Assembly (NCBI GenBank): GCA_016874755.1
Contig: VGTH01000049.1
Location: 1-41,282, forward strand
DNA: 41,282 bases
Origin: Deltaproteobacteria bacterium
Lineage (GTDB): Bacteria > Desulfobacterota > Binatia > UBA9968
Direction: 5' to 3'
The notes below the pieces were generated by a model that saw only the letters and a program-made list of their open reading frames with translations, searched no databases and was not told the origin of the DNA. The position numbers and the translations under genes were made by a program. Below are positions 1 to 41,282 of the stretch, piece after piece; the first letter of the stretch is position 1; each line of letters begins with the position of its first letter.

Positions 1-125
1 GCCGAGCCGGCGGGAGGGCCGCCCAAGACCACGGTGATGGTTTTATCTTGATAAAAGGGTGTTTGAGCTTGGCTCGGGCTTGCGCTCCAGAGCGTGAACA
101 CTAACAGAACCAACAGAGTTTTCAT
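1..125 (-). CDS. TctC/Bug-family tripartite tricarboxylate transporter SBP, N-terminal part
   Basis: Only the first 41 codons are inside the window; the gene runs off the left edge. Read on the minus strand from the ATG at 125, it starts with a classic signal peptide (MKTLLVLLVFTLWSASPSQA) followed by FYQDKTITVVLGGPPAG. That matches the start of mature TctC/Bug-type periplasmic binding proteins, which open with a 'yPsKpIrivVgfppGG'-like strand and loop. A GGAGGGG ribosome-binding site lies just upstream (plus-strand 128-134). It diverges from the SBP gene at 263. Family assignment rests on about 20 mature residues, so another SBP family is possible. Confidence 0.6.
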   Translation of the reverse strand, partial: MKTLLVLLVFTLWSASPSQAQTPFYQDKTITVVLGGPPAGS

Positions 126-262
126 GACCCCTCCGACGAAAGTCAGTTTTCATACTCCGGCGCGGCCAAAATGTCCAATGGCGGTTTGCACCATCCTCTT
201 GAAAACTCTGAAGTTTCAGGTCCAATAGCGATCTGAAGCTGTCACTTGGAGAGGAGTGCTGC

Positions 263-1378
263 ATGGTTCGTTGGTGGGCGAAATGTTTCTTGTGGATGAT
301 GCTTTTGAGCCTGGTGAGCGGGCGCGCCACGGTGTACGGCGCTGAAGCGCAAGAAGAATGGAAGCGCGTCATCGAGGCGGCCAAGAAGGAAGGCAAAGTG
401 GTTGCCGGCGGGCCGCCCACGGCGGTGCTGCGCAAGCAGTTTAAAGACACCTTCGAATCGCGTTTCGGCATTGAGCTCGAGCTCCTTTCCGCGCCCGGTC
501 CGCAGAATGCGCAGCGGGCGATTTCGGAATTTAAAGCCGGTGTGAAATTTTTTGATGTGCTGCATGGCGGCTCGGGCACGCTGCAGCCGCTCAAGAATGA
601 AAACATGCTGGCGCCCTTCATGGAGCAGATTATTCTCTCGGAAGTGAAAGACGCCAAACAATGGTGGGGCGGCCATCTCTGGGAAGACAACGTTAAGAGC
701 CATCGCTTTATTTATTCTTTCTCGGCCGATTTCTCCGTGCCGCCATTTTACAACTCGTCGCTGGTCTCGCCCGGCGACGTAAAATCCTACGACGATCTTT
801 TGCAGCCCAAGTGGAAGGGCAAGATCGGCATGTTTGAGCCGCGCGTGCCGAGCGCTGGCCAGGGGCTGTGGGGGTATCTGATGCGAGCCAAGGGTAAGGA
901 GTATTTGCAGAAACTGGCCGAGCAGAATCTCTACATTCATCGCGACGGCCAGCAGATCGCCGTCGCCCTGGCCAAGGGCAACGTGTGGATCGCCCTGGCG
1001 GTGGCGCAACGTTTCGTCGAACCCTTCATCAAGAATGGGTTGCCGATCAAAGTTTTGCCGGCAATGAAGGAAGGACTAGCGGGCAGCAACGGTTTCGGCA
1101 CGGTGGCAATGATGGCCAATGTGCCGCACCCCAATGCCGCGAAAGTCTATCTCAACTGGCTCCTTAGCAAAGAAGGACAGGAGCTCTACGGCCGGGCGTT
1201 GACACAGGGCAGCCGACGTTTTGACGTCGATACCAAATGGCTGGCGCGTCACAACACGCCGGCGGCGAAGGATATCACGACGCCGGAAGAGTTCGAGAAG
1301 ACCCGCTTCTACGGTGAGGATGTGATCGTCAACTGGCGCGAGCCCGCCGGCGAGTTTGCGCGAAAAATCTTAAAGTGA
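263..1378 (+). CDS. ABC transporter extracellular solute-binding protein (family 1 / iron-type)
   Basis: 371 residues. A signal peptide occupies about residues 1-27 (hydrophobic core WMMLLSLVSG, cleavage near VYGA). The mature protein starts with EWKRVIEAAKKEGKVV, the usual opening of extracellular solute-binding family 1 proteins related to Fe(3+)/putrescine binders, and shows the family segments YDDLLQPKWKGKIGM and NAAKVYLNWLLSKEGQ. It should bind a small ligand in the periplasm; the ligand cannot be read from sequence. The start is supported by GGAGAGGAG at 248-256. No permease or ATPase gene follows. Instead an alpha-hydroxy-acid oxidase begins 9 bases after the stop, so the two are probably co-transcribed and the ligand may be the oxidase substrate or a precursor (inference). 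Confidence 0.85.
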   Translation: MVRWWAKCFLWMMLLSLVSGRATVYGAEAQEEWKRVIEAAKKEGKVVAGGPPTAVLRKQFKDTFESRFGIELELLSAPGPQNAQRAISEFKAGVKFFDVLHGGSGTLQPLKNENMLAPFMEQIILSEVKDAKQWWGGHLWEDNVKSHRFIYSFSADFSVPPFYNSSLVSPGDVKSYDDLLQPKWKGKIGMFEPRVPSAGQGLWGYLMRAKGKEYLQKLAEQNLYIHRDGQQIAVALAKGNVWIALAVAQRFVEPFIKNGLPIKVLPAMKEGLAGSNGFGTVAMMANVPHPNAAKVYLNWLLSKEGQELYGRALTQGSRRFDVDTKWLARHNTPAAKDITTPEEFEKTRFYGEDVIVNWREPAGEFARKILK

Positions 1379-1387
1379 AGGAAGCTC

Positions 1388-2455
1388 ATGGCAACTGCAC
1401 CTCTGGTAAATGTCTTTGATTATGAAGCGGCGGCGAAAGAGCGGCTGCCGAAAGAGGAGTACGACTACATCGCCGGTGGCGCGACCGATGAGATCAGCGT
1501 CGATCGCAACCGGCGCGGCTACTCGAGCTGGGCGTTTCGCCCGCGCGTCTTGCGCGATGTCAGTAAGCTCGATCTTTCGACCACCGTGCAGGGCACAAAA
1601 GTCAAATTGCCGGTGTTGATCGCGCCCTGCGGCGGCCACAAGCGCGCTCACCCCGATGGTGAGCTGGCAACCTATCGCGCCGCCGCGGCGCGTGGCACGA
1701 TTCTCGCGGTCAGCGCCAATTCCAATACCTCGTTCGAAGACATTGCGAAGGCCGCCAAAGGAAATCTCTGGGTGCAGCTCTATCCGTTTCGCGACAAGGC
1801 CATGACGGAAGAATGGTTGCAGCGCGCCGAAGACACAGGGTACAAGGGCATCATTGTCACTTTGGATTCGCAGTGGCCGCCCAAGCGTGAGCGCAACATC
1901 CGCAACAACTACCAGCGCACGCGCGGGGTCAACTATCCCAAAACCGGCAAAGACACGCCGCGACCGGCAGGTCGAGCCGGCGAGGGCTCAGATCCGGCGG
2001 CGACCTGGCGCGATCTCGAATGGATCAAAAACGCCACGCCTTTGCCGGTGGTGGCCAAAGGTGTGTTGACCGGTGAAGACGTCGAGTTGTGCGTCGACGT
2101 CGGTGCCGACGGTGTGATCGTGTCCAACCATGGCGGCCGACATCTCGACAACACGTTGGCGACGGTGGAAGTGTTGCAGGAAGCCGTGGAAGCGGGCCGG
2201 GGCCGACTTGAAGTTTATCTCGACGGCGGTATTCGGCGCGGCGCCGACGTGGTCAAGGCGATCGCGCTGGGAGCGCGCGCCGTGTTCATCGGTCGCCCGC
2301 TCTTTTGGGGTTTGGCGGTGGATGGTGAAAAAGGCGTGGTGCGCGTGCTCGATCTGCTCAAAGAGGAGATCGAAATCACCATGGCGAAGTGCGGCCGGCC
2401 GACGATTGCCAGCATCGATGGCTCGACGATCGTCAAAGTGCCGCCGCTACCCTAA
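1388..2455 (+). CDS. FMN-dependent alpha-hydroxy-acid oxidizing enzyme
   Basis: 355 residues, a TIM-barrel flavoprotein of the glycolate oxidase / lactate dehydrogenase (LldD) family that oxidises 2-hydroxy acids to 2-oxo acids. Visible hallmarks are YDYIAGGA near residues 25-32 (catalytic Tyr region), the active-site SNHGGRHLDN near 246-255 with the proton-abstracting His and substrate-carboxylate Arg, and the FMN-phosphate loop LDGGIRRGADVVKA near 278-291, followed by ARAVFIGRP. It is slightly short for the family (usually about 360-400), mostly in the loop-4 region before the active-site strand. It probably forms an operon with the SBP upstream. The substrate is unknown; lactate, glycolate, mandelate or longer hydroxy acids are all possible. 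Confidence 0.88.
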   Translation: MATAPLVNVFDYEAAAKERLPKEEYDYIAGGATDEISVDRNRRGYSSWAFRPRVLRDVSKLDLSTTVQGTKVKLPVLIAPCGGHKRAHPDGELATYRAAAARGTILAVSANSNTSFEDIAKAAKGNLWVQLYPFRDKAMTEEWLQRAEDTGYKGIIVTLDSQWPPKRERNIRNNYQRTRGVNYPKTGKDTPRPAGRAGEGSDPAATWRDLEWIKNATPLPVVAKGVLTGEDVELCVDVGADGVIVSNHGGRHLDNTLATVEVLQEAVEAGRGRLEVYLDGGIRRGADVVKAIALGARAVFIGRPLFWGLAVDGEKGVVRVLDLLKEEIEITMAKCGRPTIASIDGSTIVKVPPLP

Positions 2456-2476
2456 ACCGAGTCTATCTCGGATTTA

Positions 2477-2512
2477 TCTCGCGCAGAGGCGCTGAGGACG
2501 CACAGGTTCGGA
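2477..2512 (+). repeat. Half copy of short interspersed repeat family A
   Basis: A degenerate single arm of the family whose core reads TCGCGCAAAGGCGCAAAGG, ending in GTTCGGA. Fuller copies are at 6509-6585 and 20685-20760, and another single arm is at 25623-25657. Here the end of the repeat (TTCGGAGGG) is also the ribosome-binding site of the GST gene that starts at 2522. Confidence 0.7.
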
Positions 2513-2521
2513 GGGTTTTTG

Positions 2522-3250
2522 ATGAAATACGAACTTTATTACCAGCCTTCGATTCAAGGGCGCGGTGAGTTTGTTCGGCTTGCCTTAGAAGATGCCGGGG
2601 CGAATTACGTCGATGTGGCGCGCGACCCCAATTTCGGTCGGCCGGGGATCATGAAGATTCTTGAAGATCCGAAAGTAGAGCACCCGTCCTACGCGCCGCC
2701 GTTTCTCAAAGCGGGTAAGCTGATGATCGGGCAGACGGCCAATATCCTGCAATACTTGGGACCGCGCATAGGCCTCGCGCCGAAGAGCGAGGCGGCGCGG
2801 CTGTGGGTGCATCAGCTACAACTGACGATCACCGACTGGGTGGCCGAAGTCGGCTTGACCCATCATCCGATCGCCAATGCGCTCTATTACGAAGAGCAAA
2901 AGCCCGAGTGCGCGAAGCGGGCTTTCTATTTTCGCACGCAGCGAATTCCCAAATTTCTCGGCTACTACGAAAAGATTCTCAACCACAATTCCAAAGGCGC
3001 GGACTTCTTGCTCGGTATGAAAATTTGCTATGCCGATCTCTCGCTGTTTCAGATGGTCGAGGGCTTGCGCTATGCGTTCCCACGCACGATGGCGAGCGAG
3101 GAGCCGAAGCATCCACGCGTGGTCCATGTTCATGACAAAGTCAAAGCGCGGCCGCGGCTTGCCAAGTATCTAGCCTCGCCACGACGCTTGGCGTTTAACC
3201 AGAACGGGATCTTTCGCCATTATCCAGAGTTGGAAGAGTCGCAGGGTTGA
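2522..3250 (+). CDS. Glutathione S-transferase family protein
   Basis: 242 residues. An N-terminal thioredoxin-like GST domain (about residues 1-85) opens with YELYYQPSIQGRGEFVRLAL, giving an active-site Tyr and the GRGE/VRLAL helix typical of sigma/alpha-like GSTs. The glutathione gamma-Glu contact region is GQTANILQYLG. The helical C-terminal domain fills the rest. It likely conjugates or isomerises an electrophile in the cytoplasm. I chose the ATG at 2522 over the TTG one codon upstream because GGAGGG (2510-2515) is well spaced to it. The ribosome-binding site comes from the tail of a family A repeat. It sits between an alpha-hydroxy-acid oxidase and a Rieske oxygenase, which suggests a catabolic role. 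Confidence 0.85.
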   Translation: MKYELYYQPSIQGRGEFVRLALEDAGANYVDVARDPNFGRPGIMKILEDPKVEHPSYAPPFLKAGKLMIGQTANILQYLGPRIGLAPKSEAARLWVHQLQLTITDWVAEVGLTHHPIANALYYEEQKPECAKRAFYFRTQRIPKFLGYYEKILNHNSKGADFLLGMKICYADLSLFQMVEGLRYAFPRTMASEEPKHPRVVHVHDKVKARPRLAKYLASPRRLAFNQNGIFRHYPELEESQG

Positions 3251-3255
3251 AAAAA

Positions 3256-3353
3256 GTGGAAACGCGGAAAGTGGAAAACGGAAATCCGGAATCGCTTTGG
3301 CCTATAAGATCGCCTTCTTGAGATCCGCAACCTTTCCGTTTCCCGTGTTTCTG
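3256..3353 (+). repeat. Imperfect inverted repeat of GGAAAC-rich words (family C)
   Basis: The GST-Rieske gap is filled by a purine-rich arm (3256-3290, repeats of GGAAA/CGGAAA) and a pyrimidine-rich arm (3325-3353, CCTTTCCGTTTCCCGTGTTT) that are roughly complementary, with a loop of about 34 bases. It is degenerate, and only one copy is in the window. The following GATTCGGAGG at 3363-3373 provides the ribosome-binding site of the Rieske gene. Confidence 0.5.
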
Positions 3354-3376
3354 TTTTGTCATGATTCGGAGGACTT

Positions 3377-4555
3377 ATGTTGAGTCACGAAGAAAATAAA
3401 TTTCTATGCCAGGTCGGCCCCGGCACTCCCGGCGGCGAGTTGTTGCGCCGCTATTGGCATGTGGTCGCAGCGTCGGGCGAACTCACCGCGGCCAAGCCTA
3501 AGAAGCGCGTCAAGATTCTCGGTGAAGATTTGGTTTTGTACCGCGATCGCAGTGGCAACTATGGGCTGGTTGCCGAGAAGTGCTCGCATCGCGGCGTGTC
3601 GCTCTATTATGGCTTCGTTGAAGACGATGGTATTCGCTGCGCCTATCACGGCTGGAAATTCGATGCCTGTGGCAAGTGCCTCGATCAACCGTTTGAAAAC
3701 CCCGAGGCCGACTTCAAGGGCAAGATTCAGCATCCCGCCTATCCGGTGATACGGCGCAGCGGCCTGTTGTTTGCCTACATGGGGCCGCCGGAAAAAAAGC
3801 CGCTGCCACCCAAGTGGGACTTGTTGATGCGCGACGACGCCAAAAAATCGGTCGACGTTTGCGAGACGCTGCGCTGCAATTGGCTGCAGGCGATGGAGAA
3901 TTCCGTCGACCCGACGCATACCTATTTTCTCCATTCGCACACATTAAAAGTAAAAGGCGATCCCGACCACGTGCCGTTTCACTACCGCATGGTGAGCAAG
4001 GTCGATTTCGACTTGGTGGTGCAGCCCACCTGGGCCGGCATTCAGAAGCAGCGCATCTTCGAGGACAGAGACGCGCCGCCGGAGACGCCGCACCCGCTGG
4101 TGTTTCCCAACATATTATTTGTCCCCGTGCGCATCGGCTACGCCATGCACTTCCGCACGCCGATCGACGATCACAACACGCAAGTCTTTCAACTGCGTTT
4201 CAGCCCGAGCAAAGACGGCAAGCCGGTGGCGCAGCCGGATGATATTCCCATCGAATACGTCGGCACGACCAATGAAGCCGGCGAGTTCCATATGGATAAT
4301 TTCACGAGCCAGGACCACATGGCGTGGGAAACCCAGGGGCCATTGGCCGATCGTTCGAAGGAGCACCTCGGCGAAGCCGATCGCGGCATCATCATGTTTC
4401 GCAAACTGCTGCGCGAACAGATCGAAGCCGTGCAGAAAGGGCAAACCCCTGTGGGCGTAAACTACGATGCTGCCAAAGACGAAACGATTCGCATGATTCC
4501 CGAAGGCAGCGCCTACGATGCTTTTTCGTTTAACGCTGCGCGGCAGCAGAGTTAA
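3377..4555 (+). CDS. Rieske non-heme iron oxygenase, alpha subunit (phthalate/vanillate-type)
   Basis: 392 residues. The N-terminal Rieske domain has the [2Fe-2S] ligands C-S-H near residues 68-70 and C-A-Y-H near 88-91 (IRCAYHGWKF). The C-terminal catalytic domain carries the mononuclear iron motif ENSVDPTHTYFLHSH near 174-188 (D-x2-H-x4-H) that bridges the subunits. Length and motif spacing fit the phthalate 4,5-dioxygenase / vanillate O-demethylase group, which hydroxylates or demethylates aromatic and related compounds. No ferredoxin reductase gene is adjacent, so electrons must come from elsewhere. The start follows CGGAGG with good spacing. Its stop lies two bases from the stop of the convergent methyltransferase gene, leaving no room for a separate terminator. 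Confidence 0.9.
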   Translation: MLSHEENKFLCQVGPGTPGGELLRRYWHVVAASGELTAAKPKKRVKILGEDLVLYRDRSGNYGLVAEKCSHRGVSLYYGFVEDDGIRCAYHGWKFDACGKCLDQPFENPEADFKGKIQHPAYPVIRRSGLLFAYMGPPEKKPLPPKWDLLMRDDAKKSVDVCETLRCNWLQAMENSVDPTHTYFLHSHTLKVKGDPDHVPFHYRMVSKVDFDLVVQPTWAGIQKQRIFEDRDAPPETPHPLVFPNILFVPVRIGYAMHFRTPIDDHNTQVFQLRFSPSKDGKPVAQPDDIPIEYVGTTNEAGEFHMDNFTSQDHMAWETQGPLADRSKEHLGEADRGIIMFRKLLREQIEAVQKGQTPVGVNYDAAKDETIRMIPEGSAYDAFSFNAARQQS

Positions 4556-4557
4556 CC

Positions 4558-5343
4558 CTAATCTTTGCGAGGACTCTTCTCCTCTGTCGGTTTGCCCGTC
4601 ATCGGCACGAAGCGCACGGGAAGGGTGCGCAGCGTTTCCATTCCCGACACGGTGCGCCGCAGGATGCGCAGTTCTTGGGTGCCAGTGCCAACCGGGATCG
4701 CCATCAAGCCGCCAACTTTAAGTTGCTGCACCAAGGCCGGCGGTATCTCGTCCGGCGCAGCGGTCACCATGATGCGATCGAAGGGTGCCTGTTCCGGCCA
4801 GCCAAGATAGCCATTGCCGGTGCGCACATGAATATTTTTGTAATGTAGATCCGCTAGCGTCCGCCGCGCCCGCTCGGCCAAGGGCGCGACGATCTCGATG
4901 GTGTAAACGTCTTTTGCCAGCGGGCTGAGCACCGCCGCTTGATAGCCGGAACCGGTGCCGATCTCGAGCACGCGGTGAGCCGGTTCCAGCGCCAATTCTT
5001 GGGTCATGAACGCAACGATGTAGGGCTGCGAGATAGTCTGACCATGGCCGATCGGCAGCGGGAAGTCGCCATAGGCGAGCTGTCGTTGCGGCTCGGGCAC
5101 GAAGAGATGGCGCGGCACGGTCAGCATCGCCTTGAGCACACGCGAGTCGCGGATGTCACGGCCGCGCAGCTGTTCATCCACCATCTGTCGCCGCTCTGCG
5201 GCCCGTTCGTCGGCACTGGGTTGGGCGTTGCTACTGCTGTAATGGACGCCAACCAACAAACATGCCGCGCACAGCGCTGCCACCGTCGAAGTGTGGCTGA
5301 GCCGCGAGAATATAGAGGGACTTTGACGCACGCTGAAAGACAT
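4558..5343 (-). CDS. pcm: Protein-L-isoaspartate O-methyltransferase, exported form
   Basis: 261 residues. It methylates L-isoaspartyl residues of damaged proteins using S-adenosylmethionine. Family signatures are GQTISQPY (101-108) and the SAM-binding motif LEIGTGSGYQ (126-135). Unlike the classical cytoplasmic enzyme of about 210 residues, it has an extra N-terminal hydrophobic segment (about 19-36, VAALCAACLLVGV) before the usual RRQMVDEQL start, so it is probably exported or membrane-anchored. No ribosome-binding site is visible upstream of the ATG, because the bases directly before it belong to the inverted repeat at 5347. A shorter start cannot be excluded. It is convergent with the Rieske gene. 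Confidence 0.88.
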   Translation of the reverse strand: MSFSVRQSPSIFSRLSHTSTVAALCAACLLVGVHYSSSNAQPSADERAAERRQMVDEQLRGRDIRDSRVLKAMLTVPRHLFVPEPQRQLAYGDFPLPIGHGQTISQPYIVAFMTQELALEPAHRVLEIGTGSGYQAAVLSPLAKDVYTIEIVAPLAERARRTLADLHYKNIHVRTGNGYLGWPEQAPFDRIMVTAAPDEIPPALVQQLKVGGLMAIPVGTGTQELRILRRTVSGMETLRTLPVRFVPMTGKPTEEKSPRKD

Positions 5344-5346
5344 CTG

Positions 5347-5611
5347 CTAGCCCGGATTATTCATCGCTGCGGCGCGATCGAAGTGAAACTCTTCCGGAGC
5401 GAAGGCAACAGATATCCGCTTCGACGCCGCCTTGTAGGGGGGCGACCGGCGGTCGCCCTGCTCTGCGAATCGCAGTGAAAAGGTCGAAGAGATGCCAAGC
5501 ATCGGCGCATTAAACCGAACGATTTGCGCTGATGCCTGCGCTCCTCCAGAGTTCCACTTCGATCGACACAGTGTCATGGGTTTTCCCGGTCGCATGAATA
5601 ATTCGGGCTAG
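5347..5611. mobile_element. Fold-back / MITE-like element filling the pcm-coxM gap
   Basis: The gap is bounded by 18-base terminal inverted repeats, CTAGCCCGGATTATTCAT at 5347-5364 and ATGAATAATTCGGGCTAG at 5594-5611, with one mismatch. A second, inner inverted pair (5375-5392 and 5548-5565, core CGATCGAAGTG) is nested at unequal distances. A GC-rich hairpin (GGGCGACC-GGC-GGTCGCCC, 5440-5458) lies inside. No transposase is encoded; an 82-codon minus-strand frame running from arm to arm looks like a by-product. The right arm contains the stop codon of coxM, and the left arm ends three bases before the pcm start. A non-autonomous element is the best reading; only one copy is seen in this window. 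Confidence 0.6.
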
Positions 5612-6483
5612 CGCGACTTGGCGGCGCGCCGCGCGGCTTCTTGAACGGCGCGCGCTGCGTAGACCTTTGCTAAATGAGCGCGGTAGTCGGCGCTGGCGTG
5701 CAGGTCTTCGAGAGGTTCTAGAGCATCGGCGATTGTCGCTGCGGCACTGACGATCAGTTTGTCGGTGAGTTTTTTGCCACGCAACAGGTCGGCGACCGCG
5801 GCGGCGCGAAACGGTCTGTCGGCCAAGCCGGTCACGCCAATGCCGATGTCTTCGCAGCTACCTTTGCCATTCACTCGAACCCAGGCGGCGACGCCGACGA
5901 TGGCGAAGCCGGAGGCCTGCTGGGGCATTTTCAAATAGACGCTGCCGGTGCGGCGCTGGGGCAAGGGAATGCGAATCTCGCTCAGAATTTCCGTCGGCGC
6001 GGTGGCGCTGGTCATTGGGCCGATGAAGAAATCATCGGCGTGGACGATGCGCTCGACATTGGCCTCGACCAAGTTGAACTCGGCGCCGAGCGCCAGCATG
6101 GCCGCCGGCCAATCGGCGGCAGGGTCGGCATGCACCAGGCTGCCGCCGATGGTGCCGCGGTTGCGCACCTGCACGTCGCCGATGGCGCGCGCGGTCTCGC
6201 AGAGCAGCGGGGAAGTCTTCTTGAGCAGTGCGGAGCTTTCGATTTGATAATGGGTTGTCAGAGCGCCGATGACGATCTTGTCCTTTTTTTGGCGGATTCC
6301 TCTCAGCTCGGCGATCTTGCCGATATCGATGAGCAGCGTCGGGTTGGCGAGCCGCAGTTTCATCAATGGCAGCAAGCTATGGCCGCCGGCGAGCAGTTTG
6401 GCGTCGTCGCCATGCTGCGCGAGGGCGCGCAGCGCCTCGTCGATCGTCCGCGGTGCGATGTGATCGAAAGCGGTCGGGATCAT
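5608..6483 (-). CDS. coxM: Molybdenum hydroxylase, FAD-binding medium subunit (CoxM/CutM-like)
   Basis: 291 residues. It is the FAD subunit of a xanthine dehydrogenase-family complex, passing electrons from the iron-sulfur subunit to FAD. Diagnostic flavin-binding motifs are LAGGHSLLPL (31-40) and TIGGSLVHAD (111-120), followed by the CO_deh_flav_C domain. It is the last gene of an S-L-M order on the minus strand. 130 bases containing a palindromic repeat separate it from coxL. Its TAG stop falls inside the terminal repeat of the element at 5347-5611, so the natural end could have been altered slightly, although overall length is normal for the family. Confidence 0.9.
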   Translation of the reverse strand: MIPTAFDHIAPRTIDEALRALAQHGDDAKLLAGGHSLLPLMKLRLANPTLLIDIGKIAELRGIRQKKDKIVIGALTTHYQIESSALLKKTSPLLCETARAIGDVQVRNRGTIGGSLVHADPAADWPAAMLALGAEFNLVEANVERIVHADDFFIGPMTSATAPTEILSEIRIPLPQRRTGSVYLKMPQQASGFAIVGVAAWVRVNGKGSCEDIGIGVTGLADRPFRAAAVADLLRGKKLTDKLIVSAAATIADALEPLEDLHASADYRAHLAKVYAARAVQEAARRAAKSR

Positions 6484-6508
6484 CGGGTCGTCTCACTCGG
6501 AGAGCAAA

Positions 6509-6585
6509 CCTCGCGCAAAGCTCGCAAAGGACGCCAAGTTCGGAAAGAAATCGTTTCTTTGCGTCCTTTGCGCCTTTGCGCGAGG
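6509..6585. repeat. Family A palindromic repeat between coxL and coxM
   Basis: A long imperfect hairpin. The left arm 6509-6544 starts CCTCGCGCAAAG and ends AAGTTCGGA; the right arm 6558-6585 is TTTGCGTCCTTTGCG then CCTTTGCGCGAGG. It sits between two genes of one operon, where it could fold in the mRNA and change the relative expression of coxL and coxM. It is the same family as 20685-20760. Confidence 0.8.
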
Positions 6586-6613
6586 CAAATTCTTTGTCCG
6601 ACCATTTGCGTTA

Positions 6614-8926
6614 TCACTTGCGCACTCTCTTTTTCGCAGCCGTGCTCGCCTGGCAGGCACGCCAGATTTTCTGCGGCGTCAGCGGCATGTCGAGATGGCT
6701 GACGCCGAGGGGCGCCAGCGCGTCAATGACCGCGCTGACGACTGCGGGCGTCGAGCCGATGGTGCCGGCTTCGCCGATGCCTTTGATGCCGAGCGGGTTT
6801 ACCGGCGTCGGTGTTTCGGTGTGCGCGAGCTGAAAGCGCGGCAGATCGGCGGCGCGCGGAACTGCGTAGTCCATCAGGCTGCCGGTGGTGAGTTGGCCGT
6901 TGTCGTCGTAGACCACGGCTTCATAGAGCGCCTGTCCGAGCCCTTGGGCAATGCCGCCTTGGACCTGTCCGTCGGCCAGCAGGGGATTGATCACTTTGCC
7001 GCAATCGTCCACCGCGAGATATTTTTTGATTTCGATTTGGCCGGTTTCGGGCTCGATCTCGACGACGCAAATGTGAGTGCCGAAGGGAAACGTAAAGTTA
7101 GACGGTTCGAAGGTCGAGTCGGCGGAAATTTCGCTGGCGAGATTGGCGGCCGCAGCTTGGCGCGCGATTTGTTGAATCGTCATGCCTTTGCGCGGCACGC
7201 CTTTGACGATGAATTTGTCATCGCTGAAGACCACATCCTCGGTTGCGGCTTCCAATAGTTGGGCGGCCAGTTCCTGCGCCTTCTTTTTAACTTCTTCGGC
7301 GGCGTGATAAATCGCGATGCCACCGACTGCCGTGGCGCGGCTGCCGAAAGTCCCCATGCCTTTTGCCACGGTGCCGGTGTCGCCGTGCAGCACTTCGACG
7401 TCGTCGAAGTCGACGCCCAATTGGTCGGCGACGATCTGGGCAAACGAAGTTTTCTGGCCCTGGCCGTGGGGCGACGCGCCGGAATAGACTTTGACTTTGC
7501 CGTCCGCTTTGACATCGACTTTGCCGTACTCCCAAAAGCCCGGGCCCATGGCGCAGATCTCGACGTAGGTGGAAACTCCGATACCAAGGTAGCGGCCTTT
7601 GCCGCGGGCGCGCTTTTGCTCCGCGCGCAGTTTGTCGTAACCGACAAGTTTCAACGCTTTGCTCAAGGCAAGCTCATAGTTGCCGCTGTCGTAGACAAGC
7701 CCTGTCGCGGTTTTGAAGGGAAACTCGGCGGGTTTGGGAAAGTTTCGCTGGCGCACTTTGACGGGATCGAGCTTTAACTCCCGGGCGACGCGATCCATCA
7801 AACGCTCGATGACATAAGTTGCTTCGGGCCGGCCGGCGCCGCGGTAGGCATCGGTTGACATTTTATTAGTGAATGCGGCTCTGACGGCAATGCCGATTGC
7901 CGGAATCTTGTAACAGCCCGAGAGCATCAAGCCGGTAAACGGCGGAATCGCCGGCGTGAACAATTGGTGATAGGCGCCAATGTCGGCAATGACGTTGTAA
8001 CGCAGGGCGAGAACCCTTCCATCTTTCTTCACCGCGGCTTCCACTTCGCCCACTTGGCCTCGGCCGTGGATGGTTGCCTGGATATTTTCGCGCCGCTCTT
8101 CGATCCATTTGACCGGTCGTTTCAACTCTAGCGCGAGGAATGCCAGTAAAGGCTCTTCGGCGTAGACGTTGAGCTTGCTGCCGAAGCCGCCACCGACTTC
8201 CGGTGCAATGACGCGCACTCGGGTTTCTGGTAGTTTGAGCAGGTTGGCGAGATGGCCTTTCACAAGGTGAGGAATCTGGGTTGACGTCCAGACGCAAAGT
8301 CCTTGAGTGTCAGAATAGTTGGCCAACACACCGCGGGTCTCCATGGCGATCGGTGCCAAGCGTTGGTGCACAAGCCGTTGCTTGACGATCTTATCCGCTT
8401 GCTTGAACGCCCCGGCGACGTTGCCCCGTTCCTGCTGCCAACGAAAGGCCAAGTTGTCGGGCCACTGCGCGTGAATGACCGGGGAGGCCGCCGTCAAAGC
8501 TTTTTCCGGATCGGTAACCGCCGGCAATGGTTCATAGTCGACTTCGATGAGATCGACGCCATCGCGCGCCGTGTAGCGATCTTCAGCGACGACGGCTGCC
8601 ACCGGTTCGCCGACATAGCAGGTTTTGTCGACTGCCAGCGCGCGATGATCGGGAATGCGCAGCGTCGGGTTGTCGGCGGTGGTGGGCAGCGTGCCGATGC
8701 GATTTTTCAGCTCCGCGCCAGTGTAGACAGCAACAACTCCGGCAAGCTGCCGCGCGGCACCGACAGCGATACGATTGATTTTGGCGTGCGCATGGGGACT
8801 GCGCAAAATCGCCGCGTGCAGGATGCCCGGCAACTTCACGTCGTCGACGTATTCGCCGACGCCGCGAATCAGGCTGGGATCTTCGCGGCGCTTAACCTTC
8901 GCGCCGACTAGTTTGCTAACAGGCAT
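6614..8926 (-). CDS. coxL: Molybdenum hydroxylase, molybdopterin large subunit (form II CoxL-like)
   Basis: 770 residues, the catalytic subunit carrying the molybdenum-cytosine dinucleotide cofactor. The active-site loop reads AYRGAGR (about residues 358-366). This is the signature of form II CoxL proteins and differs from the AYxCSFR of proven CO dehydrogenases. The catalytic base lies in GIGEAGTIGSTP near residue 718. The gene order coxS-coxL-coxM is also that of form II loci. The physiological substrate of form II enzymes is mostly unknown; a purine, aldehyde or N-heterocycle oxidation is as likely as CO. No cox accessory genes (coxD, E, F, G) are visible nearby. Confidence 0.92.
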   Translation of the reverse strand: MPVSKLVGAKVKRREDPSLIRGVGEYVDDVKLPGILHAAILRSPHAHAKINRIAVGAARQLAGVVAVYTGAELKNRIGTLPTTADNPTLRIPDHRALAVDKTCYVGEPVAAVVAEDRYTARDGVDLIEVDYEPLPAVTDPEKALTAASPVIHAQWPDNLAFRWQQERGNVAGAFKQADKIVKQRLVHQRLAPIAMETRGVLANYSDTQGLCVWTSTQIPHLVKGHLANLLKLPETRVRVIAPEVGGGFGSKLNVYAEEPLLAFLALELKRPVKWIEERRENIQATIHGRGQVGEVEAAVKKDGRVLALRYNVIADIGAYHQLFTPAIPPFTGLMLSGCYKIPAIGIAVRAAFTNKMSTDAYRGAGRPEATYVIERLMDRVARELKLDPVKVRQRNFPKPAEFPFKTATGLVYDSGNYELALSKALKLVGYDKLRAEQKRARGKGRYLGIGVSTYVEICAMGPGFWEYGKVDVKADGKVKVYSGASPHGQGQKTSFAQIVADQLGVDFDDVEVLHGDTGTVAKGMGTFGSRATAVGGIAIYHAAEEVKKKAQELAAQLLEAATEDVVFSDDKFIVKGVPRKGMTIQQIARQAAAANLASEISADSTFEPSNFTFPFGTHICVVEIEPETGQIEIKKYLAVDDCGKVINPLLADGQVQGGIAQGLGQALYEAVVYDDNGQLTTGSLMDYAVPRAADLPRFQLAHTETPTPVNPLGIKGIGEAGTIGSTPAVVSAVIDALAPLGVSHLDMPLTPQKIWRACQASTAAKKRVRK

Positions 8927-8951
8927 CTCGCTTCGCTTTCGCTACGCTCAA

Positions 8952-9005
8952 GTTTTGAGTTTAGGGTTTCGAGTCGCCTAACCCCTCACGCCTTACGCCT
9001 GACGC
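8952..9005. repeat. Short repeated words between coxS and coxL
   Basis: The 59-base coxS-coxL gap contains GGGTTTCGAGT (8964-8974), which recurs at 34930-34940 in the livH-livM gap. It is followed by CCTAACCCCTCACGCC, which partly resembles the sequence at 16231-16262. The similarity is short and the family weak, so this is a low-confidence interspersed repeat. Confidence 0.3.
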
Positions 9006-9489
9006 TCTTTGTCTTCGGCCTCATTTGTTTAGCCGCTTGCTGCACGGCATCGACGATATGCTGATACCCCGTGCAGCGGCACAGGTTGCCGTCGATGGCG
9101 TGGCGGATTTCCGTTTCGGTCGGTTTGGGGTTGCGCTGTAATAGTTGGTGAGCTGACAGAATCATGCCGGGCGTGCAGAAGCCGCATTGCAAACCGTGGC
9201 ACTCCCAAAAGGCCTCTTGAATCGGATGCAGTTTCACGCCGCGCGCCAGACCTTCGATGGTCAGCACTTCGCCGCCGTCGGCCTGCACCGCGAGCACGGT
9301 GCAGGATTTCACGGCGTTGCCGTTGAGCATGACCGTGCAGGCGCCGCAGATGCTCGTGTCGCAGCCGATGTGGGTCCCCGTAAGCCCGGCAACGTCGCGC
9401 AGCAGATGGACCAGAAGCAGGCGCGGCTCTACTTCGTAGGATTTTTCGCTGCCGTTGATGGAGAGCGTTATTGGCTTTTTCGTTGCCAT
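8986..9489 (-). CDS. coxS: Molybdenum hydroxylase, [2Fe-2S] small subunit (CoxS/CutS-like)
   Basis: 167 residues with two iron-sulfur clusters. The N-terminal plant-type ferredoxin domain has Cys at about 43, 48, 51 and 63 ([17 protein letters not shown]). The C-terminal helical domain has the second cluster, QCGFCTPGM (about 102, 105) and LCRCTGY (137, 139). It moves electrons from the molybdenum site of CoxL to the FAD of CoxM. It is the first gene of the operon and diverges from the tetR gene at 9705 across about 215 bases that hold a hairpin, a promoter and an operator. Confidence 0.93.
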
Positions 9490-9557
9490 CGTCTATCGAC
9501 GCTATAACGCAACGAACCACCGTGAAGCAAACCCAAATACAAAAAACTCCGAGGGTA

Positions 9558-9577
9558 GGGCGCGATTGATCGCGCCC
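9558..9577. repeat. GC-rich REP-like hairpin
   Basis: A perfect 8-bp stem GGGCGCGA / TCGCGCCC with a TTGA loop, in the intergenic space between divergent coxS and tetR. No T-run follows on either strand, so it looks more like a repetitive extragenic palindrome than an intrinsic terminator. Confidence 0.6.
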
Positions 9578-9651
9578 GTTGTCCCGGCCGCGGCCGTGCG
9601 CAATGAATTGCGCTCCGGCTGCGAAATGCGTTCGGCCGTTGCCCAAAGCGC

Positions 9652-9681
9652 TTGACAACCGGTAGGCGTTTTCACTATGAA
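9652..9681 (+). promoter_or_regulatory. Predicted sigma70-type promoter of the TetR gene
   Basis: A perfect -35 box TTGACA (9652-9657) and a -10-like TATGAA (9676-9681) with an 18-base spacer. The predicted transcription start, near 9688, falls inside the operator at 9685-9701, a classic arrangement for autorepression. The leader would be only about 17 bases long. Confidence 0.6.
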
Positions 9682-9684
9682 TAT

Positions 9685-9701
9685 ACCAACTGGTTGGTTA
9701 A
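9685..9701. promoter_or_regulatory. TetR-type operator, copy 1
   Basis: The 17-base sequence ACCAACTGGTTGGTTAA contains the dyad ACCAAC-TG-GTTGGT and is repeated exactly at 10333-10349. It lies just downstream of the -10 box and three bases before the TTG start of the TetR gene. Binding here would block transcription start, and the site also covers the place where a ribosome-binding site would be. Confidence 0.75.
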
Positions 9702-9704
9702 CCT

Positions 9705-10307
9705 TTGAGACCGAAACTGATCAACCCGCCGACCCGGGAGAAGCTTTTGGAACAGGCCCAGGAGCTCATGCTGGAAAAAGGTTTCGTCGCCACGACGGTG
9801 GACGAGATCTGCCAAGCCTCCGGTGTGACCAAGGGAACTTTCTTCCACTATTTCAAGAGCAAAGAGGACTTGGCGAAGGCAGCCCTCGATCGATTCTTTT
9901 ACCGCCAATTAGAGATGGTCGGGCGGGGCGCGCACCGCAGCGCCGATCCTTTAGAGCGGGTTTGTGCGCTGGTCGATTCGTTCATCGCCTACTCTAAACA
10001 CCCAGCGACGCGCAAGGGATGCCTGCTCGGTAACTTTTCCCAGGAATTGTCCTCGACCCACCCGGAGCTGCGCCGCCAATGCGAGCAGCGGTTCGCGGAA
10101 GCCAGCGCCATCATGAAGCGGGAGCTTGATGCCGCGCGCGTTATGCATCTGCCGCGCGCTCGGCTGGATACCCTTGGGTTGGCCGAGCATTTTATTGCGG
10201 TCCTGCAGGGCTCGTTGATCTTGGCTAAAGCGAAGCAGGATGTTCACGTTATCGAGAAAAATCTGCTTCATTTTAAAGGCTATTTGCGCGCCGTGTTTGG
10301 CCGTTAG
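9705..10307 (+). CDS. TetR/AcrR-family transcriptional repressor
   Basis: 200 residues. The N-terminal DNA-binding domain (about 10-58) is a textbook TetR helix-turn-helix: ATTVDEICQASGVTKGTFFH then YFKSKEDL. The C-terminal ligand-binding domain is helical, of the type often linked to GSTs and electrophile responses. The TTG at 9705 is the only reasonable start: an in-frame stop lies at 9699-9701, and the next ATG would cut into the first DNA-binding helix. There is no clear ribosome-binding site. Two copies of one 17-bp dyad (9685, 10333) flank the gene, so it probably represses itself and the following GST gene. The inducer is unknown. Confidence 0.9.
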   Translation: MRPKLINPPTREKLLEQAQELMLEKGFVATTVDEICQASGVTKGTFFHYFKSKEDLAKAALDRFFYRQLEMVGRGAHRSADPLERVCALVDSFIAYSKHPATRKGCLLGNFSQELSSTHPELRRQCEQRFAEASAIMKRELDAARVMHLPRARLDTLGLAEHFIAVLQGSLILAKAKQDVHVIEKNLLHFKGYLRAVFGR

Positions 10308-10332
10308 GGCGTTTTTCTTGGCCAATTATTAA

Positions 10333-10349
10333 ACCAACTGGTTGGTTAA
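10333..10349. promoter_or_regulatory. TetR-type operator, copy 2, in front of the GST gene
   Basis: Identical over 17 bases to the site at 9685-9701 and extended by A+T flanks (ATTAA on the left, T on the right). It lies 3 bases before the AGGAGG ribosome-binding site (10353-10358) of the GST gene, in the 55-base gap after the TetR gene. It therefore gives the GST its own repressible site in addition to any read-through. Confidence 0.75.
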
Positions 10350-10362
10350 TTTAGGAGGTTTT

Positions 10363-11022
10363 ATGGCGATTGAACTCTATTGGGGCAGCGGCAGTCCGTT
10401 CGCGTGGCGCGTGATGCTGGCTTTGGAAGCGAAAAGATTGCCTTATGAGTCGAAGCTGCTGGAATTCTCCAAAGGCGATCACAAGTCGCCGGAGTTTTTG
10501 AAGTTGAACCCGCGCGGCAAAGTGCCGTGCCTGAAAGATGGCGACTTCGTGTTGTACGAATCGCTGGCGATGATGGCTTATCTCGACCGCAAGTACTCCG
10601 AGCCGCCCTTGTTCGGCAAATCGCCGGAAGAAACAGGTTTGATTTGGCGCGCGATTTCGGAGTGCGAGTATTTGACCAGCGCGGGCGACAAGGTGATCCG
10701 GCCGGTTTTCTTCGGTAAAGGCTTGGACAAGGTCGATGAGATAAAAGAAGCGGCGCAAAAGATTCGCGATGAGCTGAAGCGGCTCGACGAGCAGCTTGTG
10801 AGTGCGTCCTGGTTGGTCGGTGAAGACATGTCCGCAGCCGATATCGCGGTATTTCCGCTGGTGCAGCTCTGTCTGCGCGCGGCTGCGAAAGATGCGGCCA
10901 AGCCGTTTGACTTGAGAATTGCTCCTTTGGCTGAATATTTTCCCAGTGTCACCAAGTGGGTGCGGCAAATCGAGACGCTGCCCTACTACGAGCGCACCTA
11001 CCCGCCGCACTGGCGGCAGTAA
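10363..11022 (+). CDS. Glutathione S-transferase family protein, TetR-controlled
   Basis: 219 residues. The N-terminal thioredoxin-fold domain opens with ELYWGSGSPFAWRVMLALEA, where SPFAWRV holds the Ser/Cys-type active-site position of beta/zeta/theta-like GSTs. The conserved cis-proline region GKVPCLKDGDFVLYESLAM follows. The C-terminal domain is helical (about 90-219). I chose the ATG at 10363, preceded by AGGAGG, and not the upstream TTG inside the operator. The TetR operator just ahead predicts induction by an electrophile. The GFA-family gene follows after about 50 bases, consistent with a glutathione-dependent detoxification unit. Confidence 0.88.
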   Translation: MAIELYWGSGSPFAWRVMLALEAKRLPYESKLLEFSKGDHKSPEFLKLNPRGKVPCLKDGDFVLYESLAMMAYLDRKYSEPPLFGKSPEETGLIWRAISECEYLTSAGDKVIRPVFFGKGLDKVDEIKEAAQKIRDELKRLDEQLVSASWLVGEDMSAADIAVFPLVQLCLRAAAKDAAKPFDLRIAPLAEYFPSVTKWVRQIETLPYYERTYPPHWRQ

Positions 11023-11074
11023 CATTCTTTAAAGCATCGACCCCGGCGAAAATAAACTACGAGGAGGAAAAAAC

Positions 11075-11494
11075 ATGGCAACTAACTTCAAAGGAAGCTG
11101 TCTTTGCGGCGCAGTGCGCTATGAGTGCAATGCTGAACCGTTGTTTATGGGCAACTGCCATTGCCGCGATTGCCAGAAGGCAACCGGTGCGGCCTACGAT
11201 CCTTGCATAGGCGTGCCCGCCGCAGCGTTGAAGGTCACAGGCGCTGTAAAGTATCACGACACCAAGGCGGATAGCGGCAACACGCTCAGCCGAGGCTTTT
11301 GCCCAGAGTGCGGCAGCCGTTTGTTCGCCAAGACCAGCGCCATGCCAGCCCTCGGCATGATTACGGCTGCCACCCTAGACGATCCCAGCCAGTACAAACC
11401 GAGCATGGATATATTTACCTCGAGCGCGCAGCCTTGGGATCATATGAATCCCGCACTGCCGAAATTTCCCAAGATGCCGCCGATGGGTGGGTAG
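11075..11494 (+). CDS. GFA/CENP-V-family zinc protein (glutathione-dependent formaldehyde-activating-like)
   Basis: 139 residues, one Mss4-like beta-fold domain with three metal-binding motifs in the family order: GSCLCGAVRYEC near residues 7-18, GNCHCRDCQK near 27-36 and FCPECGSRLF near 75-84. Members of this family include the spontaneous formaldehyde-glutathione adduct-forming Gfa, but most have unproven activity. Directly behind a TetR-regulated GST, a role in handling glutathione adducts or aldehydes is plausible. A strong GAGGAGG lies before the ATG. Confidence 0.88.
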   Translation: MATNFKGSCLCGAVRYECNAEPLFMGNCHCRDCQKATGAAYDPCIGVPAAALKVTGAVKYHDTKADSGNTLSRGFCPECGSRLFAKTSAMPALGMITAATLDDPSQYKPSMDIFTSSAQPWDHMNPALPKFPKMPPMGG

Positions 11495-11548
11495 TCGAGG
11501 TAGCGATTGATGTCTTGGTTGCCGTGGGTCGTCGGCGGGAGACCTGAC

Positions 11549-12529
11549 ATGATCGACTGGGCAAGAATTTGCGCCCGAATGCTTCTCATCGCGATCAGCG
11601 TGAGCCTGCTAGTCGCCGGCGCGCACGCCGCGGAGCGCACCAAAATCACTCTTGGCTATTCAACCACCGGACCCACGGCGGTGGGTTTGTGGATGGCTAA
11701 GGAGATCGGCGCGTTCGGCAAGTACGGCGTTGAGCCAAACTTGGTTTTCATCTCATCGAGCCCGGTGATGGTGCCGGCGCTGCTCGGCGGCGATGTGCAG
11801 TGCGCCATCGCCGGCGCCAACGCGGTCATCGCAGCCGCCGCCGGTGGCGCGCCGATCGTCTCGGTGGCCAGCCTGGCCAATCGACCGTACCTGCGCTTGT
11901 GGGCGCAGCCGGAATTTAGCCGCACCGATGAGCTGCGTGGCAAGACGCTCGGGGTGTCGCGCTTCGGCGCCACCACCGACAATCTGACGCGCATTCTTTT
12001 GCGCCGCTTAGGTTTGGAGAACGCGGTCAATATTCGCCAGCTAGGCGGCACCCTCGAAGTGGGGCTGGCTTTTCGCCACCGCCAGATCGACGGCGCAGTG
12101 CTAGCGACGCTGCGCACCGACGTGCCTTATCGCATTCTAGTCGAGCTGGCTGACTCTGGCATTCAATATTCGATGGGCCAACTGGTGGTTTCACGGGACT
12201 TTTTGCGCCGTTCGCCAGAGACCATGGAGAAAGTCCTGCGCGCCTATCTCGAAGGGGTGGTGGTCGTGCGCGATGGCGCGCAAAAAGAGCGCGTCGTCCG
12301 TACGATCGCCAGCGTGACGCGGCTCAAAGAGATGAAAGCAGTGGAAGAAATCTACAGCGATGCGGCAAAGTATCTCGACCGCATCCCGCGTGTGGAGCCA
12401 GAAGCGGTAGCCGCGACATTGGAACTAATGGGCAGGAAGGGCTTGCCGCTGGAAACCTTCGCGGACAACTCGATCCTCGATCGGCTGGTCAAAGAAGGCT
12501 TTGTCGATCAACTCTACAAGAAACGTTGA
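11549..12529 (+). CDS. NMT1/THI5-like (NitT/TauT-type) periplasmic SBP
   Basis: 326 residues from the ATG at 11549, chosen because GGGAGA (11537-11542) precedes it and the signal peptide (about residues 1-28, core MLLIAISVSLLVAGAHA) then starts naturally. An upstream TTG would add 14 residues. The mature protein has the NMT1 pattern: KITLGYSTTGPTAVGLWMAK, an ELRGKTLGVSRFGATTDN segment, and a late helical part with LIRLVEEGFV-like spacing (LDRLVKEGFV). These proteins usually bind sulfonates, nitrate, pyrimidines or aromatic acids. No permease or ATPase gene is adjacent; it follows the GST and GFA genes. A strong hairpin ends the unit at 12547. Confidence 0.87.
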   Translation: MIDWARICARMLLIAISVSLLVAGAHAAERTKITLGYSTTGPTAVGLWMAKEIGAFGKYGVEPNLVFISSSPVMVPALLGGDVQCAIAGANAVIAAAAGGAPIVSVASLANRPYLRLWAQPEFSRTDELRGKTLGVSRFGATTDNLTRILLRRLGLENAVNIRQLGGTLEVGLAFRHRQIDGAVLATLRTDVPYRILVELADSGIQYSMGQLVVSRDFLRRSPETMEKVLRAYLEGVVVVRDGAQKERVVRTIASVTRLKEMKAVEEIYSDAAKYLDRIPRVEPEAVAATLELMGRKGLPLETFADNSILDRLVKEGFVDQLYKKR

Positions 12530-12546
12530 GTGCTGTTCCTAAAGCA

Positions 12547-12577
12547 AGAGAGGCCAGGCATTTTGCCTGGCCTCTCT
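12547..12577. terminator. Strong 14-bp hairpin after the NMT1-type SBP gene
   Basis: A perfect 14-bp stem (AGAGAGGCCAGGCA / TGCCTGGCCTCTCT) with a 3-base TTT loop, starting 17 bases after the stop codon. No T-run follows, so it may act as an RNA 3' end stabiliser or a weak bidirectional terminator instead of a canonical intrinsic terminator. Confidence 0.6.
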
Positions 12578-12890
12578 GACTTGGTGGAACCTCGGGCTGT
12601 GTCTTTCTCTGTTGTTTATGCGTCCACGTTTTCGATGCTGTATCGGCGCTGTTGTGGTGAACTCTTCCTATTGCAACGGCGAGTCCAATCTCTCTTGGGC
12701 GGTCGGACCAGGATCTACCTTGCAGCATTGGGGCTTAGCGCTCGCGGATGCGTTCGAAATTCCTATTGAAGGGGAGGGCTTTCGAGGGACGGAGCAGGGC
12801 GCATAAGCCTGAATCCTTGACCCAACGCCGGCCTTGTCCTAGTTTAGCCCAATCCCAGAATCTCGGTCGGAGGATAGGAGGCCTGTCGCT
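12578..12890. other. Intergenic stretch with no recognised gene
   Basis: About 310 bases without a supportable gene. A plus-strand open frame from a TTG at 12612 to 12806 encodes a segment with a protein-like look (NGESNLSWAVGPGSTL) but has no ribosome-binding site and matches no family I know. Together with the two gene fragments that follow, this suggests decayed coding DNA. Confidence 0.4.
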
Positions 12891-12990
12891 ATGTTCGCGC
12901 AGATCAAACACGCCGCCATTTACACGCCGAATCCAGCCAACACGATTCCGTTCTACGAGAAAATCCTCGGTATGAAGAAGATCACCACTG
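12891..12990 (+). pseudogene. VOC/glyoxalase-like protein, N-terminal fragment
   Basis: The ATG at 12891, preceded by GGAGGATAGGAGG, opens FAQIKHAAIYTPNPANTIPF and then YEKILGMKKITTG. This is a standard first beta-alpha-beta unit of a vicinal-oxygen-chelate (glyoxalase/dioxygenase-like) protein, with its first metal His in IKHAAIY. Similarity stops near residue 33, and the frame ends at 13076 without further VOC sequence. The missing rest (about 90 residues or more) is replaced by the tail of an SBP gene in another frame. Confidence 0.65.
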
Positions 12991-13209
12991 GCGCTGCTCA
13001 AAACGTTTGCGGGGTTGCCGGATATGGAGATGACCCGCAAGACTTACGAAATAGTGAAAGAGATTTGGCCGGATAACGGTATTCCGTCCGATAAAGGATT
13101 GGCGACGGCTCTGAGCATGGCCGATGTGCCGGCCCATGTTCCGGCTGATAAAATCGTCGATTGGTCGGTGGTAAGTGAGGCGGCAGCAGGGCAAAAAAGT
13201 CGTCCGTAA
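12985..13209 (+). pseudogene. NMT1-type SBP, C-terminal fragment
   Basis: A frame ending at 13209 reads MEMTRKTYEIVKEIWPDNGI, then GLATALSMADVPAHVPADKI and VDWSVVSEA. This strongly resembles the last 60-70 residues of NMT1/THI5-like SBPs, where a 'dVpadkivDWS.v' segment closes the protein. The N-terminal three quarters are missing and no proper start exists. The left border with the VOC fragment is near 12985-12997. Its TAA stop overlaps the AAGGAGG ribosome-binding site of the next gene, which may once have been its operon partner. Confidence 0.6.
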
Positions 13210-13222
13210 GGAGGCTTGAATC

Positions 13223-14029
13223 ATGGACTCCGAAATGGCGGTCAATATCCCATATACCGCTGAAACTGGCGAGCCATTGGTCAACGAGACCTTTGGCCCA
13301 AATAATATTCGCCGGCGCAATTCAGGCACCCAAGAGTTGAAACCGATGATGCTCTGCAACGGCCGGCTCTTTGCCGAGCGCTTATCGCTTGAAGAGCAAG
13401 GATTTGTTTTCGTTGAGCACAGAACCAAAGTGACGGATTTTTTCGCGCCCGAACAGCTGCAGAAGATTTACTATCCTGAAATCGAAGAACTGATAAAGAC
13501 CCAGTCCGGTGCTGCGCGCGTGGTGATTTTCGATCATACGCTGCGCTCGGGGAATGAAGCGGAGCGCGAGGAAAAATTGATCCGCGAGCCGGTGCTGTCG
13601 GCGCATAACGATTACACCGAGTGGTCGGGGCCGAACCGTGTGCGCGAAGTTCTGCCTGACGAAGCGGACAGGCTGCTGGCGCGCCGCTTTGCGATCATCC
13701 AAGTGTGGCGCGCCATCAATCAACCGATTCAGGCTAACCCGTTGGCGCTGGCCGATGCGAAAAGTATCGCGCCGAAAGATTTGGTAGTCGCGGAGCGGCG
13801 CTATCCGCACCGGGTGGGGCAGACCTATCGATTGAAGTATCGCCCCGAACATCGCTGGTATTATTTCCCGCAGATGCGGCGCGACGAGGCGGTGGTATTT
13901 AAAGTCTTTGATTCAGAAAAGGACGGCCGGGCGCGGTTTACGCCGCACACTTCCTTCGATGATCCGACCACGCCGCCCAACGCGCCGGCGCGACAGAGTA
14001 TCGAGGTGCGAGCTTTTGCGTTTTTTTGA
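13223..14029 (+). CDS. CmcJ/NvfI-family (AsaB/GA4-desaturase-like) oxidoreductase
   Basis: 268 residues. It belongs to the family of putative Fe(II)/2-oxoglutarate-type hydroxylases or methyltransferase-linked enzymes named after CmcJ and NvfI, also found next to fungal GA4 desaturase. Key blocks are FDHTLRSG near 98, the probable metal-binding HNDYTE near 127-132, RFAIIQVWRAINQP near 153-166, and the closing block KVFDSEKDGRARFTPHTSFD near 229-248 with the distal His. A good AAGGAGG precedes the ATG. It follows an SBP tail fragment, so this locus once paired an SBP with an oxygenase, as elsewhere in the window. The substrate is unknown. Confidence 0.82.
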   Translation: MDSEMAVNIPYTAETGEPLVNETFGPNNIRRRNSGTQELKPMMLCNGRLFAERLSLEEQGFVFVEHRTKVTDFFAPEQLQKIYYPEIEELIKTQSGAARVVIFDHTLRSGNEAEREEKLIREPVLSAHNDYTEWSGPNRVREVLPDEADRLLARRFAIIQVWRAINQPIQANPLALADAKSIAPKDLVVAERRYPHRVGQTYRLKYRPEHRWYYFPQMRRDEAVVFKVFDSEKDGRARFTPHTSFDDPTTPPNAPARQSIEVRAFAFF

Positions 14030-14334
14030 TCTTGGCTGGGGACGACTCTATCGCCCGCTCGCTGCGCTCCATGCGTGTTTGCCGAAAAAGGACACACTCT
14101 AATCCAACCAATTGTTCCAATCTCGAAATCATAAGACTGCCTTCTGGAACTAGACTGTCTCGTCTTCCTCTTTGGAATCAACAAGCCCTTAAATACTGAA
14201 AATATATTCAGTAAAGGTTCGCTTCGGAAGGGAGCGAACCAAGAAAGCTTTCGAAGTCACGTCGAAGCTATGTCTGTGCAAGCAGCTGTGGTTGATCGCT
14301 CCCGAAACCGCGCCAGAACATAGGAGGAAACACC
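14030..14334 (+). promoter_or_regulatory. Structured leader region before a 35-codon ORF
   Basis: No gene was found in this 305-base stretch. It holds a perfect 7-bp dyad with a 6-base A+T spacer (TACTGAA at 14194-14200, TTCAGTA at 14207-14213) and, two bases later, an 8-bp hairpin (GGTTCGCT 14216-14223 / AGCGAACC 14233-14240). These precede the AGGAGG and ATG of the small ORF by about 85 bases. The arrangement looks like an operator plus a structured 5' leader. I could not match it to a known riboswitch consensus. Confidence 0.4.
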
Positions 14335-14442
14335 ATGGAAACAATCAGCACGGTTCTCGCAGGCTATGGTCCTGGCGCTCGCTTACAACGCGAAGAGGCC
14401 CAAGAGCGTGCGACACCTATCGCTGTTCTAAGCAAGAAGTGA
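14335..14442 (+). CDS. 35-residue small ORF with strong ribosome-binding site
   Basis: The ATG at 14335 follows a perfect AGGAGG (14323-14328) with good spacing. The peptide begins METISTVLAGYGPGARLQRE and ends IAVLSKK: no cysteine, a Gly/Ala turn, then a charged stretch. It has no signal peptide or membrane segment and fits no family I recognise. It lacks the Glu/Tyr spacing of PqqA and the C-terminal motif of mycofactocin precursor. It could be a regulatory leader peptide, a small modified-peptide precursor, or the surviving 5' end of a gene lost when the segment at 14556 arrived. No downstream coding partner remains. Confidence 0.4.
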   Translation: METISTVLAGYGPGARLQREEAQERATPIAVLSKK

Positions 14443-14555
14443 CCAGGCCCAGGTCATGGGCCCAGCGCTTCAGGTCGCGCCGAAAGCACATCCATGCCAT
14501 TACGAGCGACGCCGCCGGAGCCGACCAGGCAAAAACCGCAAATTTCACTAATCGC

Positions 14556-14640
14556 TCCGAGGATTGACACGCTCACCGGTTCAGCGCCATATCTCCGGCA
14601 AGAAAAATAGGTGGTTTAAATTTCCTATACATCTATACAT
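14556..14640 (+). repeat. Direct repeat, left copy
   Basis: 85 bases starting TCCGAGGATTGACACGCTCA and ending TATACATCTATACAT. It is repeated at 16141-16226 with two substitutions and one single-base gap, and the two copies bracket about 1.5 kb of A+T-rich DNA. It is far longer than a transposition target duplication. Confidence 0.85.
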
Positions 14641-16140
14641 ATAAGCAAGCGAAAACCGTCCACGGCTACAACCGATAAGTCGGTGTTTTAATCGCTTGAC
14701 GGACTTTTTTCAGACAAACAATTTAGAGGAAAAAACTATGAAACGAAAAATTACATTATCAATCGCGCTCGTTTTGAGCCTTGTTTTAGTATCGCTGATG
14801 AGTTCGGATTCGCCCGTCGGGGCGCAACCGCCGCAAAGATTTAGGGTTGCCACAGGTGTCATCACTCCCGCCGCGGGTCAGACACTCCGCGTTACGGTTG
14901 GTCGGGGATTTAGGGTTGACGACGTTAGCGTGCGCTTTATGTGGAGGCAATATATGGCGGCAGGTTGTAGCGGGATGCCTTCAATGTGCCGCCACACCGT
15001 TGCCTCGCAAGGCGCTACGCTACCGACAGCACTGGGCGATGACACTCTTTCGTTCGATATGCCGGGAAACGGAAACGGAGTCAATGTAGTAGTCGAGGGC
15101 AACAGTCGAAACGTCCAGATCAATGCCATGATTTTCAACAACGCTACGGGGGAAATTACGGCACTGTTGAGCGCCGGTGAAGTGGACACGTGGTGATGTT
15201 AATGGCGATGGCGTTTATACCAAAAAGACCAACCATGCTGGCGGACGCGAAAGAACTGCGCGGACATTCGAGATACGGCTTTCGCGCGATAATGTCAAAG
15301 CCGCTTGGAGAAATCTCGATTTGACACCCGGAAAGGTTGAAAAACTTTAGCTCGACCCGATAAACCATTTTCAAAAAAAATCGTGTAAAATACCTGAGAA
15401 GTTTTTCCGGTAAATTTTATGCGCGATATTCCCGTTGGCAATGGCTCTCTGCTGGTAACATTTAACGAAAAATATCAAATCCGCGACGTCTTCTTTCCGC
15501 ACGTCGGGCAGGAGAATCATACGGAAGGTTTTCCGTTTCGGTTCGGCGTGTTCGCGGACGGCGAATTTTCGTGGATTTTTGAGGGCGATTGGCAAATTTC
15601 GCTTAAATACTTGCCTGAAACACTTGTTACAGATGCCAAATTAACTAATGAAAATTTAGGTTTGGAGATTGTTTCAAACGACACGGTGGCGAGCCACGAA
15701 AATATTTTTCTGCGGCGTGTTCGTGTGTCGAATCTGCTCGATAAGACGCGGGATGTTCGGATTTTTCTGCACCACGATTTTCGGATTTCGGAAAACAAAA
15801 TCGGCGACACGGCGTTTTATGAACCGGAAGCACTCGCGCTTGTCCATTACAAAAAAAACCGCTATTTTTTGATAAATTCGCGCCGCATTTTGACGCATTT
15901 TCTACGGGACGCAAGGCTTTCCGCGACCAGGAAGGCACTTGGCGCGACGCGGAAGACGGCGCGTTGAACGGCGGCGCGATAACCGAAGGCTCGGTAGATT
16001 CGACCGTTCAGATAAATTTAAACATCGAACCGCAAGGCGTGAAAGAATTTTATTATTGGATTTGCGCGGGCAAATCTTTACAGGAAGTTTCCGAGCTAAA
16101 CACGCATATCAAAAAGCAAACGCCCGAACGGTTTCTCAAA
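14641..16140. mobile_element. A+T-rich segment between direct repeats (putative import or chimeric join)
   Basis: Composition and codon use change visibly: many A- and T-runs and A/T-ending codons (AAA, ATT, TTT), against G/C-ending codons in the flanks. It contains a frameshifted secreted protein and a truncated, frameshifted GH15 glucoamylase. Both look most like proteins of Acidobacteriota such as Blastocatellia (from memory of the families, not a search). There is no transposase or integrase. It starts with an imperfect hairpin (about 14647-14695, arms AAGCGA / TCGCTT). Integration by recombination at the repeat, or a misassembly joining two genomes through a shared repeat, would both give this picture. 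Confidence 0.55.
14738..15350 (+). pseudogene. Secreted protein with Ca-binding-like tail, split by a frameshift
   Basis: The ATG at 14738 (AGAGGAA upstream) opens a 152-codon frame with a clear signal peptide (KITLSIALVLSLVLVSLMSS, cleavage near VGA). A beta-rich domain follows, containing TPAAGQTLRVTV, VRFMWRQYMAAG and CSGMPSMCRH, ending at the TGA at 15194-15196. Skipping one base there continues directly as GDVNGDGVYTKKTNHAGGRE and EIRLSRDNVKAAWRNLDL, stopping at 15350. The DVNGDG part is a dockerin/EF-hand-like calcium loop. The most economical reading is one protein of about 200 residues broken by a +1 shift at ACGTGGTGA. Function unknown. Confidence 0.55.
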
Positions 16141-16152
16141 TCCGAGGATTGA
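15419..16152 (+). pseudogene. GH15 glucoamylase-like protein, N-terminal domain fragment
   Basis: The frame from 15419 starts MRDIPVGNGSLLVTFNEKYQ, then VFFPHVGQENHTEG, HENIFLRRVRVSNL and VRIFLHHDFRISENKIGDTA. These are hallmark blocks of the N-terminal beta-sandwich of bacterial GH15 glucoamylases/trehalases. After RYFLIN (about 15890) the family sequence resumes in the -1 frame as FDAFSTGRKAF, then EGTWRDAEDGAL, GSVDSTVQINL and FYYWICAGKSLQEVSELN. It stops at TGA 16150-16152 inside the right direct repeat. The catalytic (alpha/alpha)6 barrel, most of the roughly 600-residue protein, is absent. The gene is therefore both frameshifted and cut at the repeat border. Confidence 0.75.
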
Positions 16153-16226
16153 CACGCTCACCGGTTCAGCGCTATATCTCCGCCAAGAAAAATAGGTGGT
16201 TTAAATTTCCTATACATCCTATACAT
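16141..16226 (+). repeat. Direct repeat, right copy
   Basis: 86 bases, the partner of 14556-14640. The first 12 bases (TCCGAGGATTGA) provide the stop codon of the GH15 fragment, so the gene was cut exactly at the repeat edge. Confidence 0.85.
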
Positions 16227-16268
16227 TTTGGACGCCCTTACTCCTTACTGCTCACCCCTCACGAATTC

Positions 16269-17282
16269 TCAGAGGTTGTACAGCGCTTTAGGATTGTCAT
16301 AGAGAATCTTGTCGATATGCGTCGCCGGGACATTGCCTTGGCGCCGGATGTTTTTTAGCGCCTCGATTTCGGCGGAGGTATCGTTGTGGCCGTAGTCCGA
16401 ACCGATGACGATGTTGTCTTCGCCGGCGTATTGCAAAACATAACTGAGATCGTCGTCGGTTTGGCAGGCGACGTAAAGGTGGTTCTCGCGCATGATGTCG
16501 CTCGGAGATTTCAGGCCATGCTGTTTGTAGCGGCGTGCCAACTCGTGAATCACGTAGGGCACCCATTGGGCTTTGACTTCGATGAAACCGAATCTCAAGT
16601 TGGGAAACATGGCGGGAATACCCTTGTAGACCAGCGTGTGAAAGGCGATTAGCACCGGTAATTTAAACAGCGAAAAGCCGCTCTCGCGCTCGAAATGATT
16701 CATCCATTGGAAGTCTCCGGTGGAGGCGTGGATGCAGATCGCAATATTGCGCTCGGCGGCGAGCTGGTAGAGCGGAAAGAAATAGGCGTCGCTGAGCAAG
16801 CGATCTTCGACCAAGCCGCGGATAAACAAACCGACCGCGCCGTTGTCTGCGGCGAAGCGAGTCTCGGCCAGTGTGTCTTCCATGTTGAGCACCGGCAGCG
16901 TCGCCACCCAGCGCAAGCGCTTTTGGCTCTTGCTGCACAGCTCAGCAATCCAGCGATTGTAGCTGCGGCACAAGGCGACTTCGATTTCCGGTCGATTGGT
17001 CAGCGGGGTTAAGAAGACCGTCGGGTAAAGCACCTGGACATCGACGCCCAACTGGTCCATGTGGCGCAGGCGCGCTTCGACCTCGCGCATCTCGCTGGAG
17101 GCGGCCGGCAGTTCCGTGCTGACGGGACCGCGTTCAAAGGGCCGGCGATCGATTAACCAAAATTGTTTGCGGCCATCCTGGCTGGCGACCATGACCGGAC
17201 GAAACTTGTTTTCCGATTCTCGCAAGTAGTCCCAGGTGTGTTCCGATTCAATAACGTGAGCGTCGGCGTCGATGATGGCCAT
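16269..17282 (-). CDS. Amidohydrolase family 2 protein (ACMSD-like decarboxylase/hydrolase)
   Basis: 337 residues, a TIM-barrel metal enzyme of the PF04909 family that includes aminocarboxymuconate-semialdehyde decarboxylase and gamma-resorcylate decarboxylase. The metal-binding start is DADAHVIE (5-12). Later blocks are AICIHASTGDF with a third His and IGSDYGHND near the C-terminus with the conserved Asp. These enzymes decarboxylate or hydrolyse aromatic-derived acids. It is the last gene of the minus-strand operon, 89 bases after the TPP enzyme, with AAGGAATT ahead of its ATG. The context suggests it acts on a ring-cleavage product. Confidence 0.87.
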   Translation of the reverse strand: MAIIDADAHVIESEHTWDYLRESENKFRPVMVASQDGRKQFWLIDRRPFERGPVSTELPAASSEMREVEARLRHMDQLGVDVQVLYPTVFLTPLTNRPEIEVALCRSYNRWIAELCSKSQKRLRWVATLPVLNMEDTLAETRFAADNGAVGLFIRGLVEDRLLSDAYFFPLYQLAAERNIAICIHASTGDFQWMNHFERESGFSLFKLPVLIAFHTLVYKGIPAMFPNLRFGFIEVKAQWVPYVIHELARRYKQHGLKSPSDIMRENHLYVACQTDDDLSYVLQYAGEDNIVIGSDYGHNDTSAEIEALKNIRRQGNVPATHIDKILYDNPKALYNL

Positions 17283-17371
17283 GACCGAATTCCTTGTAAT
17301 TAGAAACCCGAGCGCTGGGCATGAGTGGGGGTGCTCCCCTCACTCCTCAGCCCCTGTCCTCACGGGATTTT

Positions 17372-19087
17372 CTAGTGCGTGCCGCAAATCACGTTTAACA
17401 CGGCTTGGCGCTTATCTTCCTTGACCACTTTCAGTGCGCGCTTGAGCGCGGGCAGCATGTCCGCTGGATTGTCGACCATCTCGCCGTAACCGTCATGGGC
17501 CGAGACGATTCTTTCATAGCGCGGCGACGGCGCGAGGGAGGTCAGCGGATAATTGTTCGTGCTGGCGGACCAACCGTCGGGCAAGACCTGTTGGGTCGCC
17601 GCTTTGCTGGAATTCCAAATCGCATTGTTGCAGATGATCGTCAACAGCGGCAAGTCGTAGGCGTGGGAAACGAAGTGACAGGCCGTCGGATTGTTGAACA
17701 TGTACGTCCCGTCGCCGCAGGTCACGATGACAGTTTTCTCGGGCCGTGCGAGCTTCATGCCCAAGCCGCCGCCGATGCCCCAGCCCAGGCCGCCGGCGGG
17801 TGAGCCGCCGAAGTAGGTCGCGGGTTTGCTGACGGTCAAATACTCGCTGCCGACGCCGTGGTCGCTGATGACGATGGTGTCATCGTCTCTGAGTTGATCG
17901 ATGCAATGGGCCATCCATGCGTGGCTTATCGGCGTTGCGCCGCGGTCATGTTCGAGCTTTTGCTTCAGACCTTCGCGGTACTTCTTGTTCTTCGCGCGAA
18001 TCTGCTCGGCACGCTCGGACAGTGCGCTGCCGCGGCTGGCGCTTTGTAGCTCTTGCGCTAAAAGCTCCAAAGCTAATTTCGGATCGCCACCAATAGAAAT
18101 GTCTTTGGGGAAGCTCCGTATCGGAATATCGCCGTAATTGGGATCGCGGGCGATTTGTATGACTGTGGCATTTTCCGGCGGCGTGCCTTGACGCGGGTAC
18201 CACGGCACATCGGACTCAACGACGACTACTACGTCAGCCTCCTTGATGTACGGCATGGAGTTGGTCCCCAAATAGAATTCGTGCGTGTTGGGAAAACTGA
18301 CGAATGGACTGGCGGGTGTGACCACAGGGGCGACCAGCGCCTCGGCGAACCCAACCAGCGATTTCATCGCGGTCGGGTCGGAGCCTAGGCGGCCGGTGAT
18401 GATTACGGGACTCTTTGCACTGCGGAGAACTTCCGCGGTGCGTTTGATCGAGGCTGTGCTCGGTGCCAAGGGCTCACTCTGTGCTTTGCGATTGGGGTGA
18501 ATGACGAGGGAGTCCATCTTTTGCGCCAACACCTCGCGCGGCAGAGTTAAATAAACAGGTCCCTGAGGAGTGCCCGTCGCCATTTCGATGGCGCGATCGA
18601 CGACGGCTTCCAACTGCTCGCCGTTGCGCAGCTCGTAGTCCCAGCGAGTGAATTCGCGCAGCAAGCTGCCCTGATCGAAAGATTCTTGCCCCCAGTGAAT
18701 AAAGTTGCTGCGGCTGCCGCGCATGCCGGTTTCGGTGAGCGGCGTGCGCCCGGCGGAGAAAATCATCGGTACGTTGAGCCGTGAGGCGTTCATCACCGCC
18801 GCCGACGCATTGCCGGTGCCGACAATGACATGAACCATGACCACTTGGGGCTCGCCGGTGAGCATCGCATAGCCTTGCGCCATGCTGACGGCGACGAACT
18901 CATGCGGCACCGTGATCGGCACCGGATGGTTTTTCTTTTCGCTGGCGAATTTCGCCAGGCCATCGATAATCGGCCCGAAGTCCGTGCCGCTGTTGCCGAA
19001 AAAATACTTGATGCCACGAGCGCGCAGCAGTTCTAGATAAGCCTGGCCGACGGTTTCGACTGGGAGGGTAACGGTTTTCTTTTCCAT
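17372..19087 (-). CDS. Thiamine pyrophosphate-dependent enzyme (acetolactate synthase / decarboxylase-like)
   Basis: 571 residues from the ATG at 19087, chosen because AGGAGT precedes it; a longer frame would overlap the FGE-like gene. Three domains are visible: the PYR domain with catalytic Glu63 in PHEFVAVSMAQGYAML, a central DHS-like domain with VIITGRLGSDP, and the PP domain with the TPP-Mg motif GDGTYMFNNPTA near 455 ending in ICNN. Such enzymes decarboxylate or ligate 2-oxo acids. Length and start fit the 'TPP-requiring protein' group near benzoylformate decarboxylase and acetolactate synthase large subunits. No small regulatory subunit is present, so a catabolic 2-oxo-acid reaction is more likely than branched-chain synthesis. 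Confidence 0.88.
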   Translation of the reverse strand: MEKKTVTLPVETVGQAYLELLRARGIKYFFGNSGTDFGPIIDGLAKFASEKKNHPVPITVPHEFVAVSMAQGYAMLTGEPQVVMVHVIVGTGNASAAVMNASRLNVPMIFSAGRTPLTETGMRGSRSNFIHWGQESFDQGSLLREFTRWDYELRNGEQLEAVVDRAIEMATGTPQGPVYLTLPREVLAQKMDSLVIHPNRKAQSEPLAPSTASIKRTAEVLRSAKSPVIITGRLGSDPTAMKSLVGFAEALVAPVVTPASPFVSFPNTHEFYLGTNSMPYIKEADVVVVVESDVPWYPRQGTPPENATVIQIARDPNYGDIPIRSFPKDISIGGDPKLALELLAQELQSASRGSALSERAEQIRAKNKKYREGLKQKLEHDRGATPISHAWMAHCIDQLRDDDTIVISDHGVGSEYLTVSKPATYFGGSPAGGLGWGIGGGLGMKLARPEKTVIVTCGDGTYMFNNPTACHFVSHAYDLPLLTIICNNAIWNSSKAATQQVLPDGWSASTNNYPLTSLAPSPRYERIVSAHDGYGEMVDNPADMLPALKRALKVVKEDKRQAVLNVICGTH

Positions 19088-19104
19088 AGAATGGACTCCT
19101 GATT

Positions 19105-19632
19105 TTATGCGATTTGTTTTTGTATTAGATCGATCAGCCAACTCACCGGCGTCTGATCTTGCACGCAGCGAAAGCCCTTGACGCCGTTTTTCCAATGGGG
19201 CAAATAGCGGTGCGAGCAGTCGCAGGTGTTGGCCGGGCCGCACATAGCTTTGTAGGTTTCGCCGCCGCTGCCGACGTCGGTCGAAGTCCATTCCCAGATG
19301 TCGCCGCGCTTCTTGAGCTTGTTCGATTCACAAGTCGACTTCCATTCATCCATTGTCGGCAGACGTTGGCCGATGAATCGACAATAACCAGCCGCCTCGT
19401 GAAAGTTGATCAGGACGACGGCGTCGTTCTCTTTGCCGGACGGAATGCGGCCGTTGATCCAGTACTCCGGCGCGGCGGCTCGGGTCGCAACCACAAATTT
19501 CAAATATTCCGCGTTGGTCACCTCGGTTGAGTTGAAGGTTGCGGATGCAAGGAGATAAATCGGCAGAACGATTGACCATAGGTGGCCAAAGCATGCTGTT
19601 GAAAGTCGACGAACCGAAAACCCAACCTTCAT
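19105..19632 (-). CDS. Exported SUMF1/FGE-like protein, minimal
   Basis: 175 residues, short for the formylglycine-generating-enzyme/EgtB/PvdO fold (usually about 230-300). An N-terminal hydrophobic stretch (about 14-32, CFGHLWSIVLPIYLLASA) suggests export. Family blocks are STEVTNAEYLKFV, VLINFHEAAGYCRFIGQRLP (the 'v.W.eA.aYC.W.G.RLPTe.EW' block) and GFRCVQD near the end. The C-terminal part contains clustered cysteines (MCGPANTCDCSH) in place of the usual GG-WL/GFR core, so catalytic residues may be altered. No sulfatase gene is near. Its ATG overlaps the TGA of the bicupin gene (ATGA), implying translational coupling. Confidence 0.72.
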   Translation of the reverse strand: MKVGFSVRRLSTACFGHLWSIVLPIYLLASATFNSTEVTNAEYLKFVVATRAAAPEYWINGRIPSGKENDAVVLINFHEAAGYCRFIGQRLPTMDEWKSTCESNKLKKRGDIWEWTSTDVGSGGETYKAMCGPANTCDCSHRYLPHWKNGVKGFRCVQDQTPVSWLIDLIQKQIA

Positions 19633-20654
19633 GCGGTTTCCTCGCGATAAAGTCCCAAGGCTCTCAACACCGGTGCATCGCTCATCGAAAACAAGATCGC
19701 GTCGTCGGTCGATGAAGAGTTGCTATGCCGGTGCGGGTTCCATACCGGTACGATGAAGGAGTCGCCTTTTTGCCATTCAAAGCGCTGCCCGCCGATCTCG
19801 CTTGCGCCGTGGCCGCGAAAAACGTGGTACAGCGTTGTGCTGGTGTGGCGATGGGATTCGGTTTTCTCGTTAGCGGATAAAAGTTGAGCGCTGCATTGAA
19901 TCGTCGTCATGGTCGGACCATTGGTGAGTGGGTTGCGGTATTCGAGCAAGTAGCCGTCGTAGTTGCTGTGAGCTCCGCGCGCGCGCATGGAGGCGCGCAG
20001 GGTTTTTTCTGTGTCCGTCCAGCGATAGTGGAAAAGGTCCTCGACGCGAAGGCCATGGCGCACGGCGCCGTCGAGGGTGGCGTTGACTTCGTCGCTGTCT
20101 CTCTCGATGGGTTGACGGCGGGTTGGGTAGCGTTCTTGCATGACCTGGTGCAACGCGGTGATCAGCGGAAAGTCCAAGCCATCGAGCCACACCATCGGTT
20201 CCGTTGAGCCATTGGAGTGGTCGTGCCAGCTCATCGCCGGCGTCAGAATCAAATCGCCGGGTTCCATGACGCACTGCTGACCATTGACCGTCGTGTAAGC
20301 GCCGTGGCCTTGGAGGACAAACCGCAATGCCGCGGGCGTGTGACGATGGGCACGCGCGTTTTCGCCGGGCTTGACGTACTGAAACGAAACTTGCAGCGTC
20401 TGCGAGGCAAAGCCACGGCCCTTATCGAGACCAGGATTGACGAGCCGCACGACGCGCCGCTCGCTCTGCTCCAAGCTGATCACTTCGCCCGCGCGCACCA
20501 GGCTGCCGTAAACATCGGCCCACTTCCACAAACACGGCTGCACCGGCGTGATCGGCTCCGATGGCAGACCTTCCATGCCAAGGCTCCAGTAGCCGGAGAG
20601 GTTCATGCCGACCATGTCGCGGTCGAGCTGGGCGATGCTATCGGGTTGTTTCAT
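19629..20654 (-). CDS. Gentisate 1,2-dioxygenase-like bicupin ring-cleavage dioxygenase
   Basis: 341 residues with two cupin domains, as in gentisate, salicylate and 1-hydroxy-2-naphthoate dioxygenases, which cleave an aromatic ring next to a carboxyl group with Fe(II). The first cupin has His103 and His105 (ARAHRHTPAALRFVLQG) and MSWHDH (144, 146). The second has ESHRHTSTTLYHVFRGHG (268, 270) and NPHRH (308, 310), so both domains keep possible metal ligands. The true substrate is not readable. The start (AAGGTG upstream) overlaps the stop of the small ORF before it, and its stop overlaps the FGE-like start, making a tight operon. Confidence 0.87.
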   Translation of the reverse strand: MKQPDSIAQLDRDMVGMNLSGYWSLGMEGLPSEPITPVQPCLWKWADVYGSLVRAGEVISLEQSERRVVRLVNPGLDKGRGFASQTLQVSFQYVKPGENARAHRHTPAALRFVLQGHGAYTTVNGQQCVMEPGDLILTPAMSWHDHSNGSTEPMVWLDGLDFPLITALHQVMQERYPTRRQPIERDSDEVNATLDGAVRHGLRVEDLFHYRWTDTEKTLRASMRARGAHSNYDGYLLEYRNPLTNGPTMTTIQCSAQLLSANEKTESHRHTSTTLYHVFRGHGASEIGGQRFEWQKGDSFIVPVWNPHRHSNSSSTDDAILFSMSDAPVLRALGLYREETA

Positions 20655-20977
20655 ATTTGCACCTTAAGACCAGGTTCGGAGATGCCTCGCGCAAAGGCGC
20701 AAAGGGCGCAAAGAAAAAGTTTTTTTTCCGAACTTTGCGTCCTTTGCGCCTTTGCGCGAGAAAATCTGATTCGAGTCTGCTCATCTAGGGAACGTCCGCT
20801 GCGGTATTGGCTCTTGTAAACCATATCGACCCACATGGGCTGATGCGACGCCACCAAGCCGTTCTTGTACGCATTGCCGCAGTAGTGCGCCGGTTTGAGC
20901 TTGTCCCAGATAATGTAGCGTTTGGCGTCGATGCAGTCTTCGTCAACTGATGCTGCGACGACTTTGCCGCACACCAT
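20651..20977 (-). CDS. Small unknown protein whose 3' end runs through a family A repeat
   Basis: 108 residues from the ATG at 20977 (GGAGG upstream, 8-base spacing). The first ~65 residues look like real protein: VCGKVVAASVDEDC, then RYIIWDKLKPAHYCGNAYKN and SHQPMWVDMVYKSQY. I do not recognise the family. From about residue 66 the frame enters the palindromic repeat (20685-20760), giving RAKAQR and LCALCAFAR, which is translated repeat. The natural C-terminus was probably lost or replaced. Its TGA overlaps the ATG of the bicupin gene (ATGA), so it may serve as a translation-coupling leader for the operon. Confidence 0.5.
   Translation of the reverse strand: MVCGKVVAASVDEDCIDAKRYIIWDKLKPAHYCGNAYKNGLVASHQPMWVDMVYKSQYRSGRSLDEQTRIRFSRAKAQRTQSSEKKLFLCALCAFARGISEPGLKVQI
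20685..20760. repeat. Family A palindromic repeat, best copy
   Basis: Left arm CCTCGCGCAAAGGCGCAAAG onwards, right arm CTTTGCGTCCTTTGCG then CCTTTGCGCGAG, separated by an A/T-rich loop (20714-20732). The arms pair over about 28 bases with few mismatches. GTTCGGAGATG lies just outside (20674-20684). It is the same family as 6509-6585 and the half copies at 2477 and 25623. Confidence 0.85.
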
Positions 20978-21061
20978 GGGCGTTGCCTCCAAGTTGGAAC
21001 CTAGCTGAAACGAATCGACGGCGTCAAACTGCTTTCTTTCCTTCTCCGAACGATTGTTGTT

Positions 21062-22048
21062 ATGATCCGGCCCATGTTTGTTCGCACGCTGTTGCTTCTT
21101 ATCCTAGTCGTGGTGGCATGCCAACCGGGCTATTCGGCACAGGTTACGCCGGAGACCATTCGCATCGCCATTCCCGGCAAGCTCATCGACTTTGCGCCGT
21201 TCTTTGTCGGTGCCAAAACCGGGATCTATCGCAGCGAGGGGCTGGAGCCGCAGTTCATCGTCATGCGCAGCGGCATCGTGATTCCGGCGATGCTCTCGGG
21301 TGAAATCGACTACACCACGCTTTACGGCTCGACGATTCGCTCGGCGGTGACCGGTTTGCCGCTGAAAGTCATTGCGACATTGATTACCAAGCAGAGTTTC
21401 TTTCTGTTTTCGCAGCCGGATATTCGTCGCGTGCAGGATCTTAAAGGCAAGCGCGTGGCGATCTCCAATTTCGCCAGCTCGACGGACAAGGCAGCGCGCG
21501 CCGCACTGAAAACCGGCAGCATCGAAGCGATGCGCGACGTGACGTTGATCGCCATGGGGGACACCAACGTGCGCTTTCAGTCGCTGGTGTCCGGCGCCAT
21601 TGAAGCGGCGATTCTCACACCGCCTTACACCGTCATGGCGGAACAAAAGAAACTGAATAATCTGGTCTGGTTGGGCGACGTTTTGGGCGATCAGCCGTCC
21701 AACGGGCTGAGTACCAGCGTGAAGAAGTTGAAGGAGCAGCCGGATCAGGTCATGCGTTTCTTGCGCGCGTCGCTGCGTAGCATGATCTATACCCGTGAGC
21801 ACAAGCAGGAAGCGCTGCCGATTTTGCTGAAAGAGTTTCCCGGCCTCGATCGTAACACGTTGGCAGGGACGCTCGACTTTTACCTCAAAGCGATGAGCCC
21901 GGATGGGCGTGTCAGCGAGGTGATTTTGCAAGAGTTGATCAACGAGCAGCGCGAGCTGGTCAACGTCAAGAATGAAGTGCCGATCTCGCAGGTGGCCGAC
22001 TTTGGGCCTTTGCAGCGGGTATTAAAAGAATTGGGCAGCGCGAAATAG
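21062..22048 (+). CDS. NMT1/THI5-like periplasmic SBP, possibly lipid-anchored
   Basis: 328 residues. The N-terminus is hydrophobic (TLLLLILVVVACQPGYSA); VVAC could be a lipobox, otherwise cleavage falls after YSA. The mature part begins with ETIRIAIPGKLIDFAPFFVG and AKTGIYRSEGLEPQFI, the standard NMT1/SsuA opening, with DLKGKRVAISNFASSTD in the hinge region. Start at 21062 or at the ATG four codons later. No permease genes follow: the next gene, 11 bases on, is a flavin monooxygenase. It diverges from the ring-cleavage operon at 20977, so the SBP ligand may be that operon's substrate. Confidence 0.87.
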   Translation: MIRPMFVRTLLLLILVVVACQPGYSAQVTPETIRIAIPGKLIDFAPFFVGAKTGIYRSEGLEPQFIVMRSGIVIPAMLSGEIDYTTLYGSTIRSAVTGLPLKVIATLITKQSFFLFSQPDIRRVQDLKGKRVAISNFASSTDKAARAALKTGSIEAMRDVTLIAMGDTNVRFQSLVSGAIEAAILTPPYTVMAEQKKLNNLVWLGDVLGDQPSNGLSTSVKKLKEQPDQVMRFLRASLRSMIYTREHKQEALPILLKEFPGLDRNTLAGTLDFYLKAMSPDGRVSEVILQELINEQRELVNVKNEVPISQVADFGPLQRVLKELGSAK

Positions 22049-22059
22049 GAGGAGTGGTC

Positions 22060-23100
22060 ATGCGCTTTGGAACTTTCAGCTATAACCAGCGCCGCCCGGG
22101 CGTCGCAGAGAAACAAGCGTTCGATGAATTGCTCGAGCAGATCGAATTGACCGAGAAGCTTGGGTTTAACGAAGCCTGGTTCGCTGAGCATCATCATTCC
22201 GATTACGGCATGCTGGCTTCGCCGAATCTGATGACCGCGGCTTTGGCGCGGCGCACAGAGCGAATGCGCTTCGGCAATCTCATTAGTGTTCTGCCGCTCT
22301 ACGATCCGATGCGGCTTGCCGAAGAGTGCGCCATGCTCGATGTCATGACCGGTGGGCGATTGAACGTCGGCCTCGGCCGCGGCGTGCCGAAAGACGACAT
22401 GAAGCATCGGCTCGATCGCGAGAGCGCGCAGGCGCGCTTCGATGAAGGTGTCGAGATTCTCATGAAAGCCTGGACGGGTGAGACGTTTAGTTATCAAGGC
22501 AAAGCCTGGGGCTACGAAGAAATTTCTTGCCGCCCATTGCCGATACAAAAACCGCATCCGCCGATCTATTACGGCGCGACGTCGCCGGACAGCCCGGCGA
22601 TGGTTGCCAAGCGTGGCTGGAATCTCGCGCTGTCGCGCCAGCCGCTGGCGAATTGCGCCACGGCGATCAAGAAATATCGCGACGCGCGCGCGGCTGCGAA
22701 CTTGGCTGGTCAAGGCGATGCTATCATGGTGCGCGATATCTATGTCGCCGATACCGACGAGCAAGCATGGTGTGAAGCCGTTCCCGAACTGATGCGCTAC
22801 TGGCAGTTGGCGACGGATAATTATTGGCGGGGCGAGACGCTATCTGAGGCCGATCTTACGCGCTTTACCGAGCGCTACGCCTACTATCCTGGCGGGTTGA
22901 CGATCAAGCGTTTGGACGAGTGGGGCACGTCGCTGATCGGCAGTCCCGAGACCGTGATCAAGAAGGCCCGCGAGATGCTCGTGACGGCCAGGCCGGATAG
23001 CTTGGTGGGCATGTTCCAGTTCGGAGCTTTGAAGCACGAGCAGGTGATGCACTCGATTGAACTGTTCGGCAGGGAAGTTATGCCGGCGCTGGGGAGTTAA
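22060..23100 (+). CDS. LLM-class flavin-dependent oxidoreductase (bacterial luciferase-like)
   Basis: 346 residues from the ATG at 22060, preceded by AGGAGGAG. A TIM-barrel luciferase-like monooxygenase using reduced FMN supplied by a partner. Blocks typical of the family are WFAEHHHSDYGMLASPNLM near 41-59, RTERMRFGNLISVLPLYDP, and GRLNVGLGRGVPKDD near 101-115. A late segment WGTSLIGSPETVIKKAREML marks the end. Such enzymes hydroxylate or cleave aldehydes, sulfonates, nitrilotriacetate and other small molecules. It directly follows an NMT1-type SBP, a family often associated with sulfonate or aromatic uptake, so the pair probably captures and oxidises one compound (inference). Confidence 0.88.
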   Translation: MRFGTFSYNQRRPGVAEKQAFDELLEQIELTEKLGFNEAWFAEHHHSDYGMLASPNLMTAALARRTERMRFGNLISVLPLYDPMRLAEECAMLDVMTGGRLNVGLGRGVPKDDMKHRLDRESAQARFDEGVEILMKAWTGETFSYQGKAWGYEEISCRPLPIQKPHPPIYYGATSPDSPAMVAKRGWNLALSRQPLANCATAIKKYRDARAAANLAGQGDAIMVRDIYVADTDEQAWCEAVPELMRYWQLATDNYWRGETLSEADLTRFTERYAYYPGGLTIKRLDEWGTSLIGSPETVIKKAREMLVTARPDSLVGMFQFGALKHEQVMHSIELFGREVMPALGS

Positions 23101-23270
23101 AAGTAGTTAAAAAGCAAAAATTCAACATTAAAAAACTCGGATGCAAAGGCAACGCGTTTCTAACCCGCCTTTGACCTTACGCGGACAACGACGTCCGGAT
23201 GCCGCTTTTTTAGCCCGCCAAAATCCGTTTCCTCAGTCGAACCGTAGATAACGTTAGAAAGCGATGACGC

Positions 23271-23289
23271 TCACGGTTGCCAACCGTGA
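23271..23289. promoter_or_regulatory. Short hairpin upstream of the DUF4394 gene
   Basis: A perfect 8-bp dyad TCACGGTT-GCC-AACCGTGA, about 37 bases before the GTG start at 23326. The rest of the 225-base gap (23101-23325) shows nothing recognisable. It could be an operator or a leader hairpin. Confidence 0.35.
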
Positions 23290-23325
23290 CTCGTCCTTCA
23301 ATCAAACCTTATGAAGGAGAACACC

Positions 23326-24236
23326 GTGAAAATTGCAACGTTTAAGCGTAAAAGAGCTTTGCGGGGGAACATCCTCGGTGCGCTCGCCGCGCTGGGCCTC
23401 GGCCTTGCCGCAGGTTGTTCATCGACGCAGACCGGCGAGATGCGCCCAGAGACGGTCTATGCGGTCACGAGTTCCAATCAATTACTAACCTTCAATGCCG
23501 GGCGACCGGGAGCGCCATCGGGCGCGAAGAAAGTCTCCAACCTCGCCGCCGGCGAGAACTTGCTCGGAATCGATTTCCGCCCCGCGGATGGCAAGCTCTA
23601 CGGTCTGGGCAGCTCGGGTCGGCTCTACACGATCGATCCGATGTCGGGTGGCGCGATGCAGGTGGGTTCGGGAACGTTTTCTATTGCTTTGAAGGGCAGC
23701 GCCTTCGGTTTCAATTTCAATCCGGTGGCCGACCGTATTCGCGTCGTCAGCGACTCGGGCCAAAATTTGCGCCTGCATCCGGATACGGGCGCGGTGGTCG
23801 ACGCCGATCCCAATATGGCCGGTGTGCAGCCGGACGCCGATTTGGCCTACGCCAAAAGCGACATGGCTTCAGGTAAAAAACCAACGTTGCGGCTGTGGCG
23901 TATTCGAATAGCGTGGCTGGCGCGAAGGTGACGACCAATTTTGCCATCGATAGCACGAGCGGCCACTTGCTGACGCAGGGTAGCAGGGAAAACGTAACGC
24001 CGGCAGTGTCACCGAACAGCGGGCAGCTATTTACTGTGGGCTCGTTGGGGGTCAGTGCCTCGGGTTGGGTTTCCTTCGACATCGCGCCGAAAACTGGGAT
24101 GGCGTTTGCCGCGATTACTCCGCGCGGTTCATCTGCGGCAGGTTTTTACGGGATCGATCTCGAAACCGGTGCCGCCAAGATGATCGGACAGATCGCCGCC
24201 GGTGAGGCGATACGCAGCATCGCGGTCATGCCGTAG
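23326..24236 (+). pseudogene. DUF4394-domain lipoprotein, split by a homopolymer frameshift
   Basis: The GTG at 23326 with AAGGAG (23314-23319) is the best start; an ATG 15 bases earlier is also possible. The lipobox LAAGC marks an outer-envelope lipoprotein. DUF4394 beta-propeller-like blocks follow: LLGIDFRPADGKLYGLGSSG, FGFNFNPVADRIRVVSDSGQ, NLRLHPDTGAVV. Frame one ends at 23931. The family sequence resumes in another frame as VAYSNSVAGAKVTTNFAID and GFYGIDLETGAAKMIG to 24236. Adding one A to the A6 run at 23875-23880 joins them seamlessly (GKKTNVAAVAYSNS). This may be a sequencing error or slippage; the gene is otherwise complete. Function unknown. Confidence 0.8.
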
Positions 24237-24280
24237 AGCAGCAGATTGGCCGCAAAAGACGCAAACTGAAAACAGAGCTG

Positions 24281-24358
24281 TGTCATTCTGAGGAGCGCAG
24301 CGACGAAGAATCTGCTGCTGAACCGAAGATGCAGATGCTTCGGCGGACCTTAGCATGA
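24281..24358. repeat. Family D repeat (TGTCATTCTGAG...GCATGAC)
   Basis: Begins TGTCATTCTGAGGAGCGCAG, continues GAAGAATCT and closes with GCATGAC, so the ends are TGTCAT and ATGAC. A shorter copy of the core (ATTCTGAGCGCAGCGAAGA) lies at 35010-35028 before livM. Sequences of this kind are widespread in environmental bacterial genomes (from memory). Confidence 0.55.
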
Positions 24359-24385
24359 CCCGCTGATGGATGGGGTGCCAACAAA

Positions 24386-24425
24386 GGGCACGCAGTTCGG
24401 AGGTAGAAATCCGGGCTGCGTGCCC
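24386..24425. repeat. 10-bp stem hairpin with TTCGGAGG in the loop
   Basis: GGGCACGCAG (24386-24395) pairs perfectly with CTGCGTGCCC (24416-24425) around a 20-base loop that contains TTCGGAGG and TCCGG. It lies between the DUF4394 and SGNH genes. There is no T-run, so a REP-like element is more likely than a terminator. Confidence 0.5.
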
Positions 24426-24502
24426 CGCGTTTTCATTGACAGAAATGCTTGTGATTCGATAGCGTTCAAGGGCGAGCAAATTCACGAACGAGGCTGAATA
24501 CC

Positions 24503-25609
24503 ATGAACGCTAACGATAATCTTCAGTGGATCGATGTGCGCGACGAGCGGTTTGACTGGTTGAACGTTGCCGATTGGGAAGCCAACGGCAGCGGATTGCA
24601 GCCGGTCCGAGTCAAGAAAATTTGGCGCGAAAAGTGGCCGCCGAAGACGGCGCGGCGCGCGACCTCGTCGGCGGGCATGGCGGTGCGCTTTCGCACCGAT
24701 TCGACGAAGCTCGTCTTTCGCGTTACCTTCATCGATTTTCCCGACAACCAGCCGGCGACCCCAGCCTCCGGCTGGGAACGCTCCCGGCCGAACTTTTTTT
24801 CGCTCTATCGCGACGCCAAATACGCCGGCGCTGTCGCCGGATTGGTGCATTTTGAGCGGCAGGACGTAACGATTTTTGATGATCGTGAATTGTCAGGCGA
24901 AGCGGAAATTCAGGTGCTATTGCCGTTCTACTATCGCAATGCCGAAACGATTTTGCAGAGCATCGGCATCGATGCCGGCGCCAATCTGGCAGCGCCCCAA
25001 CCCGACCAGCGGCCGCGAATCTTCTTTCACGGCGACTCGATCACTCAAGGTCACGGTGTGACGAGCCCGCGCGAAACCTATTGCTGGCAGGTTGCCGAGC
25101 AACTGAACTGCGTTGGCATCAACCACGGTTTCGGCGGCACGGCCTGGGCGGACAACGTGGTCGCGCAAGAAATCGCCGCGCGCGAGGATTGGGACGTGCT
25201 GTCGATCATGCTCGGAACAAATTCCTTCGGCGGCGCGGACGCCTATGGCAAGCCAGAGACCGCGGCTCAGTACGCGCAGAAATATGACGCGTTTCTCGAA
25301 ACCATTCGCCAGTCACATCCATCCAAGCCGATCCTCTGCACGACGCCGATTTTGAATCGTGCCGACCTCGACCGTGGCGGCAATCAGAATGGCGAGCGGC
25401 CGGATCTGTATCGCGAGGGAATTGTCCGAGTCGTCAAGGAACGGCAGAAGTCAGATAAGAATTTGCATCTCGCTGACGGGTTGGCAATGGTTAACGATCC
25501 GCTGTTCTTGCTGGTCACCGACCGTGTGCATCCTAACGATGCGGGTATGAATCGCATCGCCAACGGTGTGGCGGCAGCGCTGGGGCCGCTGTTAACGGGT
25601 CTGCGTTAG
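24503..25609 (+). CDS. SGNH/GDSL-family hydrolase with N-terminal beta domain
   Basis: 368 residues, no signal peptide seen. An N-terminal beta-sandwich region (about 1-165) precedes the hydrolase domain. Catalytic blocks: block I FFHGDSITQGHG near 175 (Ser nucleophile in GDS), block III MLGTNSF near 236 (G-x-N), and block V TDRVHPNDAGM near 341 (Asp-x2-His). Together they make a complete triad and oxyanion hole. The layout recalls carbohydrate esterases of the CE2/CE3 type, so deacetylation of a sugar or another ester is likely. The ribosome-binding site is weak. The gene stands alone between repeats. Confidence 0.85.
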   Translation: MNANDNLQWIDVRDERFDWLNVADWEANGSGLQPVRVKKIWREKWPPKTARRATSSAGMAVRFRTDSTKLVFRVTFIDFPDNQPATPASGWERSRPNFFSLYRDAKYAGAVAGLVHFERQDVTIFDDRELSGEAEIQVLLPFYYRNAETILQSIGIDAGANLAAPQPDQRPRIFFHGDSITQGHGVTSPRETYCWQVAEQLNCVGINHGFGGTAWADNVVAQEIAAREDWDVLSIMLGTNSFGGADAYGKPETAAQYAQKYDAFLETIRQSHPSKPILCTTPILNRADLDRGGNQNGERPDLYREGIVRVVKERQKSDKNLHLADGLAMVNDPLFLLVTDRVHPNDAGMNRIANGVAAALGPLLTGLR

Positions 25610-25622
25610 GAGATTCGGATTG

Positions 25623-25657
25623 TCTCGCGCAAAGGCGCAAAGGTCGCAAAGTTCGGA
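25623..25657 (+). repeat. Half copy of family A repeat
   Basis: One arm only: TCTCGCGCAAAGGCGCAAAG followed by GTCGCAAAGTTCGGA. It directly abuts the family B palindrome at 25667, giving a composite of two repeat families in one intergenic gap. Confidence 0.75.
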
Positions 25658-25666
25658 GGGGAATGG

Positions 25667-25771
25667 TTCACCACGAAGGCGTGAAGTACACGAAGGTTCG
25701 GATAAAAGGCCAAACATTTTCTTACCTTCGTGACCTTCGTGACCTTCGTGACCTTCGTGTGTTCGTGGTGA
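25667..25771. repeat. Family B palindromic repeat with a 4x tandem 9-mer
   Basis: Left arm TTCACCACGAAGGCGTGAAG then TACACGAAGGTTCGGA. The right arm contains four exact tandem copies of ACCTTCGTG (25724-25759) and ends TTCGTGGTGA. The arms are complementary, apart from the extra tandem units that expand the right arm. A second copy of the family is at 28956-29048. Confidence 0.85.
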
Positions 25772-25787
25772 GTCTTATCCTTTCCGA

Positions 25788-27248
25788 TCAAGCAGAATCC
25801 TTGTCGTAGCTCGCGAGGCACCGATCCACCATCGCCTCCACCGTCGCCCAATCGAAATTGCGAAATTCCCGCCCATGAATGGCCGACGGCTCACCGGCGT
25901 AGAACATCTCGTATTGCAGATGGCGCGAGCCGAATTCTGAACCGACGGCGTCCCAGACGAGCTTTAGTAATTTTATCCTTTCCGCGCCGTGGGCTTTGGG
26001 CCAGCGCACATAACGTTCCATGTCAGCGGCGGAGTCGGCATTGCGCAGCTCGCCGACGGTTGCCGGCAGTTGGATCGGGCTGCCGCCCAGGAGTCCGCGG
26101 ATTTGGTTCAACAACGGTGGGTAGATCGCCTGCTGGTAAACTTGGCTCGCATAGAGAATGGAGTCCTTCGGCCGCATGACGCCGAATTGATCCGGTTCGG
26201 CAGCGGCTTCGGCGCCGAGAATCATGCCTTCAACAATGGAGACACGAGTGGCGAGATCGCCGAGCTGTGACAGGATTTCGGGGCTGGTTGAGCGGCCGCT
26301 CAAGTCCATGCAGCGCTTCGCCAAGCCAACTAGAAATTGTAGCTTGGCCCAGGAGCGGATGTGCGACTGCGTATTGCCCAGAACATGCGCCGCCGTGGTG
26401 CTGAACTGGCCCGCGGTAAGCTCGATGTTCTTGTAGATGAAAACATCTTCCCAGGGCACAAAGACATCGTCGAAAACCACCAGCGAATCGGTTTCGTCGA
26501 AGCGCGACGACAGGGGATAGTCGAACACGCTGCTGACACCGAGAGCATAGGGTCGGCGCGGATAAAGCTTCAGTCCCGGCGCGCTATTGGGCACGACGCA
26601 GGAGATGGCGTAATCCTCATCGCCGGGACGCAACGGCAGAATCACCGAGACGAAAATGTAATCCGACATCACCGAGCCGGTGCCGAGCATTTGCGCGCCG
26701 CGCAGTACGATGCCGTTGTCGCGCTCCGCCGCGGCGCCGGCATAGAGAAAGGGCTCTGCTTGCTGATGTGCCGGCTTGCTGCGATCGATAGTCGGCTGGA
26801 CGATGACGTAACTCAGGTAAAGATCTTGGTCGGCGGCTTTGGCGGCAAAGCGCTGCAAGTTGTCGGCGAACTGCTGGCCGCCGCGCGCGTAAAACGGCAG
26901 CGAGCCGGCGAAGCCGGCGAAGAACGACGCCACGTGATCGGGCGAACGGCCGAGAAAGCCGTAGCTGGCGTCGGCGAAGAATTTCAGCGCGCGCCGGCGC
27001 GCCGCCAGGTCGTCGCGTGTGCGCGGGGTAAGCCATGATTTGTTGATCGGCTTGCCGTCCCGCGGCGAGGGGTACGTCATCAAGTCGCGGTTGTCCGGAT
27101 CGTTGGCAAGCTCATAAAGCCGCGCCACGGTTTTCACGCCGGCGGCGAACGCCGGATGGGTGGTTACGTCAGCGACGCGCTCGCCGTTTAACAAGACTGT
27201 CCGGCCATCGCGCAGGCCGCGGATAAATTCTTCGCCGCTGCGAGTCAT
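25788..27248 (-). CDS. HpaB-family FAD-dependent hydroxylase (4-hydroxyphenylacetate 3-monooxygenase-like)
   Basis: 486 residues, the full length of the oxygenase component of two-component flavin hydroxylases (acyl-CoA-dehydrogenase fold). It opens MTRSGEEFIRGLRDGRTVLL, typical of HpaB-like proteins, with NKSWLTPRTRDDL near 68-80, GVLLRGAQMLGTG-like substrate/flavin block (GIVLRGAQMLGTGSVMSD) near 190-207, and DDVFVPWEDVF near 264-274. It hydroxylates phenols or related rings with FADH2 from a separate reductase; no HpaC-type gene is adjacent. It diverges from a lipoprotein gene with only 28 bases between the two starts, so at least one promoter must lie inside the other gene. Confidence 0.88.
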   Translation of the reverse strand: MTRSGEEFIRGLRDGRTVLLNGERVADVTTHPAFAAGVKTVARLYELANDPDNRDLMTYPSPRDGKPINKSWLTPRTRDDLAARRRALKFFADASYGFLGRSPDHVASFFAGFAGSLPFYARGGQQFADNLQRFAAKAADQDLYLSYVIVQPTIDRSKPAHQQAEPFLYAGAAAERDNGIVLRGAQMLGTGSVMSDYIFVSVILPLRPGDEDYAISCVVPNSAPGLKLYPRRPYALGVSSVFDYPLSSRFDETDSLVVFDDVFVPWEDVFIYKNIELTAGQFSTTAAHVLGNTQSHIRSWAKLQFLVGLAKRCMDLSGRSTSPEILSQLGDLATRVSIVEGMILGAEAAAEPDQFGVMRPKDSILYASQVYQQAIYPPLLNQIRGLLGGSPIQLPATVGELRNADSAADMERYVRWPKAHGAERIKLLKLVWDAVGSEFGSRHLQYEMFYAGEPSAIHGREFRNFDWATVEAMVDRCLASYDKDSA

Positions 27249-27276
27249 GCGGGCTCCTTTATGCTATCGTGCGCAT

Positions 27277-27918
27277 ATGCATCTATTCGCCTTGCTAGTT
27301 ATGCTATTGTTGTCTGCCTGTTCTACCCCCCGGATGACTCCGGGCGCAACGCTTTTGTCCGGGCTTACTACTTATGAGAGTAAGATGGCCGCGGCGGGAA
27401 ACTCGCCGGGGCAGTGGCCGACACGGCAGCGCGCCGCCGCGGCGCTGAAAACAATCATGATGGCGGGGTTCCAGCGCCACCAGGAGCTGCAGCGCTTGGT
27501 CGATCTCGATCTCAGAAAACGTGAGTTTCAAATTACCCTGGAGCAAACCAACGTGTTGCCCGATCGCAAAGCTGAAATGCTCGCGGAGCTGCGCCAAATC
27601 GAGATGGAGATCCCCAAGCTAAAAGCGACGATCAAATCGCAGTTGTCGGCGCAAACGGTGACCGAGGAAGAACGCGTCGCCGCTGTGGCGACCGCTGCTA
27701 CGTTGGGCTGGCTACAACTGCGCATCGAATCATTTCCGACAAGCCGCAGCGGAGCGGGTGGTGCCTCAGCGTTGGTTGAAGTGGAGCAATACACCGTGAC
27801 AGACCTGGGCCAATTTGCTGCTGTGCGGGCGCCGGATGGCCAGCGTTACCGCTGCGATGTTGTCCATGTCGAGGATGAAGGGTCTTGGTTGCGCTGCGAG
27901 CCGTTGAGGACGTCGTAA
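27277..27918 (+). CDS. Predicted lipoprotein with central coiled coil
   Basis: 213 residues from the ATG at 27277, chosen because the lipoprotein signal starts there (MHLFALLVMLLLSACS, lipobox LSAC). A helical, charged middle part (about 65-130, for instance LAELRQIEMEIPKLKATIKS) is probably a coiled coil. The C-terminal portion is beta-rich and ends YRCDVVHVEDEGSWLRCEPL with two cysteines. It matches no family I recognise. There is no good ribosome-binding site in the short gap to the divergent HpaB-like gene. It is likely periplasmic and membrane-anchored; function unknown. Confidence 0.7.
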   Translation: MHLFALLVMLLLSACSTPRMTPGATLLSGLTTYESKMAAAGNSPGQWPTRQRAAAALKTIMMAGFQRHQELQRLVDLDLRKREFQITLEQTNVLPDRKAEMLAELRQIEMEIPKLKATIKSQLSAQTVTEEERVAAVATAATLGWLQLRIESFPTSRSGAGGASALVEVEQYTVTDLGQFAAVRAPDGQRYRCDVVHVEDEGSWLRCEPLRTS

Positions 27919-28032
27919 CTCGCGGCTCAGGTTCCGAATCAGGCCGATTGGTTTGACACCCCTGTGGGTTTTCCTTATACCCTACGTTTATTCAATATTT
28001 TTCGGCGAGTTCTCTAAGGAGGTGCCGCACCG

Positions 28033-28944
28033 ATGATGCCGACGCATGACAATTTCTATGACGTTTACTCCAAGGCGAGGAAACTCAAGATCAAATGGCC
28101 CAATGGCGCGCGGTTGGCGGTGGCGCTGGCGGGCAATTTGGAAGCCTGGACGGAAATTCCCAACCCCAAACACCGGCGCACGCACCATGTGGGCGGCTCG
28201 AATCCGATTAAAGAAGACGACGTGGTGTCGCTCTACGACTGCCGCACGGCGAGCGAAAACGATTATGGCGGACGGACGGGCGTCTGGCGCATCCTGCGCA
28301 TTTTCGACAAGTACGGGGTGAAAGCCTCTTTTAATACCAACGCGCTATGCATTCACCGTTATCCCGAAGCGGTCAAAGCCGTGCATGTGCGTGGGCATGA
28401 GATCGTCGGCCACTCCTATGCCGAAGACATTCAACTGACCCAATTGACCGACGAAGGCGAGCGCGACGAGATCCGCACTTGCGCGAAGATGTTTCAGGAC
28501 TTCACCGGCGTGCGGCCGACGGGTTGGTTGACCTCGGGCATGCGCCACACCGAGCGAACGATCAAGATTCTCGCCGAGGAGGGTTTCGATTGGCATGGCG
28601 ATGCGGTCAACGACGATAATCCCTACCCTGTGCAGATCGGCAGCAAGACGATGATCGTGGTGCCGTACAAGAACGCCATCAGCGGTTTGAACGACACCGG
28701 CATGTACCGCCGCGGTATCATTGCCCGCGATGTGTATCAATCGTTTAAAGACGAGTTCGATATTCTTTACGAAGAATCGGCCGAGGAGCCCAAGATGCTG
28801 ACGCTGGCGATGCACTGCCAAATGGCGTTTCCGGCAACCGGCAAGGTCTATGACGATTGCATCAAATACGCCAAGTCGTTTTCCGACGTCTGGTTCGCCA
28901 AGCGCTGCGAGATCGTCGACTGGGTGAAGAAGAACTGTCTGTAA
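28033..28944 (+). CDS. Polysaccharide deacetylase family protein (PuuE/allantoinase-like)
   Basis: 303 residues with a NodB-type barrel: ENDYGGRTGVWRILRIFDKY and GVKASFNTNAL near 83-107 (first motif region), GHEIVGHSYAED near 123-134 (second motif with metal His), and RPTGWLTSGMRHT near 160-172. This variant, with 'YGGRxGVWR' instead of the usual TFDD, is that of PuuE-like cyclic-imide or allantoin hydrolases, not peptidoglycan deacetylases. It therefore probably hydrolyses a C-N bond in a small molecule. AGGAGGTG lies upstream; the start may be either of two successive ATGs (28033, 28036). Cytoplasmic, no signal peptide. Confidence 0.82.
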   Translation: MMPTHDNFYDVYSKARKLKIKWPNGARLAVALAGNLEAWTEIPNPKHRRTHHVGGSNPIKEDDVVSLYDCRTASENDYGGRTGVWRILRIFDKYGVKASFNTNALCIHRYPEAVKAVHVRGHEIVGHSYAEDIQLTQLTDEGERDEIRTCAKMFQDFTGVRPTGWLTSGMRHTERTIKILAEEGFDWHGDAVNDDNPYPVQIGSKTMIVVPYKNAISGLNDTGMYRRGIIARDVYQSFKDEFDILYEESAEEPKMLTLAMHCQMAFPATGKVYDDCIKYAKSFSDVWFAKRCEIVDWVKKNCL

Positions 28945-28955
28945 GACAAGGACCG

Positions 28956-29048
28956 TTCACCTCGAAGACACGAAGGACACGAAGTTCGGACAAAGTTTAT
29001 TTCGATTCTTGACTCTTATCTTCGTGCTCTTCGCGCCTTCGTGGTGAA
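28956..29048. repeat. Family B palindromic repeat, second copy
   Basis: Left arm TTCACCTCGAAGACACGAAG then GACACGAAGTTCGGA; right arm CTTCGTGCTCTTCGCG then CCTTCGTGGTGAA. Same family as 25667-25771, without the tandem 9-mer expansion. It fills the gap between the deacetylase and leuC. Confidence 0.85.
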
Positions 29049-29114
29049 AAGTTTCCAGGCCTTGCAGTCGCACATACCCATCGATATTATTCCCCGCGAA
29101 GGAGACATTTTGTA

Positions 29115-30512
29115 ATGGCCGGTAGGACCCTGTACGACAAAATTTGGGAGTCGCACACCGTTGGCATTTTGCCGACGGGGCAGACGCAACTCTTTATTGG
29201 ACTCCATCTGATTCACGAAATCACCACGGCGCCGGCCTTCGACATGCTGCGCGAAAAGGGCTTGGACGTGGCGTTTCGCGATCGGACCTTTGCCACCGTC
29301 GATCACATCGTGCCCACCGATATTCGCAAGCGGCCGTTTCTCGATCAGGAAGCCGAAGAGCTGACGCAGGCTCTGGAGAAAAACGTCCAGCAATTCGGCG
29401 TCGAGTTCTTTGGTCTCGACAGCATGAACCAAGGCATCGTCCACGTGATCGGCCCGCAGCTGGGCTTGACGCAGCCGGGTATGACGCTCGCCTGCGGCGA
29501 CAGCCACACCAGCACCCATGGGGCCTTTGGGACTTTGGCTTTTGGCATCGGCACCAGTCAGGTGCGCGACGTGCTCGCGACTCAGACCTTGGCGATGGAC
29601 AAGCTCAAAGTCCGGCGTATCAATATTACCGGCGCCCTGGGAACCGGCGTGTACGCCAAGGATGTGATTCTCCATATTATTCGAAAACTCGGCGTCGGCG
29701 GCGGCAAGGGCTTCGCCTACGAGTACGGCGGCCCGGTGATTGATCGCATGAACATGGAACAGCGCATGACCGTCTGTAATATGAGCATCGAGGGCGGCGC
29801 GCTGGTGGGTTACGTCAATCCCGATCAAACCACTTTCGATTTTATCAAAGGCCGGCCCCACGCGCCCAAAGGCGCGGCGTTCGACAAAGCGGTGGCTTAT
29901 TGGAAGTCGGTGGCGAGCGATGCGGACGCGAAATTTGACGACGTTGTGAATTACGAAGGCAAAGATATCGAGCCGACGGTGACCTGGGGTATCAATCCAG
30001 GGCAGTCGGTCGGCGTTTCTGAAAAGCTGCCCAAGCCGGAGGAAACTACCGATCCCGACGGCGCCAAAAAAGCCTACGAGTTTATGGGCTGGGCTCCTGG
30101 GGCTCCGATCGCAGGCACGCCGATTAATGTCGCTTTCATTGGCTCCTGCACAAATGGTCGGCTGGAAGATTTCCGTGCGGCCGCCAGAATCGCCAAGGGG
30201 AGAAAGGTCAATCCTTCGGTACGCGCGCTGGCGGTGCCGGGTTCTGCCGAAGTAAAAAAATTGGCCGAGCAAGAAGGGCTGGATAAAGTTCTCAGCGAAG
30301 CCGGTTTCCAGTGGCGTGAAGCTGGCTGCTCGATGTGCTTGGCGATGAATCCGGACAAGCTCAACGGCCGGGAAGTGTCAGCCTCCTCTTCGAATCGCAA
30401 TTTCATCGGCCGCCAGGGCAGCCCGACGGGCCGCACGATGCTGATGAGCCCGGCGATGGTGGTGGCGGCGGCGCTGAATGGCAAAGTGGTTGACGTTCGA
30501 CAATACGAGTAG
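29115..30512 (+). CDS. leuC: 3-isopropylmalate dehydratase large subunit (aconitase family)
   Basis: 465 residues, the exact size of bacterial LeuC. It binds a [4Fe-4S] cluster and isomerises 2-isopropylmalate to 3-isopropylmalate in leucine synthesis. Cluster cysteines fall at about 344 ([11 protein letters not shown]), 405 and 408 ([12 protein letters not shown]). The conserved [20 protein letters not shown] near 132-151 and the closing [20 protein letters not shown] are standard. GAAGGAG precedes the ATG. leuD follows after 38 bases, but leuA and leuB are not in the window, so a related hydro-lyase (citramalate, dimethylmalate) cannot be excluded. A 418-codon antisense frame over this gene is only a shadow. 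Confidence 0.93.
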
Positions 30513-30550
30513 AGGCACGGCATGCCGTGCCCCCGGATGTGTGAGGGACC

Positions 30551-31165
30551 ATGGGCGACATTGTAAAGATCATCAAACTCTCTGGAACCGCGCTACCGAT
30601 GCGCGGCAACGACATCGACACCGATCGGATTATTCCGGCGCGCTATCTAAAAGAGGTGACTTTTGCGCGCATGGGCGACTACCCGTTTTTCGACGAGCGC
30701 TTCAGCGCCGAAGGTAAGAAGAAAGACCATCCTTTCAACGATCCGGAATACAGCGGTGCGGCGGTCTTGTTTGTCAATAAAAACTTCGGCTGCGGCTCGT
30801 CGCGCGAGCACGCGCCGCAGGCGCTCAACCGCTTTGGCATCAAAGTCATCGTCGGTGAATCGTTTGCGGCGATTTTTGCCGGCAACTGCACGATGATGGG
30901 CGTGCCGACGGTGACCGTCAGCGAAAAAGACATTCAGCAGTTGATCAAAAGCGTCGAAGAAAATCCCAAGCTCGAGTACACGATCGACCTGGAGAGTAAG
31001 ACGCTCACCTACGGTAAGAACAAGATCGCCATCGATCTGCCAGAAACCTCGCGTACGGCGTTGATCACCGGGTCATGGGATTCGACCGCGCTGCTGCGCG
31101 CCAATCTTGCCCAGGTCAGACAGACCGCTACCAAACTGCCTTACATCGGCAACTTTGCCAATTAG
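30551..31165 (+). CDS. leuD: 3-isopropylmalate dehydratase small subunit
   Basis: 204 residues, the swivelling aconitase domain that supplies substrate-binding residues to LeuC. Signatures: GNDIDTDRIIPARYLKEVTF near 18-37 and the glycine-rich NKNFGCGSSREHAPQAL near 76-92, then FAAIFAGNCTMMGVP. Length matches LeuD of the roughly 200-residue type. It is co-directional with leuC and surely its partner. No clear Shine-Dalgarno besides GAGGGA ahead of the ATG. Confidence 0.93.
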   Translation: MGDIVKIIKLSGTALPMRGNDIDTDRIIPARYLKEVTFARMGDYPFFDERFSAEGKKKDHPFNDPEYSGAAVLFVNKNFGCGSSREHAPQALNRFGIKVIVGESFAAIFAGNCTMMGVPTVTVSEKDIQQLIKSVEENPKLEYTIDLESKTLTYGKNKIAIDLPETSRTALITGSWDSTALLRANLAQVRQTATKLPYIGNFAN

Positions 31166-31199
31166 CATAGTGGGTATCGCGAAATCGCAGGCGTGAACG

Positions 31200-31898
31200 A
31201 TGGCTGAACGGATTGTCTCCATGCATGCCGCCCATCGCAGCGGCAAAGAAGTGGTCGATGGCTTTCTATCGCGCCCGACCGCTGGCGGCGAGCATCCGGC
31301 GATTGTCCTGGTGCACGGCTACCGCGGCCTGGACGACGGGCAACGCGCGGTGACCCGGAAGTTCGCCCAGGAGGGATTTGTTTGCTTGTCGCCGGATCTG
31401 TTTCACGGCAAGACCTACCACACGCTGGAAGAGTGCGCGCTTAAAAAGACCTCTCTAGATATTCCGCGCGCGGTGAACAATATCGTCGACGGTGTCGACT
31501 ATCTGCGCAAGCTCCCCTGGGTTGGCAAAAAGAAAGTGGCGGTGTTGGGCTTTTGCATGGGCGGCGGCTTGGCGCTCTATGCGTTGGCGCAATCCAAGGC
31601 CTTCGCCGCCGGCGTGATTTACTACCAGAGCATGTTTCCCGATCCGGAGGATTTAAAAACCATCACTGCGCCGATGCTCTGCCACTATGGCAGCGCCGAT
31701 CACGGCACGACCCAGACCGAGATCGACATGTTTCGCGCGACTCTGGATAAATACAAAAAGAGCTACCAGATCGAAATGTACGAAGGAGCGGGACACGCGT
31801 TTCTCAATAACCCATCCGGCAAGAGTGTCGCGAATCGTGATGCCGCCGAGAAATCGGTGGCCGCGACCAGCAAATGGCTTAAGAAAGTGTTGGCGTAA
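31200..31898 (+). CDS. Dienelactone hydrolase family protein
   Basis: 232 residues, alpha/beta hydrolase of the dienelactone hydrolase type with a Cys nucleophile: VAVLGFCMGGGLALYAL puts Cys near 118, Asp is in YGSADHGT near 168, and His in GAGHAFLN near 199. The oxyanion segment IVLVHGYRGLDD lies near residue 35. Such enzymes open lactones formed in (chloro)catechol degradation, but many homologues have broader ester specificity. It lies 34 bases after leuD and before a zinc-ribbon gene. No signal peptide, so cytoplasmic. Confidence 0.88.
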   Translation: MAERIVSMHAAHRSGKEVVDGFLSRPTAGGEHPAIVLVHGYRGLDDGQRAVTRKFAQEGFVCLSPDLFHGKTYHTLEECALKKTSLDIPRAVNNIVDGVDYLRKLPWVGKKKVAVLGFCMGGGLALYALAQSKAFAAGVIYYQSMFPDPEDLKTITAPMLCHYGSADHGTTQTEIDMFRATLDKYKKSYQIEMYEGAGHAFLNNPSGKSVANRDAAEKSVAATSKWLKKVLA

Positions 31899-31925
31899 TC
31901 ACAGACTGGCAATCAGGAGGAAAAG

Positions 31926-32231
31926 ATGGCCGACAAGTGGGATGAACGTAAGAAAGCGCAAGAAGACGAATACTTTGTCAGGAAGGAAAAGGAGCAGCTC
32001 GCCAAGCTGAAAGCCAAGCAGGAGGCCGAGAGCAAGGACGCCGCCAAGCAGGCCAGCTACATGAAATGCCCCAAGTGCGGTGAGTCTTTGAAAGCGCGCC
32101 ACTTTCAGAAGGTCGAAATCGACCAGTGCGGCGGCTGCGGCGGCATCTGGCTCGATGCCGGCGAGTTGGAGCAGGTGGCGGCCAAAGATGAGGGGAGTTG
32201 GCTGGGCAAGTTCTGGCAGAAGAATGGATAG
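31926..32231 (+). CDS. zf-TFIIB zinc-ribbon domain protein
   Basis: 101 residues. A charged helical N-terminus (about 1-44, EKEQLAKLKAKQEAESKDAA) is probably a coiled coil, followed by one zinc ribbon with Cys48, Cys51 (CPKCG) and Cys68, Cys71 (DQCGGCGGIWLDAGELEQV). That GGCGGIWLD block is the signature of the zf-TFIIB family, a small group of unknown function in bacteria. AGGAGG precedes the ATG. Probable metal-binding scaffold; no more can be said. Confidence 0.88.
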   Translation: MADKWDERKKAQEDEYFVRKEKEQLAKLKAKQEAESKDAAKQASYMKCPKCGESLKARHFQKVEIDQCGGCGGIWLDAGELEQVAAKDEGSWLGKFWQKNG

Positions 32232-32280
32232 TTGTGATGAAGTTTGAAGCGTGAGACGGCTAGAATAAAGAGGTGCCGTG

Positions 32281-32838
32281 ATGATGAAGACCATTTATCG
32301 TGTTGTGTTGGTGATGCTGCTTTTCGCCCAGACGGTCAGCGTATCTTTGGCTCAGGAGGGGAAGATCGTCCCCTACGTGCCGACGCCGCAGGAAGTGGTC
32401 GACCGCATGCTCGATTTGGCGCAGGTGAAGAAGGGCGACGTCGTCTACGATCTTGGCTCGGGCGACGGCCGTATCGTCGTTACGGCAGCAAAGAAATACG
32501 GCGTCAAGGCGATCGGTTTTGAGATCGATCCCGAGCGCATCCGCGAGTCGAAAGAGAACATCAAGAAGGCCGGTGTCGAGCATTTAGTGGAAATTCGCCA
32601 GCAGGATATTCGCACGGTGGACTTGTCACCGGCGTCGGTGCTGACCATGTATCTGCTGCCGGAGGTGAACCTGATGATTCGGCCGAATATCTGGAAGCAG
32701 ATGAAAGGCGGCTCGCGGATCGTCTCGCATGATTTCGACATGGGCGATTGGAAGCCGCTCAAAACCGAATACGTTAAGGACAGCGGCAGTTGGGACCACA
32801 CGCTGTATCTGTGGCACGTGGAAGCGGCGAAAAAGTAG
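32281..32838 (+). CDS. Exported class I SAM-dependent methyltransferase
   Basis: 185 residues from the ATG at 32281 (AGAGGTG upstream). An N-terminal signal peptide (about 1-24, LVMLLFAQTVSVSLA) precedes a Rossmann methyltransferase domain: PYVPTPQEVVDRMLDLA near 31-47, SAM motif VYDLGSGDGRIVV near 55-67 and FEIDPERI near 80. Proteins of this kind ('PYVPTP..VV..ML' group) are known from many environmental genomes, but their target is not known. A periplasmic SAM enzyme is puzzling because SAM is cytoplasmic; the segment may instead act as a membrane anchor. It directly precedes livK. Confidence 0.83.
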   Translation: MMKTIYRVVLVMLLFAQTVSVSLAQEGKIVPYVPTPQEVVDRMLDLAQVKKGDVVYDLGSGDGRIVVTAAKKYGVKAIGFEIDPERIRESKENIKKAGVEHLVEIRQQDIRTVDLSPASVLTMYLLPEVNLMIRPNIWKQMKGGSRIVSHDFDMGDWKPLKTEYVKDSGSWDHTLYLWHVEAAKK

Positions 32839-32865
32839 TCGACAAGAGGAAGCTTAGGAGACGCG

Positions 32866-34014
32866 ATGAGCGCAAGAACATTTCTCGCTGCGGTGGTGTT
32901 GGCATGGGGTGCGTTGGGGGACGTGGCGTCGGCGCAAATCAAGCTCGGCGCGGCGGAGGCGCTGACCGGCAATGCGGCGCAATACGGCCTGCCAATCCGC
33001 AAAGGCTTCGAGCTCGCCATGGGCGAGATCAACGCTGCCGGCGGCATCAACGGTCGGAAGCTTGAGCTGATTATTGAAGACGAGCAGGGCAAGAAAGAGG
33101 AAGCGATCAACGTTTTCAAAAAGCTGATCTTTCAGGACAAGGTGTTGATGCTGTTCGGCCCGACGTTGTCCAATTCGGCGCAGGCCTCGGATCCGGTTGC
33201 GCAAGGCGCCAAAGTCGTCGTCTTCGGCACGTCCAATACGGCCGACGGCATTACTTCCATCGGCAACTACGTCTTTCGCAACTCGGTCACCGAAGCCGAT
33301 ATTCTGCCGGTGACTCTCAAAGTCGCGCTGCAAAAGACCGGCTTGAAGAAAGTCGCCGTCCTTTACGGCAACGACGATGCTTTCACCAAGAGCGGCTATG
33401 ACAATTTTAAAAGAGCTCTCGAAGGGCTCAAGATTCCGGTGACGACGACGGAGACCTTCGCCAAGGGCGACGTCGACTTCAAGCCACAGCTCACCAAGAT
33501 CAAGGCGAGTAACCCCGATGCCATCGTGCTGTCAGCGCTGGTGGCCGAAGGTGCGCCGGTGATGGTGCAGGCGCGTCAGCTGGGCATCCATCTGCCGTTC
33601 ATCGGCGGCAACGGCATGAACTCGCCGAAGATATTTGAACTGGCGAAGGACAGCTCGGATAATCTATGGGTCGGCAGTCCGTGGTCGGTGGAAAATCCCG
33701 CGCCGGAAAACAAGAAGTTCATCGCCGCTTATCAGAAGGCGCATAACGCGCTGCCGGATCAATTCGCCGCCCAAGCCTACGACGCCATGCACATCGTCGC
33801 CCAGGCACTCAAGAACGTGAAGCTCTCGGGAAAATTGGACGGGGACCGCAAGGCGCTGCGCGATGCCTTGCCCGGCGTCCAGTTCAGCGGCGCCACCGGG
33901 CCGTTTAAATTTCGCCAGGTGACGGATAAGGCCGGCAAGCCGGCCGGCTATGACGCCGTGCAGACGGCAATTGTGTCGGTAACCAAAGGCAACCAGTACG
34001 TCATTCAGAAATAG
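32866..34014 (+). CDS. livK: Branched-chain amino acid-type ABC transporter SBP
   Basis: 382 residues. Signal peptide about 1-23 (cleavage after VASA), then IKLGAAEALTGNAAQYGLPI and GFELAMGEINAAGGINGRKL, the standard opening of Peripla_BP_6 / LivK-type proteins. The family is used for branched-chain amino acids but also for urea, amides and aromatic acids. It is the first gene of a complete livKHMGF set, 3 bases from livH. AGGAGACGCG provides the ribosome-binding site. Symbol by family and gene order; the ligand is unproven. Confidence 0.9.
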   Translation: MSARTFLAAVVLAWGALGDVASAQIKLGAAEALTGNAAQYGLPIRKGFELAMGEINAAGGINGRKLELIIEDEQGKKEEAINVFKKLIFQDKVLMLFGPTLSNSAQASDPVAQGAKVVVFGTSNTADGITSIGNYVFRNSVTEADILPVTLKVALQKTGLKKVAVLYGNDDAFTKSGYDNFKRALEGLKIPVTTTETFAKGDVDFKPQLTKIKASNPDAIVLSALVAEGAPVMVQARQLGIHLPFIGGNGMNSPKIFELAKDSSDNLWVGSPWSVENPAPENKKFIAAYQKAHNALPDQFAAQAYDAMHIVAQALKNVKLSGKLDGDRKALRDALPGVQFSGATGPFKFRQVTDKAGKPAGYDAVQTAIVSVTKGNQYVIQK

Positions 34015-34017
34015 CGC

Positions 34018-34899
34018 ATGTTGGCGCAGCAACTCGTCAACGCGCTCTCCCTCGGCGGCGTCTACGCGCTTTTCGCTCTCGGTTTCACGCTCATATTTGG
34101 CGTTCTCGACGTGATCAATCTCGCCCACGGGGCGATTTTCATGTTGGGCGCCTACGCGGCATTGCAGGCCGTGCTGCTGCTCAAGTTGCCGCTGCCGGCG
34201 GCCATCGTTGTTGCCATCTTAGTCGCCGCGCTGGCCGGCCTGCTGCTCGATCGCTTTATCTTTGCGCCGCTGCGGGCGCGCAACGCGCCCCATCTGGCGC
34301 CGATGATCGCCACCATTGGTTTGGCGATCTCGATCAATAGTGCCGTGCAAGGCATTTTCGGCGCGGAGAATCTGCGCTTTCCAGTCGATGCCTTGCCGGC
34401 CGAAGCGTTTCAGATGGGCACTATCCGCGTCACGCTGATTGAGCTGCAGATTATCTTTTTGTCGATTCTCCTGATGGTGGCCCTGCTCTGGGGCCTCAAG
34501 CGCACGCGCGTCGGCGTGGCGCTGCGCGCCATCGCCGAGTCACCCAAGGCCGCGGCGCTCTTGGGCATCGACGTCGAGAAGCTGTTCGGCGTCACCGCTG
34601 TCATCGCGTCGATTCTAGGTGGCGTTGCCGGTGTGCTGATTGCGCTCTATTCCAACGCGCTGTTTCCGACCATGGGCCAGCCGATGTTGCATAAAGGCAT
34701 AGCGGTGGTGATCCTCGGCGGCATGGGCGACATCCGCGGTGCCATGCTCGGCGGCTTGTTTCTCGGCTTCGCGGAAGTCTTTGCGGTGGCGTACATCGGC
34801 TCGACCATGCGCGATGCGGTGGCGTTCGGACTGCTATTCGCCATCTTACTCTTGCGTCCGCAGGGACTCTTCGGGCAAGCCGCGCAGCGGCGAGCGTAG
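34018..34899 (+). CDS. livH: HAAT-type ABC transporter permease
   Basis: 293 residues, a polytopic inner-membrane permease of the LivH type with about eight hydrophobic segments. It starts LAQQLVNALSLGGVYALFAL and carries the conserved LGVALRAIAESPKAAALLGID-like cytoplasmic loop (GVALRAIAESPKAAALLGID near 161-180), which contacts the ATPases. It pairs with livM to form the channel. It begins 3 bases after the livK stop. A 130-base repeat-containing gap separates it from livM. Confidence 0.92.
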   Translation: MLAQQLVNALSLGGVYALFALGFTLIFGVLDVINLAHGAIFMLGAYAALQAVLLLKLPLPAAIVVAILVAALAGLLLDRFIFAPLRARNAPHLAPMIATIGLAISINSAVQGIFGAENLRFPVDALPAEAFQMGTIRVTLIELQIIFLSILLMVALLWGLKRTRVGVALRAIAESPKAAALLGIDVEKLFGVTAVIASILGGVAGVLIALYSNALFPTMGQPMLHKGIAVVILGGMGDIRGAMLGGLFLGFAEVFAVAYIGSTMRDAVAFGLLFAILLLRPQGLFGQAAQRRA

Positions 34900-35029
34900 C
34901 CGCGCTTTGCGCCGCGGTTCAGAGTTCCGGGTTTCGAGTTGCCGGTTGGGCTCGTTCCGGTTGTATGCAGTTTGGAAGGTGTGAGATTTGAAATCTGAGA
35001 TAATCTGAGATTCTGAGCGCAGCGAAGAC
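34900..35029. repeat. Repeat-derived spacer inside the liv operon
   Basis: The livH-livM gap is made of short repeat words: GGGTTTCGAGT (34930-34940, also at 8964-8974), a run of GAGATTTGAAATCTGAGATA-like units (34983-35010), and the family D core ATTCTGAGCGCAGCGAAGA (35010-35028). The last one ends directly before the livM ATG, and no proper ribosome-binding site is visible there. Confidence 0.55.
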
Positions 35030-35887
35030 ATGGAATGGCTCGATAGTTTCTGGTCGATATACAGCACGCTGGTGCTTTCCATGGGCACCAATATTCTGCT
35101 GGCGCTGTCGATCTATTTCACGCTGTCGTGCGGCTTGTTGACCGTGGCCAACGCCGCCTTTATGGGCATTGGCGCCTATGCGGCGGCCCTGCTGACGCTG
35201 AACGCTGGCGCGCCTTTTTCTCTCGCTTTGCTCGCCGGCACGCTCTTGCCGGCCGCCGTAGCGTTACTGCTTGGGCCGCCGACGCTGCGGCTTTCCGGGG
35301 TTTACCTGGCGATGGCGACACTCGCCTTTGGTGAAGTCGTGCGCATTACCATCCTCAATGCGGAAGGTCTTACCGGCGGCGCGCTGGGGCTCAACGGCAT
35401 CGAGCAGCTCACTCACGTTGGCCATGTGGCCGGCGCGGTGTTGGTCGCGCTGTTTCTTTCTCTACGCGCGGCCAAGTCGCGGCTCGGACGTGCCTTCGCG
35501 GCGATTTGCCAGGACGAAACGGCAACCGAGCTGATGGGCGTCCACGTGCGCGCCTATCAACTGTGCGCTTTCACCTGCGGGGCGGCGCTCGCCGGTTTGG
35601 CCGGCGCGCTGAACGCGCACTTTACGTTTTTCATCAGCCCCAACGAATATGGCTTCGAGCGCGGCGTTGAGATTTTAGCCATGGGCGTGCTCGGCGGCAC
35701 TGGCAGTCCGTGGGGCGCGGTAATTGGCGCCGTCGTCATAACGCTCCTGCCCGAGCTCTTGCGCGGCTTGGGTTACTTCCGCCCGCTGATCAATGGCTTG
35801 ATCCTGGTGATCATTATTCTCTACTCTCCCAAGGGCTTGTGGGATTTGCTGCGTGGTGCGCGCCGCACTGCCGTAGCCACTCGTTGA
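35030..35887 (+). CDS. livM: HAAT-type ABC transporter permease
   Basis: 285 residues, the LivM-type permease partner of LivH. It has repeated hydrophobic segments, a conserved ATLAFGEVVRITILNAEGLT near 98-117 (the 'G...R..n....tgG' region) and the coupling loop SRLGRAFAAICQDETATELM near 150. GVLGGTGSPWGAVIGAVVI lies near 220. The ATG at 35030 directly follows repeat sequence, so initiation signals look poor. It is two bases from livG. Confidence 0.91.
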   Translation: MEWLDSFWSIYSTLVLSMGTNILLALSIYFTLSCGLLTVANAAFMGIGAYAAALLTLNAGAPFSLALLAGTLLPAAVALLLGPPTLRLSGVYLAMATLAFGEVVRITILNAEGLTGGALGLNGIEQLTHVGHVAGAVLVALFLSLRAAKSRLGRAFAAICQDETATELMGVHVRAYQLCAFTCGAALAGLAGALNAHFTFFISPNEYGFERGVEILAMGVLGGTGSPWGAVIGAVVITLLPELLRGLGYFRPLINGLILVIIILYSPKGLWDLLRGARRTAVATR

Positions 35888-35889
35888 TT

Positions 35890-36672
35890 ATGCTAACGCT
35901 TTCCTCTGTCTCGAAGCATTTCGGCGGGCTGCAGGTGCTGCAGCGGATCGATCTAGAAATTGCCGCGCGCGGCATCTATGGACTCATCGGCCCCAATGGC
36001 GCCGGCAAAACCACGGTGTTCAATCTAATCACGGGCCTGTTGCCGCCGAGCGAGGGAACCATCGAATTTTTGGGTCAACGGCTGAACGGTTTGCCGCCGC
36101 ACCGCATCGCGCGCGCCGGCATTGCGCGCACGTTTCAGAACATTCGCTTGTTCAAAGAGATGTCGCTGGTGGAAAACGTGTTGCTGGCGCTGGCGGAGCA
36201 GCATGGCGCGAGCGCGCTGCGGCTCCTGGTGCCGGGAAGGGCGTTTCAGACGATCGAGCGCCGCGAACGCGAATTGGCGCTGGAGCTGCTGGAGCGCATG
36301 GGCTTAGGCAACAAAGCCAATCAATTCGCCGGCCAGCTTTCCTATGGCGAGCAGCGCCGCTTGGAGATTGCTCGCGCGCTGGCGACCCGGCCAAAGCTCT
36401 TGCTGCTCGACGAACCGGCGGCCGGCATGAACAGCGCGGAGAAACAGCAATTGATGGATGACGTGATTAAACTTGGCAATAGCGGCTTGAGCGTGCTGGT
36501 CATCGAGCATGATATGCGTTTCATCATGGGCCTGTGTGAACGGATCACGGTGTTGAATTTCGGTGAAGTGATCGCCGAGGGAACGCCAGGCGAAATCCGC
36601 TCCAATCGCGTGGTAGTCGAAGCCTATCTCGGCAACGATGACCACGCGGTGCCGCTCCAGGGGGCCCGGTGA
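35890..36672 (+). CDS. livG: HAAT-type ABC transporter ATPase LivG
   Basis: 260 residues from the ATG at 35890, two bases after the livM stop; a longer frame overlapping livM is not needed. Walker A GPNGAGKTT near 34-42, LivG-type 'GIARTFQNIRLFKEMS' near 77-92, ABC signature LSYGEQRRLEIARAL near 153-167, and Walker B LLLLDEPAAGMN near 173-184. It hydrolyses ATP at the cytoplasmic face of LivHM. Its last bases overlap the GTG start of livF. Confidence 0.93.
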   Translation: MLTLSSVSKHFGGLQVLQRIDLEIAARGIYGLIGPNGAGKTTVFNLITGLLPPSEGTIEFLGQRLNGLPPHRIARAGIARTFQNIRLFKEMSLVENVLLALAEQHGASALRLLVPGRAFQTIERRERELALELLERMGLGNKANQFAGQLSYGEQRRLEIARALATRPKLLLLDEPAAGMNSAEKQQLMDDVIKLGNSGLSVLVIEHDMRFIMGLCERITVLNFGEVIAEGTPGEIRSNRVVVEAYLGNDDHAVPLQGAR

Positions 36673-37379
36673 GCGGGCTCCTCGAAGTGAAAGGATTGCA
36701 GGTACGCTACGGCGTCATCGAGGCGGTCAAAGGCATTGACCTGAGCCTTGCCGGCGGCAAGATCACCACACTTCTGGGCGCCAACGGCGCCGGCAAATCG
36801 ACCACGCTACTGGCGCTGTCGGGACTGTTGCCGTCGAGCGGCTCGATCCGCTTCGACGGTGCGGAGTTGCGCGGCGTGCCACCGCATCGAGTGGTCGAAC
36901 AAGGACTTATCCATGTGCCCGAAGGGCGGCAGATCTTAACGACCCTCAGCGTCAGAGAGAACTTGATGTTGGGCGCATTCCGGCGGCGCGATTTTCACGA
37001 AATCAGCGCCGACCTGGAAAAAATGCTGGTGCTGTTCCCGCGCTTAAAAGAGCGCATCGACGGCACCGCCGGCAATCTCTCGGGCGGCGAGCAGCAGATG
37101 CTCGCCATCGCGCGCGGCTTGATGGCGCGGCCGCGGCTGCTGCTATTGGATGAACCGTCGATGGGTTTGGCGCCGCTTCTGGTGCAAGAGATATTTCGCT
37201 CGCTGCGCGAGTTGAACGACCAAGGGTTGACGATCTTTTTGGTTGAACAGAATGTCCGCCAAGCTCTCAAGGTTGCCCACTATGCCTACGTGATGGAGAA
37301 CGGTGTCATCGCGCTCTCTGGATCGAGCGCCGAGTTGCTCGACAATCCGAAAATTATCGAAGCCTATCTGGGCGGCTGA
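36669..37379 (+). CDS. livF: HAAT-type ABC transporter ATPase LivF
   Basis: 236 residues, the second ATPase of the transporter. The GTG start overlaps the livG stop (GTGA), a typical coupled arrangement. Walker A GANGAGKSTT near 37-46, LivF-type VPEGRQILTTLSVRENLMLG near 84-103, signature LSGGEQQMLAIARGL near 137-151 and Walker B LLLLDEPSMGLAP near 157-169. It is the last gene of the operon; a weak 7-bp dyad follows at once. Confidence 0.93.
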   Translation: MSGLLEVKGLQVRYGVIEAVKGIDLSLAGGKITTLLGANGAGKSTTLLALSGLLPSSGSIRFDGAELRGVPPHRVVEQGLIHVPEGRQILTTLSVRENLMLGAFRRRDFHEISADLEKMLVLFPRLKERIDGTAGNLSGGEQQMLAIARGLMARPRLLLLDEPSMGLAPLLVQEIFRSLRELNDQGLTIFLVEQNVRQALKVAHYAYVMENGVIALSGSSAELLDNPKIIEAYLGG

Positions 37380-37407
37380 CCGTCAAAAGTTTGTTTACGA
37401 TTGACGG
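37380..37407 (+). terminator. Weak dyad after livF
   Basis: CCGTCAA (37380-37386) and TTGACGG (37401-37407) form a 7-bp stem with a 14-base loop right after the livF stop. There is no T-run, so it is only a candidate terminator or 3' stabilising hairpin. The rest of the gap to 37582 holds no gene; near its end GGCGCAAGATCGGAGAGG looks like a degenerate family A tail that supplies the next ribosome-binding site. Confidence 0.35.
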
Positions 37408-37582
37408 TGCGCCGCTCCGTTGAATTGCACTTAGACTCTTTGTTCCTCCAGTAATCCTCTCGCTCTGATTGCAAGTCACTAAAGTTCGTCACGAGGGTGC
37501 CGAATTTGGTTATTGATGGCGTGTTTCCCGCGTATCGCGCACGCCGGCGTAAAAAGGCGCAAGATCGGAGAGGAGATTTTTT

Positions 37583-37789
37583 ATGGAAGAGATATTAACC
37601 GCCTCGCAGGTAGCTGAGCTGCTGCAGATGCATCCGCGCACAGTCTACAAGCTGGTGAAGCAAGGGTCGTTGCCTGGCCGCAAGTGCGGCGGTGGCTGGC
37701 GTTTTCGCCGCAGCGAAATCATGACCATGATCTCGCCCCACGGCGAGGGCAATGGGTCGTCAGCCAACGGCGCCGACAAACAACCATAA
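37583..37789 (+). CDS. Excisionase-type helix-turn-helix DNA-binding protein
   Basis: 68 residues. One winged-helix domain of the MerR/excisionase (HTH_17) type: EILTASQVAELLQMHPRTVY near 3-22 and KLVKQGSLPGRKCGGGWRFR near 23-42, ending with a polar tail. These small proteins bind DNA as regulators or phage/plasmid excisionases. No integrase is near, so a regulatory role is more likely. GGAGAGGAG precedes the ATG. It is followed directly by the shrunken SBP and the histidine kinase, and the three may be one transcription unit. Confidence 0.85.
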   Translation: MEEILTASQVAELLQMHPRTVYKLVKQGSLPGRKCGGGWRFRRSEIMTMISPHGEGNGSSANGADKQP

Positions 37790-37833
37790 GGATAGCCTCC
37801 CCTGTTTACGCGGGTTTTTCATAGCGGCGGAAC

Positions 37834-38254
37834 ATGGCGGTTCGGCTTCGATGGCCGTCGCGGCCGCGCGTGGGCAAGCGCGCCAGCGGCGGCGTGGTTT
37901 TTTTGGGCGCTGTTGTTGTCGCTGCCCGGTCAGCTCCACGCCGAGAAGACCTACAACATCGCATCGCTCGTGGCCACCGCTGCTTCGGCTAGAGCGGCTG
38001 AGGGCAGCGGTATTCCAGTGCTGTTTCTGAGCTCGGGCAATCCGCAGGCGTTGGTCAACAGTTTTGCCGGCTCGGGGCGCAATCTGGCCGGCATCAGTTC
38101 CGGATCGGTGGCACTCACCGGCAAACGCTTTGAACTGTTGCGGACGCTGTTTCCGAGAGCGAAAAGAGTGGCGATGCCGCTGGATCCGGCCAAAGCCATT
38201 GATCTGAAAATTCCCAAAGAGCTGCTTCTCCTCGCCGACAAAATATACGAATAA
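37834..38254 (+). pseudogene. Shrunken, frameshifted ABC_sub_bind (PF04392-type) SBP
   Basis: The coding frame ending at 38254 reads LHAEKTYNIASLVAT, then GIPVLFLSSGNPQALVNSFA, LAGISSGSVALTGKRFELLR and finally KIPKELLLLADKIYE. These are the beginning, part of domain 1 and the very C-terminus of ABC_sub_bind proteins; the whole second domain and half of the first are missing, both in frame. There is no ATG in that frame. Removing one T from the T7 run at 37898-37904 joins it to the ATG at 37834 and restores a full signal peptide (KRASGGVVFWALLLSLPGQ, cut after LHA). The product would be about 139 residues against about 320 normally. It sits 9 bases before a histidine kinase that may once have sensed it. 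Confidence 0.6.
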
Positions 38255-38263
38255 CCGTTGACC

Positions 38264-41179
38264 ATGGAAACTCCGAGCGGCGCGTCCCAGAGGTCGCATC
38301 GTGGCCGCATCAGGCGGCGACTCATGGGTTGGGGGTTGGGGCTGTTGGCGCTGGCCTTGGTGCTGAACACGGTCTCGGGGTTCATTTACACGCGCACCCA
38401 GCTGTTGCGCGGCAAGGCCGAGCTGCACAGCGAGGTGGCAGCGACGACGGCGCGGCGCATTGCCGACGTCGTGCGCTGGAACTTGCAGCAACTCGACACC
38501 CTCAGCACCAACATGGCGACTCATGTCTTGGGTTCCAAGGAGCAGGAAACGCTGGCTCGGCTTTTGTTAAAGCATGATCCAGCCTTCGTTGAAGTCGCGA
38601 TGGTCGATCGCGAAGGGGAGGAGAAATTCAGACTGTCTTCGACGGATACTTTTTTAGCCGGGGAGCGCCGCAGTCACAAAGCCACGTTGCCTTTCGTGGT
38701 AGCGGTCGCCGGCGAAAACTATATCGGTCCGCTGCTTACCTCCGAGCACGCAGTTCCGCACGTGACGATCGCGGTGCCTTTGAGAAACAGCCCTGTGCAC
38801 GTGGTCGGCGCGCTCGTCGCAAGGGTTGAAGTGCGCATTCTGTGGGAAATGGTCGGTCAGGTCAGCTTTGGCAATGGCGGTTACGCTTATGTGGTCGATG
38901 AAGCGGGCGTGCTCATTGCTCACAAAGACGCCGCCCTGGTGCTGCGGCAAACAACGACGCGCAACGCGGCGAAAGTGCGCTGGGCATTTTCCCACGAGGG
39001 GGTTGATCCCGCACCGGCCGAGATTGGCTTCGGCATCACCGGCGAGCAAGTTCTCAGCACGTACGCAACGCTGCCCAACTTGGGTTGGTTGGTCATTGTC
39101 GAGGAACCCACCCGGTTGGCTTTGGCTGAGCTATGGCGGCTGCAACAGTTTGCCGTGATGCTCCTCGCTCTGGGGCTGGTCTCGGGCGCTGCCATTATTA
39201 CGATTGTCGGTCGCAAGTTAACGCGACCGATCCTTGAGCTACAGACCGACGTCGGCGTGATTCGAGCGGGGAACCTCAGCCACCGTGCGCGCCCTACGAC
39301 CGGCGATGAGGTCGAAGACCTGGCCAATGATTTCAATCAAATGGCGGAAGCGCTGCAACAGTCCCACGAAAACCTCGAGCGGCGCGTCAAGCAGCGCACC
39401 GATGAGATCGCCGCCCTTTATGAGATAACGCGCACGGTCAATGGCTCGTTGGCGCTGCAACACATTCTCGATACGGTGATAGAAAAAATTGCCAAGATAT
39501 TTTCCTTTGGCGGCATTCAGGTCTATTTGTTCGATGACCAGCCCGATGTCTTGGAATTTCGCGCACTGCACGAAACCGATCCCAAGTGTCATTGGTCGCC
39601 TGGCACCTTTAGACGCGGCACGGGTATCATTGGAACAGTCGCCGAGACCGGTGAGGCGATGGTGTTCGAAGACGTGTGCAGCGATGCACGCTATCAGGCT
39701 CTCAGCACGTCGAAGGCGGCGCAAGCCACCGAACGGCGTTTCTTTGCGGTGTTCCCGATCAAAAATAACGTCCAGGTGTTTGGCACGATTCTTTTCAGCG
39801 ATAGCGCTGCGCGCAAGTTAACCGAAGAGGAAATTCGCCTGATAAACTTCATGTCCGAGCATATCGGCGTGGCGGTCGAGCGTGCGCGGCTCTTTGACGG
39901 TGTGGCGCGCCGCTCGCGACATTTGGCGGTGCTGCACACCATCGGTAAGTCGGTCAATCAATCGTTGAACCTAGATTTTATCACCAGCGAGGCGGTCAAG
40001 CGCGTCGTCGAAGCCCTCGGATTTGACGCCGCCTGGATCTACCAATTGGATGATGCCGGGGAGGCGGCAACCTTGCGCGCCCATGCGGGGCTACCGGCCA
40101 CCGTGATCGCAGGCATGACGGTTCGCTCCGCAGACTACGGCACGAGCGCTCTGGTGCGCCAGACCGGTGAGCCGATGATCCTTGAAGACATCGAAAACGA
40201 CGAGCGCTATCGGTTGATTGCGGGCGGCGCCCGGGCGGTAGCACTGGGCTTTCAATCGGGAGCCGCCTTTCCGATTCGTATCCAAAGCGGCATCATCGGC
40301 AGTCTGCACGTGGCCAGCCATAAGCGGCACAAATTCGCCGCCGATGAAATCCAGCTCCTCGGGGCGATCGCCCACGACATCGGCGTCGCTTCGGAAAACG
40401 CGCGTCTGTTTGAGCAGGTGAGAAAACAATCGGACGAGTTGCTCGCCGTGAACAAGGAGCTGCAGGACGCCAATCGCGCCAAGTCGGGCGTCATCGCAGC
40501 GGTAACACATGATCTGCGCACGCCATTGAATATCATGATCGGCAACGCCGACCTCGGCCACTCGGAATTCTTCGGCACAATCGACGCCGACTACAAACAA
40601 GCCTTCGGCAAGATCTCCCACCATGGCCGCATGGTGTTGAAGATGGTCAATGACATGCTGACACTGTCGCGCTTCGAAGCGAAGAAAATGTCGTTGGATC
40701 TTGCCCAAGTGGCGGTCGGCGAAATCATCGAGCATGCCAAGAGCCATGTCGAATACGTCAACCGCGATAAACACTTGAACGTGGATTGGGAGATCGATGC
40801 CAATCTGCCGGAGCTCGTTACCGATCCGATCAAGCTCGAGGAGATTTTGCAAAACTTGATCGGCAACGCCTTCAAATTTACGCCGCAGGGCGGCATTGCC
40901 GTGCGCGTGCGCAATCTCGACGAACGTGTCGAGTTTACGGTGGCCGATACTGGCATCGGCATCGCCGATGAACATCTCGGCAAGATCTTCGACGAGTTCG
41001 AGCAGGTGAACAAATCGCGCACCGGCAACCACTCCGGGGCAGGCCTCGGCCTTGCCATCGTCAAGAAATACCTCGACCTGATGCAGGGCGATATCGCGGT
41101 CGAGAGCGCGCCCGGCCAGGGCACCAAGTTTACCTTTTCGCTGCCGAACACGGTCACTGTCCCACTCTGGGAGGGTTGA
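38264..41179 (+). CDS. Sensor histidine kinase (dCache-HAMP-GAF-GAF-HisKA-HATPase)
   Basis: 971 residues from the ATG at 38264 (a TTG two codons earlier is possible). Order of parts: TM1 about 20-42; a periplasmic double-Cache region (about 45-290, with GGYAYVVDEAGVLIAHKD near 205-222); TM2 about 296-316; HAMP about 317-370; a short coiled coil; two GAF domains (about 395-545 and 550-720); HisKA with the phospho-acceptor His in AVTHDLRTPLN near 749; and HATPase with N-box NLIGNAFKF near 863, G1 DTGIGIADE near 894 and G2 GAGLGLAIVKKY near 924. It senses a periplasmic small molecule and probably a second cytoplasmic signal. No response regulator gene is in the window. Confidence 0.92.
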   Translation: METPSGASQRSHRGRIRRRLMGWGLGLLALALVLNTVSGFIYTRTQLLRGKAELHSEVAATTARRIADVVRWNLQQLDTLSTNMATHVLGSKEQETLARLLLKHDPAFVEVAMVDREGEEKFRLSSTDTFLAGERRSHKATLPFVVAVAGENYIGPLLTSEHAVPHVTIAVPLRNSPVHVVGALVARVEVRILWEMVGQVSFGNGGYAYVVDEAGVLIAHKDAALVLRQTTTRNAAKVRWAFSHEGVDPAPAEIGFGITGEQVLSTYATLPNLGWLVIVEEPTRLALAELWRLQQFAVMLLALGLVSGAAIITIVGRKLTRPILELQTDVGVIRAGNLSHRARPTTGDEVEDLANDFNQMAEALQQSHENLERRVKQRTDEIAALYEITRTVNGSLALQHILDTVIEKIAKIFSFGGIQVYLFDDQPDVLEFRALHETDPKCHWSPGTFRRGTGIIGTVAETGEAMVFEDVCSDARYQALSTSKAAQATERRFFAVFPIKNNVQVFGTILFSDSAARKLTEEEIRLINFMSEHIGVAVERARLFDGVARRSRHLAVLHTIGKSVNQSLNLDFITSEAVKRVVEALGFDAAWIYQLDDAGEAATLRAHAGLPATVIAGMTVRSADYGTSALVRQTGEPMILEDIENDERYRLIAGGARAVALGFQSGAAFPIRIQSGIIGSLHVASHKRHKFAADEIQLLGAIAHDIGVASENARLFEQVRKQSDELLAVNKELQDANRAKSGVIAAVTHDLRTPLNIMIGNADLGHSEFFGTIDADYKQAFGKISHHGRMVLKMVNDMLTLSRFEAKKMSLDLAQVAVGEIIEHAKSHVEYVNRDKHLNVDWEIDANLPELVTDPIKLEEILQNLIGNAFKFTPQGGIAVRVRNLDERVEFTVADTGIGIADEHLGKIFDEFEQVNKSRTGNHSGAGLGLAIVKKYLDLMQGDIAVESAPGQGTKFTFSLPNTVTVPLWEG

Positions 41180-41204
41180 AGCCCTCGCCTTTAGGCGACG
41201 GCTT
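41179..41204 (+). mobile_element. Hairpin, probable left end of an IS200/IS605-type element
   Basis: AAGCC-C-TCGCC, loop TTTA, GGCGA-C-GGCTT: a 10-bp stem with one C-C mismatch that starts at the last base of the kinase stop codon. It lies about 37 bases before a TnpA-like start. IS200/IS605 elements have such imperfect subterminal hairpins that the Y1 transposase recognises as single strands. It could also serve as the kinase terminator. Confidence 0.55.
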
Positions 41205-41240
41205 TAGCACGTTTTGGCGGAGCTGTGGTAATGTCTGCGG

Positions 41241-41282
41241 ATGAAAGAATATCGACGCGGAGCGCACACCGTATTCGAAATC
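41241..41282 (+). CDS. tnpA: IS200/IS605-family Y1 transposase (TnpA), first 14 codons
   Basis: The window ends 14 codons in: MKEYRRGAHTVFEI. This matches the highly conserved start of IS200/IS605 TnpA proteins, which usually read 'YRRGaHtVydikyHlVwvTKYR' (family knowledge). The catalytic HUH motif and Tyr lie outside the window. The upstream hairpin supports the call. Confidence 0.65.
   Translation, partial: MKEYRRGAHTVFEI

Follow-up and report, generated by a model that had tools for sequence, protein, structure and literature searches.

The window, a 41,282-nucleotide stretch of DNA from an uncultured soil bacterium of the Binatia, contains a row of four closely spaced genes on the minus strand. 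The genes for an NMT1-type binding protein (SBP) and an LLM-class oxidoreductase are on the plus strand and diverge from the row, as described in the initial annotation. A check of the sequence and its open reading frames located all six genes at the places given there, and their Pfam families agree with the proposed identities. The features are:

16269-17282, minus strand: amidohydrolase of the Amidohydro_2 family, 337 residues (Pfam E 1.4e-18)
17372-19087, minus strand: thiamine pyrophosphate (TPP) enzyme, 571 residues (NCBIfam NF006203; Pfam TPP_enzyme N, M, and C)
19105-19632, minus strand: half-size protein of the FGE/EgtB fold with a hydrophobic N-terminus, 175 residues (Pfam FGE-sulfatase E 1e-10)
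19629-20654, minus strand: bicupin dioxygenase of the gentisate/salicylate type, 341 residues (Pfam Cupin_2, two stretches)
20651-20992, minus strand: open reading frame with a TTG start, 113 residues, C-terminal remnant of a flavin reductase followed by repeat read-through (tblastn)
20684-20760, unstranded: dispersed hairpin (REP/MITE-like) repeat, identified from its half-sites, ends set by eye
21062-22048, plus strand: NMT1-type SBP, divergent (Pfam NMT1 E 3.5e-24)
22054-23100, plus strand: LLM-class flavin-dependent oxidoreductase (Pfam Bac_luciferase E 1.5e-58)

The mechanically called reading frame of the TPP enzyme begins at 19291; the start was placed at the methionine at 19087 because it is preceded by AGGAG and agrees with relatives. 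The junctions bicupin/FGE-like, FGE-like/TPP, and TPP/amidohydrolase measure -4, +17, and +89 bases. The first is an intact stop-start overlap, ATGA, at 19629-19632, and Shine-Dalgarno-like sequences are present at the junctions of the bicupin, FGE-like, and TPP genes. The GC and GC3 contents are similar among the genes of the row and slightly lower in the FGE-like gene. Between positions 15900 and 23300, no sigma-70-like promoters were found versus 2.9 expected by chance, and the five terminator-like sites are below the chance expectation of 9.6. The tight spacing of the four genes suggests that they now share one transcript. The tight coupling claimed previously holds for these junctions, but not for the ATGA at 20651-20654, which had been read as linking two of the four enzymes. 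This overlap is present; however, it joins the bicupin gene to the TTG frame.

The TTG frame has no Pfam match of its own. A segment of 55 residues, encoded at 20813-20977, is 84% identical to residues 143-197 of the 207-residue flavin reductase of the congener G001 (tblastn). The flavin reductase is intact in two congeners, where the genes match Pfam Flavin_Reduct. Past the remnant, the frame continues as read-through of the hairpin repeat, which has half-sites at 20689-20704 (plus strand) and 20742-20757 (minus strand). Exact half-sites occur 51 times in the genome, compared with zero for the control. The frame was rejected as a fifth enzyme, since it contains only a truncated flavin reductase and lacks a Pfam match.

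The bicupin resembles the solved gentisate/salicylate 1,2-dioxygenases 2d40, 3bu7, and 2phd over its whole length, with E-values of 3.7e-65 and 8.4e-64 to solved gentisate dioxygenases. It shares their 'ALRF' region and retains in its N-terminal cupin the iron motif HxH...H, here HRH...H. The two cupins together with these ligands place it in the gentisate/salicylate-type bicupin superfamily. However, the scores of 287.5 bits for gentisate 1,2-dioxygenase (TIGR02272, cut-off 442.1) and 289.3 bits for the NCBIfam model of 5-aminosalicylate dioxygenase (MabB, cut-off 650) are both below the cut-offs, and on these grounds the bicupin was rejected as a genuine member of either enzyme class. In the three solved sequences, one stretch of the pocket has the form aromatic-A/S-G-I/L-Q, but in the window bicupin it is Q-V-S-F-Q; it is Q/H-x-S-F-Q in the nine of 12 orthologues that were aligned, the bicupins of loci L087, L090, and L091 being left out. 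Because these residues are unlike those of the solved enzymes, the substrate may be neither gentisate nor salicylate. Ring opening by the bicupin is plausible. The earlier description as a gentisate-like ring-cleavage dioxygenase stands as regards overall similarity and iron motif, but not as regards the gentisate cut-off and the pocket.

The TPP enzyme scores 638.3 bits for NF006203 (PRK08327), well above the cut-off of 456. The name of this family, 'thiamine pyrophosphate-requiring protein', carries no assigned reaction. The best solved matches are benzoylformate decarboxylases (E 1e-33), but at only about 120 bits, and the 169.8 bits obtained for the benzoylformate decarboxylase model NF005485 are far under its cut-off of 493. 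Residues Thr35, Glu63, and His86 are invariant in all six aligned sequences, and their counterparts in aligned benzoylformate decarboxylase are Ser, Glu, and His. A benzoylformate-decarboxylase-like step is plausible for this enzyme. Beside its nearest orthologues lie enzymes that act on aromatic rings and come from unrelated families: LigB with LigA in G002 and an FAD_binding_3 monooxygenase in G014.

The amidohydrolase had been called ACMSD-like. Among solved structures, its best match is PtmU3 (E 1.1e-16, aligned over residues 5-301), ahead of ACMSD (about 5e-8), which belongs to the same Pfam family, and ACMSD in particular was rejected as its identity. No NCBIfam match was found at an E-value of 0.01 or better.

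The order of the four genes, whose conservation had been proposed as the test of a new pathway, is absent from all bicupin and FGE loci compared, and a conserved four-gene pathway was therefore rejected. Bicupin orthologues were counted at 56-75% identity, the next one being that of G007 with 53%. The bicupin frames in L087, L090, and L091 and most frames of the FGE-like proteins (mini-FGEs) were missed by the codon-usage gene caller and placed by tblastn. None of the 12 bicupin-orthologue loci contains an FGE or TPP gene (E 1e-10, fetched stretches); in one of them, a similar amidohydrolase lies at a distance of about 5.3 kb. A bicupin or TPP gene is found in none of the 15 distinct FGE-like loci, and an amidohydrolase in one of the three TPP-orthologue loci. 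Owing to contig ends, the view downstream of the bicupin is limited to less than about 600 bases in G001, G002 (where the gene itself is cut), G005, and G031, and that upstream of the FGE gene to less than about 500 bases in G010, G027, G030, and G032. Contig ends also interrupt the FGE gene in G015 and L188 as well as the TPP gene in G014. In G028, listed as one contig, the positions are 2.199 Mb for the FGE gene and 1.346 Mb for the bicupin. Contig C33 of G013 has, about 10-13 kb from its bicupin and outside the tested stretch, a different amidohydrolase (49%) and a TPP gene that is a distant paralogue (29%).

In the congeners, the genes belong to two separate units. G001 has the order SDR-flavin reductase-bicupin-NMT1, in which the NMT1 piece is short and under the Pfam cut-off. 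G002 has flavin reductase-bicupin and, elsewhere, TPP-LigB-LigA-SBP. The order TPP-amidohydrolase-SBP is kept in G004, where a 91% identical amidohydrolase directly follows the TPP gene; the SBPs of G002 and G004 are 76% identical. An NMT1-like SBP is adjacent to or one gene away from the bicupin in all five orthologues of the same family. DNA similarity breaks off, for G004, 22 bases upstream of where the TPP gene starts; for G002, right at the start codon of that gene; and for G001, no more than a few bases from the bicupin stop.

Because relatives carry its genes in different places, the row can be seen as a recently assembled patchwork. The favored reading, held as probable though well short of certain, is that it forms a young, lineage-specific mosaic for aromatic-acid catabolism rather than a conserved new pathway. 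For the substrate, the order of steps, and the order of events, we infer the following. The bicupin unit, which in congeners follows the flavin reductase and has an NMT1 binding protein close by, would have come to lie upstream of the TPP-amidohydrolase unit, with a free-standing, probably exported mini-FGE gene between the two, and the flavin reductase would have been reduced to a remnant. An aromatic acid would enter the cell via the NMT1-type binding protein, and the bicupin Fe(II) dioxygenase would open its ring to give a 2-oxo acid. Next, the TPP enzyme, which resembles benzoylformate decarboxylase, would decarboxylate a 2-oxo acid, and the amidohydrolase would hydrolyse or decarboxylate a later intermediate. 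Of the three-step route suggested initially, ring opening combined with 2-oxo-acid chemistry remains plausible for the row, though unproven, in view of the iron motif, the TPP Glu and His, and the ring enzymes beside the TPP orthologues; the four-gene order is not conserved.

As a mosaic, the row shows the assembly of catabolic clusters in an uncultured phylum. The same TPP enzyme adjoins unrelated ring openers, the bicupin in the window and LigAB in a congener, and NF006203 becomes a testable partner of ring cleavage. As stated initially, no pathway with this gene set appears to have been described: no paper showing the bicupin-FGE-TPP-amidohydrolase set, and none linking Binatota with amidohydrolase, was found by title or abstract among the open-access papers searched. 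The main text of a Binatota paper does not contain the words gentisate, amidohydrolase, cupin, aromatic, substrate-binding, or paralog (PMC8262859). The lumichrome catabolic cluster of Nocardioides simplex likewise has a TPP-dependent decarboxylase together with dioxygenases that open rings. However, its TPP enzyme has two subunits (LumK/LumL), the ring openers are a Rieske and an extradiol catechol dioxygenase rather than a bicupin, and no FGE-like gene is named in the passages considered (PMC12746152).

It is possible, although doubtful, that the genes are unrelated neighbors, members of very large paralogous families brought together by chance and sharing no pathway. The host genome encodes 13 full-length bicupins of the gentisate/salicylate type; scoring of 150 of 182 candidates gave at least 154 Amidohydro_2 matches, and scoring of 150 of 332 gave at least 150 NMT1 matches. 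Adjacency to an amidohydrolase or NMT1 gene is less telling because the genome is so rich in both, and a tight operon in one such genome can mislead. The lack of a conserved order is also in line with chance, as is G028, where none of 15 TPP genes has an amidohydrolase within 2 kb (1.28 expected; the three weakest of 18 matches dropped). However, the 4-base overlap and 17-base gap, the TPP-amidohydrolase pair kept in a congener, and the unrelated ring-opening or ring-hydroxylating enzymes beside TPP orthologues argue against chance, as does pairing above expectation in the host. There, a same-strand amidohydrolase lies within 700 bases of five of 17 TPP genes (0.87 expected, p 0.001), or of four of 16 without the window's own pair (p 0.008). 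The 17 genes come from 20 matches, with two pieces on contig C63 merged and two partial matches on C22 dropped. For the bicupins, a same-strand amidohydrolase is within 700 bases of four of 13 (0.56 expected, p 0.002) and within 5 kb on either strand of six (3.1 expected, p 0.06). These statistics used 150 of the 154 amidohydrolase matches and the 150 NMT1 matches from the scored candidates and assume uniform density, and the p values are uncorrected for the several distances and pairings. In the host's four other TPP-amidohydrolase pairs, the amidohydrolase is upstream of the TPP gene, whereas in the window it is downstream. A TPP gene beside a bicupin was seen in the host genome alone, at one of the 13 bicupins, that of the window.

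A reversed order of steps, in which the TPP enzyme acts before ring opening on an arylglyoxylate, as benzoylformate decarboxylase does, is rather unlikely. The closest solved relatives and the aligned Glu and His favor it, but the similarity amounts to only about 120 bits, the NF006203 name has no assigned reaction, and no mandelate-type gene was found among the Pfam-scanned neighbors in three near-orthologue loci, scanned in part. Still less probable is a chimeric contig with an assembly error at the junction. The genome is in 101 contigs, its relatives are named as MAGs, and the junction is unlike that of all relatives compared. However, each of the two junctions coincides exactly with gene ends, the stop-start overlap is intact, Shine-Dalgarno-like sequences are present, and GC and GC3 are alike over the genes apart from the slightly lower FGE-like gene.

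The FGE-like protein scores 42.1 bits for Pfam FGE-sulfatase (gathering score 23.3), the best stretch covering profile positions 40-124 of 255. Its AF2 model (pLDDT 83) matches FGE, EgtB, SenA, and CalU17 with Z of about 12-15 over about 131 residues, and the motifs GxRLPT..EW, WEWT, and GFR are shared with the FGE/EgtB/SenA/CalU17/PvdO superfamily. The hydrophobic N-terminus indicates that the protein is probably exported. The copper site of FGE has two catalytic cysteines in the C-terminal core, which in the superfamily usually carries an RGGSW-type motif. In contrast, the mini-FGE has half the length, is free-standing with varying neighbors, and has LCGPx3CxC[ST]H in the C-terminal core. 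Of the 15 loci, three from Betaproteobacteria with weak matches (34-39% over 47-65 residues) were left out of the family alignment, which contains members from Binatia and Tectomicrobia and six invariant cysteines. Three of these, Cys131, Cys137, and Cys139, are located in the region of the FGE copper site, but their spacing differs from that of the FGE pair.

Orthologues are present in 10 of 34 relatives of the same order; in the congeners G001-G004, no match to the FGE-like protein is strong (the best is 1.7e-5). Since its loci lack a bicupin or TPP gene, the FGE-like gene has no supported pathway role, in agreement with the initial annotation, and it is probably a passenger in the row. In line with the initial annotation, no sulfatase was found among the window proteins scanned with Pfam, which comprise part of the reading frames, and no other client protein was found among them. 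Modification or maturation of an enzyme of a conserved four-step pathway by the FGE-like protein has in its favor the overlapping bicupin-FGE junction of this genome, but is highly improbable and largely refuted by the locus comparison, as the orthologues in the 10 relatives are not beside bicupin or TPP genes in the stretches seen, and the exported-looking N-terminus contrasts with the cytoplasmic-looking enzymes. More speculatively, the mini-FGEs could be a new minimal (core of about 140 residues), probably exported FGE/EgtB-fold family of Binatia and Tectomicrobia with an invariant C-x5-C-x-C-x-H, perhaps enzymes dependent on a metal or thiol as opposed to dead lectin-like domains, of which one was drawn into a nascent operon where a bicupin feeds a TPP decarboxylase on a non-gentisate aromatic. 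A scan of viral contigs gave one FGE-like match, weak and partial.

The four minus-strand genes are probably a young mosaic catabolic cluster, tight and real as a gene row. Their positions agree with those of the initial annotation, and the junctions measure -4, +17 and +89 bases.

16269-17282, minus strand, amidohydrolase (Amidohydro_2, Pfam)
17372-19087, minus strand, TPP enzyme (NF006203, NCBIfam, 638 bits against a cut-off of 456)
19105-19632, minus strand, FGE-like gene (FGE-sulfatase domain, Pfam)
19629-20654, minus strand, bicupin (two stretches of Cupin_2, Pfam)
20684-20760, dispersed hairpin repeat with half-site GCGCAAAGGCGCAAAG; further half-sites at 6566 and 25627
21062-22048, plus strand, solute-binding protein, SBP (NMT1, Pfam)
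22054-23100, plus strand, LLM oxidoreductase (Bac_luciferase, Pfam)

The ATGA at 20651-20654, previously interpreted as coupling between enzymes, is not such a junction: the overlapped 113-residue ORF consists of a flavin reductase remnant followed by the hairpin repeat. Only 55 residues correspond to the region near the flavin reductase end (84%, residues 143-197 of 207); the gene is whole in the congeners G001 and G002. The repeat is found throughout the genome, with 51 exact half-sites against none for the reversed control. By eye, the TPP-amidohydrolase spacer (17283-17371) contains a GC-rich palindrome, and two overlapping ORFs at 15419-16152, the first without a Pfam match, resemble pieces of one glucoamylase-like gene.

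DNA similarity to G001 runs out at the bicupin stop codon, give or take a few bases. On the other side, similarity to the congener G004 reaches 22 bases upstream of the start of TPP, and that to G002 goes no further than the start codon. The seam between the G001-like and G004/G002-like DNA is filled exactly by the FGE gene. The bicupin and TPP parts of the cluster would thus have been joined at the seam holding that gene.

The bicupin-FGE-TPP-amidohydrolase order is not conserved among the 34 searched relatives of the same order. The bicupin is present at 56-75% identity in 12 of them, and none of the 12 loci, all fetched, has an FGE or TPP gene (E 1e-10); downstream of the bicupin, less than about 600 bases are visible in G001, G002, G005 and G031, and the G002 bicupin is itself cut. 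A similar amidohydrolase (43%) occurs at one of the 12, about 5.3 kb distant. On contig C33 of G013, two genes lie beyond the tested stretch, about 10-13 kb away from the bicupin: a TPP paralogue of distant similarity (29%) and a different amidohydrolase.

Same-family bicupin loci in G001, G002, G005, G013 and G015 have an NMT1-like SBP adjacent or one gene off, recognised at four of the five through 28-32% identity to NMT1 proteins of the window; the G001 call is a 52-residue piece under the Pfam cut-off. Downstream of the bicupin in G028, G030 and G032 stand five genes resembling the branched-chain-type ABC transporter of the window (checked with Pfam for all five window genes and for two in G028). 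These neighbours point to uptake beside putative ring opening as the conserved theme; FGE and TPP neighbours are not conserved.

FGE-like orthologues (46-71%) were found in 10 of the 34 relatives, with two copies in G029, as well as on four other named contigs, three from Tectomicrobia and one from a Deltaproteobacteria bin. The set was counted as 15 distinct loci, because eight named loci repeat others. A bicupin or TPP gene is present at none of the 15, six of which have the upstream side cut or short. An amidohydrolase or pieces of one occur at two, adjoining in G013 and about 7.5 kb off in G015. At the G013 locus (L098, 8870-9645), a two-piece amidohydrolase lies immediately upstream of the FGE-like gene. 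G028, given as one contig, has 0.85 Mb between FGE and bicupin. Matches in the congeners G001-G004 are weak or absent (G003 is 67% complete). Neighbours differ: EutA-like in several Binatia, aldehyde dehydrogenase in G013, amidase in G015 and LLM-like at locus L185. The FGE-like gene is read as a passenger in the row.

An alignment of the window protein with 12 of the 15 loci in the homologue search has invariant Cys84, 101, 131, 137, 139, 156 and His141. The AlphaFold model (pLDDT 83) adopts the FGE/EgtB fold in half-length form and matches CalU17, SenA, CarF, EgtB and FGE (Z ~12-15). The protein may be an enzyme. Together, the window gene and loci L177-L188 represent a small family of this fold in Binatia and Tectomicrobia, whose members are free-standing and share the six invariant cysteines.

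Over its whole length the bicupin can be aligned with gentisate dioxygenases of solved structure (E 3.7e-65, 8.4e-64), and it keeps their iron motif. Their aromatic-A/S-G-I/L-Q stretch, positions of which have a role in salicylate dioxygenase, reads Q-V-S-F-Q in the window and Q/H-x-S-F-Q in nine aligned orthologues, and because of this the substrate is probably other than plain gentisate or salicylate. In an alignment of the TPP enzyme with benzoylformate decarboxylase, Glu63 and His86 stand at the catalytic Glu and His of the latter, and both are invariant in six of six aligned sequences. On these grounds a decarboxylase is more likely than an acetolactate synthase. The nearest solved protein to the amidohydrolase is PtmU3. 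Ring opening and decarboxylation, as initially proposed for the pathway, are plausible; a role for the FGE-like protein is without support, and the set is not conserved. Lumichrome catabolism offers a precedent for such pairing, a cluster that combines TPP-dependent decarboxylation with ring-opening dioxygenases, its enzymes belonging to different families (PMC12746152).

The three close TPP relatives (71-80%) lie in G004, G002 and G014. In G004, with about 0.6 kb visible upstream, TPP is followed by a 91% amidohydrolase and an SBP; in G002 the next genes are LigB, LigA and an SBP that shares 76% identity with the G004 one. The G014 gene is truncated where its contig ends; downstream of it lie EamA and an FAD_binding_3 monooxygenase. 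The start of the G002 gene occurs a second time (L167 on G002:C667, 8582-8650; 23 residues of the first codons, 91%), some 1 kb upstream of the complete copy.

The host genome comprises 5.56 Mb in 101 contigs, the window being one of 41 kb. The closest relatives with names are MAGs of Deltaproteobacteria or Candidatus Binatia, which suggests that the host belongs to Binatia. Of its 32 bicupin matches, 13 are full-length bicupins of the window type and one is a fragment containing a stop. It has at least 154 Amidohydro_2 matches (150 of 182 candidates scored) and at least 150 NMT1 SBP matches (150 of 332 scored); G028 has 116 Amidohydro_2 matches. Under a uniform model and ignoring strands, an amidohydrolase start lies within 1.5 kb of 5/13 bicupins (1.0 expected) and an amidohydrolase within 5 kb of 6/13 (3.1 expected, p 0.06). 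NMT1 genes among the matches listed lie within 1.5 kb of 1/13 (1.0 expected) and within 5 kb of 7/13 (3.1 expected, p 0.02). A same-strand amidohydrolase within 700 bases accompanies 4/13 bicupins, the window's not among them (0.56 expected, p 0.002), and 5/17 TPP genes (0.87 expected, p 0.001), or 4/16 without the window's own (p 0.008). Both pairings thus recur in the host genome above the uniform-model expectation. The TPP-amidohydrolase pairing is no rule of the order, because in G028 an amidohydrolase lies within 2 kb of 0/15 TPP genes (1.28 expected). The four other same-strand pairs of the host genome (G000), with the amidohydrolase upstream in each, are:

G000:C2:95633-98417, amidohydrolase-TPP pair
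G000:C6:147260-150396, amidohydrolase-TPP pair
G000:C16:53051-55694, amidohydrolase-TPP pair
G000:C42:2584-5269, amidohydrolase-TPP pair

Amidohydrolases of the host genome also cluster together, 49 of the 150 matches listed having another within 3 kb, against 22.4 expected.
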